Notes under the pieces: generated by a model
What the model was told of the DNA's origin: nothing
The model's input: only the letters and a program-made list of their open reading frames with translations
Database searches by the model: none
Assembly (NCBI GenBank): GCA_030431715.1
Contig: JAUIIO010000001.1
Coordinates: forward strand, 124,001 to 188,000
Length of the DNA: 64,000 nucleotides
From: a bacterium
GTDB taxonomy: Bacteria; Bdellovibrionota_C; UBA2361; RFPC01
Direction of reading: 5' to 3'
Shown: piece after piece, positions 1-64,000 of the stretch
Numbering within the stretch: position 1 is the first letter of the stretch
How the letters are laid out: every line of letters starts with the position of its first letter
Translations under genes and position numbers: made by a program

Positions 1-2
1 CT

Positions 3-587
3 GTTCTTGAGATTGGACCGGGCAGGGGAGAACTCCTTACGATCTTTAAAGAAGCAGGGATACCTTCATATGGTGTGGATATTGATGAAGCTATGGTAGA
101 AGCCGCTACGGAGAAGGGGTTGGATTCACGTATCGGAAATGCTCTTGAACACCTCCCCGGAGTTGTTGATGGTAGTTTGGGCGGTGTTATTGCCGTTCAA
201 GTGGTTGAGCACCTAACGGCAGGTCAGCTTCGTCAACTCTTTGAGCTTTGTTCGCGTAAAGTAACGCCTGGTGGAAGAATTATCTTTGAGACCATTAATC
301 CAAAGTCGCTCGTTGCACTCTCTTCAAACTATTTCAGAGACCCTACCCATGTGTGGCCACAACATCCAGATACGCTTGAATATGCAATGAGTCTGGCTGG
401 TATTAAAAATATCGAGGTGAGATATCTCTCCCCAATTTCAGAGGAAGCGATGTTACGGCCGCTCCCAGTTGAGGAACACCTCACTCCGCAGTGGGCGTTC
501 ACGATCAAACGCTTTAATGACAATATTGATCAGCTCAACAACCTTCTCTACGGATATCAAGATTTCTGCATTATCGGAGAGGCGTGA
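3..587 (+). CDS. SAM-dependent methyltransferase (5' truncated)
   Basis: This is the C-terminal part of a class I methyltransferase; the start lies left of the window and the frame is open from base 3. The first visible residues, VLEIGPGRGELL, are the glycine-rich SAM-binding motif I, followed by GVDID, the acidic end of strand 2. Further on, a Methyltransf_11-like segment (GGVIAVQVVEHL, then TPGGRIIFETINP) is typical of the family. The next gene starts 4 bases after the stop and encodes a glycosyltransferase, so the enzyme probably methylates a sugar or lipid-linked glycan in surface polysaccharide synthesis. The substrate is not visible from sequence. Confidence 0.85.
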   Translation, partial: VLEIGPGRGELLTIFKEAGIPSYGVDIDEAMVEAATEKGLDSRIGNALEHLPGVVDGSLGGVIAVQVVEHLTAGQLRQLFELCSRKVTPGGRIIFETINPKSLVALSSNYFRDPTHVWPQHPDTLEYAMSLAGIKNIEVRYLSPISEEAMLRPLPVEEHLTPQWAFTIKRFNDNIDQLNNLLYGYQDFCIIGEA

Positions 588-591
588 GCGT

Positions 592-1695
592 ATGGCGAAT
601 ATTCTGGTACTTGGAGTAAAGGTACCGTTTACCGGTGGTGGTCAAGAGGTGCTTGTTGGTACCTTACAGAAGCAGCTCAAAGAGCGTGGTCACAATGTTG
701 ATGTTGTAGAGCTTCCGCTGACGGTATTTCCCAAAGAGAGCTTCCTGAATCAGTGTGCTATGTGGCGAAGTCTGGATCTCTCAGCTTTTGGTGGGCAGGA
801 TGTTGACCTTGTCATAGCTACGAAGTTTCCGAGTTACTTTGCAAAGCATCACAAAAAGAGTCTATGGCTTGTGCATCAGCACCGTACTATATACGACCTT
901 TTTGGAAGTCGTTTCTCTGATTTTAGTGACGATCCACGTGATGAAGCTTTGCGCCAGATGCTTGTAGAGGGGGATGAGAAGGTTATTAGAGAGTGTCAGT
1001 ATATCTCCGGTATCTCTAAAAATGTGATAACGAGACTGGAGAATTACCTCGGAATTCAAGGGGAAGTCCTCTATCCGCCGCTCCCGCAAGGAGATAGGTA
1101 TAAGCGAGGAAATTTTGAAGACTATATTCTCTCTGTAGGGAGACTCTGCACAATTAAGCGCGTCGATATGATGATTAAGGGAATGCCCGTTGTTCATAAG
1201 CACGTGAAGCTTAAGATCGTGGGCCGTCCTGATGAGCCCAAAATAATGGAGTATCTTCAAAATGAAATTAAGAGGCACCATCTTGAAGATCAGGTCGAGT
1301 TTTTGGGACGAGTTGAAGATGATGATCTGATCGATCTCTATGCCAATGCGCTAGCAGTCTACTATGCGCCACATGATGAGGATTACGGGTATGTGACCCT
1401 AGAGGCTTTTGCATCAGGCAAGCCAATTATTACCGCAACCGATTCTGGCGGAGTGCTTGAGTTTGCAAAGCACGAAGTGAACTCACTTGTTGTTGAGCCT
1501 GAGAGTCATGCGCTGGGACATGCGGTAAATCGGCTTGTAAAAGAGAGAGAGCTTGCTGAGAAGCTTGGCGCCGATGGGAGAGCATTTATCGAATCTTCTG
1601 GGTTACATAATGCTGGATGGGATAAAGTCCTTGATGGTTTACTCTCTCCTCTCAGTGAAAAGGATGATACGAGATTACGTGGAAATGGATCTTAA
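592..1695 (+). CDS. Glycosyltransferase family 4
   Basis: A retaining GT-B glycosyltransferase of about 367 residues. I chose the ATG at 592 (MANILVLGVKVPFTGGGQ) because it follows the methyltransferase stop and begins with a standard GT-B first strand; an upstream in-frame start would overlap the previous gene by more than 100 bases. The N-terminal half has the GGGQ acceptor-domain loop. The C-terminal half has the SVGRLCTIKRVD nucleotide-sugar segment and the E-x7-E motif (E263 to E271, EDYGYVTLE), followed by GKPIITATDSGG. It probably adds a sugar to a surface glycan at the inner face of the cytoplasmic membrane. Donor and acceptor are unknown. Confidence 0.88.
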   Translation: MANILVLGVKVPFTGGGQEVLVGTLQKQLKERGHNVDVVELPLTVFPKESFLNQCAMWRSLDLSAFGGQDVDLVIATKFPSYFAKHHKKSLWLVHQHRTIYDLFGSRFSDFSDDPRDEALRQMLVEGDEKVIRECQYISGISKNVITRLENYLGIQGEVLYPPLPQGDRYKRGNFEDYILSVGRLCTIKRVDMMIKGMPVVHKHVKLKIVGRPDEPKIMEYLQNEIKRHHLEDQVEFLGRVEDDDLIDLYANALAVYYAPHDEDYGYVTLEAFASGKPIITATDSGGVLEFAKHEVNSLVVEPESHALGHAVNRLVKERELAEKLGADGRAFIESSGLHNAGWDKVLDGLLSPLSEKDDTRLRGNGS

Positions 1696-1719
1696 CCGTC
1701 AATATAGCGGTACTTGCAT

Positions 1720-3014
1720 ATGAAGCCACTCCGAATAGCTTGGTTCTCCCCACTACCTGATGAGCGAAGTTCAATCACTTCTTCTTACGTGAGTGCGTTA
1801 CTCCTTCCGGAAATTGAAAAAGAGTGTGAGATAACGCTTTTTACCAATACCTTTTTAAAACATCCAAAGCTTCCGACCTACCATTACCTCAAAGCTTTTA
1901 GAGTTCATAAAGATACTCCTTTTGATCTCTTCTTCTACCAGTTAGAGGATAAGCCTTCTCATGATTTTATCCGTTTTCATCTGGGTCTTATGCCTGGTGT
2001 TGTCTGGTTTCATGACGCTCTTCTATCTACCGCAGGGCCAATACCGATACTTAATAGCCCATGGTCTGATATTGTCGAGAAGTATCATACGCCATCTTGC
2101 GACTGGCCTTCTCGAAAGAAGGTGCACACCTACCGGGGACCACTCGCGTACCGTGAACTGGGGCTTGCAGCAGTTCCTGTATTTTCAAGCGAAGTCGCAC
2201 ACGGTGAGTACCGTAGAAATATCAAAGAGAAGATCGCGTCGGCATCAGATACGGCGAGTTACTTTGTTCCTGTTCCTCTTAAAGATGAACTCTTTGAGGA
2301 TCTTCCGGAACAAAAAAGTGATTCGAGCACACTCAGCTTGGCAATCGCAGGTGCTCCATTTGTTGAAAATAGAATTGAGAAAACACTTCGAGCCATGGAG
2401 CAGGCCAGAGGCAAAGTAGCGCGAAGCGTTAAGCTCAAGTGGCTTGTTCCAGAGAAAGCCAGACAGGAGGCCGCGAAGCTTGTAGAAAAGTACTCTGAAC
2501 TCGATATTGAGTGTCTTTACGGTGAGAGTCCTTCACAGTGGGAAGAGATTATACGCACCTGCGATGTTGCTCTTCATCTTTCATTTACCGTATTTGGACA
2601 CCGTGAGCCATTTCCGGGGATAAGTCTTGCTCTTGGTCGCGAGGTTGTCGTCACTGATTTTGGAGTGCATGATTATTTACCGGAAAACCTTGTCATGAAG
2701 GTGCGTCCGGGCGAAAGCGAAGTTGGTGAGCTGGCACTTCTTATTCAAAAACTCTCTGAACGCTCCCTCTCTCTGAATGAAAATAACAGGGCCTTTGCTT
2801 TTGAGCGGTATCAGAAGAAGGTTGTTGTACATAATCTCCTCAGTGTTTTTGAGCGTTCTTCTCAGCAGGTGCTCCCAGCGCACTATGATAGGTGGGGCAA
2901 GCTCTTATCTACAGCAAAGCAGAACCTGCTTACTGAATCACAGAGTCTAGTTCAATCAGCATATTTTGAGCACGCGCTTTCGCCTATTTTTGATGAGCTC
3001 GGGTGGTTAGAGAG

Positions 3015-3018
<4 letters not shown>
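1720..3018 (+). CDS. Glycosyltransferase-like protein (GT4-like, divergent)
   Basis: About 432 residues. The N-terminus (LRIAWFSPLPDERSS) is a GT-B first strand. The C-terminal half has CDVALHLSF and EPFPGISLALGREVVVTDFG, which correspond to the donor-binding region of GT4 enzymes, but the second glutamate of the E-x7-E motif is not clear. I took the ATG at 1720; an in-frame TTG lies two codons upstream. The stop overlaps the ATG of the next glycosyltransferase (ATGA), so the two are probably translationally coupled. Function is inferred from fold and context; the sugar is unknown. Confidence 0.7.
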
Positions 3019-6238
<3,220 letters not shown>

Positions 6239-6496
6239 GAAGTGCTATAAAGTAATTCCTTCAATTTTTAAACCGCAAAGGAGCGCAAAGAGTTTGGTCT
6301 AGGAGTCCTTGCGTCCTTTGGGTTTATCCCCAAATAGAAGGAAACATGCTATTTGTTAAATGTCTTTGAATTTCACTTGCTTAGCGCAGATGTCGGTCAT
6401 CTGCACCTAATGGTACATGACTCTCATCTATAGAATTACGAATACTTCGCAGCTCAGTTTCTATATTTTGACAGTGAATTTGACGACAGATGACAT
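6239..6496. other. Intergenic region with a CCGCAAAG-type repeat
   Basis: This gap after ligA holds one copy (about 6270-6325) of an imperfect inverted repeat whose arms begin AAACCGCAAAGGAGCGCAAAG and end CCTTTGGGTTT. Related copies occur at 29921-29984 and 58165-58234. The rest is AT-rich and may contain the promoter of the following gene; I see no clear sigma-70 match that I would defend. Confidence 0.5.
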
Positions 6497-8137
6497 ATGC
6501 ATATGTTAGCGACAACTTCTAAAGAGGGATTCTTTATCAGATTCTTCTTTTTAGCCTTGTTTTTTCTTAGTTCTACAACTGTTTTTGCTATGCCGACGAT
6601 TTATTGGGTCGATGCGGGGAAGAGTGCTATTTATAGTCATCAAGATGGAGAGACTACGACAATAGTAGATAAGCTCAGTAGCCCTCGCGCGATTGCTGTG
6701 GCAAGAAATAAGCTTTTTTACTCGGAAGACAATCTACGACTCATTACATTATTCGATTTAGATAGTAATACGAAGCTTAGCTTGTCTTACACATACGATA
6801 CTGCAGCGTTCCCAAGTGATATTACCTTTAACCCACAAACCTCAACACTTTATTGGTCTCAATTTCGAAGTCTCTATTCGCTTAGCTCTCCGTATACCAA
6901 TGCTCGTGAATTAGTATACGAGAGCAATCGTTCGTTTTCTAAAGTTGCTTACAACTCTGAGAGCGATAGGCTTTTTGCTTCTATGAGGAAGGCATATATC
7001 TCAGAAGAAGGTTTTGAATTGATCGAGTCTAACTTTGAGAACCTTTTGACGACTTCTGCTCATGATATCGCACTTGATGAGTACTCAAGTCTGCTTTACT
7101 GGGTAACAAATCAAGGCCAATCGTGTATTATGCGGTCGCAGCTCGACGGGAGTGATATTGAAGAATTTGACTGTGAAGGGCACGAGTTTTTATCTGAGAT
7201 CGTCGTAGACCAAGATACCGGTGATGTGTACTGGCTTGATATCTCAAAGGGGACTATTTCCAGAGCTAACAACGACGGCACAGGTCGTTCACAGATTATC
7301 TCTGGAATTCTATATGGTCGAGGTCTAGCTCTTAGTGATGGCTGTCCGTTGGATTATAATAAAAGTGAGCCCGGTCTATGTGGATGTGGAGTATCCGATA
7401 GTGATTATGATTCAGATTCTACACCGGACTGCTATGATGAATGTCCTTTGGATTCGGCGAAAGTGTTATCTGGAGTTTGTGGATGTGGAATTGCTGATAG
7501 CGATCAAGACGGTGATGGTACTCTAGACTGTAACGATGCATGTCCAAACGATGTGAGTAAGGTTATACCAGCAGTTTGTGGCTGCGGCTCATCTGAATTA
7601 GATTCTGATGAGGACGCCACGCCCGACTGTATCGATGAGTGCCCCTTCGATTCTAGTAAGCTCACACAAGGAGTGTGTGGCTGCGGCTCATCTGAATTAG
7701 ATTCTGATGAGGACGCCACGCCCGACTGTATCGATGAGTGCCCCTTCGATTCTAGTAAGGTCACACAAGGAGTGTGTGGATGTGATCGTTATGAGGTTGA
7801 GGGGGGATGTTCTGATTTTCCTGAAATTACTAATAATCATTTAATATCTACCCCCCCTACGATCAGCACACAAGGAAGCAAGGTAAAGATTTTGTTTCAG
7901 GACTTTTACAAAAGTAAAAGGAAGGAAAAAGTCGTTTATAACGTAACACTTCGAAAATTAAAGAAAGATGGTAGGTGGAGGACAATTACTTTTAGGAGCC
8001 GAAAGAAAAAAGCTCTGAGGAAAAAGATGAAGAAAGGGACCTATTCACTCTCCTATAGGGCTACCCTTAAAAGAAGAGGTAGAATTATAGCGGTAACAGG
8101 AGATAGTCCGGTTAGTACATTTACGATTAAAAGGTAA
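6497..8137 (+). CDS. Exported protein with YWTD-like propeller and calcium-binding repeats
   Basis: A 546-residue exported protein. Residues 1-33 form a signal peptide (FFFLALFFLSSTTVFA). Residues about 35-285 carry propeller-like repeats with IYWVDAG, LYWSQF, LYWVTN and VYWLDIS, as in LDL-receptor YWTD/NHL-type propellers. Residues about 285-430 contain five Cys-rich repeats of roughly 33 residues (CPLD..., GVCGCG, DSDxDxxPDC) resembling thrombospondin type 3 calcium-binding motifs. The C-terminus (about 440-546) is very basic and beta-rich. Two of the repeats are almost identical at DNA level. Probably a secreted or surface protein; the ligand is unknown. A second ATG lies at 6503. Confidence 0.8.
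   Translation: MHMLATTSKEGFFIRFFFLALFFLSSTTVFAMPTIYWVDAGKSAIYSHQDGETTTIVDKLSSPRAIAVARNKLFYSEDNLRLITLFDLDSNTKLSLSYTYDTAAFPSDITFNPQTSTLYWSQFRSLYSLSSPYTNARELVYESNRSFSKVAYNSESDRLFASMRKAYISEEGFELIESNFENLLTTSAHDIALDEYSSLLYWVTNQGQSCIMRSQLDGSDIEEFDCEGHEFLSEIVVDQDTGDVYWLDISKGTISRANNDGTGRSQIISGILYGRGLALSDGCPLDYNKSEPGLCGCGVSDSDYDSDSTPDCYDECPLDSAKVLSGVCGCGIADSDQDGDGTLDCNDACPNDVSKVIPAVCGCGSSELDSDEDATPDCIDECPFDSSKLTQGVCGCGSSELDSDEDATPDCIDECPFDSSKVTQGVCGCDRYEVEGGCSDFPEITNNHLISTPPTISTQGSKVKILFQDFYKSKRKEKVVYNVTLRKLKKDGRWRTITFRSRKKKALRKKMKKGTYSLSYRATLKRRGRIIAVTGDSPVSTFTIKR
7577..7774 (+). repeat. 99-bp coding tandem duplication
   Basis: Two adjacent copies of one 33-codon calcium-binding repeat (about 7577-7675 and 7676-7774) are nearly identical; the clear differences are CTC versus GTC in the SKLTQ/SKVTQ codon and the final codon junction. 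The neighbouring repeats in the same protein are much more diverged, so this pair is a recent duplication or gene-conversion product. Confidence 0.85.
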
Positions 8138-8141
8138 GGTC

Positions 8142-8372
8142 ATGTTTTCGTGTAATGAGTATTTAATTTCAAGTCACTATTCTACAGCAGCTCTACTCTA
8201 TGGCGCGGCGACAGATTCATATATGCAGCAAAACTACACTTCAGTCTTCGCTCTTTCTAGCACGTCTTATGCACAAATGAGCTTACGTTCTGATCGAAGA
8301 GGTTTTAGAGTAGCTGATAGTCGACTCACTCATGCAATCAATAGTATCATTGAAAAGAAGAGTCGTGTGTAG
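8142..8372 (+). CDS. Small hypothetical ORF
   Basis: An open frame of 76 codons beginning 4 bases after the propeller protein and ending exactly where the convergent beta-helix gene ends. It has no recognisable domain, no convincing ribosome-binding site beyond the AAGG just before the ATG, and no signal peptide. The tight spacing on both sides is the only argument in favour. It could be a chance open frame. Confidence 0.3.
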   Translation: MFSCNEYLISSHYSTAALLYGAATDSYMQQNYTSVFALSSTSYAQMSLRSDRRGFRVADSRLTHAINSIIEKKSRV

Positions 8373-9161
8373 TTAAGTAGATATGTTATCGCCACGATTT
8401 ATACCACCTACAAATGGTACGTAAACATTGTGAGATGTGTTGGATTTGAATTCGGGTCCGCCAGTAGCTCCTGTCACTATTCCGCCAAAGGAATTTGATA
8501 GTGAATTTCTAAGAACATATCCTTCATCTATGTCTGCAAGATATATGCATGTAGTTCTTCCACTATGTGAATCATCGTGCATATCTATTGTGTTGTCTTT
8601 AAGTATATAACCAGCTCGGCTCTTCGATATGATTATCCCAGCCCTACCTATACACTCATTGTTTACAATGTCTGAGGCTTCAAGCATCGTTGAAATAGTG
8701 CAGTTCGCGACTACGCTGCTTCCGCCGCTGATATAGAGTCCAGTAGCATAGAAGTCTTGAACTGTAATGTCTTTAACCTGAATGCCTTGCGAAGTGTCAT
8801 TGTATGGCGATGTATAAACTCCGCTATGAAAGTTGCTTATGGTTCCATTCGAGATCGATATATAACTGAATGCATCAGTGGCGATGCCAGCTGCTCGGTT
8901 CATATCGCCATACGTATTGGTGATAGAGTTTTCCTGGAAGTCAATCGTGACATTTGGTGCTAGTATTCGTATGGCTGCGCCAGTTGCTAATGACACGTTA
9001 AGGTCCTGATTTAAGACATAGCTTCCACTTTCTGTGATATCAAATGGCAAGCTTGAGATTACAGTGGTGCTAGCTGAAGATTTTCGCGGAAGTAAAAATG
9101 TAAATGACGTTAGAAGACAAGCTTGGAGAAAGCTCCTTCTGGAAATATTTAATGTATTCAT
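8373..9161 (-). CDS. Tat-exported right-handed beta-helix protein
   Basis: A 262-residue protein. The N-terminus has a twin-arginine signal (ISRRSFLQACLLTSFTFLLP) ending near SSAS. The mature part has repeating strands of the parallel beta-helix type (APNVTIDFQENSI, FSYISISNGTISNF, VKDITVQDFYATGLYIS, VVANCTIS), as in pectate-lyase-like and Pfam beta_helix proteins. No catalytic signature is evident. It may be a periplasmic or surface polysaccharide-binding protein or lyase; that is inference. It is convergent with the propeller protein and monocistronic. Confidence 0.75.
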   Translation of the reverse strand: MNTLNISRRSFLQACLLTSFTFLLPRKSSASTTVISSLPFDITESGSYVLNQDLNVSLATGAAIRILAPNVTIDFQENSITNTYGDMNRAAGIATDAFSYISISNGTISNFHSGVYTSPYNDTSQGIQVKDITVQDFYATGLYISGGSSVVANCTISTMLEASDIVNNECIGRAGIIISKSRAGYILKDNTIDMHDDSHSGRTTCIYLADIDEGYVLRNSLSNSFGGIVTGATGGPEFKSNTSHNVYVPFVGGINRGDNIST

Positions 9162-9440
9162 AGGTGGGGCGCCTTGAAAGTTGTTCTGTAGTAATATCGG
9201 ACATCTCTGAAATGAACTTAATAAATACTTAAGTCTGGTGATCCTAGGTACTTGAACTGCTAAATTTCATCCACTTTTATATTATTTTAACGCCGCCATG
9301 TCCATTGTCACTTAGAATGTGATACTGAACCCAAAACACATTTGGAGCAGGACAAGGTTCCTGTTTCTATGGTTGCAATATCCGGTTGTGGTCATCATCA
9401 CTTTGCGAGATTATGTGCCCCTAATCTCAAGGACTCTCAA

Positions 9441-10160
9441 ATGAAAAAACGTATTATTCTTTTCGCTCTCTGCTTGCTCCCCACTATCGCCGTTGCCGAG
9501 GTAACTGACCCCGTACTTGTCATGCCGGAAGGGCAGGTGCTCTTAAGCATCTCGGCAACCGAACGAGAAGAAGTCGCTCAAGACCTTCTTGTTGCTACCG
9601 TTATGTATCAAACCAGCGGTAAGGATGTCCGGGAGGTACAGAATGAGGTTAACGAAGCGATGGAGAAAGCTGTTAAACTTGTGAAGAAAGAAAGCGAAAT
9701 CAAATCACATACCGGTACTTACCAAGTGTATGAATTCACCGAGCCACGAACGAAGGATAAAAAGTGGCGTGCTAGTCAGACTCTTGTTTTTAAGTCTACA
9801 AACGCAGACCGTGTCCTCAAGATCACAGGAGAACTCCAAGCGCTTAAATTTGGAATTTCTTCACTCTCCTATATGGTTTCTCCAGAAGTCGCCGTAAAGA
9901 CAAAAGACCACCTAATGGAAGGGGCACTCAAGCAGCTTCAGCAGCGAGCTCTTCGAGCTGCTAAGGCGCTTGGCAAGAAAAGCGCTGCTTTGCGTGATGT
10001 GCAAGTCGAAAGCGATCGTGGTGGGGCGTCACCAGCTCCTTATATGGCTCACCAACGTAGCGCTGTCGCAGCTGAGATGGATATGAGTACCCCGGTAGCT
10101 ACCGCTGGAGAAACTACCATATCTCTCACGGTCACAGCTCGGGCCATACTCACGCCTTAA
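9441..10160 (+). CDS. SIMPL domain (DUF541) periplasmic protein
   Basis: About 239 residues. I chose the ATG at 9441 because it gives a clean signal peptide (KKRIILFALCLLPTIAVA) and is preceded by AAGGA at normal spacing; the longer open frame upstream lacks these. The mature protein matches the SIMPL family: a GQVLLSISATEREEVAQD start, the KLVKKESEIKSHTGTYQVYEF centre and the GETTISLTVTARAIL end. Family members are periplasmic or outer-membrane oligomers of uncertain function, and E. coli YggE is linked to oxidative stress. It is followed by gltX but has its own signals. Confidence 0.82.
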   Translation: MKKRIILFALCLLPTIAVAEVTDPVLVMPEGQVLLSISATEREEVAQDLLVATVMYQTSGKDVREVQNEVNEAMEKAVKLVKKESEIKSHTGTYQVYEFTEPRTKDKKWRASQTLVFKSTNADRVLKITGELQALKFGISSLSYMVSPEVAVKTKDHLMEGALKQLQQRALRAAKALGKKSAALRDVQVESDRGGASPAPYMAHQRSAVAAEMDMSTPVATAGETTISLTVTARAILTP

Positions 10161-10207
10161 GGAGAGTTCGTATTTTAATCGGTTGAGTTTTACGTTAAAC
10201 TCCCCCC

Positions 10208-11698
10208 ATGACAAAAGAAGTAAGAACAAGATTTGCACCAAGCCCCACAGGTATGCTCCATATCGGTGGATTCCGTACTGCTCTCTACGCGTGGCTCCTA
10301 GCACGCCATCATGGTGGTACCTTCATCCTCCGTATCGAAGACACGGACAGAGAGCGTACCGTGGAAGGAGCTATTCGATATATCGCCGAGGGGTTTAAGT
10401 GGTTTGGGATTGAAATTGATGAAGGTCCCTCAGAGGAAGAGCTTAAAGAAGTTGAAAGCGATGTGGCGGATCTGCCTGCCCCTGGCGGAGAGTATGGCCC
10501 GTATGTCCAAAGTCTTCGTACTGAGAAGTATCAGGAAATAGCCGATAGGCTTATTGATGAAGGGCACGCCTTTCGTTGTGATTGTACTCCAGAGATGCTT
10601 GATAAAGAACGCGCTGAGCAGAGAGCGCGAAAGGAAGTTCCGGGTTATAGCGGATACTGTCGTACGAGAAATGTTTCAAAAGACACCAAGCACGTCGTGC
10701 GCTTTAAGATGCCTTACAAACCTGAGCTTGAGATGATTGACGGCATCAGGGGAAGAATTAGCTGGGATAATGTGCCGCTTAAAGATCCTATCATCGTAAA
10801 GAGTGATGGTTTCCCGACATATCACCTTGCAGCTATGGTGGATGACCATGAAATGAAGATTTCTCATGTGCTCCGAGGTGAAGAATGGATACCTTCAACG
10901 CCTCTTCATCTGCTTCTCTATAAAGCGCTTGGATGGGAGCCTCCTATTTTTTGTCACCTTCCTGTTGTTCTTGGATCCGACGGGAAGAAGCTTTCTAAGA
11001 GGCACGGTTCTACCAGCTGGAGTAGCTTTCGTGACGAAGGATATCTGCCAGAAGCGCTTCTAAACTTTGTTACTCTCATCGGTTGGTCACCGGGAGAAGG
11101 GGACGAGCAGGAGATATTTTCTAGAGAGGAACTCATACAAAAATTCTCACTCGATCACGTAAATCCTTCGAGCGGAGTTTTTGAGTACAATAAGCTTAAC
11201 TGGATGAATGGAGTCTACATCAGAGCGCTCTCTGATGAGAAGTTTAAGGAGCTCGCACTCCCGTTCTTTCTCAAGCAGGATATTGATATCCCTGAAGCGA
11301 GGTGGAATGCGATTGCTCCGCATGTAAAGGAGAGAGTGAAGCTTCTCTCTGAAGTGCCAGCTATGGTTGAATTCTTACAGGAAGGTAAGCTTGAGCGGGC
11401 GATGGATCAGATGATCTCGAAGAAGGTACCAGTTGATCTGGCTAAAACTATTCTTGATGGTGCTATCGCTAAAATAGAGGGGCTCCCTGATTTTACTGCT
11501 CTTAAATTAGAGGAGAGTTTGACAGCGCTTGTTGAGGAACTTGAGCTAAAGATGGGCCCAGTCTTTATTACTCTTAGAATCGCAGTCACCGGGAAAAAGG
11601 CTACTCCACCTCTCTTTGAATCAATGGAAGCGCTCGGTCGTGATGAGGTTCTGGGGCGCATGAGAGAAACTCTTCAGATACTGGAACACGATTCTTAG
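10208..11698 (+). CDS. gltX: Glutamyl-tRNA synthetase
   Basis: A class I synthetase of 496 residues that charges tRNA-Glu. The HIGH signature is LHIGGFRTALY near residue 17. The KMSKS equivalent is KLSKRHG (K261 to R265). The RFAPSPTG N-terminus and RIEDTDRER insertion are typical of bacterial GluRS. The ATG is immediately preceded by a run of cytosines and no Shine-Dalgarno sequence is visible; the nearest GGAG is about 40 bases upstream. A short inverted repeat (GAGTTT/AAACTC, 10185-10202) lies just before the start. Confidence 0.97.
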   Translation: MTKEVRTRFAPSPTGMLHIGGFRTALYAWLLARHHGGTFILRIEDTDRERTVEGAIRYIAEGFKWFGIEIDEGPSEEELKEVESDVADLPAPGGEYGPYVQSLRTEKYQEIADRLIDEGHAFRCDCTPEMLDKERAEQRARKEVPGYSGYCRTRNVSKDTKHVVRFKMPYKPELEMIDGIRGRISWDNVPLKDPIIVKSDGFPTYHLAAMVDDHEMKISHVLRGEEWIPSTPLHLLLYKALGWEPPIFCHLPVVLGSDGKKLSKRHGSTSWSSFRDEGYLPEALLNFVTLIGWSPGEGDEQEIFSREELIQKFSLDHVNPSSGVFEYNKLNWMNGVYIRALSDEKFKELALPFFLKQDIDIPEARWNAIAPHVKERVKLLSEVPAMVEFLQEGKLERAMDQMISKKVPVDLAKTILDGAIAKIEGLPDFTALKLEESLTALVEELELKMGPVFITLRIAVTGKKATPPLFESMEALGRDEVLGRMRETLQILEHDS

Positions 11699-12030
11699 AG
11701 GAAGTGCCGGAGTATTCCCTCGTAAGATCTTGATATTAAACTTGTTTTTACAGGAAACTTTCTTTCTCAGAGAGTTGACTTCTCTCTAACCTGCTGATAA
11801 CTTTAGCGTAATTAAGAACCATGTGACGGCCTTACCTTGGTAGGGCGTTGTAGATGTAAGGTTTACGTAAAGATTCGCACGTAGTTTTTTTTGACAATCA
11901 GAAGGGGAGTCTCGCTGGTTGTGAAAAAAAACTTCAGTGCATATATCGTTTGCTATTAGCCCACTGACGCAACTTCCTTGCCTTCATTTTGTAGCCGGCA
12001 CTTTTTATTACACACGGAGAAAACATAAAG
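11699..12030. promoter_or_regulatory. rpsO leader and promoter region with a long hairpin
   Basis: This 332-base gap precedes rpsO. TTGACT (about 11774) followed by TAACTT at 17-base spacing is a plausible sigma-70 promoter. A small hairpin lies at 11830-11847. A much larger one spans 11883-11933: a 19-base arm beginning AGTTTTTTTT pairs with its reverse complement ending AAAAAAAACT, with one mismatch and one G-U pair, around the loop AAGGGGAGTCTCG. A GGAG ribosome-binding site precedes the ATG. S15 mRNAs are often autoregulated through leader structure, so this hairpin is a candidate; that role is inference. Confidence 0.5.
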
Positions 12031-12300
12031 ATGGCCTTAGAAGGAAACGAAAAACAGGCGATTATTGATAAGTATAAGAGAAGCGAAGGGGACACTGGTT
12101 CTCCTGAAGTTCAAATTGCGCTCTTAACGAAGAGACTTGAAGTTCTCAAAACTCATTTTAGCAGCCATAAGCAGGATAAGCACTCTAACCGTGGCTTACT
12201 TGGCGTTGTATCTAAGCGTAAGCGACTACTTCAGTACCTTAAGAACGAAGACGTGAATCGCTATCGCGCTATTCTCTCAGACCTTGGGCTACGTAAGTAG
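12031..12300 (+). CDS. rpsO: 30S ribosomal protein S15
   Basis: An 89-residue S15, the primary 16S rRNA-binding protein of the central domain. The hallmark [14 protein letters not shown], the [30 protein letters not shown] core and the [13 protein letters not shown] tail are all present, and the length is the family's usual. It is followed by pnp after a hairpin, the same rpsO-pnp order seen in enterobacteria and many other bacteria. Confidence 0.98.
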
Positions 12301-12332
12301 TTTCTGTCCTGGTATCTCTAGGAAAATCTATC

Positions 12333-12366
12333 TGCTGGAGAATAGTAATCTCCAGCAAGAGTTTTT
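12333..12366 (+). terminator. rpsO-pnp intergenic hairpin
   Basis: A perfect 9-base stem, TGCTGGAGA/TCTCCAGCA, with a 7-base loop and a short T-run (AGAGTTTTT) behind it. It can act as a partial intrinsic terminator or as an RNase processing site that separates rpsO and pnp messages. In E. coli the equivalent interval carries both a terminator and the RNase III hairpin. Confidence 0.7.
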
Positions 12367-12488
12367 GCTGACATACCTGCGGTTCTGTCGTTATACTGCG
12401 TGAGAGCATACGAACTTGATAATGCATAACTCGCAAGCAAAATTCGAAACATATATACACATTATAAATAATCTATTGGAGAAACATT

Positions 12489-14597
12489 ATGTCTCTAGGT
12501 AAAAGAACCACCGTTGAAAAGGATTTTCACGGACAAAAAATTTCATTTGAATCAGGACTCGTGGCCAAGCAAGCGGCCGGGTCGGTTATCGTTCGAAGCG
12601 GTGACTCTGTTGTGCTTGTAACGTGTGCGCTCGGTGAAGACCGTGGTGTAGACTTCCTCCCGCTTACTATCGACTACGTTGAGAAAACATACGCCGCAGG
12701 AAAAATCCCCGGTGGGTTTTTTAAGAGAGAAGGAAAGCTTACAGAGCGTGAAACCCTCATCTCACGTTTTATCGATAGACCATGTCGTCCACTTTTTAAG
12801 AAAGGGTTCTCACATGAAGTACAGATCGTAGCAACCGTCCTCTCGGCGGATCCTGATGTTGACACTGACGTGCTTTCGCTTTGCGGAGCTTCTGCAGCGA
12901 TTAGTATTTCAGAAATACCTTTTGATGGGCCTATCGCTGGCGTTCGTGTCGCTCGGAAAGACGGTGAGCTTCTCATTAATCCATCTCATCAGATATTTGA
13001 TGACTGTGACCTGAACTTCATTGTTGCAGGCACAAAGGACGCCATTGTTATGGTAGAAGGTGGTGCTCAGGAGGTTTCTGAAGAAGGCGTTCTTGAAGCA
13101 CTTTTCTTTGCCCACAAAGAACTTCAGAAGATCATTGAAATGCAAGATGAGCTTGTTTCCAAGCTCGGAAAAGAAAAGATGGAATTTATTCCACACGAAG
13201 TTGATAGCAGCTTGCAGGATAAAATCACTGCTTTTGCTAAAGACGATCTCCTTAAGGCAATTCAGATCAAAGATAAGCACGAGAGATATGATGGAATTAA
13301 GGCTGTAAAAGAGAAAGTCGTAGCCGAATTTGTTCCTGCGGAAGAGACAGAGGATTCTGCTGCGATTGCTGCCGATGTTTCAACTATCTTTAGCTCGCTT
13401 CACTCAGACACTGTGCGCGGCATGATGTTTGATACCGGAAAGCGGATTGATGGTCGTGACAATGTAACCGTACGTCCAATAGAAATTGAAGTTGGCTTCC
13501 TTCCCCGAACGCACGGTTCAGCTCTGTTTACGAGAGGAGAGACTCAGGCGATCGTTACAGCAACGCTTGGAGTTGAAGAAGATGCTCAGCGTATTGATAA
13601 CCTGTTCGGCGCTGATAAAAAGCGATTTCTCCTTCACTATAACTTCCCACCGTACAGCGTTGGAGAAGCTCGCCCAATGCGTGGTCCGGGTCGACGTGAG
13701 ATCGGTCACGGAGCGCTTGCTGAGAGAGCGCTTCTTTCTGTTATTCCGGAAGATTCACCTTACGTTATCCGTATCGTTTCTGAGATTACGGAGAGTAACG
13801 GTTCGAGTTCGATGGCATCAGTTTGTGGTGGAAGCCTTGCACTTATGGATGCAGGTGTTCCAATCAGTGGACCGGTTGCCGGTGTGGCGATGGGGCTTCT
13901 TAAGGATGGTGAGAAAACCGCTATCCTGACTGACATCCTCGGTGATGAAGACCATCTTGGTGACATGGACTTTAAAGTTTGTGGTACTGAGCACGGGATC
14001 ACAGCGCTACAGATGGACATCAAGATTAAGGGCCTTAGTCAGGAGATTATGACTACAGCTCTTTCTCAGGCTCGTGATGGACGTCTCCATATCCTGAGTA
14101 AGATGGCAGAAGTTATTGATACTGAGCGTACTGAAGTAAGTAAGTTCGCTCCACGTATTGAGACCTTTAAGATCAGCACTGACAAGATCCGAGACCTTAT
14201 CGGTTCTGGCGGAAAAGTTATCAAGGGAATTCAGGAAACTTGGGACGTCAAAATCTCTATTGAAGATAATGGAGAGGTCATGGTTTCAGGTACGGATCAC
14301 GATAAACTTAAGGCCGCAGTTGAGACTTGTAAGAGCCTCACTGAAAAGCCTGAAGTTGGTAAGATCTACGAAGGAATCGTTAAGCGTATCGCTGATTTTG
14401 GTGCCTTTGTTGAGATTCTTCCCGGTACTGACGGTCTCGTTCATATCTCACAGATGGCTGATGAGAGAGTTGAGCGTGTAACTGATATGGTCAGTGAAGG
14501 CGATCAGGTAACAGTTAAGGTGCTTGAAATCGACCGTATGGGAAAGATTCGTCTTTCTATGAAAGAGGCTACTGAGGAGCTTGCTGCCTCGGCATAA
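12489..14597 (+). CDS. pnp: Polyribonucleotide nucleotidyltransferase
   Basis: PNPase, 702 residues, the phosphorolytic 3'-to-5' exoribonuclease of the degradosome. Two RNase PH domains are present (N-terminal GSVIVRSGDSVVLVTCALG; second copy FTRGETQAIVTATLG). The C-terminus has a KH domain (IRDLIGSGGKVIKGIQ, about residues 560-615) and an S1 domain (YEGIVKRIADFGAFVEILPGTDGL, about 625-695). A GGAG site precedes the ATG. It lies 188 bases downstream of rpsO. Confidence 0.98.
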   Translation: MSLGKRTTVEKDFHGQKISFESGLVAKQAAGSVIVRSGDSVVLVTCALGEDRGVDFLPLTIDYVEKTYAAGKIPGGFFKREGKLTERETLISRFIDRPCRPLFKKGFSHEVQIVATVLSADPDVDTDVLSLCGASAAISISEIPFDGPIAGVRVARKDGELLINPSHQIFDDCDLNFIVAGTKDAIVMVEGGAQEVSEEGVLEALFFAHKELQKIIEMQDELVSKLGKEKMEFIPHEVDSSLQDKITAFAKDDLLKAIQIKDKHERYDGIKAVKEKVVAEFVPAEETEDSAAIAADVSTIFSSLHSDTVRGMMFDTGKRIDGRDNVTVRPIEIEVGFLPRTHGSALFTRGETQAIVTATLGVEEDAQRIDNLFGADKKRFLLHYNFPPYSVGEARPMRGPGRREIGHGALAERALLSVIPEDSPYVIRIVSEITESNGSSSMASVCGGSLALMDAGVPISGPVAGVAMGLLKDGEKTAILTDILGDEDHLGDMDFKVCGTEHGITALQMDIKIKGLSQEIMTTALSQARDGRLHILSKMAEVIDTERTEVSKFAPRIETFKISTDKIRDLIGSGGKVIKGIQETWDVKISIEDNGEVMVSGTDHDKLKAAVETCKSLTEKPEVGKIYEGIVKRIADFGAFVEILPGTDGLVHISQMADERVERVTDMVSEGDQVTVKVLEIDRMGKIRLSMKEATEELAASA

Positions 14598-14614
14598 CTC
14601 GTCGGGACATTGTC

Positions 14615-17227
14615 TTGAATCAAAACGCAGAGCGCATAGGGTATGTAGAGAGTGGAAGAATTTGCTCTCTCTATTTTTTACTCTTTGTACTCTGCGTTTT
14701 TTATTGTTCTGAGTTTCCACTCCAGTCAAGCGTCGCTCATGCTGCACCGTGGAAGAAAGAAAACGCGGATTATAATGTCAACATGAACCCTGATGGGGCA
14801 GACCCATCGGCCTATTACGGGAAGTGGCCGGGCCACACGTATTTCCCGTCCCCGAAAGATTGGAGAGAGAAGGCATTTTATCATCTTATCACTGATCGTT
14901 TTCGTGACGGCGATCCCAGAAATAATGAGGGAAAGTTTGGTGGATATAATGTTTATGAGATGGGCTCAAGGCAGGGGGGGGACTTTAAGGGTATTGCCGA
15001 CAAGCTCGACTATATAAAGTCCCTTGGCTTTGATGCTATCTGGATCTCTCCAATCTTTCAAAATAACACAAATGAATATCACGGATATGGCCAGATAGAC
15101 TTTACGCTCCTTGATGACAGGTTCGGGACTCTCAAAGACTTCCGGCATCTTGTTACTGAAGCCCATAAGCGCCAGATGTATGTCATCGTTGATATCGTTG
15201 TGAATCACATGGGCGACTTGCTCTATGCAAAAGATTCAAAAGAGAGCTTTACGCCGTTCCGGTTTCATACCGGGGAGTATGATCTTTACTACCGTGAGCC
15301 AGCGCTGACCTACAGCGATTTTCACATTGAAAATTACTTTGATCCGGAAGGCCAGTACCCGGCAGTCTACAATCAAAAGGGGAAACTCGTAACCGATACT
15401 GGAAAAGGCTCATATTGGAAGAGTGATTTTCACCACAACGGTGGGCTTACTGATTATCACGATCCGTGGAGCAGGCATCTTGGAAAGATCTATGATAAAT
15501 ACGATGATCTTCGTACAACCCACGTGCGAGTCCAGAAAAAAATAGCTGCGATGACAAAGGCGCTAATCAGTTCCACGGATATTGACGGCATCAGAATGGA
15601 TACACCGATGCAGGTTCCCATCTCATTTTTTGAATACTGGTTACCTGATGTCAGAACTCATGCTGAAAAGCTTGGGAAGAAGAATTTTCTCTTTTTTGCA
15701 GAGCTTTATTGCTCCACAGAGTTTGCGGCAACTCTTTTAGGCCGAGGAAGGGATAATACGCAGTATGCGAAAGATGAGTATCTTCGTGACAACGCCCTCT
15801 TTGATGGAGGAATCGATTATCTTACCTATAAAAACGTTTATGAGGCACTTCTCTTACATAACCTCTCTCATCCGCTTGATCGTATGCTTGATACCTATAG
15901 TAATGAGTTTGATAAGTATGATTTCTTACACGAAGAATCCGGAAAGATACGTTACCGTAACTTTCACTTCTTTGATGGCCATGATCAACGACGTATCGCG
16001 ATGTTCCCAAATGGGATAGAGAAATTAAAGCTTGCTACCGCACTTATGGCTGCTTGGCCGGGCGTTCCTATGTTCTACTACGGCGACGAACAAGGGCTTA
16101 GCTCATATGGCGCAGGTCTTGAGGGGCACACTCGGGAACCAATGATGCATAGTATCGCTTGGCGTAACCATCCAGCTGCTCATATGCCGAACATTGCTAC
16201 GAAAGATAATTTTGATATGGCTTCTGATCTGTATCTCTACGTTCAGCGAGCCATGAATGTACGAAAAGCCTATCCGGTCCTTCAAAAGGGGGATAAGTTA
16301 AGGGGCCTCTATGAGAAAAAACTTAGAGATGGTTATGTGCTTTCATTTGAGAGAATGAGTGAAGCATCACAGAAGAGAGCTCTTGTCGTGCTCAATACTT
16401 CTGGAGAAGCACATACTTTTAAGTTAGAGCTCGCTAGTGATGGAAACTGGCAAGACGCGTTGTCTGGTAAACTCTTTTCTAAGGAAGTTGATTCTGATTA
16501 TGTAACGCTTTCGCTGGATGCCTACTCAGCCCTTATCCTTGTGCCTGAGAGTGAGTATATACCTGTTGTTTCTTTTGTTACCGACATAGTGCCCGAGCAT
16601 GATGAGATACTTCTTGATACAGGAAGACATACCGATATTCGGATTACGTTTGATAAGCCAGTAGATGAGCTGAGCTTACGAAATAAGATACTTCTTAACG
16701 GTCGAATCTTGTCGGTCGGAAGTATGAAAATCCTTGAAGGAGGAAGTCTGCTAGAAATTCCACGTCCGAAAGCAAAGGGACTTTATGTCCTGAATATTTT
16801 GGCAGGTGTAGCGGATCGTGATGGAAATGTGTTGCCCGTATCCTTTTCATCGAGATTTTTTGTTCTTTCCGCTAAGGAAAGACTACTTCATGAAAGCGAT
16901 TTTTATGCAGATGCTCTGATGATTGATGAAGGTCGACCAATTGCCTTTTCTCTTCCTCTTAAAGCAAGGCATCATGCGTATGGAAGCAGTTATTTCAGAA
17001 TGCTTGAGAATGGTCAGTGGGGGGAGTGGCAAAAATATGCCGCCGATTCGCTTCTACGACCAAAGGGAGCAGGTTGGAAGGATTATCGTTTCCAATACTG
17101 GATAGATGGTAGTACCGCCTATTTTGCTGGCGATGGTATTGATGCTTACGGATATGATGGTTTTGGGGTAGATTGGAAAAAGAGTCCATCGCTACGTAAC
17201 CAAGTTCAACAAACGCCCGAATCATGA
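14615..17227 (+). CDS. Exported GH13 alpha-amylase-family enzyme
   Basis: An 870-residue secreted glycoside hydrolase. The start appears to be TTG at 14615; no in-frame ATG precedes the signal peptide (LYFLLFVLCVFY, cleavage near AHAA). All four GH13 regions are present: D193-IVVNH198, the nucleophile region GIRMD (D329), the acid/base E363 in FFAELY, and H456-D457 in FDGHDQRR. A C-terminal beta domain follows, then an SbsA/Big_5-like Ig segment (about 650-755) and a further beta-rich tail. Probable alpha-glucan or oligosaccharide hydrolase or transferase; exact specificity is not readable. Its stop overlaps the start of the next membrane gene. Confidence 0.88.
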   Translation: MNQNAERIGYVESGRICSLYFLLFVLCVFYCSEFPLQSSVAHAAPWKKENADYNVNMNPDGADPSAYYGKWPGHTYFPSPKDWREKAFYHLITDRFRDGDPRNNEGKFGGYNVYEMGSRQGGDFKGIADKLDYIKSLGFDAIWISPIFQNNTNEYHGYGQIDFTLLDDRFGTLKDFRHLVTEAHKRQMYVIVDIVVNHMGDLLYAKDSKESFTPFRFHTGEYDLYYREPALTYSDFHIENYFDPEGQYPAVYNQKGKLVTDTGKGSYWKSDFHHNGGLTDYHDPWSRHLGKIYDKYDDLRTTHVRVQKKIAAMTKALISSTDIDGIRMDTPMQVPISFFEYWLPDVRTHAEKLGKKNFLFFAELYCSTEFAATLLGRGRDNTQYAKDEYLRDNALFDGGIDYLTYKNVYEALLLHNLSHPLDRMLDTYSNEFDKYDFLHEESGKIRYRNFHFFDGHDQRRIAMFPNGIEKLKLATALMAAWPGVPMFYYGDEQGLSSYGAGLEGHTREPMMHSIAWRNHPAAHMPNIATKDNFDMASDLYLYVQRAMNVRKAYPVLQKGDKLRGLYEKKLRDGYVLSFERMSEASQKRALVVLNTSGEAHTFKLELASDGNWQDALSGKLFSKEVDSDYVTLSLDAYSALILVPESEYIPVVSFVTDIVPEHDEILLDTGRHTDIRITFDKPVDELSLRNKILLNGRILSVGSMKILEGGSLLEIPRPKAKGLYVLNILAGVADRDGNVLPVSFSSRFFVLSAKERLLHESDFYADALMIDEGRPIAFSLPLKARHHAYGSSYFRMLENGQWGEWQKYAADSLLRPKGAGWKDYRFQYWIDGSTAYFAGDGIDAYGYDGFGVDWKKSPSLRNQVQQTPES

Positions 17228-19617
17228 AGTCTTTTCTTTCAAAACTTTTCTTTGTTCTCATCTTTCTCTTTTGCTCTATTCATCTGTACGTAGTTTTAGA
17301 GCCTCTTCTTGAGCCTGAAATGATTACTGGCTGGGATTTCCTTCCTCAGTACTATCTGGTGCATAACATGCAAACACTGCTCCAAGGCGGGGGTATAACC
17401 GGATACGACTTGAATTGGTTTGCTGGGTATCCAGCTTTTTCATACTACGGTCCTCTCTCATATATGGCAGTTACTGGAGTTGCCGAGCTGCTCCCTGATA
17501 GTGGAGATTCAGTTCAAAAGGGAGTTTATGCCTTTAACCTTGTTGTCTTTGCCCTCCCATTTTGTTCACTTTGTCTTGCACTTCTTCAGGCGAGATTCGT
17601 GTTTGGCCGGGGATATGGATCAGCAACGGCATTTCTTTCGCTTATTGTGCTCCTATTTGCAGGAATGAGTCATGTTGCGCCGGTTAGTATTTATACGACG
17701 CTATTACATGGTCATTTTGCATCTTTTTTTGCTTTTGTACTGCTTCAAGCGCTTTCTATAGCGTTTTCTCTTCAGTATAAGCACCACGGATACTTTTCAA
17801 GATTGCTCTCAATCTTACTGACATCAGCTATTATTCTTACCCATATTCTAACGGCCCTATTTGTGGCGATCTGGTTGTTTGGAATAGTTCTCTTTGGTCG
17901 CAGTCGGGGACGTAAAGAGGCTCTTATCACGGGTGGCGTTGCAATGTTCGTCACTGCGTTTTGGTGGTTCCCACTCTTACAGACTCTCTGGCTTACCTCA
18001 GGTAAGGCCATAACAACTCCTTTACACGATCCGGTACTTTCCTTTTTGCCACAGTTTTTTACCCTCAAAGATTGTTTCCAGTATTTTTCCCTAGAAAGTC
18101 TGATTGGTATTCCATTCGCCGGCATTCTCTTTGCCATATCTCTTGTTGTTGGGCTTGTTTCTCTTCTTCGAAAGCAGGAATATCTGTTTCCACTGTCATT
18201 TTTGGGGCTCTTACTTTTGCTTCCACGCGGAATATTGACGGTAGCATTTTCTATTCCCGTTCACAGCTACCGCTTTATTTTTCCACTCTTTGCTTTTGCT
18301 TTACCAATTGCTGGTGTGGGGCTTGTTGTAATGACTAATACGCTTTTTCAGCTACACAGAGGAACACTTGTTATTCGTACAGGTTTGTACTTTTTACTTT
18401 TTCTCATAGCCTTTCAAATATCAGTTTCTCTATTTGGAGTTCGCACTCAAGAGATGACCGCTATGAGGAGACTCTATCTGAAAGCGTCTGCAGCATGTGG
18501 CGGAGTAGAGGGAGTAGCGCCGCTTGAGAAATTCTCAGATACACGAAGGTATAGTGACTTTAAAGAGATGGTTGATTACATCTCGTACTACCGCCCCACA
18601 GGTAGAGTGGCCGTTGAGATAAATCCTCACGAAACATCTCATCTGGGTACTCCTCATGCCTTTACAACCATACTTCCGATGATGCATCAGATACCGGTTG
18701 TGCCCGGACTCCTTGCAGAATCTTCACTTTCTGCCTCCTTTCTTATTCCTACTATCTCTTATGGGAGTTCGAGCCTGCTCTGGGGCAGGAGTTCCCTCTA
18801 CGATCGTGCCGCCGGCCTGAATCCATTTGCGAACTCTCAGTTTGAAGTTCAAGATATGATGAAGAGATTATCTGTTTATGGAATCCAGTACGTTGTAACA
18901 ACAAGTCCGCAGTACAAAAATGCACTTTCTCGCCTTAGCGCTGAAAATTCTCAATTAGAGAAAGCTCCGACTGCTATTACCACAAAACTTCGATTTGAGG
19001 CTGGACCATATGCTCTGTTTGAATTAAGTCAGTTCGCAAAACATGCCTATCACTCTACGTATCGCCCTTTTCTCTATGTTGAGCGAGGTGGGCCAGATTT
19101 TCGAACCTTTGCAGAGGAGTGGTTTAAAGAGGAGACGCTCTTTTCGTATCCAGTACTTTATACTCCCGAGAGATTCAGCGATTTGCCAAAAGGAATTCAG
19201 GATCAGATCGGAGGTTTTATTTTTAGTTACCAAGAAAATTGGATCTCGGTAACCGATGCGGAGTATGAAGAATTTCAAAAAATAGGCAAACCAGTTATTC
19301 TTTTAAATAGAAAAGACAGGAGGGCGGCCGAAGCGGAAGATACTCCAGATCTCCATTTTATTTCCTATTTCGACAAGAATACTACTGAGGATACAAACGG
19401 AGGTCTTATTGAGCTTCGTGGGATACTTAGGTCGTATAGTGATGGGGAGCCAGTGTGGCAGGTGACACATGAGGATGAGGCCTTACGACAACCGGGAGTG
19501 GGAACACTGATTACCGATTCCTATCATCCGTCGTGGCAAACGTACCGGTATAGAAGAGAGATGATGCTGGCGACGCCCTCATTTATCTACCTTCCGCCAG
19601 AGCAGCCTCAGGGGTAG
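17224..19617 (+). CDS. GT-C-like polytopic membrane protein
   Basis: A 797-residue protein with about ten or more membrane spans in the first 400 residues and a soluble, probably periplasmic, C-terminal half. The N-terminal loop has GWDFLPQYYLVHNMQTL and NWFAGYPAFSYYGPLSYMAV, which resemble the PTPS-related (PF10131) and YfhO-type membrane families with a GT-C architecture. I infer a lipid-linked sugar transferase or related envelope-glycan enzyme. The ATG overlaps the stop of the exported GH13 gene, so the two are translationally coupled and likely work on the same glycan. It overlaps the end of the convergent pilin operon by 10 bases. Confidence 0.65.
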   Translation: MKSFLSKLFFVLIFLFCSIHLYVVLEPLLEPEMITGWDFLPQYYLVHNMQTLLQGGGITGYDLNWFAGYPAFSYYGPLSYMAVTGVAELLPDSGDSVQKGVYAFNLVVFALPFCSLCLALLQARFVFGRGYGSATAFLSLIVLLFAGMSHVAPVSIYTTLLHGHFASFFAFVLLQALSIAFSLQYKHHGYFSRLLSILLTSAIILTHILTALFVAIWLFGIVLFGRSRGRKEALITGGVAMFVTAFWWFPLLQTLWLTSGKAITTPLHDPVLSFLPQFFTLKDCFQYFSLESLIGIPFAGILFAISLVVGLVSLLRKQEYLFPLSFLGLLLLLPRGILTVAFSIPVHSYRFIFPLFAFALPIAGVGLVVMTNTLFQLHRGTLVIRTGLYFLLFLIAFQISVSLFGVRTQEMTAMRRLYLKASAACGGVEGVAPLEKFSDTRRYSDFKEMVDYISYYRPTGRVAVEINPHETSHLGTPHAFTTILPMMHQIPVVPGLLAESSLSASFLIPTISYGSSSLLWGRSSLYDRAAGLNPFANSQFEVQDMMKRLSVYGIQYVVTTSPQYKNALSRLSAENSQLEKAPTAITTKLRFEAGPYALFELSQFAKHAYHSTYRPFLYVERGGPDFRTFAEEWFKEETLFSYPVLYTPERFSDLPKGIQDQIGGFIFSYQENWISVTDAEYEEFQKIGKPVILLNRKDRRAAEAEDTPDLHFISYFDKNTTEDTNGGLIELRGILRSYSDGEPVWQVTHEDEALRQPGVGTLITDSYHPSWQTYRYRREMMLATPSFIYLPPEQPQG

Positions 19618-19847
19618 CAGCATTTTTTTCCTGTAAAATCTAATGGACAATCCGGGGGCGTTGCATTTGGGTTCTCAATGCAGGGCGCCATGTTTTTCAT
19701 GCTACCGACGGACTCCTCGGCTCGGTGCTTTCCAGCGTTATAGAGTACGGTGCTAATAGCCAGAAATATCAGGACGGTGAGGCCAATTGCCAGAGAGTAT
19801 TCGGTAAGGAGTGCGCCTGTTTCTTTTTTTAATGTATTTGTGTTCAT
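19608..19847 (-). CDS. Flp/Tad-type pilin with Cys-rich tail
   Basis: 79 residues. The N-terminus has a type IVb prepilin site: KKETG followed by ALLTEYSLAIGLTVLIFLA, with the Glu-Tyr pair at +5/+6 that defines Flp pilins. After the hydrophobic helix there is a short tail rich in cysteine and proline (PCIENPNATPPDCPLD, then KKCCYP), four cysteines in all, which is not typical of Flp. The start overlaps the stop of the TadG-like gene by four bases. It could be the major pilin or a minor one. No TadA, TadB, TadC or RcpA genes are in the window. Confidence 0.75.
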   Translation of the reverse strand: MNTNTLKKETGALLTEYSLAIGLTVLIFLAISTVLYNAGKHRAEESVGSMKNMAPCIENPNATPPDCPLDFTGKKCCYP

Positions 19848-22546
19848 AGTCGGTGCTCTACATCGAGCATGTAGAAATAAAAGAGAGCTCTAGCTCTTTC
19901 TGTAATATTAAATTTGTTTTTATCTAACATGTCTGCCCAAAACTTACTAAAGATTGTTCCGTCATCAAGATCAATCATCTCGTCAGTATCGCCATCACCG
20001 TCAAGGTCGTCTAAATCTTTTACGCGCGAATATATGAATGTCCCAGTTTCTTCGTTAATCATCTCAGAAGAGTAGGGGCTTATTTCAGTAAATGTATGCA
20101 CACCTCTTGCCCAGTCTTCGTGGACATCTGTGTTTTCATCATCGAGTAGGCCAAGGGCGTCACGAAAGCGGTTAGTAACATCTTTATCAGCGTCGTAGCG
20201 TGTCGTTGGAAAATACACTATATGAATTGGTCGTAACGGGAGGCCTTTACTGTCGCGAGGATATTGATCCTCATTCGCGATAATTGATTTCATCTCTTGA
20301 GCTTCTATGGGCGTTAGGGGCTGATGAGTAGCGATGAGAATCATCGAGCGATCCTCTTTTTTCGAAGAGATGTAATCAGATGAAATGGAGAATGGAAGAG
20401 CAATATCAGCCTGTACCTTCGCATCACTGGGGAGTTTGGAGAGTTGTTCGTCAGTAAATGTATAGGCATCCTGTCGTATGAAGATGCCAGGAGACTTAAC
20501 GATTTTATGTTCTTCAACGGCTGAACTCGCTGGTTCTTGAAAGGCATTTAAAGCAGCAATAAGATCAGGCCTCAGGTCGAGTGGCGCATTATTCCTTGTG
20601 TCATGCTCTACGTTATTTGGTTTTCGACAGAAGTAATGACGAGGAGCAATAAACTCATCACCGTCAATGAAGAATCTGTATTTTGAATAAAGATCGTTTG
20701 CATCAGCTTCAGATATCCCTCGCGCAGCAGGATCAATTACACTTCCGCGTTCATATGGGCAGAGTTGGATAGATCCAGTTGTACGCATAAGCTCTGCGGC
20801 ATCAAGTCCTCCTGAGACCTCAAGCCACGGAGACTGAGGAGAGTTTCCCTGATCCCATGAGCTAGGAGCGGGAGATATCTTCCGTCTTGGCTCAAAGTCG
20901 TAAACACTTTCATAGCCGATATTGCTTGCATGTGGGGTAAATTCTGTGAGCGCGGCATCTGCATTCATGTCAATAGCATCAGGTTCTCCCGGAGTAGCAT
21001 TTGCACCGGCGAAGAGGTGGTGGCAGTACCGTAACTGATTTGAGATCATCTTCCGAAATTGCGCTAGTTCAAGTTCAATTTCGTCAGCGCCAGTACCAGG
21101 ATTTGCGTCACCAGCAGATAAATTCAAATACTTGTTACGAATTGAAGTAACGATACTTTCACTATTATAGTAAGGGAGGACCCAGCCGTTTCTAAGATCT
21201 GTTTCTCCGCTCTGTGTAGATGCAAGTGCCGTGAATTGACCATTTGGTAGCGAGGGGATGGGGTTTGATATCGTTCTTCTCAAATTCCCAAAGTAAGATA
21301 CATATGGGTGTTGATACTCATCTAGTCTAAGATCAGATCCTTTTGGTACCATCTCTACGGGAGGGCTCCAGAAAAGGGGAGCATTTGCATAGCTATTGCC
21401 CTGTCTGAGTAAGTGCTGAGTGCCTGCCATGTAAATTCCAGTACTGTGTCTTAAATTACCTGTACGAGAAGCAAGCTCAACGATAGTGGAGAGAAAAAGA
21501 TTCCGTACTAAAATCGCCGGATTCATACAGGCGGTCATTGATTCTGCGAGATCGCTAAAATAACGTTGATTCGAGCAAGTAGGCAGATCAACTCCGCGGC
21601 GCTGCGTGGCGAGCGGAAGCCGCTCGTGAAGATCGATAGTGCCTATAGTTGGGAAGTAAGGTTCTACTCTCTCAGCAAGCGAAGCCGTTGTGACCTGTCT
21701 TGTAGTCGTGCCGGGGGTAGAGGCGAAAATATCAGTCTTGTGAATAGGATCGAAGTCCTCAAAGCCAGATTGATACCTATACCGTGGTAACCTTGAGTGT
21801 GTTGTCATATGAGGTGCCACAAGAATCGTGAGACCAGATTGTGCCACTCTCTCAGCAACGGTAAGTGTAGGATCGAGTTTCCTAAAATTTTGCACCGGGC
21901 GGTGCCAGACCGATTTAGCACGAATGACTTTTTGTGTAATCTGCTTACTCTCTTCAACACCAGACGTGAAAAGATTAAAGAGTCCGCCAGAATCAGAGAA
22001 GTCAGCGACTACTTCACAGAGCACCATGTTTCCCGCATTGATATCTTGTTGCCAGAATGGTTCTTTTAAGTCATTGGACTCATCTGACTCATCAAGATGA
22101 ATTATCTCAGGGAGAAAGTCTGGACTGTTTCCTTTGTAAAGTCTTACGTCTGCAGATTCACTATAATAATCGTCAATATACCCGAAGTATTTACACTCAG
22201 GGATACCGCAATCTAGACTTTGCTCGCGTGAAGAATTTGGGGCCCCTGAGTAAGTTGGAATAACAAGATAAGCTGCTTTAACATCGACATAGGGGATCTT
22301 AATCTCAGAGATTTTCTGTTCGAAAACTTCAATAGCCTTTTTCTGAAAGAGTGGATCTGCGCTTAAATTTGAGCAGAGACTGTCGACTTTCTGCTTGAGC
22401 TGTGAGGCACCACTTTTTACCAGCGTTGGTCTGATGGCCAAAAATGTTATCAGCCCTAAAAGAGTAAGAAGGAGAAGTGAAAAGGCGATAACGTAAACGC
22501 CCGATTCTCTGGAATGTAGAGATACAACTTTTTTAGAGATCCTCAT
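19844..22546 (-). CDS. TadG-like pilus-assembly protein
   Basis: A 900-residue protein with a TadG/TadE-style N-terminus: a basic segment, then RESGVYVIAFSLLLLTLLGLITFLAI, a single membrane helix, and a very large periplasmic part. A region around residues 730-840 (SMILIATHQPLT, then PIHIVYFPTTRYDAD) could be part of a von Willebrand A-like fold, and a GDGDTDEMIDLDDG segment near the C-terminus looks like a calcium-binding loop. TadG proteins are usually about half this length. The start overlaps the TadE-like stop, so the genes are coupled. Confidence 0.6.
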   Translation of the reverse strand: MRISKKVVSLHSRESGVYVIAFSLLLLTLLGLITFLAIRPTLVKSGASQLKQKVDSLCSNLSADPLFQKKAIEVFEQKISEIKIPYVDVKAAYLVIPTYSGAPNSSREQSLDCGIPECKYFGYIDDYYSESADVRLYKGNSPDFLPEIIHLDESDESNDLKEPFWQQDINAGNMVLCEVVADFSDSGGLFNLFTSGVEESKQITQKVIRAKSVWHRPVQNFRKLDPTLTVAERVAQSGLTILVAPHMTTHSRLPRYRYQSGFEDFDPIHKTDIFASTPGTTTRQVTTASLAERVEPYFPTIGTIDLHERLPLATQRRGVDLPTCSNQRYFSDLAESMTACMNPAILVRNLFLSTIVELASRTGNLRHSTGIYMAGTQHLLRQGNSYANAPLFWSPPVEMVPKGSDLRLDEYQHPYVSYFGNLRRTISNPIPSLPNGQFTALASTQSGETDLRNGWVLPYYNSESIVTSIRNKYLNLSAGDANPGTGADEIELELAQFRKMISNQLRYCHHLFAGANATPGEPDAIDMNADAALTEFTPHASNIGYESVYDFEPRRKISPAPSSWDQGNSPQSPWLEVSGGLDAAELMRTTGSIQLCPYERGSVIDPAARGISEADANDLYSKYRFFIDGDEFIAPRHYFCRKPNNVEHDTRNNAPLDLRPDLIAALNAFQEPASSAVEEHKIVKSPGIFIRQDAYTFTDEQLSKLPSDAKVQADIALPFSISSDYISSKKEDRSMILIATHQPLTPIEAQEMKSIIANEDQYPRDSKGLPLRPIHIVYFPTTRYDADKDVTNRFRDALGLLDDENTDVHEDWARGVHTFTEISPYSSEMINEETGTFIYSRVKDLDDLDGDGDTDEMIDLDDGTIFSKFWADMLDKNKFNITERARALFYFYMLDVEHRL

Positions 22547-23223
22547 GTTGTCGCCCTCCTTCGAATGAGGCCGAAGTTGCTGTTCTTTCCTATTATGCCT
22601 AGGGTTTCAAGCATGTAGAGGAAGATGGTGTCTGGACGGTATTCACACACGAGCGAATAGTGTTTTTCAGAAAGTCCTTCTTCTGGAAGCCATACCGCAG
22701 GTGAGGTGACAGGCTCCTGAAAGTAGCACTGCATGCATCCACCTCCGTCTGTGGTGCGTGGATCACACGGGAAGCGTAAGCTTGAACCAACCCCATCTTT
22801 CATAAAGGTATATGCGTATACCAGTGAGTAAAGATACGTGATTGGCGCCTCAGTGATACTAATGTTTGAGTAATCATTGGTTCGGTATCTTAGGAAATAC
22901 CCCTCGCCACCAACAGAGCTCATATAATAGTTCTGTGGGGCGTCACCGTTATGATACAGCAGTCCTTTCATCGTAGATATATTACCGGTTCGGTAGAAAT
23001 CGTTCAGTGTCGGTATAACTCTGAACTCATCGGCAGCTCTTGTTATCGCCAATCGGTTGGCCTGAAATACGGCAGAAGTAAGCGTTGAGGATGCGTTTTG
23101 ATACACTGTAAAAAGTACAATAAAGAGCACAAGAGTGAGAAACACCGGAATCGTAAGCGCGATTTCAAGAAGAATTGCTCCGCGCTGCTGTTTTCCTGAA
23201 AAGGGCCTAGAGGAATGCTGCAT
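22543..23223 (-). CDS. TadE-like pseudopilin
   Basis: 226 residues. The N-terminus has the TadE signature: a basic leader, RG followed by AILLEIALTIPVFLTLVLFIVLF, with the Glu at +5 after the prepilin-peptidase glycine. The remainder is a periplasmic domain with several cysteines (CDPRTTDGGGCMQC). TadE and TadF are minor pseudopilins needed for Flp pilus assembly. It is the second gene of the four-gene operon, 3 bases behind the first and overlapping the TadG-like gene. Confidence 0.75.
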   Translation of the reverse strand: MQHSSRPFSGKQQRGAILLEIALTIPVFLTLVLFIVLFTVYQNASSTLTSAVFQANRLAITRAADEFRVIPTLNDFYRTGNISTMKGLLYHNGDAPQNYYMSSVGGEGYFLRYRTNDYSNISITEAPITYLYSLVYAYTFMKDGVGSSLRFPCDPRTTDGGGCMQCYFQEPVTSPAVWLPEEGLSEKHYSLVCEYRPDTIFLYMLETLGIIGKNSNFGLIRRRATT

Positions 23224-23226
23224 ACT

Positions 23227-23865
23227 CTACTCACATACAGGTGGTTGCGTGGCTTCGGGATAGGCCGAAACATTTACAGTGTTAATGCCATACGGTACGG
23301 CTGGTACTTTATTAACCGGATAGCTATCAAATGCGATGAGTTCCCCGTTTTGGTTGTACGCAAAGGAAAGAATCTGCACTTTACCTATCTCACTATTTTC
23401 TAAGAACGTTGCCTCTGCGAGGTTAGAGGGACATAAAGTATCGCCGTCAATCGGATCACCTTGGACTCGACTGCTTCTGCAATCACTAATACGTTCGGAC
23501 CCGTTGTAGACAGCCGTATAAACCTCAACATCATCGGCGTTAATATTTGCTCGGATATACGTTGAAAAATTTTCAAGCCCGGCGTTGGGCATCCCTGGAA
23601 GATCGTCGTTTAGCTCAACAGATCCGGAAGAGGTGACAGCGATAAAGTCTTTGAGTTCTTCAGGTGCTCGGTGAGCAGTCGCCAAAGCTTCTAGTGTGCT
23701 ATTCTTCGTCTCAGCAGTTTGGAGGCCCTTAAAGATAGCACCATCAGAGAGTAAGTACGTAATCATCATAATCAGTAGTGCAATGGCAATGGCCGCTGGA
23801 ACAAAGCCCGCAAGTTCCTCTCGGTGAAGTGCGCGTATTAAGTGGCGGAGGCGATTTTTCATCAA
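23227..23865 (-). CDS. Pilin-like (Tad-associated) membrane-anchored protein
   Basis: 212 residues. It begins with a basic stretch and EELAG followed by FVPAAIAIALLIMMITYLL, which looks like a prepilin-type leader but lacks the conserved Glu at +5. The rest is a soluble domain with two cysteine pairs. As the first gene of the tightly packed operon with TadE-, TadG- and Flp-like genes, it is probably another minor pseudopilin. The absence of Glu5 and lack of a named family keep this uncertain. Confidence 0.55.
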   Translation of the reverse strand: MMKNRLRHLIRALHREELAGFVPAAIAIALLIMMITYLLSDGAIFKGLQTAETKNSTLEALATAHRAPEELKDFIAVTSSGSVELNDDLPGMPNAGLENFSTYIRANINADDVEVYTAVYNGSERISDCRSSRVQGDPIDGDTLCPSNLAEATFLENSEIGKVQILSFAYNQNGELIAFDSYPVNKVPAVPYGINTVNVSAYPEATQPPVCE

Positions 23866-23922
23866 TCTGGTCCTTTCAGGCGAGGTGGCAAAACCCCCAT
23901 AAATTCAATAGGATAGCCACAT

Positions 23923-23942
23923 ATCACCATATCCCTGGTGAT
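23923..23942. promoter_or_regulatory. Inverted repeat between divergent transcripts
   Basis: ATCACCA and TGGTGAT form a perfect 7-base inverted repeat around TATCCC, between the divergent pilin operon and the 24051 gene. Its position fits an operator for one or both directions; no regulator is identified. Confidence 0.35.
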
Positions 23943-24050
23943 TTCTCAAGTACCTATTCTGCTAGTCCCCCAATCATTTAGATACGACACAGGCCAGATC
24001 AGTCCAATTTAATAATTGTTGAAAAATCAAAATGTTACTACATTATCACT

Positions 24051-24791
24051 ATGTGTTTTCGCCCGTTTTTTATGTTTCTCATCACAGTGGTTTTCCTAGT
24101 GACTACCGTCAGCTATGCCCAGTGGCGCGATCCTGAAGCTTCCATGGAAGGGGGCGATGTCATTCACAGCTATTCAGATAAAATCCCTGAGCCTGGCAAG
24201 AAGGTCTCTCGTAAACAGAAAAAAAAGGAATATAAGGGGTTTGCAAAGCTCAAGAAGGACTTTGAGCTGCTCTGTTCGTTTCTTGAGAATGACGGAAGAC
24301 GCGACTGGTTTTATGGAGAGCTCGCTAAGCATAGATTAAGTAAGGCTGATTGCCCGTATTGCAAACCGTTTTTTAAACTCTTCTGGAAGGCATGCCGTCC
24401 TCCTCGTAAGAAGACTAAGCCTGTGAAGAAAAAATCAAAGGATGAGTCCCCTGAGGAGAAAGTGGAAGAGGACAAGCCGAAATTACCAGAGAGAGAGCCA
24501 CGCCTAGCAGTTCTCGATCAAGCCAGCCGTGTTTTTAATACGCTGCATAGTGACAAGGAGAACCTTGATGAGATCTATAAGGTCGTCGTGTATCTCCTTG
24601 AGATACTTAATAATCCAAAAGAGAAGAATGCAGCGCAAAGAGAGTATTACTCGACAGTAGCTACCTACATCTTTTATCCTTTTAAGGGATATGTCGAGAA
24701 CCGAGAGCGCAAAGCTAGAATTGAAGAGAGAATGGAAAAGGAAAGAAAGCGTAGAGAGCAATTTTTAGGAGATGAGATCGGCTCATGGTAA
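24051..24791 (+). CDS. Exported highly charged protein
   Basis: 246 residues with a clear signal peptide (FFMFLITVVFLVTTVSYA, then QWRDPEA). The mature protein is rich in Lys and Glu, with a CPYCKPFFKLFWKAC segment near residue 103 and a central low-complexity stretch of Lys/Glu/Pro (about 122-150). I recognise no family. It begins the three-gene run with the TPR and PATAN proteins (its end overlaps the next gene by 7 bases). A periplasmic structural or adaptor role is possible, but there is no direct evidence. Confidence 0.7.
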   Translation: MCFRPFFMFLITVVFLVTTVSYAQWRDPEASMEGGDVIHSYSDKIPEPGKKVSRKQKKKEYKGFAKLKKDFELLCSFLENDGRRDWFYGELAKHRLSKADCPYCKPFFKLFWKACRPPRKKTKPVKKKSKDESPEEKVEEDKPKLPEREPRLAVLDQASRVFNTLHSDKENLDEIYKVVVYLLEILNNPKEKNAAQREYYSTVATYIFYPFKGYVENRERKARIEERMEKERKRREQFLGDEIGSW

Positions 24792-26500
24792 AGAAAAATT
24801 TCATGCTGCTTGTGTTTTTATTGCTGGCTCTGTTTCCCTTTGTGGTTTTCGGGCAGGAGTATTTAGCACCTTCTAGTCCGGCTTACATGATCGAGCAGGA
24901 GTGGAAAGATATCGTTGATGCGCAGAGGTCTAGAGACCTGCAGCGTATACATCAATCTGTGCAGGAGCTTCGCGAGCTGGCTATCATTGAAGGTATCTGG
25001 AGCTATGACGAGTACTCTAAGAGCTTGCTTCTCTATTCTGAGGAAGCGTACGCCTCAGGAGACATGGAGAGTGCTTCTTTTTATGCTCGTAAGGCTATTG
25101 AGCTTAGTCCACTCTCTGTGCCGGTGAGGTTTGCTGCCCTTGGTCAATTGCACAAGCTCGGTATCTCCTCGTTTGGTAGTGAACTGTGGTTCATTGCGAA
25201 TCATGTCTGGCAGTTTCCTTATACGATACTCACGATAGGCTCCTCCCTAATATATCCTGTCCTGCTGGCCTTTACGTTTTCACTCTTACTCGTTCTTTTG
25301 TTTTTTTTGTTTTTAAACTCACAGCCTCTCTTAAGATTTGTAGCTGGTAAGCTTCCTTTCGCCCTCCGGGGGATAACGACTCCAGTTATCACGCTCGCTG
25401 TTTTTATTGCGCCACTGTACTATGGCCCACTTTGGACCCTTGTCTGCTGGGCCCTATTGGTATGGCTCTGTATTGAAAAAAGCAAACACATCGTTATTGC
25501 TTCTGGGGTGTGTGTTGCACTTTGGGGATTTCTTATTCCGATTAGAGAGAATGTTCAGGTCTGGCTGAGCGATCCTGGAGTAAAAGTCATGTTGAAGGTC
25601 CAGCGTGGTGACTATGTACCAGATGGCTTCCGTGTCTTAACTCACCTTGCCACAAGAAGGGCGAGCGATCCGGTGGTGCACTATGTGCTTGCGATGGCTG
25701 AACGACGTTTAGAGAAATATGATGATGCCCTAGAGAGACTTGAGCGCATAGAGTACCAGCTAGGGCAAGATAGTCGAGTTGCAGGTCAACGAGCCATGAT
25801 TTCGTTTCTCAAGAAAGATTTTCAGGGAGCTCTTGAGTACTATAAAGAGGCGAGGGACGCTGGCTATGAAAGCGCCGAACTTCTCTTCAACTACTCAAAG
25901 GCTGCATTTGAGGTTTTAGATACAGAGCTGAGTCGTGAGCTCTCGTCATTAGCACGGGGAAAAAATACGGAACTGGTAGAAGAGCTGACTCGGCGCGAAA
26001 GTAAGATTGGCATTAGTGCTCCCGGAACACTTGCTGAGCTGTCACTTCCTGAGTCGGTCTTCTTTGAGTCTGCGATGTTACCACTGCCAGCAGGCGCTGA
26101 ACGTATAAAGAACACGGCCAGAGTGTTGTTGCCCGGCGTTCCAGCACCATTTTTAAGTATTGTTGGTATTGTAATCTTTGTGCTTGGCCTTATTGGTCGT
26201 CGAATTCAGCGGGGGAGGTTTGAATCTCATTACTATGAAAACTATAGAAGACCGATGCTTCTCTCGCTCTTTCTTCTTGTGATACCAACAGGCCCTTGGA
26301 TTCAAGCTGGGAGATATGTACGAGCCGTTTGTTTGCTTGCAATTGCGTTCTTTCTTGTATTTCCTCTTATCGGTTGGCCTTATGATGTGGCATCGCTCTT
26401 TGTTACAGCACCGTGGCTCCCGACACTCTTACTCTACATCGCCCTGATTTATGTTTTAATTATTTATTACCTAGGTTTTTTTGTCGAGGAGGAGGAGTAG
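24785..26500 (+). CDS. Membrane protein with TPR region
   Basis: 571 residues. It has a signal peptide (FMLLVFLLLALFPFVVFG), a helical region at about 25-110 with ASFYARKAIELSP, and four membrane helices at about 140-265. Then comes a TPR block at about 285-385 (DPVVHYVLAMAERRLEKYDDALERL, FQGALEYYKEARDAGYESAELLFNYSKA), and a further cluster of hydrophobic helices to the C-terminus. The layout recalls Bat-type TPR membrane proteins, but I would not assign the family. It sits 5 bases before the PATAN gene. Confidence 0.7.
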   Translation: MVKKNFMLLVFLLLALFPFVVFGQEYLAPSSPAYMIEQEWKDIVDAQRSRDLQRIHQSVQELRELAIIEGIWSYDEYSKSLLLYSEEAYASGDMESASFYARKAIELSPLSVPVRFAALGQLHKLGISSFGSELWFIANHVWQFPYTILTIGSSLIYPVLLAFTFSLLLVLLFFLFLNSQPLLRFVAGKLPFALRGITTPVITLAVFIAPLYYGPLWTLVCWALLVWLCIEKSKHIVIASGVCVALWGFLIPIRENVQVWLSDPGVKVMLKVQRGDYVPDGFRVLTHLATRRASDPVVHYVLAMAERRLEKYDDALERLERIEYQLGQDSRVAGQRAMISFLKKDFQGALEYYKEARDAGYESAELLFNYSKAAFEVLDTELSRELSSLARGKNTELVEELTRRESKIGISAPGTLAELSLPESVFFESAMLPLPAGAERIKNTARVLLPGVPAPFLSIVGIVIFVLGLIGRRIQRGRFESHYYENYRRPMLLSLFLLVIPTGPWIQAGRYVRAVCLLAIAFFLVFPLIGWPYDVASLFVTAPWLPTLLLYIALIYVLIIYYLGFFVEEEE

Positions 26501-26505
26501 CAGCT

Positions 26506-27654
26506 ATGCAGACAGGGGTTATTACAGCTGACAATTTTTCTCAAATTCTAAGACCAATCTCGCAGCGTAGGCAAAGCGGTGAGCTTGTTATTACCTCGGG
26601 TGATGATGTCACAAAAATTCTCTTTGATAAGGGAAAGATCGTTGAAGTGACGAAAAATGAGAGTACAAATTATGAAGTGCTCCTTGAAAAACTTACCTTG
26701 GCGGGGATCATGCAATACGAAGACGTAGAGGCTCCTCAGTCTTATGAGCAGACCTGTGAAGTTTTTCTAAAGACAGCCAGTATTAAGCCAGAGGAGGTTG
26801 CTCGAGAGAAATTTCAATTAGCCGTGAAGGAGCTAATTTACGAACAGCTCTATAGTTTTAAGCCTCACACAGGAGCTCTGTACAGTTTTGAAATGAAAGG
26901 AATTGAAGTTGAGACGGATATGCTTCCTTCAATTCCTGTAAATCAGTATTTACTGGAATTGCCTGATGTTGAGGAAATTCTCACGAGGAGTTCTGCATTT
27001 GAGGCAGAGCCTCCCTTCGAAATAGTACAGCTTGTTCCTGAGAAAAAGGATGATATCAGGGATTTTTATGCAGAGCAGATTGGTGCAGTTCTGTTAAGTG
27101 GGGAAAGCATGATCATTGATGATCTTAAACTACGCTCTCTTCTCAGTGACTATCACTTCTGGCGAGGATTTTTTCAGCTAACTGATGCCGAAATCCTTAT
27201 TCAGGCAGCTGAGGAAGATGAGGGAGATGAAGAGACATCAGTTCAAACAGAGTATATGGAAGATCAGGACGCCGGGGAGCCCCATCCTGAGCACGTATCT
27301 GATGCTGAACCTGATCAAGTGGATACAGAGGACGTTCTTTCATTTTTGGAGAATGCCATAGATGAGAGTTTTGATGCTGAGCCTATTCATGATTCTGAGG
27401 GAGAGGATGTAACTCTCACACAAGCAAAAGAAGCGCTCGCCGAATCTGATAACCAGCAAGTGGAAGGTGAAGAAACTCGAAAGAGTTCACCGAGTACCTC
27501 TTCCGCACAGAATCGCGCTCCAAGTGGTATGAACCGCACGCTTCTTCATTCAGCCGCAATCCCCCATATTGTAAACTTTCTCATACTTGCGGCAGTGCTC
27601 GTTTGCTTTTTTGTATACTGGCAGCCGTTCTTTGTTTATATGGGACGAGCCTAA
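26506..27654 (+). CDS. PATAN (DUF4388) protein with C-terminal membrane anchor
   Basis: About 382 residues. I chose the ATG at 26506, which follows a strong GAGGAGGAGGAG ribosome-binding site and begins at the domain edge (MQTGVITADNFSQILRPISQRRQSGELVIT). The PATAN segment RQSGELVITSGDDVTKILFDKGKIVE is clear. A long acidic linker rich in Glu and Asp occupies about residues 230-345, and a membrane helix (HIVNFLILAAVLVCFFVYW) lies at the C-terminus. PATAN domains occur in bacterial signalling proteins, often linked to motility. It ends the 24-27.7 kb operon. Confidence 0.75.
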   Translation: MQTGVITADNFSQILRPISQRRQSGELVITSGDDVTKILFDKGKIVEVTKNESTNYEVLLEKLTLAGIMQYEDVEAPQSYEQTCEVFLKTASIKPEEVAREKFQLAVKELIYEQLYSFKPHTGALYSFEMKGIEVETDMLPSIPVNQYLLELPDVEEILTRSSAFEAEPPFEIVQLVPEKKDDIRDFYAEQIGAVLLSGESMIIDDLKLRSLLSDYHFWRGFFQLTDAEILIQAAEEDEGDEETSVQTEYMEDQDAGEPHPEHVSDAEPDQVDTEDVLSFLENAIDESFDAEPIHDSEGEDVTLTQAKEALAESDNQQVEGEETRKSSPSTSSAQNRAPSGMNRTLLHSAAIPHIVNFLILAAVLVCFFVYWQPFFVYMGRA

Positions 27655-27672
27655 CGGCCCTTCCCAGAATGG

Positions 27673-28242
27673 CTAACGAATGTCGTCGTCTTCTGGATCG
27701 AGGAAGAATATTCCGGTAACAAAGTCAAAGAGTGATATTGGGCAAAAGCCAATATAAGCACCTACAAAGAGATCGAGACCAATACCGATCTCGTCTTTGC
27801 AAACGTCGCGATCTTTTGAGTGGACGTAGTTCGGGCCTATGCCGTGCTCATTTGATTGTTCAATCATGACTGGGTAATCGCGGCCAAAGCTTCCAATTCG
27901 TAACGACCCCGGTTCAACTTCTCGGTATCCAGCGTTTGCGTAGCGGGTGATGCGTACGACACCACCTTTTGAGGTTCCAGCTCCAACGTCGAAGTGAAAG
28001 GCGTCTGTAAAATCAAGGATGCGGTTCACTGGCCAGAGGAGTATCTCTGCCCACCACGGATAGCTATCATCTCTTTCAATGACTTCAAAATCACCCCAGC
28101 CGGGCTTGGGGCTTCTGAGAACTTGAGCTTCGGTATCTGGAGAAGGAGCATCCGCGCAAAGATGGGGGACGAATGCGAGATTTAGAATTACAAACAGAAG
28201 GCCAAACGTGTAACGGAGGAGCTTACTCTTTTCAGGCATCAA
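27673..28242 (-). CDS. Exported hypothetical protein
   Basis: 189 residues with a signal peptide (YTFGLLFVILNLAFVPHLCA). The mature part has a WPVNRILDFTDAFHFDVGAGTSKGGVVRITRYANAGY segment, which resembles a family of uncharacterised exported proteins in Gram-negative bacteria; I cannot name it. It ends in an aspartate-rich tail. Its start overlaps the stop of the symporter by 11 bases, so it is likely co-transcribed with it. Confidence 0.65.
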   Translation of the reverse strand: MMPEKSKLLRYTFGLLFVILNLAFVPHLCADAPSPDTEAQVLRSPKPGWGDFEVIERDDSYPWWAEILLWPVNRILDFTDAFHFDVGAGTSKGGVVRITRYANAGYREVEPGSLRIGSFGRDYPVMIEQSNEHGIGPNYVHSKDRDVCKDEIGIGLDLFVGAYIGFCPISLFDFVTGIFFLDPEDDDIR

Positions 28243-29833
28243 ACGCTCCTTCGCGGTAACGCTTAAAGTAATCTTTGAGCTTTTCCTTTACTCGTGGCGC
28301 AAGGATGACACTGCCTAGAATATTTGGGAAAGCAATACTGAGAATCATAAGATCTGAAAAGTCGAGCACATCAGAGAGTTTGCTGACAGCTCCAATCAGG
28401 GTAAAGAGGATGAACGCCGAGCGAAAAACCACGACAGTCTTTAGGCCAGTTCCTTCACCAACGTGATCGAGCAGGTATATCCAACCACGTTCCCCGTAGT
28501 AATACCAAGAGATCGCTGTTGAGTAAGCAAAGAGAGCAATACAGATTGTAAGCACATATGGAAACCATGGAAGTACCGTTGCAAAGCTCTCTGAAGTTAG
28601 GGTGACCCCAACATTTCCGGCCGAAGAGGTTAGCTCTGGATCGGTCCATGTTCCAGTAACTATAATCACAAGTGAAGTCATGAGACATATCACGATGGTG
28701 TCTATAAATGGTCCGAGCATTGCTACAAGACCTTCTCGTACGGGTTCGCTGGTTTTTGCTGCAGCGTGAGCGATGGCGGCGCTACCGAGGCCCGCTTCGT
28801 TTGAGAACCCAGCGCGCGTAACTCCTTTAACCATAACTCCAAGAATACCCCCATAAAATGCGTTGTTTTGAAAGGCCATCTCGAAGATCAAGAGGAGGGA
28901 AGCTGGTATCGCTGAAGCATTTGAGAGTATTACGACAAGTGAGGCAAGAACGTACAACCCGCACATAAAGGGGACTATTTTCGATGTCGCGGCACCTATG
29001 CGTTTAATGCCTCCAAGAATTACGAGCGCGATTAGAAAGCACATTATGATTCCAATTACCCACTTAGATCCCTCGCTAAAACCAAAAGCATGCTGAAAGG
29101 CTTCAACGGTCTGATTGGCCTGAAACATATTACCGCCACCAACGGAACCGCCCATGATCATGATCGCGAAGAGTATGCCGAGTACTTTCCCGATTGGGGC
29201 AAAGATTCCTCCTTTCTCGCGCAGGCCGATGTCGAGGTAGTACATAGGGCCACCAGAGATAGAGCCGTCATCGTTCACCTTTCTATAAAGCTGAGAGAGA
29301 GTGCAGCTATTAAATTTGGCGCTCATTCCGAAAAAAGCGAGCACCATCATCCAGAGCACTGCCCCCGGCCCACCAACTTGTATCGCGACTGCAACGCCTG
29401 CGATATTTCCAAGCCCAACTGTTGCAGAAAGTGCGCTTGTTAGAGCGCGAAAGTGGGAGATCTCTCCGTGGTCCTCTTCCTTATCGTACTTTCCACGAAC
29501 AATATTAATGGCATGCTTAAATCCATAAAAATTTACGAATCCGTGAAAGAAGGTAAAAAAGACAGCACCAAGCGCAAGTATGACTACAAGAAATGGAACT
29601 TCCACTGTTTTATACTTTTGCTGCCCAGTTTCGTCTTTTACTGGAACGTTCTCTTTTGTGACTTCTGTAACCTGTAAATTGCCGAAGGCAACATCGAAGA
29701 AAAGAACACTGGAAATAGCCTCATTCATTTTACGTAGAAGTGGCATGCCACCAGAGGTCTCATCTGCGGAGGCTGTAATTGGAGATGCAAGGAATGCCGA
29801 GAGAAATAGGAGCGTTACAATAATCTTCTTCAT
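28232..29833 (-). CDS. Alanine/glycine:cation symporter (AGCS family)
   Basis: 533 residues. The N-terminus has a signal-like helix followed by an unusual soluble leader (DETSGGMPLLRKMNEAISSVLFFD), then the AGCS core. Family hallmarks include the GPGAVLWMMVLAFFGMSAKF region, GGPMYYLDIGL, and NEAGLGSAAIAHAAAKTSEPVREGLVAMLGPFIDTIVICLMT. It imports alanine or glycine with sodium at the inner membrane. It reads towards the exported hypothetical gene and overlaps it. Confidence 0.92.
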   Translation of the reverse strand: MKKIIVTLLFLSAFLASPITASADETSGGMPLLRKMNEAISSVLFFDVAFGNLQVTEVTKENVPVKDETGQQKYKTVEVPFLVVILALGAVFFTFFHGFVNFYGFKHAINIVRGKYDKEEDHGEISHFRALTSALSATVGLGNIAGVAVAIQVGGPGAVLWMMVLAFFGMSAKFNSCTLSQLYRKVNDDGSISGGPMYYLDIGLREKGGIFAPIGKVLGILFAIMIMGGSVGGGNMFQANQTVEAFQHAFGFSEGSKWVIGIIMCFLIALVILGGIKRIGAATSKIVPFMCGLYVLASLVVILSNASAIPASLLLIFEMAFQNNAFYGGILGVMVKGVTRAGFSNEAGLGSAAIAHAAAKTSEPVREGLVAMLGPFIDTIVICLMTSLVIIVTGTWTDPELTSSAGNVGVTLTSESFATVLPWFPYVLTICIALFAYSTAISWYYYGERGWIYLLDHVGEGTGLKTVVVFRSAFILFTLIGAVSKLSDVLDFSDLMILSIAFPNILGSVILAPRVKEKLKDYFKRYREGAFDA

Positions 29834-30131
29834 ACGGCCAAAATATCATCTCAGTGGGGCTGCGTATAGGAGGGATTTGGTGACAGTCCACATGGTAGAA
29901 TATGGAGGTAAACAATTTTTAACCGCTAAGGACGCAAAGAGCGCAAAGAGATAGAGAGCGAGGACATTTCCGAACTTTGCGGTTAATCCCAATCCATCTA
30001 CGCCCCGGCACAACCCACCACCTTGACCTTAACCTGAACCTATACCTGAACCAGAAAAATCTTCGCCTCTGCACAACGACCCGCCTTTTCTTTGGTCCAA
30101 GTGCAGGAAGAGGATGAGGAGCAAGAGGGGG
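29834..30131. other. Intergenic repeat region
   Basis: Between the divergently placed symporter and the Smr gene lies a CCGCAAAG-type inverted repeat (29921-29984, AACCGC ... GCGGTT). It is followed by a six-base periodic array of ACCTNN units (30020-30052: ACCTTG, ACCTTA, ACCTGA, ACCTAT, ACCTGA). No gene was seen. Confidence 0.6.
30020..30052. repeat. ACCTNN hexamer array
   Basis: Five and a half six-base units beginning ACCT in strict register, with the last two bases variable. Similar CCTNNN arrays are at 35363-35394 and, in reverse orientation, 62063-62095, both near REP-like hairpins. The six-base phase over 33 bases is unlikely to be chance. Confidence 0.65.
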
Positions 30132-30593
30132 CTAGAGTCTTACTCTTGTGGTGCCGGGGTTTAGGGATTCGAGTGCGAAGCTTTTTACGGCGGATTCTGA
30201 TTGGAGGTACTGATGGACTGCCACTTTTAGCTTACCAGAGCCTATTCCGTGTATGATCTTAACTTCACTATGACCGGCAACAATTGCGTCACTTATAAAT
30301 TGAGCGGTCATCTCTACCGCTTCAGATACGTTTTTGCCGTGAAGGTCAAGCTCTGCCCGAAAGAGACGATCTTTCTTGCGTGGCTTCTTGGTGTATGTTC
30401 CTGCTGGTACTGACGGTTTGGCTGGCTTCTTCTTCGTCTCAATTCGACGAAGATCTTTTTCGTAACAGATCATCGATACCTTACCGAGGGTAACGGCGTA
30501 TCTTCCTCGTCCTTTTACTTCAGCGATAATCCCCGTCTTTTTGAGATTGATAATGGTAACGGTATCACCGGGTGCGAGTGACATACGAGACAC
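30132..30593 (-). CDS. Stand-alone Smr domain protein (MutS2-tail-like)
   Basis: 153 residues. The N-terminal 50 residues (GDTVTIINLKKTGIIAEVKGRGRYAVTLGKV) resemble the KOW-like segment before the Smr domain of MutS2. The C-terminal part is a complete Smr domain with LDLHG and HGIGSGKLKVAVHQYL. Smr domains nick or bind nucleic acids and are linked to recombination suppression and ribosome rescue. The ATPase and clamp of MutS2 are absent. Its start abuts the stop of tyrS (stop and start within one base), so it is co-expressed with the synthetase. Confidence 0.8.
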   Translation of the reverse strand: MSRMSLAPGDTVTIINLKKTGIIAEVKGRGRYAVTLGKVSMICYEKDLRRIETKKKPAKPSVPAGTYTKKPRKKDRLFRAELDLHGKNVSEAVEMTAQFISDAIVAGHSEVKIIHGIGSGKLKVAVHQYLQSESAVKSFALESLNPGTTRVRL

Positions 30594-31855
30594 TACCCAT
30601 CAGTGAGTTCAGCAAGGAAGTACTTCTTTTTTCCACTGCGTAAGATAACAAGAGATGAACCAGAAGATAGGTAATCTGACAGAGCATCTCCAGGGCTAGA
30701 GGCTCGTTGTTGATTGATGTAGGCACCACCACCTGTGATGAGTCGCTTTGCTTCCCCGTTTGAGTTGGCAGCTCCAGCCTGGACAAAGAATTCGGTGAGT
30801 GAGAGCTTCATAGCCTCGTTTTTTACTAGCGAAACGGAAGGCACATCACTAAAGATCTCTTTTAAAGCGCTATCATCAATGCCATCAAGAGAGCCTCCAA
30901 AGAGAACTTCAGCACTTTTTTTAGCGGACTGAAGAGCATCTTCTCCGTGTACGAGACGGCAGATTTCATCAGCAAGAGTAACCTGTGCATGCCTTTTTTC
31001 CGGAGATTCTTTCATCTGGGATTCAATCGCCGTGATTTCGTCTTGTGTTAGGAAGGTAAAAGTCTTTAAATGATTAAGCGCGTCTTCGTCACTAATGTTG
31101 AGCCAGAACTGATGGAACTTATATGGACTGGTTCGTGCAGGATCGAGCCATACCGCACCGTCTTCAGATTTTCCGAACTTTTTACCATTACTATCAGTTA
31201 TAAGAGGAAAAGAGAAAGCGTATGCGTCTCCCTGAACTTTACGTCTGATGAGCTCTAAGCCTGCAGTTATATTTCCCCACTGATCTGATCCTCCGATCTG
31301 GAGTTTGCAATCACGAGTCTCATAGAGATGGAGGTAATCAAATGCTTGTAACAGCATGTAGCTAAATTCGGCGTAAGAAATTCCAGAACTCTCGAGTCTA
31401 GATTTGACTACTTCTTTGCCCATCATGTAATTGACAGTGAAATGCTTTCCGTAATCCCTTAAGAATTCCAGAAGGGTAACATCTTTAGTCCAGTCAAGAT
31501 TGTTCACAAATTCGGCTTTGAGTGATAAGCGAGAATAGATCTCACTGACTTGTTGTTTTTGGAACTCTACATTTGCAGCAAGCTCCTCTTTGGACAGGAG
31601 TTGGCGCTCCTTGTTTTTACCGGAGGGGTCTCCGATCGCCCCGGTAGAGCCACCAAAGAGGATGAGCGGCTTAAGGCCCTGTTTGGCGAGATGGGCGCTT
31701 ACCAAGAGAGGGACAAGGTTTCCTACCTGTAAACTTGGTGCGGTAGGGTCAAATCCGACATAAAAGGTCGTGCCCTTGCTAAGTATTGGTATTTGTTCAG
31801 GATCTGATGTATCTTGAACAAGGTTTCGCCATCTCAGATCGGTTAAAATGTCCAT
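30593..31855 (-). CDS. tyrS: Tyrosyl-tRNA synthetase
   Basis: 420 residues of the short bacterial TyrRS. The catalytic core is clear: GFDPTAPSL, QIGGSDQWGNITAG, KKFGKSEDGAVWLDPARTSPYKFHQFW, and an S4-like C-terminal domain. The HIGH signature is altered: the residues are L-Q43-V-G-N46 rather than LHxGH. Asn at the second His is known in some TyrRS, but Gln at the first is unusual. The rest of the core is intact, so the enzyme is expected to be active. Divergently placed from rpmG. Confidence 0.95.
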   Translation of the reverse strand: MDILTDLRWRNLVQDTSDPEQIPILSKGTTFYVGFDPTAPSLQVGNLVPLLVSAHLAKQGLKPLILFGGSTGAIGDPSGKNKERQLLSKEELAANVEFQKQQVSEIYSRLSLKAEFVNNLDWTKDVTLLEFLRDYGKHFTVNYMMGKEVVKSRLESSGISYAEFSYMLLQAFDYLHLYETRDCKLQIGGSDQWGNITAGLELIRRKVQGDAYAFSFPLITDSNGKKFGKSEDGAVWLDPARTSPYKFHQFWLNISDEDALNHLKTFTFLTQDEITAIESQMKESPEKRHAQVTLADEICRLVHGEDALQSAKKSAEVLFGGSLDGIDDSALKEIFSDVPSVSLVKNEAMKLSLTEFFVQAGAANSNGEAKRLITGGGAYINQQRASSPGDALSDYLSSGSSLVILRSGKKKYFLAELTDG

Positions 31856-32097
31856 AACTCACTACTTTATATGTCCCGGTGCTTTCAAGTAAAGAGTACG
31901 AAGCGATTTCCCAAAAGGCCACGTAGATAATTTCCCAAACACCTTGAACCGGAGAGAAAAGTATGAAAATATATCATCCTGATTTTACAGGACTTTGCTG
32001 ATCCGAGTGACAGTACAACTGTGCTGACAGAATGTCAGTACTACCGTATCAATTTCTATTGTAAAACAGAGAGTTTAAAAGCAGGGAGTTTATAAGC
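31856..32097. promoter_or_regulatory. Divergent promoter region, tyrS / rpmG
   Basis: The region has two direct copies of ATTTCCCAAA (31906-31915 and 31930-31939) and a short CTGACA-GAA-TGTCAG inverted repeat (about 32013-32027). I do not identify a regulator or a reliable promoter match. A weak AGG/GGAG-like sequence (GCAGGGAG) precedes the rpmG ATG. Confidence 0.35.
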
Positions 32098-32304
32098 ATG
32101 GCCAAGGCTCAAAAGGAAACGACATTTCTCGTATCTTCAGAAGGGACAGGATTCTTTTACACTATCAGACGCAATAAGCGTAAGAACCGGGGCGATAAGA
32201 AGCTCGCACTCAAGAAGTACGATCCGGTAGCCGGTAAGCACGTTGTCTTCGAAGAGAAGAAACTTTCCAAGCTTAAAAAGAAATACAAGCCAGCAGCTCA
32301 GTAA
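32098..32304 (+). CDS. rpmG: 50S ribosomal protein L33
   Basis: 68 residues. The [19 protein letters not shown] core and [18 protein letters not shown] end match L33. The zinc-binding cysteines of the C+ form are absent, so it is the zinc-independent type. A basic C-terminal extension ([12 protein letters not shown]) makes it a little longer than usual. A hairpin follows the stop. Confidence 0.95.
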
Positions 32305-32325
32305 TTTGCTATTTTAGATAGCAAA
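32305..32325 (+). terminator. Short hairpin after rpmG
   Basis: TTTGCTAT and ATAGCAAA form a perfect 8-base stem with a five-base loop (TTTAG). No T-run follows, so it may be an mRNA-processing or stability hairpin rather than a full terminator. Confidence 0.35.
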
Positions 32326-32332
32326 TCTGATA

Positions 32333-34669
32333 TTGAGGGTGGTTTCTTTGGTCAGTACGCATAAGTCAGCTCAGAATTTAGATAGCGAATCGAAAACTCC
32401 TACGACTGAAGATTCAGTCACAATGGAGGAAGCATCTCCTTTTCAAGCATCACCAGAGGGTGATGAGGAGGCGCAGGATCTCGCGTTAACTGATACTCGT
32501 TCCCGGCAGTTTCTTTCAGATTACAGCACCAGAACTGATGGTGGATACAAGTACCGTGTTGCGGAACGAGACGGAAAGCTTGTTACGGCTGAGAATTTCA
32601 GGCTGGTTGCGTTTTCGCTCATTAACGTTCTTTGTTTTGCTGTCTTTGAACATCTAAATATTATTCCACCGCAAACAAGAGCGTTTTTCATCGCTGGATA
32701 TCTCTCCTATTTTCTTGCTGGCGTGACGATTATCTTCGCATTTAAAGGGTATATTAAGCGTGGGATAAGGAACTTACTCCGCGGAGCAATTACGCGAGCT
32801 ACGTTGTTGTCGATTTTTCTCTTGCTCGCCTTTGGTGGCACTGGATATTTGCTCTTTGAGTCCGAAGCCCGTCTTCTTTTTACTCCACTAGCGGAAGGGC
32901 TTGTTGCTTCGATCTTTCTTGTTTTTCTTTACGAGTCTGTTGTCACAAATTATTTGCACCGGGCAGATGAGCTTTCAGGTTTTTGGCCGCTTAAGGTTCC
33001 CAGAACATACCTTAGGTATGAGAAAAAGATTGGCGATAGCTCAACCGCAACGGTTTCTTCGGAAAGTGTACAGGCTGGGAATGAAGATGCCGTGCTCGAC
33101 AAATCTAATGCTTCCTTACGTTCGGTTCCTCCTGCGGTCTTAAGAGAGGGCGATATGCTTTTTCTTGAATCTGGTGATGTTGTTCCTGCCGACGGCACGA
33201 TACTTCGAGGGAAGTGTATTGTACTTGAGCGCAAGCTGAGTGGTGCAGCCGTGCGTGGCTTCCGTCAAAAAGGGCAGAAGGTCTGGGCAGGCTCTACGTT
33301 GCTCTCCGGAAAGGTAAACGTTGAGGTTACCGCTAGGTGTAATGAATCTGTGCTTTCGACGTTTACAAGTATTCTTGATTCAAGGATTGCTGAGCTTGCG
33401 AAGAGGCGACAGGGGAATTTTACTACGATTAATATTTTAAATGGTCTCCTTCTCTTTTCTGCCGCATGTACGTTTCTCTATTGGAGTCAGGACTATGGCA
33501 AGGGTACAGCATCTGTCGTTGAAAGTTCAGAGTTGTTTTTTGTTCGATTGCGAGCATTTCTCTCTGCGCTTTCAGTGTTGGCGGTTGCGCCTCTTTGTGC
33601 CTTCTTGCTTATCCTCGGGAGAGCTCCTGAGCTCATGCTGACCTCGCTCTTTATGCGTGGGGTACTTGTGGTGAACAACAAAGTGCTTAAGGCCTTTTCA
33701 GGTATCAAGCATTTCGTTATGCACTTTCATCCTGAAGAGCAGGACGGTAGGGCTCACGTTAAGAAATTTGAAATCTTGGACCAGAAATTTGAGAAAAAGG
33801 GACTTCTTGAAGCGCTTGCATGTTTGTTGAGCGTCTCAGAGCATTTCACTGACAGGGCAATTGTTGAGCATGCGGCTGAACAGCTGTGTGCAGGAGCGTT
33901 GCACGATGTTTCTGATGTTCAGGTAGTGCCCGGATACGGCGTGCTTGGACTTGTTGATGGCGCTGACCTAAGTGTCGGCACAGAAGGCTTTTTGATCGAG
34001 CGGGGAATTTATGTTCAACCCTCCGATCTATTCTCTGAGGTTTCGAGTCAGGAAACGCCGGTATACATTGCCATTTATGATCAGGTTATTGCCAGAGTCT
34101 TGATAGGTGAGCCGCTAAGATCGGACGCCAAGGGGTTAAGGGAAAAACTTAAATCGATTAAGAGAAGACTTGTGCTCTGCAGTGATTCCAGTGACAGAGA
34201 AGCAGTAGATAATTTTGGAAAGGGAATTGGATTGGATCTCGCCGAAATATCATCAGATCTCGATGAAAAATCTTATCTTCGTAAGCTTGAGATGCTCTCT
34301 GATGTAAACCGCGGTAGCGCAGCTAGGGGCGGAACAGGTATCGCCCTCTATTCACCTGAACCAGCTCCAAAGAGCATCAGAGAGAAAATTGATATTAGCT
34401 TTAGTCGATTTGATGAGCTTAAGTGGGAGACAGATAGGGCAGATGTTTACCTTATGGATAACGATGTTCAGCGTCTAGCCTCCATTCTTTCTGTTGCTGA
34501 TAATACACGTCGTGTTGTTCTCGTGCTTCAGGTCTTTGGTGCTCTCCTTGCGGGGCTTCTTCTTATAGGGGCTGTAACAGCGAGTTTGCCTCCACTTATT
34601 AACCTGCTAAGCGCTGTTATCGGCGTTATATTTGCGGTACTGCTCTCTTTACGTCTGCTGCCAAGATAA
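32333..34669 (+). CDS. P1B-type ATPase homologue lacking catalytic residues
   Basis: 778 residues with the heavy-metal P-ATPase plan: four N-terminal helices, an actuator domain, two helices, a cytoplasmic N/P region, and two C-terminal helices. The actuator domain is clear (GDMLFLESGDVVPADGT, from G273), and an SEH nucleotide-domain motif persists (SVSEHFTDRAIVEHA). The transport-cysteine region reads PLCA rather than CPC. The phosphorylation motif DKTGT is replaced (VMHFHPEE, His464 at the Asp position), TGES reads SGAA (303-306), and GDGxND is absent. It cannot cycle as a pump, so a regulatory or structural pseudoenzyme role is inferred. Start uncertain: TTG 32333, TTG 32348 (better Shine-Dalgarno spacing) or ATG 32423. 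Confidence 0.72.
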   Translation: MRVVSLVSTHKSAQNLDSESKTPTTEDSVTMEEASPFQASPEGDEEAQDLALTDTRSRQFLSDYSTRTDGGYKYRVAERDGKLVTAENFRLVAFSLINVLCFAVFEHLNIIPPQTRAFFIAGYLSYFLAGVTIIFAFKGYIKRGIRNLLRGAITRATLLSIFLLLAFGGTGYLLFESEARLLFTPLAEGLVASIFLVFLYESVVTNYLHRADELSGFWPLKVPRTYLRYEKKIGDSSTATVSSESVQAGNEDAVLDKSNASLRSVPPAVLREGDMLFLESGDVVPADGTILRGKCIVLERKLSGAAVRGFRQKGQKVWAGSTLLSGKVNVEVTARCNESVLSTFTSILDSRIAELAKRRQGNFTTINILNGLLLFSAACTFLYWSQDYGKGTASVVESSELFFVRLRAFLSALSVLAVAPLCAFLLILGRAPELMLTSLFMRGVLVVNNKVLKAFSGIKHFVMHFHPEEQDGRAHVKKFEILDQKFEKKGLLEALACLLSVSEHFTDRAIVEHAAEQLCAGALHDVSDVQVVPGYGVLGLVDGADLSVGTEGFLIERGIYVQPSDLFSEVSSQETPVYIAIYDQVIARVLIGEPLRSDAKGLREKLKSIKRRLVLCSDSSDREAVDNFGKGIGLDLAEISSDLDEKSYLRKLEMLSDVNRGSAARGGTGIALYSPEPAPKSIREKIDISFSRFDELKWETDRADVYLMDNDVQRLASILSVADNTRRVVLVLQVFGALLAGLLLIGAVTASLPPLINLLSAVIGVIFAVLLSLRLLPR

Positions 34670-34817
34670 TATACCAAGGCCACGAAGGTAATTTGTGGCA
34701 ATTTCAGTGGTTTAGAGACACTAATCACCTTTTACATTTTCGTTACAAACGCTTTTATTATCCTTCCATCATAATGGCGAAATATAAGCGAACGCCGCTA
34801 CTTTTAGGAGAAGAGAG

Positions 34818-35180
34818 ATGGCAGAATGTAGCGAAAAAAACATAGAACGATCCACTTCCATATATGTTCACGATGAGCCAGCAGTCATCTCAGAAGGTGC
34901 CGCCGTACCGGCGAGTAAGTTGCTGCTAGCAATGCTTGTAGACCGTCTGGATTGTTTTGTAGAGGCATATCATCACTGTAATGATCCTGAGCATCGGGAG
35001 ATATTTTTTGAAGCAGATGATTGGATCTATGGCTCTGAAGAAGAAGAGCATTTCTTTTCATTCTCATCAACGTGCCGCGAGCTAAAGCTCGATCCCTTAA
35101 AGCTTCAACTTGGTCTTCTTAATGTTACTCTGAGTAAGAAGTTTATCTGGAAGAAGGTGGGGGCTCCGGTGGAGCAGTAG
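34818..35180 (+). CDS. Small hypothetical protein, paralogue of the 36350 gene
   Basis: 120 residues with an AGGAG-type ribosome-binding site. The C-terminal 70 residues share a pattern with the minus-strand gene at 36350-36646: a KLLLAMLVDRL helix, an acidic segment ending in a Trp-containing ADDWIYGS, then FSFSSTCRELKLDPLKLQLGLL. The other protein has RLLAAVLQRAI, ARLWLIDDEP and FAFICEALDLDMQGLREAI. I see no known enzymatic motif. The family looks like a small helical protein with one conserved cysteine. Confidence 0.7.
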   Translation: MAECSEKNIERSTSIYVHDEPAVISEGAAVPASKLLLAMLVDRLDCFVEAYHHCNDPEHREIFFEADDWIYGSEEEEHFFSFSSTCRELKLDPLKLQLGLLNVTLSKKFIWKKVGAPVEQ

Positions 35181-35204
35181 GTTCTGGTGGTTGTTGCGGA
35201 AGGC

Positions 35205-35275
35205 GATGATGAGGGAGGTCACTCGTGCTCAGACAGCCCTGCGGGAACTGCGCGCGAGTGACCTCCCTCATCATC
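35205..35275. repeat. Long inverted repeat (hairpin)
   Basis: The arm at 35205-35225 (GATGATGAGGGAGGTCACTC...) is the exact reverse complement of 35255-35275; including three inner pairs, the stem is about 24 bases. A smaller hairpin (CCC-TGC-GGG) sits in the loop. It could be a MITE, a strong RNA stem, or a terminator for the upstream gene, though no T-run follows. Confidence 0.7.
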
Positions 35276-35362
35276 ACTTTTGGTTATTCGTACTTTCTCA
35301 CGGAGACGGGAGTGGGGGGAAGTGGACGGCTCGGCTTTGCCATCGCTTGTTGGTGCTCAGTA

Positions 35363-35394
35363 CCTTGTCCTGCTCCTTGTCCTAAACCTGCTCC
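35363..35394. repeat. CCTNNN hexamer array
   Basis: Units CCTTGT, CCTGCT, CCTTGT, CCTAAA, CCTGCT in strict six-base register. See the related arrays at 30020-30052 and 62063-62095. This one lies about 110 bases from a REP-like element. Confidence 0.6.
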
Positions 35395-35507
35395 AAATTA
35401 AATTTCCGAAATGGATGTCATTGGAGCGCAAAAGTTACCTCCGGCTCTGCCGGAGGCCCCGTAGAGTTTGACAGTATCTGAGATCAACAGAGAGCTTAAG
35501 AGCAATC

Positions 35508-35635
35508 GTCATTGCGAGGAGCTGAGGTCGCAGACCGAACGACGCGGCAATCTCTATGCCCTTGCTACAAATTTTTGTTCGAGTCCCGGAGATTGCCGCG
35601 TCGTTCAGCCTTTGGCTTCAGCTCCTCGCAATGAC
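35508..35635. repeat. REP/MITE-like palindromic element, copy 1
   Basis: 128 bases with outer arms GTCATTGCGAGGAGCTG and its exact reverse complement, plus inner arms GAACGACGCGGCAATCTC and its reverse complement. Copies 2 and 3 are at 58304-58435 and 61897-62058. Elements with a TCATTGCGAGGAGC core and GCGGCAATCTC are dispersed in many bacterial genomes; which enzyme moves them here is not visible. Confidence 0.85.
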
Positions 35636-35682
35636 AAGGCGGGCTAAAACTTAGTTTACAATGCACTGGTGAATACCGTGTC

Positions 35683-35904
35683 TTAATGAATAAGCTGATG
35701 TGTCCCTAATCGCGATTCCTCAGGATCCTGATCGCTTTCAGATTCAATCGTTACTGATGTCTGAGTATCAGGGATACTATAGCGTTCCTCTACCCAGCCA
35801 CCGAGGTCCAAGAGCTGACATCTACTAGAGCAGAAGGGAAAGGCCCCAAGTTCTTTATCTTTTGTGAAAATGCTTTCGCAGCTCGGGCAGACGTATTTTT
35901 TCAT
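35683..35904 (-). CDS. yacG: DNA gyrase inhibitor YacG
   Basis: 73 residues. A zinc-binding protein with the YacG pattern: CPSC near the N-terminus, then FCSSRC, and LDLGGWVEERYSIP. Family members bind DNA gyrase GyrB and inhibit it. It lies 20 bases behind a small hypothetical gene on the same strand and probably shares its transcript. Confidence 0.9.
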   Translation of the reverse strand: MKKYVCPSCESIFTKDKELGAFPFCSSRCQLLDLGGWVEERYSIPDTQTSVTIESESDQDPEESRLGTHQLIH

Positions 35905-35924
35905 TGTATGAAAATGCCTCGTCT

Positions 35925-36188
35925 TTAGGTTAATTTTTTAAGCTTTACTTTATCAATTTGAATAGCATCAGCGGCGAGTACTTCGAGTTGTTGGAATGTA
36001 GAGTCGCGCTTGAGGTACTCTTCGTCGGCTTCGCTACCCGGTTCGACGTAGAGTATGTCGTCTTCAATGTGGTAGGCCGTTACTCGTCTCAGGTGCTCAA
36101 GGAGTCCCAGCTGGAGTTTCTCATCAAGAGTCTCTAGGAGCTTCTCCCATTTCTCAGGATTGTTACCTTTCTTTGAAGATACATTCAT
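35925..36188 (-). CDS. Small hypothetical protein upstream of yacG
   Basis: 87 residues from the second ATG (MNVSSKKGNNPEK); an upstream in-frame start at 36209 exists. The sequence has a LLETLDEKLQLGLLEHLRRVTAYHIEDDILYVEPG core that I do not recognise. It reads into yacG and is preceded by a strong palindrome (36217-36250). Confidence 0.6.
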   Translation of the reverse strand: MNVSSKKGNNPEKWEKLLETLDEKLQLGLLEHLRRVTAYHIEDDILYVEPGSEADEEYLKRDSTFQQLEVLAADAIQIDKVKLKKLT

Positions 36189-36216
36189 ATATGAATTATA
36201 ACATCCCACGTGAAAA

Positions 36217-36250
36217 GGGGACAGACCTTAAAAGATTTAGGTCTGTCCCC
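36217..36250. repeat. GGGGACAGACCT palindrome
   Basis: A perfect 12-base stem, GGGGACAGACCT/AGGTCTGTCCCC, with a ten-base loop. Sequences of this GGGGACAGACC type are commonly seen beside REP-associated tyrosine (Y1) transposases; no transposase is present here, so it may be a stranded element. It could also act as a transcription terminator between divergent genes. Confidence 0.6.
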
Positions 36251-36349
36251 CCTATAATGCATGCCCCTCATACTGAGCGTGACATCTTGTACCGTAGTAG
36301 TATCTATCTTGAGAATAGAAATATAATGTCGGTACAGCGCGGTGATGGT

Positions 36350-36646
36350 TTATACAGCTTCCGCTTTAAGCTGTTGACGAGTCGCAGTTGCTCCTTCTGC
36401 TTCTTGCATAACAATCGCTTCGCGAAGGCCTTGCATGTCGAGATCAAGTGCTTCACAAATGAACGCGAATGTAAGAGGTGCATCAGTTGGCTCGTCATCG
36501 ATGAGCCAGAGCCTTGCTCCTTCTTTAAGATCTCCATCTCCAGTAAGAAAATCAGTGATTGCTCTTTGTAGTACAGCAGCGAGTAAACGTCTCTCAGGAA
36601 CGTGTGTTGTGTCCTGTGGGTTTTCAGCATTTTCCCAGAATTTCAT
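36350..36646 (-). CDS. Small hypothetical protein, paralogue of the 34818 gene
   Basis: 98 residues. An AAGGAA ribosome-binding site is placed well upstream of the ATG on the minus strand. The protein shares its helix pattern and the FxxICExLxLDxxxLRxxI region with the 34818 gene, as described there. No known function. The two paralogues lie 1.5 kb apart in opposite orientation, separated by yacG and repeats. Confidence 0.7.
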   Translation of the reverse strand: MKFWENAENPQDTTHVPERRLLAAVLQRAITDFLTGDGDLKEGARLWLIDDEPTDAPLTFAFICEALDLDMQGLREAIVMQEAEGATATRQQLKAEAV

Positions 36647-37307
36647 ATGTATTGATTCCTTATTTTATTGCCTCTCACATAACTCTCACGGTTAGTACAT
36701 TGAATCTTAATCTTGCCTTTAGAGAGAGACCTCCCCTGTACTGCGAAAATAAGCCCAAAAAAGAAGGCCATTTTCCAGTCTGGTACACTACTCGTCTAAA
36801 CGTGCGGGGCTCTACAAAAAACGAGCTTTAGCGCGTGTAGGACGGAGTAACTGAAATGGTAGACTCGCCCGGATAAAGGAAAAGATTTTAAAGATTCAGA
36901 TAACTAACTGCGAAAGCCCCTGCGAGTAATTTTGTTGTTAAACTCACACTCTCTCAAAATGCTCTTAAACCAGTACTTCCTGTGGACTTCCTTGAGGTTT
37001 TATCAAGGGAGACGGGAGGTTTAAGATATTTTTGAAAGAGGTCTTTCCAGTAGTTCAAATAAAACTAAGATCTGTCAGGATGTGTGGAGCTCAATTAAGA
37101 GTTTTCCAAAAGGCACCAAGCAGACTCTTGCTTCTTGCAAAAAATGAGATACTTCAAAAAACCGCAACTACTTACTGAAAACATCTCTTCTTCCGACAAA
37201 AGCTGTGCTTTTACGCAGAAGAGGCAGCATAATATCAGAATAGATATTCTGAAATCAACGAAAAAATGCAGTGGCGGAAAAAAACTTATGGCCATAACCG
37301 CCTGAAA
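36647..37307. other. Unexplained intergenic region
   Basis: About 660 bases with no convincing gene. A 66-codon frame on the minus strand near 37095-37295 shows no coding character. The part around 36809-37040 has GC-rich stretches and short complementary segments (ACTCGC/GCGAGT), so a structured RNA is possible. I checked for tmRNA, 6S and RNase P hallmarks and found none. A TCAGAAT-AGAT-ATTCTGA palindrome lies at 37235-37252. Confidence 0.5.
37235..37252. promoter_or_regulatory. TCAGAAT palindrome
   Basis: TCAGAAT and ATTCTGA form a perfect 7-base inverted repeat around AGAT. It is a possible operator or part of a hairpin; no regulator is assigned. Confidence 0.25.
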
Positions 37308-38189
37308 TTATTCGTTTTGCGATCTTCCGGCTATCTCGGCGGCTATCGTGGCGGTTATCTGCTTAAGAATTCCAGCTAAGTCTGAGTCCAGCTGTAGAGA
37401 TCTCTGGTTCTCCTTATCTAGGGAATCACGAAGGTCGGCAATTTCACGAGCATTTTGCTGGCTGGCCTCGCGAAGGCGTTCAAAATTCTCACGAAAGGTA
37501 GCTGTTCGATCGTTGTCCATGTTTCCGAGGATAAGTTTTATATAGGGCTTTAGATCTTCAAGTTCGTTTAGGCCGTCGGGTATTCCTTTTATCGCAGGCA
37601 TATCTTTTAGAATTCCTCGTTGATACTTGAGTAGGGTGTCATCAGCATGCCGAACGAGCTGCTTTGATGCGAAGAGCTCGCTAATATCCTGTGCAAGAAG
37701 TTCAAATTCTTTATCTGCTCCCTGAATTTCTCTCGACAGATTGAGCGCTTTGCTTCTTGCATCTTGAAGTTGCTCGACTTTTTCAAAGTAGCTTCGATAC
37801 AACTGTTTTAGGGGGGCAGAAAGTTGTTCAACAGAGAGGTCGTAGGCTCTTCTGACCTCGCCAACTTGAAGTTTTTCAATAGAATTTAAGAGTATTTCAT
37901 TTCGATAGAGTTTGTTTTCACTAACGTCTTCGTCTAACCCAAGTATTTCGGTGGTAAGAGCCGAGGGGCGCGCGAGCCACTTAAGCGAATCACGGACTTC
38001 CTGTCGAGTGTTTCCTCGCTGAATCTGCATAGCGACCTTATCGCTAAGAGTGGAGCGCATGAGCACCTCTAGATAGGTGTACTTTGCAGCAAAGATACCA
38101 AGTGCAACAAGAAAGCCGATAAGTGCCAGTAGCGCATGTCCGGGAGAGAGAGAGGTTGAGAGATGAGGGTTTAATTTAATTTGTGCCAT
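37308..38189 (-). CDS. Single-span membrane protein with coiled coils
   Basis: 293 residues. One membrane helix near residues 18-36 (ALLALIGFLVALGIFAAKY), then a long mostly helical region with heptad-like stretches (VEQLQDARSKALNLSREIQGADKEFELLAQDI; a C-terminal segment around ADLRDSLDKENQ). I recognise no family. The anchor and coils suggest a membrane-tethered scaffold or sensor. It is monocistronic and divergent from sufS. Confidence 0.65.
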   Translation of the reverse strand: MAQIKLNPHLSTSLSPGHALLALIGFLVALGIFAAKYTYLEVLMRSTLSDKVAMQIQRGNTRQEVRDSLKWLARPSALTTEILGLDEDVSENKLYRNEILLNSIEKLQVGEVRRAYDLSVEQLSAPLKQLYRSYFEKVEQLQDARSKALNLSREIQGADKEFELLAQDISELFASKQLVRHADDTLLKYQRGILKDMPAIKGIPDGLNELEDLKPYIKLILGNMDNDRTATFRENFERLREASQQNAREIADLRDSLDKENQRSLQLDSDLAGILKQITATIAAEIAGRSQNE

Positions 38190-38290
38190 GTGTGGACGTT
38201 GCCTTCATGTTGCTTCCTGAGACAGAGTTCCAATGAGCGGAACCTTGTATAGCGTATTGAGGTAATGTAACGTTATCTTAGTGAAAAAGT

Positions 38291-39583
38291 ATGATTCCCG
38301 AAAGTAAGAACATGGTATCTGAAAGTAAGAGTAACACCCTGAGAGTTCCCGGGAGTGCGGTCCGCGGTGATTTTCCATTTTTTGATGATGAGCACGGGCC
38401 AACTCGTGCTTTTCTTGATACGGCAGCCAGTGCGCAAAAACCGCGAATCGTTGTAGAGGCCATGCAAGATTTTCTGCTCCATGAGTATGCGAATATTCAT
38501 CGGGGAGCTTATGATCTTAGCGCCCAGGCTACGGCGCGTTATGATGCAGCACGTGAAAAGGTTGGCAATTTTATCGGAGCTCCTGATCCGAGAACGGTTG
38601 TATTTACCAGAGGTGCGACTGAGGCGATAAACCTTGTAGCATATTCACTTGGAGAACAGCTTAAGGAAGGGGATGTAATTGCTCTTTCCGTACTCGAGCA
38701 TCACAGCAATATTGTGCCCTGGCAGATACTTGCCGAGCGAAAAAAGCTTCATCTTAACTTTGTAGGAATTGATAAACACGCAAATCTCAATATGGAGGAG
38801 CTCCGTTCCTTGCTTGAGACCAATCCGCCGGCACTCCTTGCCATAACAGGTCTATCCAATGCCTTTGGTACGGTTACCCCACTTAAAGAGATTATTGCGA
38901 TGGCACACAAGCAGGGGGTGAAAGTTCTTGTAGATGCTGCTCAGCTTATTGTTCACACATCAATTGATGTTAAGGAACTTGATGTAGATTTTTTGGTATT
39001 CTCGGGGCATAAGCTTTACGGCCCTACTGGTATAGGAGCACTCTACGCAAAGTATGAGCATCTTGAATCTTTACCTCCGTTTCAGGGAGGCGGGGACATG
39101 ATCTCTCAAGTGAGTACTGAGGGGTCGAGCTGGGCTCTTCCACCTCAAAAATTTGAGGCGGGGACACCAGCTATCGCTGAGGCTATTGGGTTAGGGGCTG
39201 CGATTGATTTCATGAAGAGCTTTCGTTTTGAAGATCTTCATGAGCATGAAAGGAGAGTTTTTGAGTACGGATACTCAAGCCTAGAGAAGGAAGAGGGGGT
39301 AACTCTTTATGGACCTGTTACCGGGAAGAGCGCTGATTCTGTGATGTATCAAGCAAGCATATTACCCTTTACCGTTGAAGGAGCGCATCCGCATGATGTC
39401 GCTAGTATTGCTGACACTCTTGGAGTGCAGATTCGTGCCGGACACCACTGTGCTATGCCAGCGATTAAAGCACTCGGGCTGCAGTCAACGTGTCGAGCCA
39501 GTTTAGGTCTTTATTCTGAGACCTCTGATATTGATATGCTCATCGAGAGCATTCGTCATGCCAGAAAGATTTTTAGCGGATAA
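38291..39583 (+). CDS. sufS: SufS/Csd-type cysteine desulfurase
   Basis: 430 residues. A class V PLP enzyme that removes sulfur from cysteine for iron-sulfur clusters. The PLP lysine is K241 in SGHKLYGPTGIG; the active-site cysteine is C387 in RAGHHCAMP. The LDTAASAQKP start and NIHRGAYDLS segment are typical of the SufS group rather than IscS. No other suf gene is next to it. Confidence 0.93.
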   Translation: MIPESKNMVSESKSNTLRVPGSAVRGDFPFFDDEHGPTRAFLDTAASAQKPRIVVEAMQDFLLHEYANIHRGAYDLSAQATARYDAAREKVGNFIGAPDPRTVVFTRGATEAINLVAYSLGEQLKEGDVIALSVLEHHSNIVPWQILAERKKLHLNFVGIDKHANLNMEELRSLLETNPPALLAITGLSNAFGTVTPLKEIIAMAHKQGVKVLVDAAQLIVHTSIDVKELDVDFLVFSGHKLYGPTGIGALYAKYEHLESLPPFQGGGDMISQVSTEGSSWALPPQKFEAGTPAIAEAIGLGAAIDFMKSFRFEDLHEHERRVFEYGYSSLEKEEGVTLYGPVTGKSADSVMYQASILPFTVEGAHPHDVASIADTLGVQIRAGHHCAMPAIKALGLQSTCRASLGLYSETSDIDMLIESIRHARKIFSG

Positions 39584-39588
39584 AGAGC

Positions 39589-39621
39589 GCAGGCTGACCA
39601 GAGCACGTAGCTCTGGCCTGC
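39589..39621. terminator. Hairpin terminator after sufS
   Basis: GCAGG-(CTGA)-CCAGAGC-ACGTA-GCTCTGG-CCTGC gives an almost perfect GC-rich stem. T-rich sequence follows within about 20 bases. It lies between sufS and the convergent 39694 gene and could act on either transcript. Confidence 0.5.
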
Positions 39622-39693
39622 CCACAGGACTCCGTTTTCTTCTGCGTGAAGAGGGGGCGAGTAGGGGTTGTTACTTCTGCAATTTGGGGGCTC

Positions 39694-40323
39694 TTAGGCT
39701 ACGACCTCGACATGAAGGTTTTCAGCGATCGATTTTGTAACCTCGTTCGATGTACTCTCTGAAACTCTCTGTTCAATATTTATCGGATCAAGTCCGAGTT
39801 CTTTTCTTTTACTCTCTTCAAAGAGAAGAAGTTTTTCGTCGATGAGCTCTCTTGTTTTTTCGACTCCAGATTGAACGCCGTCAATCTGAAAAGCTCCAAG
39901 ACCTTCAAGTGTTTTGAATGCATCGTTGTATCCTTCATCGATTCCAGATCGAATCGTTTCCATGAAAGCATTAAGGAGTTCCTCTCCCTCAAGCTCAGGG
40001 TTTTGCTCTGCAAATACTCCGAAGAAAGCGGTTGCCCCACGTACAATTCTATCTGCCGTAGCTTCAGGGGTATGGTTCTCTGGTTTAAGACTCTGAATGT
40101 TTCCAGCACCACGCTTTTCAAGGATTTCATTAAGCTTATCAAGAATTTCTGATGCCGTGATGGTCAGTGCCTTCGGCAGATTGCCGACAGAGACGTCAAC
40201 CTCAGCAGCCTGATTGTGTCGTCTGCCTTTGTTTAGTGATTCTATGATTATTGAATCCCGGGATTTTATCTCCGGTGAGAAATGAGGGGATTCCCTGTTC
40301 GGGAGGGTTACTAAACTATCCAT
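39694..40323 (-). CDS. DUF5610-like hypothetical protein
   Basis: 209 residues, cytoplasmic. The central part (TADRIVRGATAFFGVFAEQNPELEGEELLNAFMETI, then GIDEGYNDAFKTLEGLGAF) matches my recollection of DUF5610, a family of unknown function sometimes linked to motility. I hold the assignment loosely. It is divergent from the PP2C-like gene and monocistronic. Confidence 0.5.
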   Translation of the reverse strand: MDSLVTLPNRESPHFSPEIKSRDSIIIESLNKGRRHNQAAEVDVSVGNLPKALTITASEILDKLNEILEKRGAGNIQSLKPENHTPEATADRIVRGATAFFGVFAEQNPELEGEELLNAFMETIRSGIDEGYNDAFKTLEGLGAFQIDGVQSGVEKTRELIDEKLLLFEESKRKELGLDPINIEQRVSESTSNEVTKSIAENLHVEVVA

Positions 40324-40539
40324 GTCTTACTTCCTACTACAAACGGGCAACGTCCTTGTGCCTACTAAATAAAGTATCGACATGTCGAGAGGATTCTTTA
40401 GTAAAATATTGTTTTATTCAGTGATTTTATGATGTTATATAGGTATTTTATCTCTCTTTGGTGATGGGCTTGTCGCCTTATCTTCAATAGTTCAGTATGA
40501 GGACGCGAAAGTGGGGGAATTGACTGCTATTAATGAGTT

Positions 40540-41349
40540 GTGACTTCTGCTAGTGCGGTAAATAATGGCCTAATGCATCAGGCAGCACGGAAAATTTCAG
40601 ACCAAGACGAATCTATGACTATTACGCATATAGACTGCTATCAGTACCGTGGCCAGAATGCGAACCTCGATACTTCCTCTTACGTAACATTTAACCCTGA
40701 CGCTACTCCTGGGAGTGTTGTGCTCGCCGGGGCGCGTGCTGTGCGGCAAAGTATAGGAAGTCAAGTTGCCTGCCGCTTATCGATTGAACACTTTACTGAG
40801 GGAATTCTTGAGCATTATGCTGATAAGCAAGCTCAAGCTCCAACCTCTTCACGTGAAGACTCGAGTTTAAAAGCACTCGAATCCGCTTTTAAGCGAGCCA
40901 ATAAGAGTGTCTATACCTTTAGCCACAGTCTTGCTGCTGGAGGAAGGCTTGCCGCCGCATTTATAGGTCTAGTGCTTCAGGATGACTTCATCGCTGCAGG
41001 CAGGGTTGCCGGGGGTGGGGCCTACCTTCTTCGGCAAGGAGAGCTCTTTCCTTTCTTTGAGACAAACTTTGACTCCGATCGCTCTGCCACCGAGTTTCTA
41101 GGCTCCCAATCTATGGTCTCAGTTGAGCTTGCAAGTGTGGGGATTGAGCCTGAGGACATATTGCTTGTATTTTCAGAAGAACTATCGCCCGCAGAGCAGA
41201 CAGAGCTTCTCTCCCTAATGAATGATATTGATTTTAGGACTTCACTGAACCCTGCACTTGAGCTTTCCCAATTCCTTTTTCAGGATCCGAAGCAACTTGC
41301 ATTCTCGATTCTACTAAAATTAGGTCCGCAGGGGATTTTTCTAAAATAG
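40540..41349 (+). CDS. PP2C-like protein without metal-binding residues
   Basis: 269 residues. The C-terminal half follows the PP2C fold pattern: ALESAFKRANKSVYTF, then LAAAFIGLVLQDDFIAAGRVAGGGAYLLRQGELFPFFE, matching the region of PP2C enzymes that reads hVGDSRaYLlRdG. The acidic residues that bind manganese are missing (AGRVAGGGAY in place of GDSR; the N-terminal DGMGG site is absent). If the fold is right, it is a pseudophosphatase. The start is a GTG at 40540; ATG 40573 and 40615 are alternatives. The next gene begins 20 bases later and is a hexokinase. Confidence 0.55.
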   Translation: MTSASAVNNGLMHQAARKISDQDESMTITHIDCYQYRGQNANLDTSSYVTFNPDATPGSVVLAGARAVRQSIGSQVACRLSIEHFTEGILEHYADKQAQAPTSSREDSSLKALESAFKRANKSVYTFSHSLAAGGRLAAAFIGLVLQDDFIAAGRVAGGGAYLLRQGELFPFFETNFDSDRSATEFLGSQSMVSVELASVGIEPEDILLVFSEELSPAEQTELLSLMNDIDFRTSLNPALELSQFLFQDPKQLAFSILLKLGPQGIFLK

Positions 41350-41369
41350 CATGACCGGAGTTTGTGTTT

Positions 41370-42758
41370 GTGTCTCGTATAACTGACATTTTAAAAGAGA
41401 GTGGTTTTTATCGAATGCAAGAGCAGACAGATGCTCTTTGCGCGCAGGCACAGGAGATGAATCGGTTGGCTGGTACCCGTTCCGATGTGCCGGTGTTTGA
41501 GGCCTTCCCGAGTTTTATCCCTTCAAAGCGTGTGCAAGCATGTGTCTCGCAAGAGCTCGTTATTGATATAGGCGGGACTTCTACCAAGGTTGGGCTGAGA
41601 ACATGCACTGAGTCTGATGGGCATTCGTGGAATCTGCTTTTTGAAAAGAAGAATGATGAGTTTCGCCCTGATGATGAAAGTGGGAGATCGGCTCATTCTT
41701 TTAAGGTTTTTGTAGACTTACTCTCACAGGCTATCTTAGAAGAGGCGCGATCCTCTGGAGTAGCTGTAGAAGACATTCATTATTGCGGAATTATCTGGTC
41801 AAACGCCGTGACGAACAGGTTTGATCCTGAAATTGGCGTCACTGGTATTGTTGCGTCACGTAGCAAGTACAGTAAGGGGGAGTGGTTTTTACGCGATCTA
41901 AAAGATGGTGATAATCTGGGTGAGCTATTTACGGATGCTCTTCATGAGGTAGGGATACCTCTCAGGTATCTCATCCTCTCTAACGATACGGTTTTTACCA
42001 TGACCGCCTTACCAGACTCTGATGCCGGAATGGTTGCATCAACGGGATTAAATGGGACAATTGTAAAAGAGCTCTCGCTCTTTGGGGAAACGCAGAAGGA
42101 TCAGGACATCATATGCAATGGAGAGATCGGAGGACGTTTTGTAATAGAGGACTCTCTTTTTTCTGAAGGTGATTGGATTAGTGATTCGCAAAAGGCGAGA
42201 ACAATTGAGGATGTAACAGCTGGTCGCTTTTTGCCGCTTATCTTTGTCAGTCACATCCGACTACTCGCTGAAAATGGAGTAACGGAACTTGCCCCACTTC
42301 TTAAATACTTTGAAAGCACAGAAGTAAATGAGTGGGAAGAGTACAGAGCAAAGGATATGGCTCTTCTCTTTGTTGATAAGCCTTTTTTCCTTGAGCGACG
42401 TAAAAATCCAGAGCTTTATACTCGAGAAGTGTTGGATATTCTTGAAACGCTTTCCCATGAGCTTTATGTGCGCTCAGCTCACCTTTGTTCAATTGTAGCT
42501 TATGGAACGATTGCCAATAAGATAGAAGAAGGAAAGTCGTTCGTAATAGCCCTTGATAGTCGACTGTCACGGGAAGTTCCGCTTTTTCGTGATCAGTTTA
42601 ATCGCTCATTAGAAGAGATACTGCCTGAGACCGTGGTGGCTCGTGTTCAGCTTGTTGAGCCTCTTGTGCTAGAAGACGGAAAGATCTCTGTCCCAATGCA
42701 GGGAGCAGCGAATGCGCTTGATAGCCTTGTTGCTACCGAACTTGAGCAGGCGCGATAG
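41370..42758 (+). CDS. Eukaryotic-type hexokinase
   Basis: About 462 residues. It has the ASKHA sugar-kinase layout of hexokinases rather than bacterial glucokinase. The phosphate-1 motif is D66-IGGTSTK, the catalytic aspartate is D206 in LSNDTVFTMTA, and an adenosine segment follows (VASTGLNGT). I took the GTG at 41370, which has a GGAG at 9-base spacing; GTG at 41364 is also possible. It phosphorylates glucose or fructose using ATP. It follows the PP2C-like gene and is convergent with the PfkB kinase. Confidence 0.8.
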   Translation: MSRITDILKESGFYRMQEQTDALCAQAQEMNRLAGTRSDVPVFEAFPSFIPSKRVQACVSQELVIDIGGTSTKVGLRTCTESDGHSWNLLFEKKNDEFRPDDESGRSAHSFKVFVDLLSQAILEEARSSGVAVEDIHYCGIIWSNAVTNRFDPEIGVTGIVASRSKYSKGEWFLRDLKDGDNLGELFTDALHEVGIPLRYLILSNDTVFTMTALPDSDAGMVASTGLNGTIVKELSLFGETQKDQDIICNGEIGGRFVIEDSLFSEGDWISDSQKARTIEDVTAGRFLPLIFVSHIRLLAENGVTELAPLLKYFESTEVNEWEEYRAKDMALLFVDKPFFLERRKNPELYTREVLDILETLSHELYVRSAHLCSIVAYGTIANKIEEGKSFVIALDSRLSREVPLFRDQFNRSLEEILPETVVARVQLVEPLVLEDGKISVPMQGAANALDSLVATELEQAR

Positions 42759-42764
42759 TTTTCT

Positions 42765-43658
42765 CTACTGATTTACTGCGAGTGATTGATCGAGAGCTAC
42801 TGAAGACATTCCTCCGGTGCTTTGCGCTACCAGCGCGCCAAGTTGATTTCCGGCGATGCAGCACTCCTTGAGCGACTTTCCCTGAACGTAATGAGCCGCG
42901 AACCCGGCGGTAAATGCATCTCCGGCTCCTATAGTGTCTTTTACCGTGACTTTAAGGCCATCAACCGTTATGACCTCTCCGTCGTTTGATACGCAGAGGC
43001 ATCCCTTGTCACCACGAGTGACAATTACGGCGCGTAAGTTGTAGGTATCAATAATCTTACGTGCAAACTGAACCTCATCCTTTGTGTTCAAAGAAAGCAT
43101 CTCATCAACCGTTTTGACTTCGTCGTCGTTCAGCTTAACGATGTCACTTATCATAAGCGATTTTTCAACGGTCTCTCGCGTATAGCAGTCCTTTCGTAAA
43201 TTAATATCAACAACTTTTGTAGCTTCAGGAAGGGCATCCACAACACGGTATAGGTTCTCTCTTGCTACGGTGTGGCGCTGAATGAGCGTGCCAAAACAGA
43301 TAAGTTTACACGAACTTCCGGCAGACTCCATCGCTGCTTCGGGATACTCGGTGTAGTCATAAGCGACATTTTTTATGATGTCGAAAGTAGGGTGACCACC
43401 TTCGTCGAGTTCAACGGGAACTGTACCTGTGGGGTGAGTGGGATCAATTTGAATATAGGAAGTGTCGATATTCTGATCTTTTAGGAGGGCAAGGACTTCT
43501 TTCCCTAAATCGTCATCCCCGACACGGCTGACAAGACGGACATCAAGACCGAGAGAGAGCATGCGGTAGGCACAGTTTGCCGGCGCTCCACCGAGTACTT
43601 TTCCGTCCGGGAGCAGATCCCACAATATCTCACCGAAGACCAGAGCGAATGTATTCAT
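42765..43658 (-). CDS. PfkB-family sugar kinase (fructokinase)
   Basis: 297 residues. PfkB signatures: GGAPANCAYRMLSLG near the start and DTIGAGDAFTAGF near the end, the anion-hole Asp of the family. The substrate is most likely fructose, because the gene lies 33 bases behind a sucrose phosphorylase on the same strand, and the phosphorylase releases fructose. It converts fructose to fructose-6-phosphate. Adenosine or ribose kinase cannot be excluded by sequence alone. Confidence 0.88.
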   Translation of the reverse strand: MNTFALVFGEILWDLLPDGKVLGGAPANCAYRMLSLGLDVRLVSRVGDDDLGKEVLALLKDQNIDTSYIQIDPTHPTGTVPVELDEGGHPTFDIIKNVAYDYTEYPEAAMESAGSSCKLICFGTLIQRHTVARENLYRVVDALPEATKVVDINLRKDCYTRETVEKSLMISDIVKLNDDEVKTVDEMLSLNTKDEVQFARKIIDTYNLRAVIVTRGDKGCLCVSNDGEVITVDGLKVTVKDTIGAGDAFTAGFAAHYVQGKSLKECCIAGNQLGALVAQSTGGMSSVALDQSLAVNQ

Positions 43659-43691
43659 AAGGTAGAGTACTCCCGAAGTTATCTGGAAGAA

Positions 43692-45149
43692 CTAAACCAT
43701 AAACTTGCCTTCCTCATTTGTGCTGGCATTTTTATAGCTTATTTCTGACTTGTAGTTGCTCAGATCCGCCACGAGGCATGCTTCTTGGTGGTCGTTTTGC
43801 CACAGCATTCTGAGTTCATTCTTGGGGGAATCGAGAATCTTCATTTCTCCGTTAAAGACCTCACCGTAGTCATTTCTAAAACGCATAAGAGTTATCAGAC
43901 GCTTAATGACTGGACGATCCACTTCGGAGTCTATCTCTTTTAAGAGATAGTTATGACGGTTGATTTCTCTTCCTACTTTTGTTCTCTCTACGCGCTCGAT
44001 GTCGTTCTTCCCGGCGAGGGCTCCTACATAATACACTTGTGGGATACCGGGGCTGAAGAACTGAATCGCTCTCGCTGTAAGGTAGGCGTCATCGTTATCA
44101 CCAAGGGCTGAATAGTATGTGCAGTTAACTTGGTAAACGTCTAAGTTGTGATATTCAGCTGAGACCGAGTAGCGTCTCTGAACGTTTGCTCCCTTCTCGT
44201 AGAGATTATCTTTTGTGCGTTCTATCTCTTCAGTGGTCATGAGATCAACAACATCAACCACAGGAAGCCCGTCATGGGTATCGAGTGTTGTGAACTGTTT
44301 TCGAGGACAGATATTTAACCAATTGATAAGGTTCTTGTTGTCGCCATCAAATAGCGCCTGAAGGCAGAGAAACGGTAGAGCAAAGTCATAAACGTAGTAG
44401 CCTTGTGAGGCGAGCTTCAGTTGTATGGAGTGGTGCTCATGAATCTCAGGAAGGAGCTCAACGTCGAAAGGTTTGACGTATTCCTCTAGCTGCCGGAGAA
44501 GATTTGATGTTTCTGGTTCAACAAAGAAGCAGCTTGTTCCGAGCTTTTTAACCGTATAACCGAAGGCGTCTACCCGGATACAGTTAATGTTTCTACGAGC
44601 AAGGAATATCATCATGTCTCGAACAAACTTTGCTCCAACTTCGCTAAAGACATCGAGATCTATCTGCTCGTAGTCAAATGTACACCAGACCTTCTCAATT
44701 ACTCCGTTAGATATGTTCGCCTCGTAATACGGCGGGCGAGGCTTGCGAGTGTAAACTTTCGCAAGATCGTCACTGCTTACGTCACCGTGTGGTGGGGCAA
44801 GTTTTTTAAAGCGCAGGAACATGTCTGCGTACTGAGACTGCTCGCCGTGTTGTAAAAAGTCTTGAAAGTACTCAGAGCGTTGTGAAATGTGGTTGACCAT
44901 GAAATCAACCATAATGTCGTATTCTCTTCCGAGTATCTCGACATCTTCCCAATCACCAAATGTGGGATCAACTTCTTGGTATGTGAGCGGGGCAAAGCCA
45001 CGGTCTCCAGAAGAAGGGTAGAAGGGCAGAATATGCACCCCACCAAAACAGCCACTAAAATAACGATTCATTACATAGTGAAGGTCTGCAATAGAGCTTC
45101 CAAGTGAATCGGGATACGTGATGAGCTGACACTTATTTTGTAACGGCAT
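43692..45149 (-). CDS. Sucrose phosphorylase (GH13_18)
   Basis: 485 residues. The sequence aligns along its length with Bifidobacterium sucrose phosphorylase: QLITYPDSLGSSI, GVHILPFYPSSGDRGFAPL, IMVDFMVNH, IRVDAFGY, YVYDFALPFLCLQALF, LDTHDGLPVVDV, DVYQVNCTYYSALG, QVYYVGALAGKND. The nucleophile is D194, acid/base E235, and D293 is the transition-state Asp. The reaction is sucrose plus phosphate to glucose-1-phosphate and fructose. Sucrose-6F-phosphate phosphorylase is a close relative and remains possible. No signal peptide. The fructokinase gene follows. Confidence 0.92.
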   Translation of the reverse strand: MPLQNKCQLITYPDSLGSSIADLHYVMNRYFSGCFGGVHILPFYPSSGDRGFAPLTYQEVDPTFGDWEDVEILGREYDIMVDFMVNHISQRSEYFQDFLQHGEQSQYADMFLRFKKLAPPHGDVSSDDLAKVYTRKPRPPYYEANISNGVIEKVWCTFDYEQIDLDVFSEVGAKFVRDMMIFLARRNINCIRVDAFGYTVKKLGTSCFFVEPETSNLLRQLEEYVKPFDVELLPEIHEHHSIQLKLASQGYYVYDFALPFLCLQALFDGDNKNLINWLNICPRKQFTTLDTHDGLPVVDVVDLMTTEEIERTKDNLYEKGANVQRRYSVSAEYHNLDVYQVNCTYYSALGDNDDAYLTARAIQFFSPGIPQVYYVGALAGKNDIERVERTKVGREINRHNYLLKEIDSEVDRPVIKRLITLMRFRNDYGEVFNGEMKILDSPKNELRMLWQNDHQEACLVADLSNYKSEISYKNASTNEEGKFMV

Positions 45150-45512
45150 CGAACCTACGTCTTTATAAGTACAAATAATACAACAAGGGGGGTGATATTA
45201 ATCGAAAAAGTACTTGAATATCAAGTTAGAGAAAGTGTGATTTATCACCTGTTTAGATCCTTTACTTGAATATCGTTTAAAGTGAGCAGGTGTTGCCACT
45301 TTTGTCTTCTCGTAAACCGCAAAAACTTACCAATTTAGCATGAAGGTAGCCCTAATAAGCTCTGCCGAGGTGCGATTTAGCCATAACATAATGACACTCT
45401 GCTTTATAGAATGATCATTCGACTTAAGGTGTTGAAATACCTTATTATGTTAGATTGACGGATACCCGGGGGTGTGCAATATATAACGGCGTTACGTATC
45501 TAGGGGAGTATT
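45150..45512. promoter_or_regulatory. Divergent regulatory region of the sucrose locus
   Basis: This 363-base gap lies between sucrose phosphorylase (minus) and the GT4 gene (plus). It contains two direct copies of TACTTGAATATC (45211-45222 and 45263-45274), the first within the palindrome CTTGA-ATA-TCAAG, and a separate perfect 12-base palindrome GAATGATCATTC (45409-45420). A possible promoter is TTGACG (45455) with TATATA at 19-base spacing. AGGGGAG precedes the ATG at 45513. Confidence 0.45.
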
Positions 45513-48209
45513 ATGAGCAACCATCAAGACGTTCAGGGTGACGCTAAACAACCGATTAAGGCCGATGCTGTGGCTGAGCCTGAAGCCCTTCATTCACAGA
45601 CTATCAGCACGTCAGTTCGGCAGTCAGCGGTAAATCATCCGGCTGATGCAATTCGTATTACGCGACCTGATATTCCCACACATGACTCTGAGCATAAGTA
45701 CGCTGGAAAGTTCGATTATGATAACTCCGCTCATGAGCATACAGGCAGATATTTCTCTGAGCGCGACAAGATTAGACCGGATGCGAAGCGACCACTTATC
45801 GGAACAGAGTTGAGGTTTATGGTAAATGATAGCTGTTTTTCTCCGCAGCACTTTACGGTAGAAGGCGAAGAATCTGGAAAGAGTAGTATTTCACGACGTA
45901 CTGACAGGCTCGTCAGGCAATTCACAGAGTTTCTTAGAGAAGAAAAATATTATTCCGATGAGTTTAAGATTCCTGAACATATTGCGAAGTTTGGGATGGG
46001 AACAGTCGTTCAACTTGTTCATGGTGGCTTTAATGAAAAGGGTGAGGATATTCTTACTCTTCAAATATCTACAAAGAGTTACCAACCTGAGGGAGCCCGG
46101 TTTGCGAATCTTGATTATCAGACATTTGCAGACTTCAATATGTTTGATCAGGGAAAGCATCCTATTGAATCGTGCAAGAACGGTGATATTGAACCGGAAA
46201 GACTAGGATTAAAATTAGTGGATGAAACCCTTGTTCCCGATCCCTTTTCAGTATTAACAGCTACTCGTGATTCGCTTGTTGATTTCTTTTCCAATCCGAC
46301 TGAGGTGCACGGTAGTGGGCAAGGTGAGCATGAGCCCGGTAAGCGTTTGGTAATGGGAGGGATTCCCGACTGCGGTGGTCAGGACAAAGTTATCGAAGAT
46401 TATAAGAAAACCGCGAGATCAAATGGTATACAAGGCATAGTTGTACATCGTGGCGGCCCACCGCATCGTTTGCATGGTGATGTTCGTACTGGTTTACATA
46501 TCCGCTCTGATGGCGCGATCTGCTACGCACATGATGAAAGTGACCGGTTTAAGGCAAAGGAGACAAACTTCAGTAAAGAGAGTCTCGAAACGTTAGCACA
46601 CAATGCGTACAGAACTTTTGAAAATGTTGATCGCATCTTTAACACAAACTTTCTAGCTAAAAATGTAGTTAATATTGTTGGTCACTATATTGATGGATCT
46701 ACCATCGGCAAAGAACTTCAAGAACAGATCTGGCTCAATCACGGAGAGATGGTTGGCCTCACGCACTATCTTCATTCTCATGGATCGTACAAGAAGAAGA
46801 CGGTTACCCAAGAGCTTCAGGCAGAGCTTGAGCACGGTCAAAATCTCAAAGGAAAAGATTTACGTGAAGCGCTCAAGGTTGCCGTTGCGAAGCGATTTGC
46901 AGATATTGCCATTGATGCACGAGAGGAGTTGGAGTCATATATCTTACATCATAAGCTTGGTCGATTCGATAGAGTTGTCGCTAATTCCAAAGAGGTGGCA
47001 CTTGCGTTTAAAGAGCGAAGTCAAGAGCTTATTAAGGACGGTGAGTATCCCAGAGATGGCGAAAGAGCACGTCAGGCAAAAGAAGAAGGCTGTATTGAAG
47101 TCGATAATATTATTTATCCCGGGGTACCACGAGAACACCGGCCACCGGTAGAGCGGGGGAAGATGAAAAAGGCTTTTGTTGAAAAATCTATTGATCTCTG
47201 CATGCTAAACGAGTGTGGTCCAGTAGCTGTGAGAGAGCTCGCAAAAACAGACAAAGAGGCTGCTATTAAGCTCTTTAAAAGCATTCTGGAAAACTCATGG
47301 ACGACTTGTGAGATGAGTCGGCCTGATAGTTTTGCCAAGAATAAACTCGGAATCCTTAAGTCATATGCTCAATTCATAGAGCAAGAGCGCGAACTCAATC
47401 GTCAACGTTGTATTGAGAACGGAGAGGATCCGGAAACTACAGATATTGAACCTGCAGTATATCTCTTTCTTAATATTGGAAACGAGCCTGAGGGAGACGA
47501 GGCGGGATTTGATTTTAATCAGAAGCAGATCAAGCAACTCCATGTGGCGATTCGTGAACTTGGCCTTGCAGAACACGTTATTTATACATCTTCCTATAGT
47601 CCTGAGGAGGTAGTGGAGCTTAACAAGAATTGTGATAGCTTCTTTTCTCCTGCGTTAACGGAACCATTTGGTATCACAAGTGCGCAAGCGCTATGTGCAG
47701 GACAACATACGATGGTCACAAGCCGGGTGAATGCAGCAATTGACTTTGCTGAAGGGCTTGATCCGGTGTGGTACCTAAAGAGAGATGGCGAAAAGGTGTA
47801 TCCATCTAAGGATGATAGTTACAAAGATTTCAAAAATGAAGCATATCAACTTCGAAGAGATGGAGAGCTTGCATTAATGGGCTATCCAGGCCTTACGATC
47901 GTGGAGGCGGGGAGAACGGGAGACTCGCGAATGATGTCTATGGAGGAGATAGAGACGTATTGTCTGGCTATGCTATCTAATGATTATCACTGGTACTTAA
48001 AAGATAGAGAGGTCTTTTATGAAGATGCGCTTGAGAACTCTAGTGCTGCGAGCGCACTTTTTAGCTGGCAAAATAGTGCAAACCAACTTTATCAGGTTGC
48101 AGGGATTGAGTGTCAGCAATCGCCTGATAGTAGACAGCTCGTTTTTAAAAAGTCTGCCTATAAAAAATTACGAGACAAGTACAACGAAGAGGCTCTACTC
48201 GCCAGCTAA
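45513..48209 (+). CDS. Divergent GT4 resembling sucrose-phosphate synthase
   Basis: 898 residues. The N-terminal third is unlike known proteins. The GT-B part has GGQ at G288-Q290 (PDCGGQDK), where sucrose-phosphate synthases have DTGGQ, then NIVGHYIDG (cf. HGHYAD) and MVGLTHYLHSHGSYKK (cf. GHSLGRDK). The C-terminal half has SFFSPALTEPFGITSAQALCAGQ, matching the EPFGLTLIEA region, but the second Glu is Gln725 and the usual SRPDxKKN phosphate loop is altered. It may make sucrose or sucrose-phosphate, or another disaccharide, or be non-catalytic. Divergent from sucrose phosphorylase and followed by galE. Confidence 0.72.
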   Translation: MSNHQDVQGDAKQPIKADAVAEPEALHSQTISTSVRQSAVNHPADAIRITRPDIPTHDSEHKYAGKFDYDNSAHEHTGRYFSERDKIRPDAKRPLIGTELRFMVNDSCFSPQHFTVEGEESGKSSISRRTDRLVRQFTEFLREEKYYSDEFKIPEHIAKFGMGTVVQLVHGGFNEKGEDILTLQISTKSYQPEGARFANLDYQTFADFNMFDQGKHPIESCKNGDIEPERLGLKLVDETLVPDPFSVLTATRDSLVDFFSNPTEVHGSGQGEHEPGKRLVMGGIPDCGGQDKVIEDYKKTARSNGIQGIVVHRGGPPHRLHGDVRTGLHIRSDGAICYAHDESDRFKAKETNFSKESLETLAHNAYRTFENVDRIFNTNFLAKNVVNIVGHYIDGSTIGKELQEQIWLNHGEMVGLTHYLHSHGSYKKKTVTQELQAELEHGQNLKGKDLREALKVAVAKRFADIAIDAREELESYILHHKLGRFDRVVANSKEVALAFKERSQELIKDGEYPRDGERARQAKEEGCIEVDNIIYPGVPREHRPPVERGKMKKAFVEKSIDLCMLNECGPVAVRELAKTDKEAAIKLFKSILENSWTTCEMSRPDSFAKNKLGILKSYAQFIEQERELNRQRCIENGEDPETTDIEPAVYLFLNIGNEPEGDEAGFDFNQKQIKQLHVAIRELGLAEHVIYTSSYSPEEVVELNKNCDSFFSPALTEPFGITSAQALCAGQHTMVTSRVNAAIDFAEGLDPVWYLKRDGEKVYPSKDDSYKDFKNEAYQLRRDGELALMGYPGLTIVEAGRTGDSRMMSMEEIETYCLAMLSNDYHWYLKDREVFYEDALENSSAASALFSWQNSANQLYQVAGIECQQSPDSRQLVFKKSAYKKLRDKYNEEALLAS

Positions 48210-48274
48210 GGCATGAGAGCTTCAAAAGTATTAGAACTTCTCAAGAGTTGCCTCAGATGCTATAAGCGTAGGCT

Positions 48275-49273
48275 ATGAGTGAAAAATCACCCTGTATTCT
48301 TATCGCAGGTGGGGCTGGGTATATCGGCTCACATGCTGTACTTGATCTGAAGAGTTCTGGTTATCAGCCGGTAATCGTAGATAATTTTTCGCGTGGGAAT
48401 AAAGACATCGCAGAGCTTACCGGTGCCGAGTGTGAAGAAGGTGAGTTATCTGATTGCGCCTTTCTTAAGAAGGTTATAAAGAAATATAACCCTGATGCGG
48501 TTATGCACTTTGCCGCTTGGACATATGTAGGCGAGTCTGTAAGCCAGCCAGAGAGATATTATAATAACAATGTTGTTGCTACGCTTAATCTGCTTTCAAC
48601 AATGCGAGAGCTTGGGGTGGGAAAGTTCATTTTCTCATCCACTGCGGCAACATATGGTTTGCCTGAAGCGATACCAATTCCAGAAGACGCCGTTCAGGCT
48701 CCAATTAATCCCTATGGATCGTCTAAGCTTATGGTGGAACGCATTCTATCAGATTTTAATGCGGCGTACGGACTACAGTATACTATCTTTCGTTATTTCA
48801 ACGCTGCTGGAGCTAGTTCTAATGCTCTTATCGGGGAACGACACGATCCTGAAACACACCTGATACCTCTTGCGCTATCTGCAGCGGCAAAAGGCACTCC
48901 TTTTAAAGTTTTTGGTACTGATTACCCAACGCAGGATGGAACATGCATTCGTGACTACGTTCACGTCGATGATATCGCACGAGCTCATGTGCTTGGTTTG
49001 CAGCGGCTTGAAGCTGGAGAAGAGAAGGGAATTTACAATATCGGTACAGGTTCTGGTTACTCTGTGTTAGAGGTTATAAATACAATCGAAAAAGTAACCG
49101 GCCTTAAAGTTCCCTATGAAGTCGCGGATCGGCGTGCTGGTGATCCGCCGGAGCTTATTGCTAAGGCTGAGCGAATCTCAAAAGATCTTAAGTGGCATGC
49201 GAGGCACTCTGGTCTTGAAGAAATTATTTCGACAGCGTGGGCTTGGCACAGGAAAGATTGGGATTTGACCTAA
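48275..49273 (+). CDS. galE: UDP-glucose 4-epimerase
   Basis: 332 residues of an SDR-type epimerase. NAD-binding GGAGYIGSH, the catalytic Y147-GSSK151, the DYVHVDDIARAH segment and the GTGSGYSVLEVI end are all present. It interconverts UDP-glucose and UDP-galactose. It follows the GT4 with a 65-base gap, fitting a UDP-glucose-centred locus. Confidence 0.93.
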   Translation: MSEKSPCILIAGGAGYIGSHAVLDLKSSGYQPVIVDNFSRGNKDIAELTGAECEEGELSDCAFLKKVIKKYNPDAVMHFAAWTYVGESVSQPERYYNNNVVATLNLLSTMRELGVGKFIFSSTAATYGLPEAIPIPEDAVQAPINPYGSSKLMVERILSDFNAAYGLQYTIFRYFNAAGASSNALIGERHDPETHLIPLALSAAAKGTPFKVFGTDYPTQDGTCIRDYVHVDDIARAHVLGLQRLEAGEEKGIYNIGTGSGYSVLEVINTIEKVTGLKVPYEVADRRAGDPPELIAKAERISKDLKWHARHSGLEEIISTAWAWHRKDWDLT

Positions 49274-49288
49274 AAAGGAGAGAAAATT

Positions 49289-49780
49289 ATGCCTTCATTT
49301 GATGTTGTTTCTGAGGTTGATATGACTGAAGTTCTTAATGCTGTCGATCAGACAAGGCGTGAAATTGGGACACGTTATGATTTTAAGGGATCGAAGGCGA
49401 GTGTGGAGCTTCATGAGAAAGAGAGCACGATTGATCTAAAGGCTGAAGATAAGATGAAGCTTGATTCTCTCGGTGACATGCTTAAGCAGAAGCTTGCCAA
49501 GCGCGGAGTGAGTCTCAGGCTCGTTGAGTTTGGAGAGCAAGAGAAGGCGGGCGGAAATACCCTTAAGCAGACTGCAAAAGTAAAACAGGGGCTCACAACC
49601 GAGGAGCTAAAAGACTTAAATAAGCTTGTGAAGCAACAAAAACTCAAAGTTACCTGCCAGATACAAGAGAATCAGCTCCGCGTAACTGGAAAAAAGCGAG
49701 ATATCCTTCAAGAGGTCATTTCTGTACTCAAGTCAGACGCTAAAAATCTCGAACTACAATTTACGAACTTTCGGGATTAA
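49289..49780 (+). CDS. YajQ-family cyclic-di-GMP-binding protein
   Basis: 163 residues. The MPSFDVVSEVDMTEVLNAVDQ start, TRYDFKGSKASVEL, and the repeat LQEVISVLKSDAKNLELQFTNFRD match YajQ, a nucleotide-binding protein that in some bacteria senses cyclic di-GMP. AAGGAG precedes the ATG. It is 15 bases behind galE and may be co-transcribed. Confidence 0.93.
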   Translation: MPSFDVVSEVDMTEVLNAVDQTRREIGTRYDFKGSKASVELHEKESTIDLKAEDKMKLDSLGDMLKQKLAKRGVSLRLVEFGEQEKAGGNTLKQTAKVKQGLTTEELKDLNKLVKQQKLKVTCQIQENQLRVTGKKRDILQEVISVLKSDAKNLELQFTNFRD

Positions 49781-49827
49781 ACCTGCAGTACTACACTATA
49801 GTATAGCTGCTGCTACAGTGTATTTAT

Positions 49828-49896
49828 ACACAGGAGCCCGCGGAGAACGCGGAGGGGTTATTGGCTCCGTGTGCTCCGCGATCTCCTGTGTTTTTA
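49828..49896 (+). terminator. Intrinsic terminator after yajQ
   Basis: ACACAGGAG and CTCCTGTGT close a large GC-rich stem with an inner CGCGGAG/CTCCGCG helix, followed by TTTTT. It should end the galE-yajQ message before acnA. Confidence 0.75.
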
Positions 49897-49921
49897 ATCA
49901 ATTCAGACAAAAAGGATATCT

Positions 49922-52618
49922 ATGCCTCTTCAGGATCCACTCAGTGTCAAAAAAGAGTTAACCCTTAACTCAGGAGATAAAGTCTCCTACATGAGTTTGC
50001 CCGAACTTGAAGCTAAAGGGATTGGCCCTATATCAAAGCTTCCTTACTCTATTCGCGTTCTTTTAGAGTCGGTACTCAGAAACTACGACAACTTTGCCTT
50101 TACCGAAGACCACATAAAGAAACTTGCGAACTGGAAGACAAGTGAAGCAGAGCGAGAAGAAACTCCTTACAAGCCTGCTCGTGTTGTCCTGCAAGATTTC
50201 ACTGGAGTGCCAGCCGTTGTTGATCTGGCTGTTATGCGTGATTCCATCAAGCGTCTGGGAGGCGATCCGGCTAAGATTAATCCTCAGATCCCGTGCGATC
50301 TCGTCATTGATCACTCTGTACAGGTTGATTACTTCGGCACGAAAAACGCACTAGCGCTAAACGAAGAGAGAGAATTTGAGCGAAACAATGAGCGTTATGA
50401 ATTCTTAAAGTGGGGACAGGGCGCTTTCAAAAATTTCCGAGTAGTGCCACCTGCCACTGGTATCGTGCATCAGGTAAATCTTGAGCACCTTTCGACCGTT
50501 GTCTTTCACGACAAAGAGAATAATGTGGCCTATCCAGATAGCTGTGTCGGTACAGATTCACACACCCCCATGGTAAATGGGCTTGGTGTTGTAGCATGGG
50601 GAGTTGGTGGTATTGAAGCTGAGGCCGTTATGCTGAATCAGCCTATATACATGCTTGTTCCCGATGTTATCGGATTTAAGCTCACCGGTCGTTTGCCTGA
50701 AGGCGCAACGGCTACTGATATGGTTTTAAAAGTTACAGAGATGTGTCGCGCGAAGGGAGTCGTCGGAAAGTTTGTCGAATTCTACGGCGATGGAATACAG
50801 CACTTAAGTATTGCGGATAGAGCAACAATCGGGAATATGGCACCGGAGCAGGGATCGACAGTCTCTATCTTCGCACCAGATGACCAGACTCTTCACTACA
50901 TGCGACTCACTGGACGTGACGAAGAGACTATAGAACTAGCTGAAAAGTATTTAAAAGCCCAGGGGCTCTTTTACGATCCAGCTTCACCAGATCCTGACTT
51001 TACTGACACCCTAGAACTCGATCTCTCTACCGTAGAGCCAGCAATAGCAGGACCAAAACGACCACAGGACAGAATTGTTTTGAGCGATGTGGGACCGACC
51101 TATCAAAAAACGCTCACGGATCCAGTCGGCCCTAAGGGTATGGGGCTTTCAGAGGCTGATTTAGAGAAGAAGGCTGTCGTAAAGCATGATGATGGCTCTA
51201 CAGAGGAGCTCGAGCACGGAGCAGTTGTCATTGCTGCTATCACATCTTGTACTAATACAAGTAACCCTTCTGTGATGCTCGCAGCAGGGCTAGTAGCAAA
51301 GAAGGCAGCGGCGCTCGGTATAAAGCCTAAAAAATATGTGAAAACTTCACTTGCACCGGGCTCAACGGTTGTTACTGAGTATCTTACTGAGTCTGGTCTT
51401 CTTTCTTCGCTTGAAGAGATCGGATTTCACGTCGTTGGTTACGGTTGCACAACCTGTATTGGTAACTCCGGTCCTCTGCCTGAACCTGTTTCTAAAGCAA
51501 TTGAAGAGAAAGATCTGGTGGTCTCTGCCGTTCTTTCAGGGAATAGAAACTTTGAAGGTCGAGTTAATCCCCATACTCGTACGAATTATCTCGCGTCTCC
51601 GCCGCTTGTGGTTGTTTATGCACTTGCAGGATCAACAGCCATTGACGTGACGAAGGACCCAATTGCTATTGGAAAGGATGGAAATCCAGTTTACATGAAA
51701 GATCTCTGGCCAACCAATAAAGAGATCGAAGAGGCGCTTCAGTCTGTGAAGTCAGATCTCTTTAAAAAGCGGTATGCCGATGTCTGGAAGGGGTCAGAAA
51801 AATGGCGTGAAGTTGATGCTGGATCAAGTGTCCTGTACGACTGGAAGCCAGAGTCTACCTATATTAGAAAACCCACATTCTTTGATCTCGTAACAACTGA
51901 TACAGAGGTTATTACAGGAATACAAGGTGCACGAGTACTTGGGTTTTTCGCTGACTCTGTTACCACCGATCATATCTCTCCAGCTGGTTCTATCGCTGCT
52001 GACTCACCGGCTGGAAAGTATCTTAAAGAGCACGGTGTCGAACGAAAGGATTGGAACAGCTACGGCTCTCGGCGTGGAAACCATGAGGTCATGATGCGTG
52101 GAACATTTGCCAATATTCGCATCAAGAACAAGCTCGTGCCGGGCAGTGAGGGCAACATTACGGTGTATCACAAAACAGGTGAGCAGATGAGTTTCTTCGA
52201 TGCTTCGCAGAAGTATATGGAAGATGGCACGCCACTTATTGTGGTAGCAGGCAAGGAGTACGGAACGGGCTCCTCTAGAGACTGGGCGGCAAAGGGACCA
52301 TATCTTCAGGGACTCAAAGCCGTGATTGCTGAAAGTTATGAGCGCATCCACCGTAGTAACCTTATCGGAATGGGAATACTACCTCTTCAGTTTAAGGACG
52401 GTGAATCTGCCAGTACGTATAAGCTTGATGGTACTGAGACATATGATATCAGCGTCGATGATAGCTTAAAGCCTGGTGCAGACGTCCCTGTAAAAGTCAC
52501 CCGTGCCGACGGTGAGGAATTTAGCATTACCGCAAAGAATCGTATCGATACGCCGGTGGAGATAGAGTACTACCGAAATGGTGGAATTCTACATACGGTG
52601 CTCAAAAATATGATATAA
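49922..52618 (+). CDS. acnA: Aconitate hydratase A
   Basis: 898 residues, the length of AcnA/IRP1-type aconitases. The iron-sulfur ligands are C443 ([13 protein letters not shown]), C509 and C512 ([14 protein letters not shown]). The [21 protein letters not shown] and [17 protein letters not shown] regions are standard. It interconverts citrate and isocitrate in the TCA cycle. It stands alone after a terminator. Confidence 0.97.
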
Positions 52619-52650
52619 AGACGTGTCATTCGACCTTGCCCGGCTATTTT

Positions 52651-54351
52651 TTAAGCCGTAAATGTTTGCTCCGCTACTCTGGGATTATGCAAGAAGTTCT
52701 GAAGAATGCCATCTTCACAAGAGCTCCGTTCTCTGTGCTTCTCTTTAGCCGCTTGAATCTGACTCTTTGTAAAGTTATGTAATCCGCCAGCACGGCAGAG
52801 CATGCTAAGATAATCAGGATTGTCTAATAAAAGATCAATTGTCTGTTCAAGGAGTCTTGGATAGCTTTTAAGTTTTAGCCATGCGTCCCGAATAAGAATG
52901 TTTAAGGAAAGGAGACGGGTAGGATTGGCAAAATGCGATTCATGGATGAAGAGGATCTCATTTACATAGGAGCTGTAAGCTGGACAATCAAGAAACATCG
53001 CGGAGTCAAAGATCTGGTTAAATCTGTCATATGGAAACCAGAGTATGGTCCGAAGACTTTCTACATTATTTCGAAAGAGTGCAGGTATCTCGTCTTGATG
53101 GATATGATGTGTCTTAATTTTACTTTTCTGCAAAACACCATTTCTTGAGAGCTCTTTGAAATAGAATTGTGAAGTAGATGGATTGTCAGAGATAAAAAAG
53201 TAATCACCAATCCCCGCGTCGCACACGCCCCTCTCTGAGGCCGGGCTCATGACTCTATAGGAATTCTGAGGCATAACCATCAACGGTCTATATTGAAGTT
53301 TTTTCCCTTTTCTCAAGAGATCTGCTGCGGTTGCAACGGTGAGAATCATCGCATCGGGTGGCGTGGAGTGTGTTTGGGTGGAGACAAAGGCGAGAACGTC
53401 GTCAGTATTGAAATGATGGTAATCTATGTCGAGCGGTAGTTTTTCTTCTTTCGTCAGATACTTTAATAGAGCCAAGCTCCCGACGTGAGCAGGCGTGAGA
53501 GTGATGCGAAATGGCTCAGAATCAGGCATGAGTGACCTTTTAAGAAAGTCATTTGGGTGCATGCCGAGTCGCTGAGCAGATGTGAGGTGGCGGTCAATGA
53601 TATCAGTGAGCGCAAAGCGACGTCCAGTTATGTAGAGAAAGTCCTCGTGCGTTTCCATGAAGCGCAGTGCATTTTGAAGCGTAGACGTATTAAAGATGTC
53701 GGTCTCTTCAAGAGTGCGTAATGTTTCGTGGAGGAAAAGTTTTTTGAGGATAGAAAACCAGAAAGGATCGTTAAAGGGAAATGGATAGGTATTATCCTCT
53801 AAAGGAGGAGTTTTTTTAACTTGGGTGAGTTCAATCTTAGAACGAATACCGCTCGAAATCATCCTTGCTAGTGTTGCTAGCTCATTTGAACAATCTATTT
53901 TTTGATCTTCTAAGAATACCGTAATTTCTTCAGGAGGAAGTCTTTTTTCGTTTACTCGTATGATCACAGGCCCTGGATATTTGAGGCTTGAATTAGAGAT
54001 TTGTAAAAATGTACGAAGGAGATTCTTCCCCTTTGAGTCAGTACCAAACATGTCCAGAAGCCAGAGTGGTTGTTTACTGAGTGCATAATCGAGTGAGCAA
54101 GCAAGAGACCCTTTCTCTCCACTTAGTGTGGCATCTTTATCAAGCGTTTGATTGCTCTCTTGAGCGCAATGTCTGAGTAACAGAATAGCTAAGGATTTTA
54201 CTGCTGAGCTCCATTGAAATGTTCCTTGGGCTTTACTCGCCCCTTCCGTTTTGCCCCTAACACTTATGCGAGTAACATTGCCAGAGCTGGTTTCTACTCT
54301 TGTGAGTTCAGGTGAAGAGGCTCCTGAAAAATAGAGTGTAATAGAGAGCAT
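52651..54351 (-). CDS. Hypothetical protein, unrecognised
   Basis: 566 residues, no signal peptide, no membrane helix that I would defend. The middle (residues about 290-440) has a segment with PFRITLTPAHVGSLALLKYL, PDAMILTVATAADLLRKGK and PLMVMPQNSYRVMSP, a pattern that could belong to a periplasmic-binding-protein-like fold of the NMT1 type, though the protein is not exported. The N-terminal 120 residues and the C-terminus (HFANPTRLLSLNILIRDAWLKLKSYP) give no clue. It is divergent from the FAD oxidoreductase. Confidence 0.6.
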   Translation of the reverse strand: MLSITLYFSGASSPELTRVETSSGNVTRISVRGKTEGASKAQGTFQWSSAVKSLAILLLRHCAQESNQTLDKDATLSGEKGSLACSLDYALSKQPLWLLDMFGTDSKGKNLLRTFLQISNSSLKYPGPVIIRVNEKRLPPEEITVFLEDQKIDCSNELATLARMISSGIRSKIELTQVKKTPPLEDNTYPFPFNDPFWFSILKKLFLHETLRTLEETDIFNTSTLQNALRFMETHEDFLYITGRRFALTDIIDRHLTSAQRLGMHPNDFLKRSLMPDSEPFRITLTPAHVGSLALLKYLTKEEKLPLDIDYHHFNTDDVLAFVSTQTHSTPPDAMILTVATAADLLRKGKKLQYRPLMVMPQNSYRVMSPASERGVCDAGIGDYFFISDNPSTSQFYFKELSRNGVLQKSKIKTHHIHQDEIPALFRNNVESLRTILWFPYDRFNQIFDSAMFLDCPAYSSYVNEILFIHESHFANPTRLLSLNILIRDAWLKLKSYPRLLEQTIDLLLDNPDYLSMLCRAGGLHNFTKSQIQAAKEKHRERSSCEDGILQNFLHNPRVAEQTFTA

Positions 54352-54510
54352 AGTAAGTGTAAGAGCAGAATTTGTACCCTTTGCAATTACTTTATAATGG
54401 GTCGAGAAACAAGATTTTTTTGCTCTCTCCTTCTTTTAGAGGAGATGAGGCAAAAAATGAGTCTTTTTCAGGGGATGTCTCTTAGAAAGAGTTCTGTTTA
54501 ATATATAAAC

Positions 54511-55689
54511 ATGAATGATGATTTAGATACGTGCTTTGACTTTGCTGTTGTTGGCAATGGTCTACTTGGCTCTTCAGTGGCCCGTTCATTATCTGAACTT
54601 GGTGCGCGCACGCTTGTTCTAGGAGCGGGGGAGCCAGAAAGTGATAGTGGAGAGGAGCAAGTATATTCCAGCCACGCCGATGAGGCGCGGATAACTCGTG
54701 TGGCTGATGCAGATAGTGTTCGTGCGTTACTTGCTGCGGAAGCAATAGCTATGTACGAGGACATTCAAGAGCGATCCGGAATGACGTTTTTCACGCCATG
54801 TGGTTTTCTAGCCATTGCGGAAGGTTCTCAGAGTGATTGGTTTGACAGTCTTCGTAACTCTGCACAAAACGCTGATGTGAGGCTTGTAGCGAAGTCGGGA
54901 GAAGACATAGAAAGTGATCATTCACTAAGGCTTCGAGAATCCAGTATGGCTTTGTTTGAGCAGGACTCTGCGGGTTATATTCATCCACGAAAGTTAATCG
55001 AAGCCAATAATAGTCTGACAACTTCTCTTGGTGGAGTTCTTCTCAGGGAGCAGGTCGTAACAATTTCTCATGTGAGTGGGCATTCACGGCTTATTACCCG
55101 AGAGAATAAAACCGTGCGTGCAAAGAAAATAGTACTTGCTACTGGAGCATTTACAGAGAGCCTAGGAATTATTCCTCCTAATGTCGTTGTTCGAAATAAC
55201 ACATATGTGCTGGGAAGAATCGGGCCTGATGCGGCTGCGTCACTTAAGAGATTACCATCAGTTATTTTTCGAAGTTCAGATCCGGAAGGATGTTTCTATT
55301 TATTGCCTCCTGTAAATTATCCTGATGGAAATACGTATATTAAGATCGGACACTCAGAGGTGGGTCAACCTATTGAGAACTACCATGATATCTTTTCATG
55401 GTTCCAAGGGATTGGTAGTGAGCAGGTGGCTCAAAGGCTCAAGGAGCTACTTGCTAATTTTTTTCTAGATATCGATTTCCTTGAGCTGAAGTCTTTTCCT
55501 TGTGTAACCACACATACTCCTTCTGGCTATCCCTATATTGACTGGTGGAGAGAAGATTGCGCGCTTCTTCTGGGTGGAAATGGCTTCTGTGCCAAGTCAT
55601 GCTTAGGTATAGGGGAAATTGCAGCAGAATTTTTTGCGAATGGTAAGTGGAATAAAACCTATCCACGTTCCCTATTTTCCCTGGATTAA
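54511..55689 (+). CDS. FAD-dependent oxidoreductase (DAO family)
   Basis: 392 residues. The N-terminal dinucleotide-binding motif VVGNGLLGSSVARSLSELGARTLVLG and the acceptor-side pattern of the D-amino-acid oxidase/sarcosine oxidase family are present, with KKIVLATGAFTESL. The C-terminus has LLLGGNGFCAKSCLGIGEIAAEF. It probably oxidises an N-methyl amino acid or similar amine. It begins the three-gene group with an APH kinase and an SDR. Confidence 0.8.
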   Translation: MNDDLDTCFDFAVVGNGLLGSSVARSLSELGARTLVLGAGEPESDSGEEQVYSSHADEARITRVADADSVRALLAAEAIAMYEDIQERSGMTFFTPCGFLAIAEGSQSDWFDSLRNSAQNADVRLVAKSGEDIESDHSLRLRESSMALFEQDSAGYIHPRKLIEANNSLTTSLGGVLLREQVVTISHVSGHSRLITRENKTVRAKKIVLATGAFTESLGIIPPNVVVRNNTYVLGRIGPDAAASLKRLPSVIFRSSDPEGCFYLLPPVNYPDGNTYIKIGHSEVGQPIENYHDIFSWFQGIGSEQVAQRLKELLANFFLDIDFLELKSFPCVTTHTPSGYPYIDWWREDCALLLGGNGFCAKSCLGIGEIAAEFFANGKWNKTYPRSLFSLD

Positions 55690-55752
55690 AAAACAGGTTG
55701 TGTTACAATTTTAGTATAAATTTGAGTAGTTACGACATGTTTGTGATAATCT

Positions 55753-56757
55753 ATGGTCAATATTTCATCCTCTAAAGCACCGCAAAATATTACACCTGAT
55801 GAAAAGCAGGCTGCTCAGAGTGCCCATGGGATTAATGAAACTATGAAGGGACAGTTTATGGATCCGCGTGTTCGTGCGGCTATGCAGGCTCTTGCTGTTG
55901 GTGTTGACGTGAACGGTATAGAGCTCAATGATGATGCTGTACAGGTGCTAAGAGTTGGTAATAATGTTGTTCTTTCTCTTGCAGATACACCGTATGTGGC
56001 TCGTATCTCTCCAGAGGGGAGGGATCTGAAGGCGATTCTATCGGAGTTGTACTTCACCACGGCTCTTGCGCAAAGAGGCGTTAAAGTCGTGACTGCAGCA
56101 ACGGGGCTTGCACAGAATCCTGTGCAAACCAAGAGTGGTATAGTAACGTTCTGGAACAAGTTGGAATCACTTCCTACACTTAATTATCAACAATTTGGTC
56201 AAGAGCTACGAAACTTTCACGAAGTCTCAGGTGATATTGATGTTGAGATGCCAACTTGGGATCATTTTACGCTCTTAAACGATCGACTAGAGCTCTATCG
56301 ACAGAGCACTTCTTCCGAGGATGTCGATCTCTTACTTGAAATCAGTAAGGAGCTAGAAGCAACATGTAAGCAGCTTATTTCCAGTTCAGAACTTGGGGTA
56401 AGTACCGTTCACGGTGATGCCTATACCGGGAATACTATTCAGACCAAAGATGGCGTTTATCTCTGTGACTTTGAGCGGGTTGCAACGGGAGCTCCTTTGG
56501 AATGGGATCTCATACCAGAAGCAGTTGTTGTCAGGCGCCTTGGCGGAAATGCTGAGAATTACCATCAATTCTGTAAGGGATACGGAAGAGATGTCATGGA
56601 ATGGGAACATTTTCAGACCTTTGCTCTTATGCGTGAACTTCGCATGACTACCTTTCTTTTCCAAAATTCGCATCGTCCAGATGTTGCCAAAGAGATTGAT
56701 GTCAGAATGCGTCTCTGGCGTGACCATGCAGATACATCTGTCTGGACTGCCAAGTAA
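55753..56757 (+). CDS. Aminoglycoside-phosphotransferase-like kinase
   Basis: 334 residues. Kinase signatures: H220-G-D222-xxxx-N227 (VHGDAYTGN), the catalytic loop, and D239-FE (LCDFERVATG), the metal-binding Asp. Such APH-fold proteins phosphorylate small hydroxylated molecules, from aminoglycosides to choline or sugars. There is nothing to suggest a resistance gene; context points to metabolic use. Confidence 0.82.
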   Translation: MVNISSSKAPQNITPDEKQAAQSAHGINETMKGQFMDPRVRAAMQALAVGVDVNGIELNDDAVQVLRVGNNVVLSLADTPYVARISPEGRDLKAILSELYFTTALAQRGVKVVTAATGLAQNPVQTKSGIVTFWNKLESLPTLNYQQFGQELRNFHEVSGDIDVEMPTWDHFTLLNDRLELYRQSTSSEDVDLLLEISKELEATCKQLISSSELGVSTVHGDAYTGNTIQTKDGVYLCDFERVATGAPLEWDLIPEAVVVRRLGGNAENYHQFCKGYGRDVMEWEHFQTFALMRELRMTTFLFQNSHRPDVAKEIDVRMRLWRDHADTSVWTAK

Positions 56758-56763
56758 ACAGAT

Positions 56764-57471
56764 ATGAAATACAAAAATGCTATTATTACAGGAGCAAGTA
56801 GCGGTATCGGACGAGCTGTAGCGCTTTCACTTTCTAAGCGATGTGAATCTCTGGCACTCATAGCTCGCTCGAAGGATAAACTCGCTGCTGTGCAAGCTGA
56901 AATAGAAGAACTCTCAGGAACAGAGGGGCCATCTATAAGAACTTACTCGTTAGATGTCTGCGATGAAGTGGAAGTTGTCTCTGCCATAGATGAGTACGTT
57001 AGCGAGTTTGGAGGCGTACACATTCTTTTTAACAATGCTGGGATCTACTTTCAGGGTCTACAGGGAGTCACTTCAGATCAACTTGATCAGATGTTACGTG
57101 TAAACATTCTCGGAGCTTTCCATGTGTTACAAGCAGTCATACCGCACCTAGTGCCAGAAGAGAGTTATGTTTTTCATCTTTCTTCTCGGTCAGGAAAAAT
57201 TGCCCGGCCGAACTCAGGGGCATATGCCGCATCGAAGTTTGGGTTCACTGGCCTTAGCGAGGCTTACTATCAGGATCTTGTCCCTACTGGTATTAAGCTG
57301 ACCTCGCTCTGTCCGAGCTTTATTCGCACGCCAATGACTCAAGGGTTTGCGTTTCCACAAGAAGATATGATTGATGTGACGGATATTACGAGAACGGTAG
57401 ATTACTTACTCGACCTCTCATCAGAGGCTGTTATCAAAGAAATTGTTATAGAATGTCGAAAGTCACTGTAG
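56764..57471 (+). CDS. Short-chain dehydrogenase/reductase
   Basis: 235 residues. Classical SDR with TGASSGIG near residue 10, NNAG in ILFNNAGIY, and the catalytic Y154-AASK158. It follows the APH-like kinase by 6 bases. The three genes together could form a pathway on an amino or sugar alcohol substrate; that is inference. Confidence 0.85.
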   Translation: MKYKNAIITGASSGIGRAVALSLSKRCESLALIARSKDKLAAVQAEIEELSGTEGPSIRTYSLDVCDEVEVVSAIDEYVSEFGGVHILFNNAGIYFQGLQGVTSDQLDQMLRVNILGAFHVLQAVIPHLVPEESYVFHLSSRSGKIARPNSGAYAASKFGFTGLSEAYYQDLVPTGIKLTSLCPSFIRTPMTQGFAFPQEDMIDVTDITRTVDYLLDLSSEAVIKEIVIECRKSL

Positions 57472-57481
57472 GAGAGTGATT

Positions 57482-58114
57482 CTATTTTGTTCCGTAGATC
57501 CTGTCTCCGGCGTCACCGAGGCCGGGGAGGATATATCCTTTTTCGTTTAATTGACGGTCCAGTGAAGCAGCGTAGACGGGAATATCATTAAAATGAGAAG
57601 TGAACTCTTTAACTCCTTCAGGTGAGGCAACAAGACAGACGAATTTAATTGATTTTGGGTTTCGTTCTTTAAGCTTCTTCATTGCAGCCACAGCGGTATG
57701 AGCTGTTGCCAACATGGGGTCCACCACGATGACATCCCGGTGTTCAATATCAGTAGGGAGCTTGCAGTAGTACTCTATCGCCTCAAGAGTTTTTGGATCG
57801 CGGTACAGACCAATGTGTCCAACACGGGCAGATGGTAGAATTTCAAGCATCCCTTCAAGGATTCCATTACCAGCTCTTAGAATAGAGACGAGAGCCATTT
57901 TTTTTCCATCAATAACTGGGGCTGTCATCTTCTCAAGAGGCGTTTCAATCTCAATTTCTGTGAGCTGAGTATCTCTCGTCACTTCATACGCCATGAGCAT
58001 ACTAATTTCGCGAAGAAGCCTTCGAAACTCCTGCGAGCCGGTATTTTTATCACGCATGAGTGTGAGTTTATGTTGAATAAGTGGGTGATTGATAACTTGA
58101 AACTGGTCTTCCAT
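57482..58114 (-). CDS. upp: Uracil phosphoribosyltransferase
   Basis: 210 residues from the ATG of [18 protein letters not shown]; an in-frame ATG four codons upstream (58126) is also possible. The PRPP-binding loop is [14 protein letters not shown], a slight variant of DPMLATGGS. The C-terminus has [13 protein letters not shown]. It salvages uracil to UMP. Convergent with the SDR gene. Confidence 0.95.
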
Positions 58115-58164
58115 GAGAATGAGCATACCTTGTTACATGTCGAAAAACCACAGTGTGTAGTATC

Positions 58165-58234
58165 AACCGCCAAAGCCGCCAAAACCGCAAAATGATGGGG
58201 ATAAATTTTTGCGACTTTTGCGGTTTTGGCGGTT
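58165..58234. repeat. CCGCAAAG-type inverted repeat, copy C
   Basis: Arms AACCGCCAAA and TTTGGCGGTT with inner AAAACCGCAAAA/TTTTGCGGTTTT pairing. Related to 6270-6325 and 29921-29984. Confidence 0.65.
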
Positions 58235-58303
58235 AATGATGAGTTTTTGCAGGCCCTAGCTTTAAGGCATATACTTCTAGTACGTTGTAACATAAGTTTT
58301 ATT

Positions 58304-58435
58304 CATATCGTCATTGCGAGGAGCTGAGACTTTTATGTCGAACGACGCGGCAATCTCCCCGCCCTAGATCTCTATTCGGCGTGAGGATTGCCGCGTCGTT
58401 CGGCTGACGCCTCAGCTCCTCGCAATGACGATATG
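58304..58435. repeat. REP/MITE-like palindromic element, copy 2
   Basis: Outer arms are perfect over 25 bases (58304-58328 with 58411-58435), including GTCATTGCGAGGAGCTGAG; inner arms GAACGACGCGGCAATC also pair. It is very similar to copies at 35508 and 61897. Confidence 0.85.
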
Positions 58436-58464
58436 CGGAAAATAGTGATTTACAGTGAACTAGT

Positions 58465-60447
58465 ATGAACCATCTCCACTTAGAGAAAAGCCCGTATCTG
58501 CTTCAGCATAAGGACAATCCTGTGCACTGGTATCCGTGGGGTGAAGAGGCATTCGCTGAAGCACAGAAACAGGACAAGCCCGTTTTTCTCTCTATCGGCT
58601 ACTCTACATGTTACTGGTGTCATGTGATGGAGAAAGACTCTTTTGAGCTACAAGAGGTAGCTGATGTCCTAAATACTTCTTTTATCAGCATTAAGGTTGA
58701 CCGTGAAGAGCGACCTGATATTGACGCAATCTATATGGATGCAGTACAGGCGATGACCGGCCACGGTGGATGGCCAATGAGCATGTTTTTAACTCCGGAA
58801 AAGAAACCATTTTATGGGGGCACTTTTTTTTATCGTCAGCACTTCATTGAGATTCTCGGTGCGTTAGCAACCGCATGGCAAAATGACCGTGAAAAGATAG
58901 AGAAATCAGCCAGCGAGCTTACTGCTTATCTATCTTCCAGACAGGTGCCTCCAGCATCCTCCGCAAAATTAACCGAATCACCAACGGTCGCGTTCAAGGA
59001 ATATCGTGAAAGCTTTGATAGCACTCATGGTGGATTTGGTTCTGCTCCGAAATTTCCGCCCGCTGCTCAATTAGCTTTTCTATTAAGACACTATGTTCGT
59101 ACTAAAAATGATACCTCGCTCCAAATGGTTACGAGGACTCTGGATAGTATGTTCGCTGGCGGTATTTATGATCAGATTGGTGGTGGGTTCTCCCGGTATT
59201 CTACAGATGAGAAGTGGCTTGTGCCTCACTTTGAGAAGATGCTCTATGATAATGCTTTGCTTGCTAAGGTCTATTTTGAAGCTTTTCAGCTTACAAAGCA
59301 GAGGTCTTACCGTGAGGTGGCATGTGAAACACTGGAGTATGTACTCCGTGATATGAGTGCCCCTGAAGGCGGCTTTTATGCGGCAGAAGATGCTGGAGAG
59401 GTTGATAAGGAAGGGGAGTATTACGTCTGGTCACACGCTGAGTTAAAAGCACTTTTATCGGCAGAAGAAATAAAATCACTTGAAGCTGTATTTTCACTTC
59501 CAAAGAAAGGAAATTTTGAGGGTAATATCGTACTTTCTCTTCTTTCTCCGGAAGCACGCTCTAGAATTCCACAAGAGATGTTACAGAAGCTTAGAAATGA
59601 GCGCGAAAAGCGTAAGCGACCACACCTTGATGATAAAGTGCTTACTTCATGGAATGCGCTTATGATTTCTGCTCTCGCGAAGGGATATCTCGTTACGGGA
59701 GAGAAGAGATATCTACAAGCGGCTACGAATGCAGCCCTGTTTATTCAAAAAACACTTTATAAAGATGGAATTCTCTATCACCGCTATCTCGGTGGAGATG
59801 CGCGTTTTAAGGGTAACCTTGATGACTACGCTTTCTTTGCAGCAGCGTTATTGGATCTTTACCAGTGTGAATTCAGCGGAGATTGGCTAATACTTGCTGA
59901 AAGTCTGATGTCTGACATCGAACGGCTCTTTTTAGATGATACTTCACCGGGATACTTTTATTCGCAGTCAGATGATGTTCTTTATAGGAAAAAAGAACTA
60001 CTAGATAATGCGTTACCTGCTGCCAATGGGATAATGTATCAAAATCTGCACCGGCTCTTTCAATTCACAGGTAAGATCACGTATCGAAAGAACCAAGAGC
60101 TGCTCCTTGGTGCATTTACGAATATCCTTGACAAGTACCCGAGTGCTGTACCCTCGGTTTTACAAGTATTGGAAGAGCAAATGATTGGATCTCGCCAGCT
60201 TGTAATTTCAGGCAGAATGGGAGACTCCGCCGATCCCGTGCAAGCGTATGTAAAAGAGGGGTTCTTTCCCCATATTGCACTCACTGCGGTGGGAGATCAT
60301 GACCCATTACTTGCTGGTCTACCACTGCTGCAAGGGAAAGAGTCATCGGGGGCGAAGACGCTCTATTTTGTGTGTCACGATGGACGCTGTGAACTCCCGA
60401 CAGAAGATTCTGAAGAGGCCTTGGAACGCCTTGAAATAAATAGATAA
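58465..60447 (+). CDS. Thioredoxin-like DUF255 protein (YyaL/SPATA20 family)
   Basis: 660 residues. The N-terminal 150 residues form a thioredoxin-like domain with [18 protein letters not shown] (CxxC) and [24 protein letters not shown]. The rest is a long alpha-toroid-like region ([28 protein letters not shown]). The family is widespread and its function is poorly known, although it resembles N-acylglucosamine epimerase-like folds. Confidence 0.9.
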
Positions 60448-60567
60448 ATCTTCACGCATTTTCTCTCTGTGGAGCATCATTTTTTCCAAAATCCTCTGTA
60501 ATCCGGTTAGTCACTATGCTTTAATGACAGCTTCACATTGATCATTAAAGAGTGAGAGAAAAGCGAA

Positions 60568-61374
60568 ATGAAGCAGTACTTAGACCTTGTGAGTGATGTT
60601 CTTGAAAACGGCAAACCAGAAGATGGATCTTTTCGAAGTGACAGAACAGGAGTCGGAACCTATTCCGTCTTTGGGCGTCAGCTTCGTTTTGCTCTAGCCG
60701 ATGGATTTCCTCTCCTCACCACGAAAAAGCTTCATATCCGTTCTATTATTCACGAGCTTCTCTGGTTCTTAAAAGGTGATACCAATACAAAGTATCTTAA
60801 TGAGCATAAGGTCCGTATCTGGGACGAGTGGGCAGATGAGAGCGGGGAGCTCGGATCTATTTACGGTAAGCTGTGGCGTCGCTGGGAGGGGCCTGATGGG
60901 ACTGTTGATCAGATCTCAAACCTGATTAAGAATCTTAAAGAGAACCCTTATAGCAGACGTCATCTTGTTGTTGCGTTTAATCCTGCTGACCAGCCTAAGA
61001 TTGCACCTCAGGGGTGTCATTCTCTTTTTCAATTTTACGTATCAGGCGATAAGCTCAGTCTTCAGCTTTATCAACGTTCCGCTGACCTTATGCTTGGAGT
61101 TCCTTTTAATATTGCGAGTTACACTATCTTATTAATGATGGTAGCGCAGGTAACTGGGCTTAAAGCGCATGAGTTTATTCACACGTTTGGTGATGTCCAT
61201 ATTTATTCCAATCATGTTGAAGGAGCGAAAGAGCAAATTACTCGTGAGCCCAGAGGGCTTCCGACCGTGACGTTAAATCCTGAAGTTAAAGATATCTTTG
61301 AGTTCTCCTACGACGACATTAAGATTGAGAACTACGATCCACTACCACACATTAAATTTGATATAGCTGTATGA
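60568..61374 (+). CDS. thyA: Thymidylate synthase
   Basis: 268 residues. The catalytic Cys is C150 in [13 protein letters not shown], the dUMP-binding [13 protein letters not shown] and [19 protein letters not shown] are standard. It makes dTMP from dUMP using methylene-tetrahydrofolate. Coupled to folA by ATGA overlap, the usual partner. Confidence 0.97.
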
Positions 61375-61862
61375 AGAAGATTGCTATTGTCGCCATGGAT
61401 GAAGGCCGGGTCATTGGAGTTGATGGCCATCTGCCGTGGGACATTTCAGAAGATAAGAAGCGTTTTAAAGAACTCACACGTGGACACACAGTCTTTATGG
61501 GCCGAAAGTCTTACGATGCCCCAGATATGCCGAAGCCTCTACCGGGACGTCACAATGTGGTATGCACCCGTAGTCCTGAAAAGATTGAACCTCATAAGAG
61601 TGTAACTGTTTGTACCGATCCCGAAGCGTTTCTGCGAGATCTCTCAAAACATGAGTCTGAGCTTCGTGGTGATATCTTCTGGGTGATTGGCGGGGAAGAT
61701 ATCTATCGCATGAGTCTTCCATTTCTTGATGAGATTAATCTCACTTATGTCTATGGCAAGCATCCCGGTGATACTTTCTTCCCTGAGTTCGAAAATGATT
61801 TTGAGCTAACAGAAGAAGAAAAATACGATACCCACGCCTACAGAAGATACGTAAGAAAATAA
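61371..61862 (+). CDS. folA: Dihydrofolate reductase
   Basis: 163 residues. DHFR signatures: [50 protein letters not shown]. The catalytic acid is the Asp in PWDISED. It regenerates tetrahydrofolate used by ThyA. Confidence 0.97.
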
Positions 61863-61896
61863 ATCTAGTGCACTCTAGTAAAATTTTCGAGCATAT

Positions 61897-62058
61897 GTCA
61901 TTGCGAGGAGCTGAAGCCAAAGGCTGAACGACGCGGCAATCTCCCGGCCTTGGCAATATGGAGTCACTGGCAGGATGTGGAGATTGCCGCCATCCTTCGC
62001 ATGAAGCTTCGGACGACAGGCTGTCGTTCGACCTGTGGTCTCAGCTCCTCGCAATGAC
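61897..62058. repeat. REP/MITE-like palindromic element, copy 3
   Basis: Same outer arms (GTCATTGCGAGGAGCTGA and reverse complement) as copies 1 and 2, but 162 bases, with an extra inner segment. It lies between folA and the tRNA-Arg and beside a CCTNNN array. Confidence 0.85.
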
Positions 62059-62062
62059 GGTT

Positions 62063-62095
62063 GGGGCAGGACTAGGACAAAGAGCAGGAGCAGGG
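62063..62095. repeat. CCTNNN hexamer array (reverse orientation)
   Basis: Reading the reverse strand gives CCTGCT, CCTGCT, CTTTGT, CCTAGT, CCTGCC in six-base register. It adjoins REP copy 3, as the 35363 array adjoins the copy at 35508. Confidence 0.6.
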
Positions 62096-62136
62096 AATGT
62101 TACCCATGTGTCCGGGTCGGACCCAAAGTTAAAACT

Positions 62137-62210
62137 CGCACCCTGAGGGATTCGAACCCCCGACACCTTGGTTCGAAGCCAAGTGCTCTATCCGGCTGAG
62201 CTAAGGGTGC
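62137..62210 (-). tRNA. tRNA-Arg (TCG)
   Basis: Reading the minus strand, acceptor GCACCCT pairs with AGGGTGC; D-arm GCTC-AGCCGGATA-GAGC; anticodon stem CTTGG/CCAAG with loop CTTCGAA, anticodon TCG; T-arm GGGGG-TTCGAAT-CCCTC. 74 nucleotides; CCA is not encoded. It resembles bacterial tRNA-Arg. Confidence 0.93.
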
Positions 62211-62296
62211 GCGTGTTGTTGGCGAGCATACTTTGCTCAGCCGGGTAGAGCACAAAATGATAGAGCCTCTATCCGGCTGAGCTAAGGGTGCGCGTG
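62186..62296 (-). repeat. Duplicated 5' tRNA-Arg fragment
   Basis: The segment 62186-62215 (covering the tRNA 5' half) is repeated exactly at 62267-62296, 81 bases downstream in window order. Between them a GCTCAGCCGGGTAGAGC D-arm copy lies in the opposite orientation (62235-62251), forming a palindrome with the repeat. It looks like tRNA-remnant or attachment-site debris. Confidence 0.7.
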
Positions 62297-62404
62297 TAAC
62301 GAACGAAACCGCCTAAGCAGCTGATAATTCCACACCATTGACTCTCATGCAAGCGTGTGAGGCCTTAAACCTTAGAGAAAGGCTGCAGGCAGGGCTGACT
62401 TTAC

Positions 62405-62432
62405 TTGACTAAAGCGCTTTAGTTGACTAAAG
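62405..62432. promoter_or_regulatory. Palindromic operator upstream of TrpR-like gene
   Basis: Three CTAAAG half-sites overlap here. ACTAAAGCGCTTTAGT (62408-62423) is a perfect 16-base palindrome. CTTTAGTTGACTAAAG (62417-62432) is a second, and its core TAGTTGACTA differs from the E. coli trp operator core TAGTTAACTA by one base. The TTGACT copies could also be -35 elements. Confidence 0.6.
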
Positions 62433-62440
62433 TGTCGCTT

Positions 62441-62728
62441 ATGGACATACCCGATTGGCAAACACCTGAGACGAAAAGGCTTCTTGAGGACATCCTCTCG
62501 CTTAAGAACATGCGAGAGGCTGAACTCTTTTTCCGTGACCTTTGTACCGAAACTGAGCTCCAAGAGCTCTCAAAACGGTGGCAGGCAGCCAGAATGCTTC
62601 ATCAGGAGACTCCCTATTCCAAAATAGTAGAGGAGACCGGACTGAGCACGGCTACGGTTGCACGAATCTCAAGGTGGCTTTCAGGGGATCAAGGAGGATA
62701 TCGCTTACTACTAAAAAGGAGGCCGTAA
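62441..62728 (+). CDS. TrpR-like (YerC/YecD family) transcriptional regulator
   Basis: 95 residues from the ATG at 62441; in-frame TTG (62423) and GTG (62432) starts lie inside the operator. It has the TrpR/YerC pattern: LFFRDLCTETELQELSKRWQAARML, then the helix-turn-helix TPYSKIVEETGLSTATVARISRWL. It heads the hisE-hisD operon, and its leader carries trp-operator-like palindromes, so autoregulation and control of histidine biosynthesis are likely. The effector is not known. Confidence 0.85.
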   Translation: MDIPDWQTPETKRLLEDILSLKNMREAELFFRDLCTETELQELSKRWQAARMLHQETPYSKIVEETGLSTATVARISRWLSGDQGGYRLLLKRRP

Positions 62729-62729
62729 G

Positions 62730-63140
62730 ATGACAGCTCTTGCTCGTAATATCTGGACAGCTCAGCTTGATGCTGAGTTTACACTCCCTCGCTGCGAAGA
62801 GAGCAGAGGGACTGATAGTACTGGAGCAACCCATCATCAAACTGGCAGTTCGCCTGAGTCAATCTCATTTCTTACCGATCTTGAATCAATTATCGGCGAG
62901 CGTAAGCAGAATCTTCCTGAGGGAGCCTACACTACCTCTCTCTTTGAGAAGGGAGTTCGAGAAATTGCTAAGAAGGTAGGGGAGGAAGGAGTTGAAGTGG
63001 CCCTCGCTGCATTGGCAGAAACTGAAGATCGTTTTGCGGATGAGTGCGCAGATCTCCTCTATCACTTCTTGGTTCTACTTCAGGAAAAAGATATGAGATT
63101 GGCAAACGTCGTAACAGTACTTAAGGAGCGTAATCAATGA
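62730..63140 (+). CDS. hisE: Phosphoribosyl-ATP pyrophosphatase
   Basis: 136 residues. The C-terminal 90 residues are HisE: FLTDLESIIGERKQNLPEGAYTTSLFEKGVREIAKKVGEEGVEVALAAL, then DECADLLYHFLVLLQEK. It hydrolyses PR-ATP to PR-AMP in histidine biosynthesis. The first 45 residues are an unrelated extension that begins after a good AAGGAGG site, so it is probably translated. Its stop overlaps the hisD start. Confidence 0.9.
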   Translation: MTALARNIWTAQLDAEFTLPRCEESRGTDSTGATHHQTGSSPESISFLTDLESIIGERKQNLPEGAYTTSLFEKGVREIAKKVGEEGVEVALAALAETEDRFADECADLLYHFLVLLQEKDMRLANVVTVLKERNQ

Positions 63141-64000
63141 AAGTATATAAGCGCCCTTTAGTAAGTGAATGGTCAGATCTTTGTAAGCGTCCGGTTAGAG
63201 ATCCGGAAGAGCTTCAGAAAAGTCTCCTTGATATCCTTTCAAATGTGAGGGAACAAGGAGATCTTGCTCTACGTTCCTACGCCGAAAAATTTGATGGCGT
63301 GACGCTTGACAGCTTGTCGATAGCTACGGATGAAGCCCTTGTGGATATTCCAGAGACTCTCTCCGACTCTTTAAAGAGAGCATATGATGCGATAACGCTC
63401 TTTCATGAGGCTCAACTACCAGAGCAAGGGCCAGTGATTGAGACCTACCGCGGTGTGCGGTGTTGGAGAAAGCCTGTGCCTATCCAGGCCGTTGGGCTTT
63501 ATGTTCCAGGTGGCAGTGCGCCACTGATAAGTACCGTTTTGATGTTGGGGGTCCCGGCGAAAATTGCGGGATGTCCGGTACGTGTTCTCTGTACTCCTCC
63601 ACAGAAAGAAACACTTGTTCACCCGGCAATAGTGTATGCTGCAAAACTCTGCGGAATTGAACAGATTTACCTTTCCGGCGGAGCGCAAGCGATCGCTGCG
63701 ATGGCTTATGGCACAGAGTCGATACCTGAAGTTGATAAAATTTTTGGTCCGGGCAACCAGTTTGTTGACGGCGCAAAGAGAATTCTTTCCGGAGCGGGGA
63801 AGGTTGCTATCGATCTTCCTGCCGGTCCCAGTGAGCTACTTGTTGTTGCTGACAGCACTGCTCCCCCGGAGTTTGTCGCGGCAGATCTTCTGTCTCAGGC
63901 GGAGCATGGTGGCGATAGTCAGGTCGTTTTGGTCACCGAATGTGAGGAGTTGTTGTCATCTGTGCAACGTGCACTTGCGACTCAACTTGAGACTCTGCCA
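63137..64000 (+). CDS. hisD: Histidinol dehydrogenase (3' truncated by window)
   Basis: The first 288 codons of HisD. The VGLYVPGGSAPLISTVLMLGVPAKIAG region, GAQAIAAMAYGTESIPEVDKIFGPGNQFV and DLPAGPSELLVVAD are hallmark; DLLSQAEHGG holds Zn ligands. It catalyses the last two steps of histidine synthesis. The ATG overlaps the hisE stop. The C-terminus lies beyond the window. Confidence 0.95.
   Translation, partial: MKVYKRPLVSEWSDLCKRPVRDPEELQKSLLDILSNVREQGDLALRSYAEKFDGVTLDSLSIATDEALVDIPETLSDSLKRAYDAITLFHEAQLPEQGPVIETYRGVRCWRKPVPIQAVGLYVPGGSAPLISTVLMLGVPAKIAGCPVRVLCTPPQKETLVHPAIVYAAKLCGIEQIYLSGGAQAIAAMAYGTESIPEVDKIFGPGNQFVDGAKRILSGAGKVAIDLPAGPSELLVVADSTAPPEFVAADLLSQAEHGGDSQVVLVTECEELLSSVQRALATQLETLP

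Follow-up and report, generated by a model that had tools for sequence, protein, structure and literature searches.

P-type ATPases are usually taken to be defined by their phosphorylated aspartate. This residue is described as invariant in a superfamily review from 2023, whose passages searched here make no mention of a catalytically dead family (PMC10654040). In a survey of the superfamily, the DKTGT motif was present in 99.77% of the identified P-type ATPases, and the variants comprised five eukaryotic and 17 bacterial sequences with single point changes (PMC3896382). Loss of most signature residues has been described for the degenerate P4-ATPase-like domain of the Plasmodium guanylate cyclase beta (PMC6592433). 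A search of the open-access literature for pseudo- or inactive P-type ATPases yielded no bacterial family, in agreement with an earlier note on the DNA studied here, which knew of no such family; an earlier notice elsewhere is possible. The gene described below lies in a 64,000-nucleotide stretch (the window) of a bacterial draft genome of 3.97 Mb, and we regard it as nearly certain that its product represents a conserved, non-pumping family of P1B pseudo-ATPases, which was found in one bacterial order.

Gene, neighbourhood and predicted fold

The reading frame of the pseudo-ATPase (32333–34669, plus strand) is uninterrupted over 778 codons. A ribosome-binding-like site, GAGGG, precedes the TTG codon at 32348, which according to the sequence is the likelier start and would yield a protein of 773 amino acids. 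Directly upstream on the same strand lies rpmG (32098–32304), encoding a bL33 of the type without the CxxC zinc motif; its end is separated from the start at 32348 by 43 nt and it is a likely operon partner. A perfect inverted repeat, CTGACA-GAA-TGTCAG, is found at 32024–32038, approximately 60 nt upstream of rpmG, and might, judged from its sequence, have a regulatory function, for example as an operator. The usual, albeit non-obligate, downstream neighbour (34818–35180, plus strand) encodes a helical protein of 120 amino acids for which no usable match was obtained in Pfam, NCBIfam or the PDB. A gene for a protein of 98 amino acids follows 1.2 kb beyond (36350–36646, minus strand), also without usable match in Pfam or NCBIfam. 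Both genes recur throughout the order, and their products share the pattern ...FSF..vCeaLgld...lR..., so that they look homologous to each other.

For the window protein, Pfam detected the actuator (A) domain (PF00122, E = 3e-17) alone and no N-terminal metal-binding domain. The NCBIfam model for heavy-metal P-type ATPases, TIGR01525, matched residues 237–640 (E = 2.7e-40) with a score of 139 bits, which is below the curated cut-off of 346, and it also matched all 21 sequences of the family alignment A1. The A1 profile in turn aligned with Legionella CopA (3rfu) over nearly the whole length (E = 3e-42). The AlphaFold model (mean pLDDT 76.6, pTM 0.73) contains eight membrane helices as well as A, P and N domains, and the top PDB matches found by Foldseek were CopA, ATP7B and ZntA, with alignments of approximately 700 columns and global TM-scores no higher than 0.46; values this low would be compatible with a multi-domain protein modelled in a different domain arrangement. 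By whole-chain homology, A-P-N domain order and number of helices the protein thus belongs to the P1B class, and the eight-helix layout with actuator domain that the earlier note had read from the sequence is borne out.

Along the plus strand, the helices MA, MB, M1 and M2, placed by the AlphaFold model and hydropathy, correspond to positions 32579–32974 (residues ~83–214), followed by the A domain (33104–33346, residues 258–338, PF00122), in which LSGA stands in place of TGE. Alignment and AlphaFold model place M4 at 33524–33616, with APLC instead of the CPC metal site. In the first part of the P domain (33623–33787), DKTGT is replaced by HFHPE, with His464 occupying the column of the phosphorylated aspartate. 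The N domain (33788–34108, residues 486–592) is followed by the second part of the P domain (34109–34468), where TGD (here SDSS) and GDGxND are lost, and by M5 and M6 (34472–34657), taken from the AlphaFold model.

Orthologues, shared losses and genomic context

Searches of the genome contigs with the single window protein as query yielded no matches, whereas the alignment A2 of the sub-family f11 did. Full or near-full orthologues were identified in 22 of the 29 genomes of the order, all with E-values of at most 1.3e-79 against the A1 profile: 21 lie below 1e-177, and the orthologue of genome G005 (L063:3575-5791) reaches 1e-79. In a 23rd genome, G013, an N-terminal fragment is located behind rpmG at a contig end. 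Elsewhere in the class, 17 genomes belonging to other orders yielded no orthologue, and the best match there was a canonical pump (2.4e-53). Similarly, the sole further match among 383 relatives searched, in G292 (5e-60), proved to be a canonical pump in which DKTGT and CPC are both present.

A full copy of the gene is missing from seven of the order's genomes (G001, G003, G007, G009, G013, G025 and G026). Loss in all seven was considered and rejected, since six of the assemblies do not even contain tyrS, the contig of G009 ends right after rpmG, and G013 possesses the N-terminus. Only G007 looks like a case of true absence. Neither tyrS nor an rpmG of this type was found anywhere in its genome. 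Homologues of the 98-aa gene and of a 94-aa gene (35925–36209 in the window) are located in G007 on a 288-kb contig (L146:7752-9125), with no tyrS, rpmG or pseudo-ATPase gene beside them.

A joint alignment of the 22 orthologues with 11 canonical pumps was used to compare the motifs. The phosphorylation motif DKTGT, the dephosphorylation motif TGE of the A domain, a CPC/SPC-type metal site in M4, TGD and GDGxND of the P domain, and the HP nucleotide motif of the N domain are each found in none of the 22, and a further deletion has removed some of the P domain's second half in f11 members. The losses of DKTGT, TGES, CPC and GDGxND noticed in the window are therefore common to the whole family, and no close homologue retains DKTGT. 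Two earlier statements have to be revised. The aspartate itself is indeed replaced in the window species, by histidine, but it is still present at this column in 18 of the 22 orthologues (one has glutamate and two have arginine); it is the following KTGT that is gone in all of them. The SEH motif reported as kept can be read at residues 502–504, but without the proline, and the other 21 orthologues contain neither SEH nor HP.

With respect to gene order, all 19 contigs with a visible junction (18 full genes and the G013 fragment) have rpmG immediately ahead of the gene and in the same orientation, at distances of 0–256 nt over the order; the position beside rpmG, as seen in the window, is hence retained. 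The far side of rpmG is usually occupied by tyrS and a gene for an Smr protein. The 120-aa gene usually follows the pseudo-ATPase gene; in G017 and G027, however, a different contig carries it, and no copy was detected in G014 or G016. In G002 (L039:3761-7327), about 3.6 kb separate the two genes, as compared to 0.1–0.26 kb in other genomes. In two genomes of family f14, which belongs to another order of the class, rpmG adjoins a homologue of the 94-aa gene; no ATPase gene follows rpmG in G031, and in G029 the contig ends there.

Contig breaks no more than a few hundred bases away from the junction between rpmG and the pseudo-ATPase gene were observed in about six genomes (G004:C76/C60, G006:C232/C218, G010:C213/C377, G024:C251/C39, G009:C126 and G013:C144) and seem frequent. 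In G004, G006, G010 and G024, the contig with rpmG and the one with the ATPase gene both stop at the junction. The variable, disordered N-terminus may represent a strain-variable spot.

In a maximum-likelihood tree of 53 sequences, a quick search with long branches and without a fixed root, one branch with an SH-aLRT value of 100 separates the 22 dead proteins from 31 DKTGT-bearing P-type ATPases. Differences between the closest pair of genes amount to 28, 15 and 64% at codon positions 1, 2 and 3, respectively, and other pairs are alike. Such a dominance of third-position changes indicates purifying selection on the protein and not decay, which confirms the earlier view of an intact frame under selection. 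Loss of catalytic residues, a predicted fold and purifying selection thus coincide, as expected for a pseudoenzyme. The genomes are draft metagenome assemblies and their contigs break often near the junction, so that a sequencing error, a mis-assembly or a decaying pseudogene might be suspected. However, the losses are common to 22 independent species with open frames, the same codon-position pattern and conserved neighbours; the orthologues rule out an artefact or a pseudogene, and we assign a practically negligible probability to this explanation.

Regional conservation and possible modes of action

Since the sites for phosphorylation, dephosphorylation and metal binding are gone, the Post-Albers cycle, given the established mechanism of P-type ATPases (e.g., PMC10654040), cannot run, and from its sequence the protein would be expected to show no ATPase activity in the test tube. 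A non-pumping role, as anticipated by the earlier note, remains the best reading of a protein whose predicted fold is of the P-type and whose close homologues all lack DKTGT. The aspartate at the catalytic column in most members might leave room for some phosphate chemistry, and it is the observation from which a residual or altered catalysis at a rebuilt active site could be argued. Yet the Lys-Thr-Gly-Thr that should follow it, TGD and GDGxND are gone, and histidine in the window protein as well as glutamate or arginine in three others occupy the column, which makes such a catalysis extremely improbable.

To see which regions are constrained, the mean pairwise identity per region was compared between the dead family and the canonical pumps of these genomes. 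The N domain is more conserved in the dead family (33% versus 28% in pumps), whereas the A domain is less so (31% versus 42%). Identity falls from 51% in pumps to 22% in the dead family for M3-M4 and from 28% to 16% for MA-MB; for M1-M2 it is 17% in the dead family. The helices MA, MB, M1 and M2 together reach about 16% as compared to 28–37% in pumps, although the low conservation of the membrane helices could partly be due to alignment error at approximately 20% identity. In pumps, conservation is highest in M3-M4 and, among the folded cytosolic parts, lowest in the N domain; the dead family shows the inverse, with the N domain as its most conserved region. Charged residues specific to the family are Asp483, just ahead of the N domain, and Glu551 within it (22 of 22 each), Arg485 (21 of 22; Lys in the window) and Arg588 (19 of 22). 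Of the N-domain glycines, Gly534 and Gly536 of the GxG loop are kept in 17 and 19 of the 22 sequences, and Gly549 in all.

A metal sensor, which the earlier note had suggested, or a passive metal channel would fit the ancestry from a metal pump and the retention of eight membrane helices. However, no cysteine, histidine or methionine is conserved anywhere in the 22-member family, the CPC site is lost throughout, Pfam finds no N-terminal metal-binding domain, and conservation is lowest in the membrane helices, so that we consider this possibility far-fetched. The second role put forward at that time, that of a partner subunit, taken here as a regulator or partner of a canonical P1B pump (for instance CopA or CcoI), is likewise weak and, in our estimation, very unlikely. 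Canonical P1B ATPases do occur in most genomes of the order, the window's own included. Nevertheless, the draft G014 (91% complete) contains the dead protein but neither a TIGR01525 match at 1e-20 nor a DKTGT codon pattern; in the draft G010, TIGR01525 matches the dead protein only; and the remaining match in G004 (95% complete draft) is an insertion-split P-type ATPase below the cut-off. In addition, the pump genes do not neighbour the pseudo-ATPase gene.

What survives of the earlier suggestions is a membrane scaffold. Constraint on the N and A domains together with a relaxed membrane part would fit docking better than metal sensing, channel function or a role as pump subunit, and a membrane-anchored docking or scaffold protein is the mode of action we favour, with somewhat more confidence than doubt. 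According to this model, a heavy-metal P-type ATPase would have lost its residues for autophosphorylation, dephosphorylation and metal binding once, in the ancestor of the order, and the protein would have been kept. The eight helices would act as membrane anchor, the A and N domains as binding surface for a partner, and the protein would probably be made together with bL33 from the rpmG operon, co-transcription being deduced from gene order. The situation in G007, where a long contig at the site appears without both rpmG and the pseudo-ATPase gene, counts against this explanation.

The conserved N domain also allows for another interpretation, namely that it still binds a small ligand, for instance a nucleotide, which it does not hydrolyse but whose presence it signals to a partner; this would make the protein a membrane-bound sensor. 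The kept GxG loop and Gly549 and the new invariant Asp483 and Glu551 in or beside the N domain would be in line with this. On the other hand, none of the 22 members has the adenine-contacting histidine of the HP motif, the Mg-binding residues of the P domain are gone, and f11 members delete part of that domain; we therefore regard such a sensor as unlikely, if still worth consideration. Returning to the docking or scaffold protein, an extension would be that the P-type fold serves, order-wide, as a permanent, non-cycling membrane platform expressed from the rpmG operon and with a functional link to ribosomes or to membrane-associated translation. This extension is speculative and rather improbable at present. 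In any case, the constant position behind rpmG provides a testable lead to the function of the pseudo-ATPase.

Comparison with known P-type ATPases

The closest described relatives are the P1B ATPases of the CopA/ATP7B type (TIGR01525; 3rfu, 7r0g), with which the dead family shares full-length homology, the A-P-N order, eight helices and the predicted fold. It differs from them in the absence of TGE, CPC, DKTGT, TGD and GDGxND, in the lack of a detected metal-binding domain, in a score below the TIGR01525 cut-off, and in the site of constraint, which has moved away from the membrane towards the N domain. The surveyed DKTGT variants (PMC3896382) depart from the motif as well, but by point changes, while here every motif is lost order-wide. 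Most similar among the cases found is the domain of the Plasmodium guanylate cyclase beta, also a P-type ATPase-like module without most signatures; it is, however, eukaryotic, of the P4 class and fused to a cyclase, whereas the dead family is bacterial, derived from P1B ATPases and stand-alone. As far as could be found in the open-access literature, this vertically inherited family would be the first bacterial family of stand-alone pseudoenzymes in the superfamily, and it represents a natural experiment on A and N domains that are maintained without the pump cycle.
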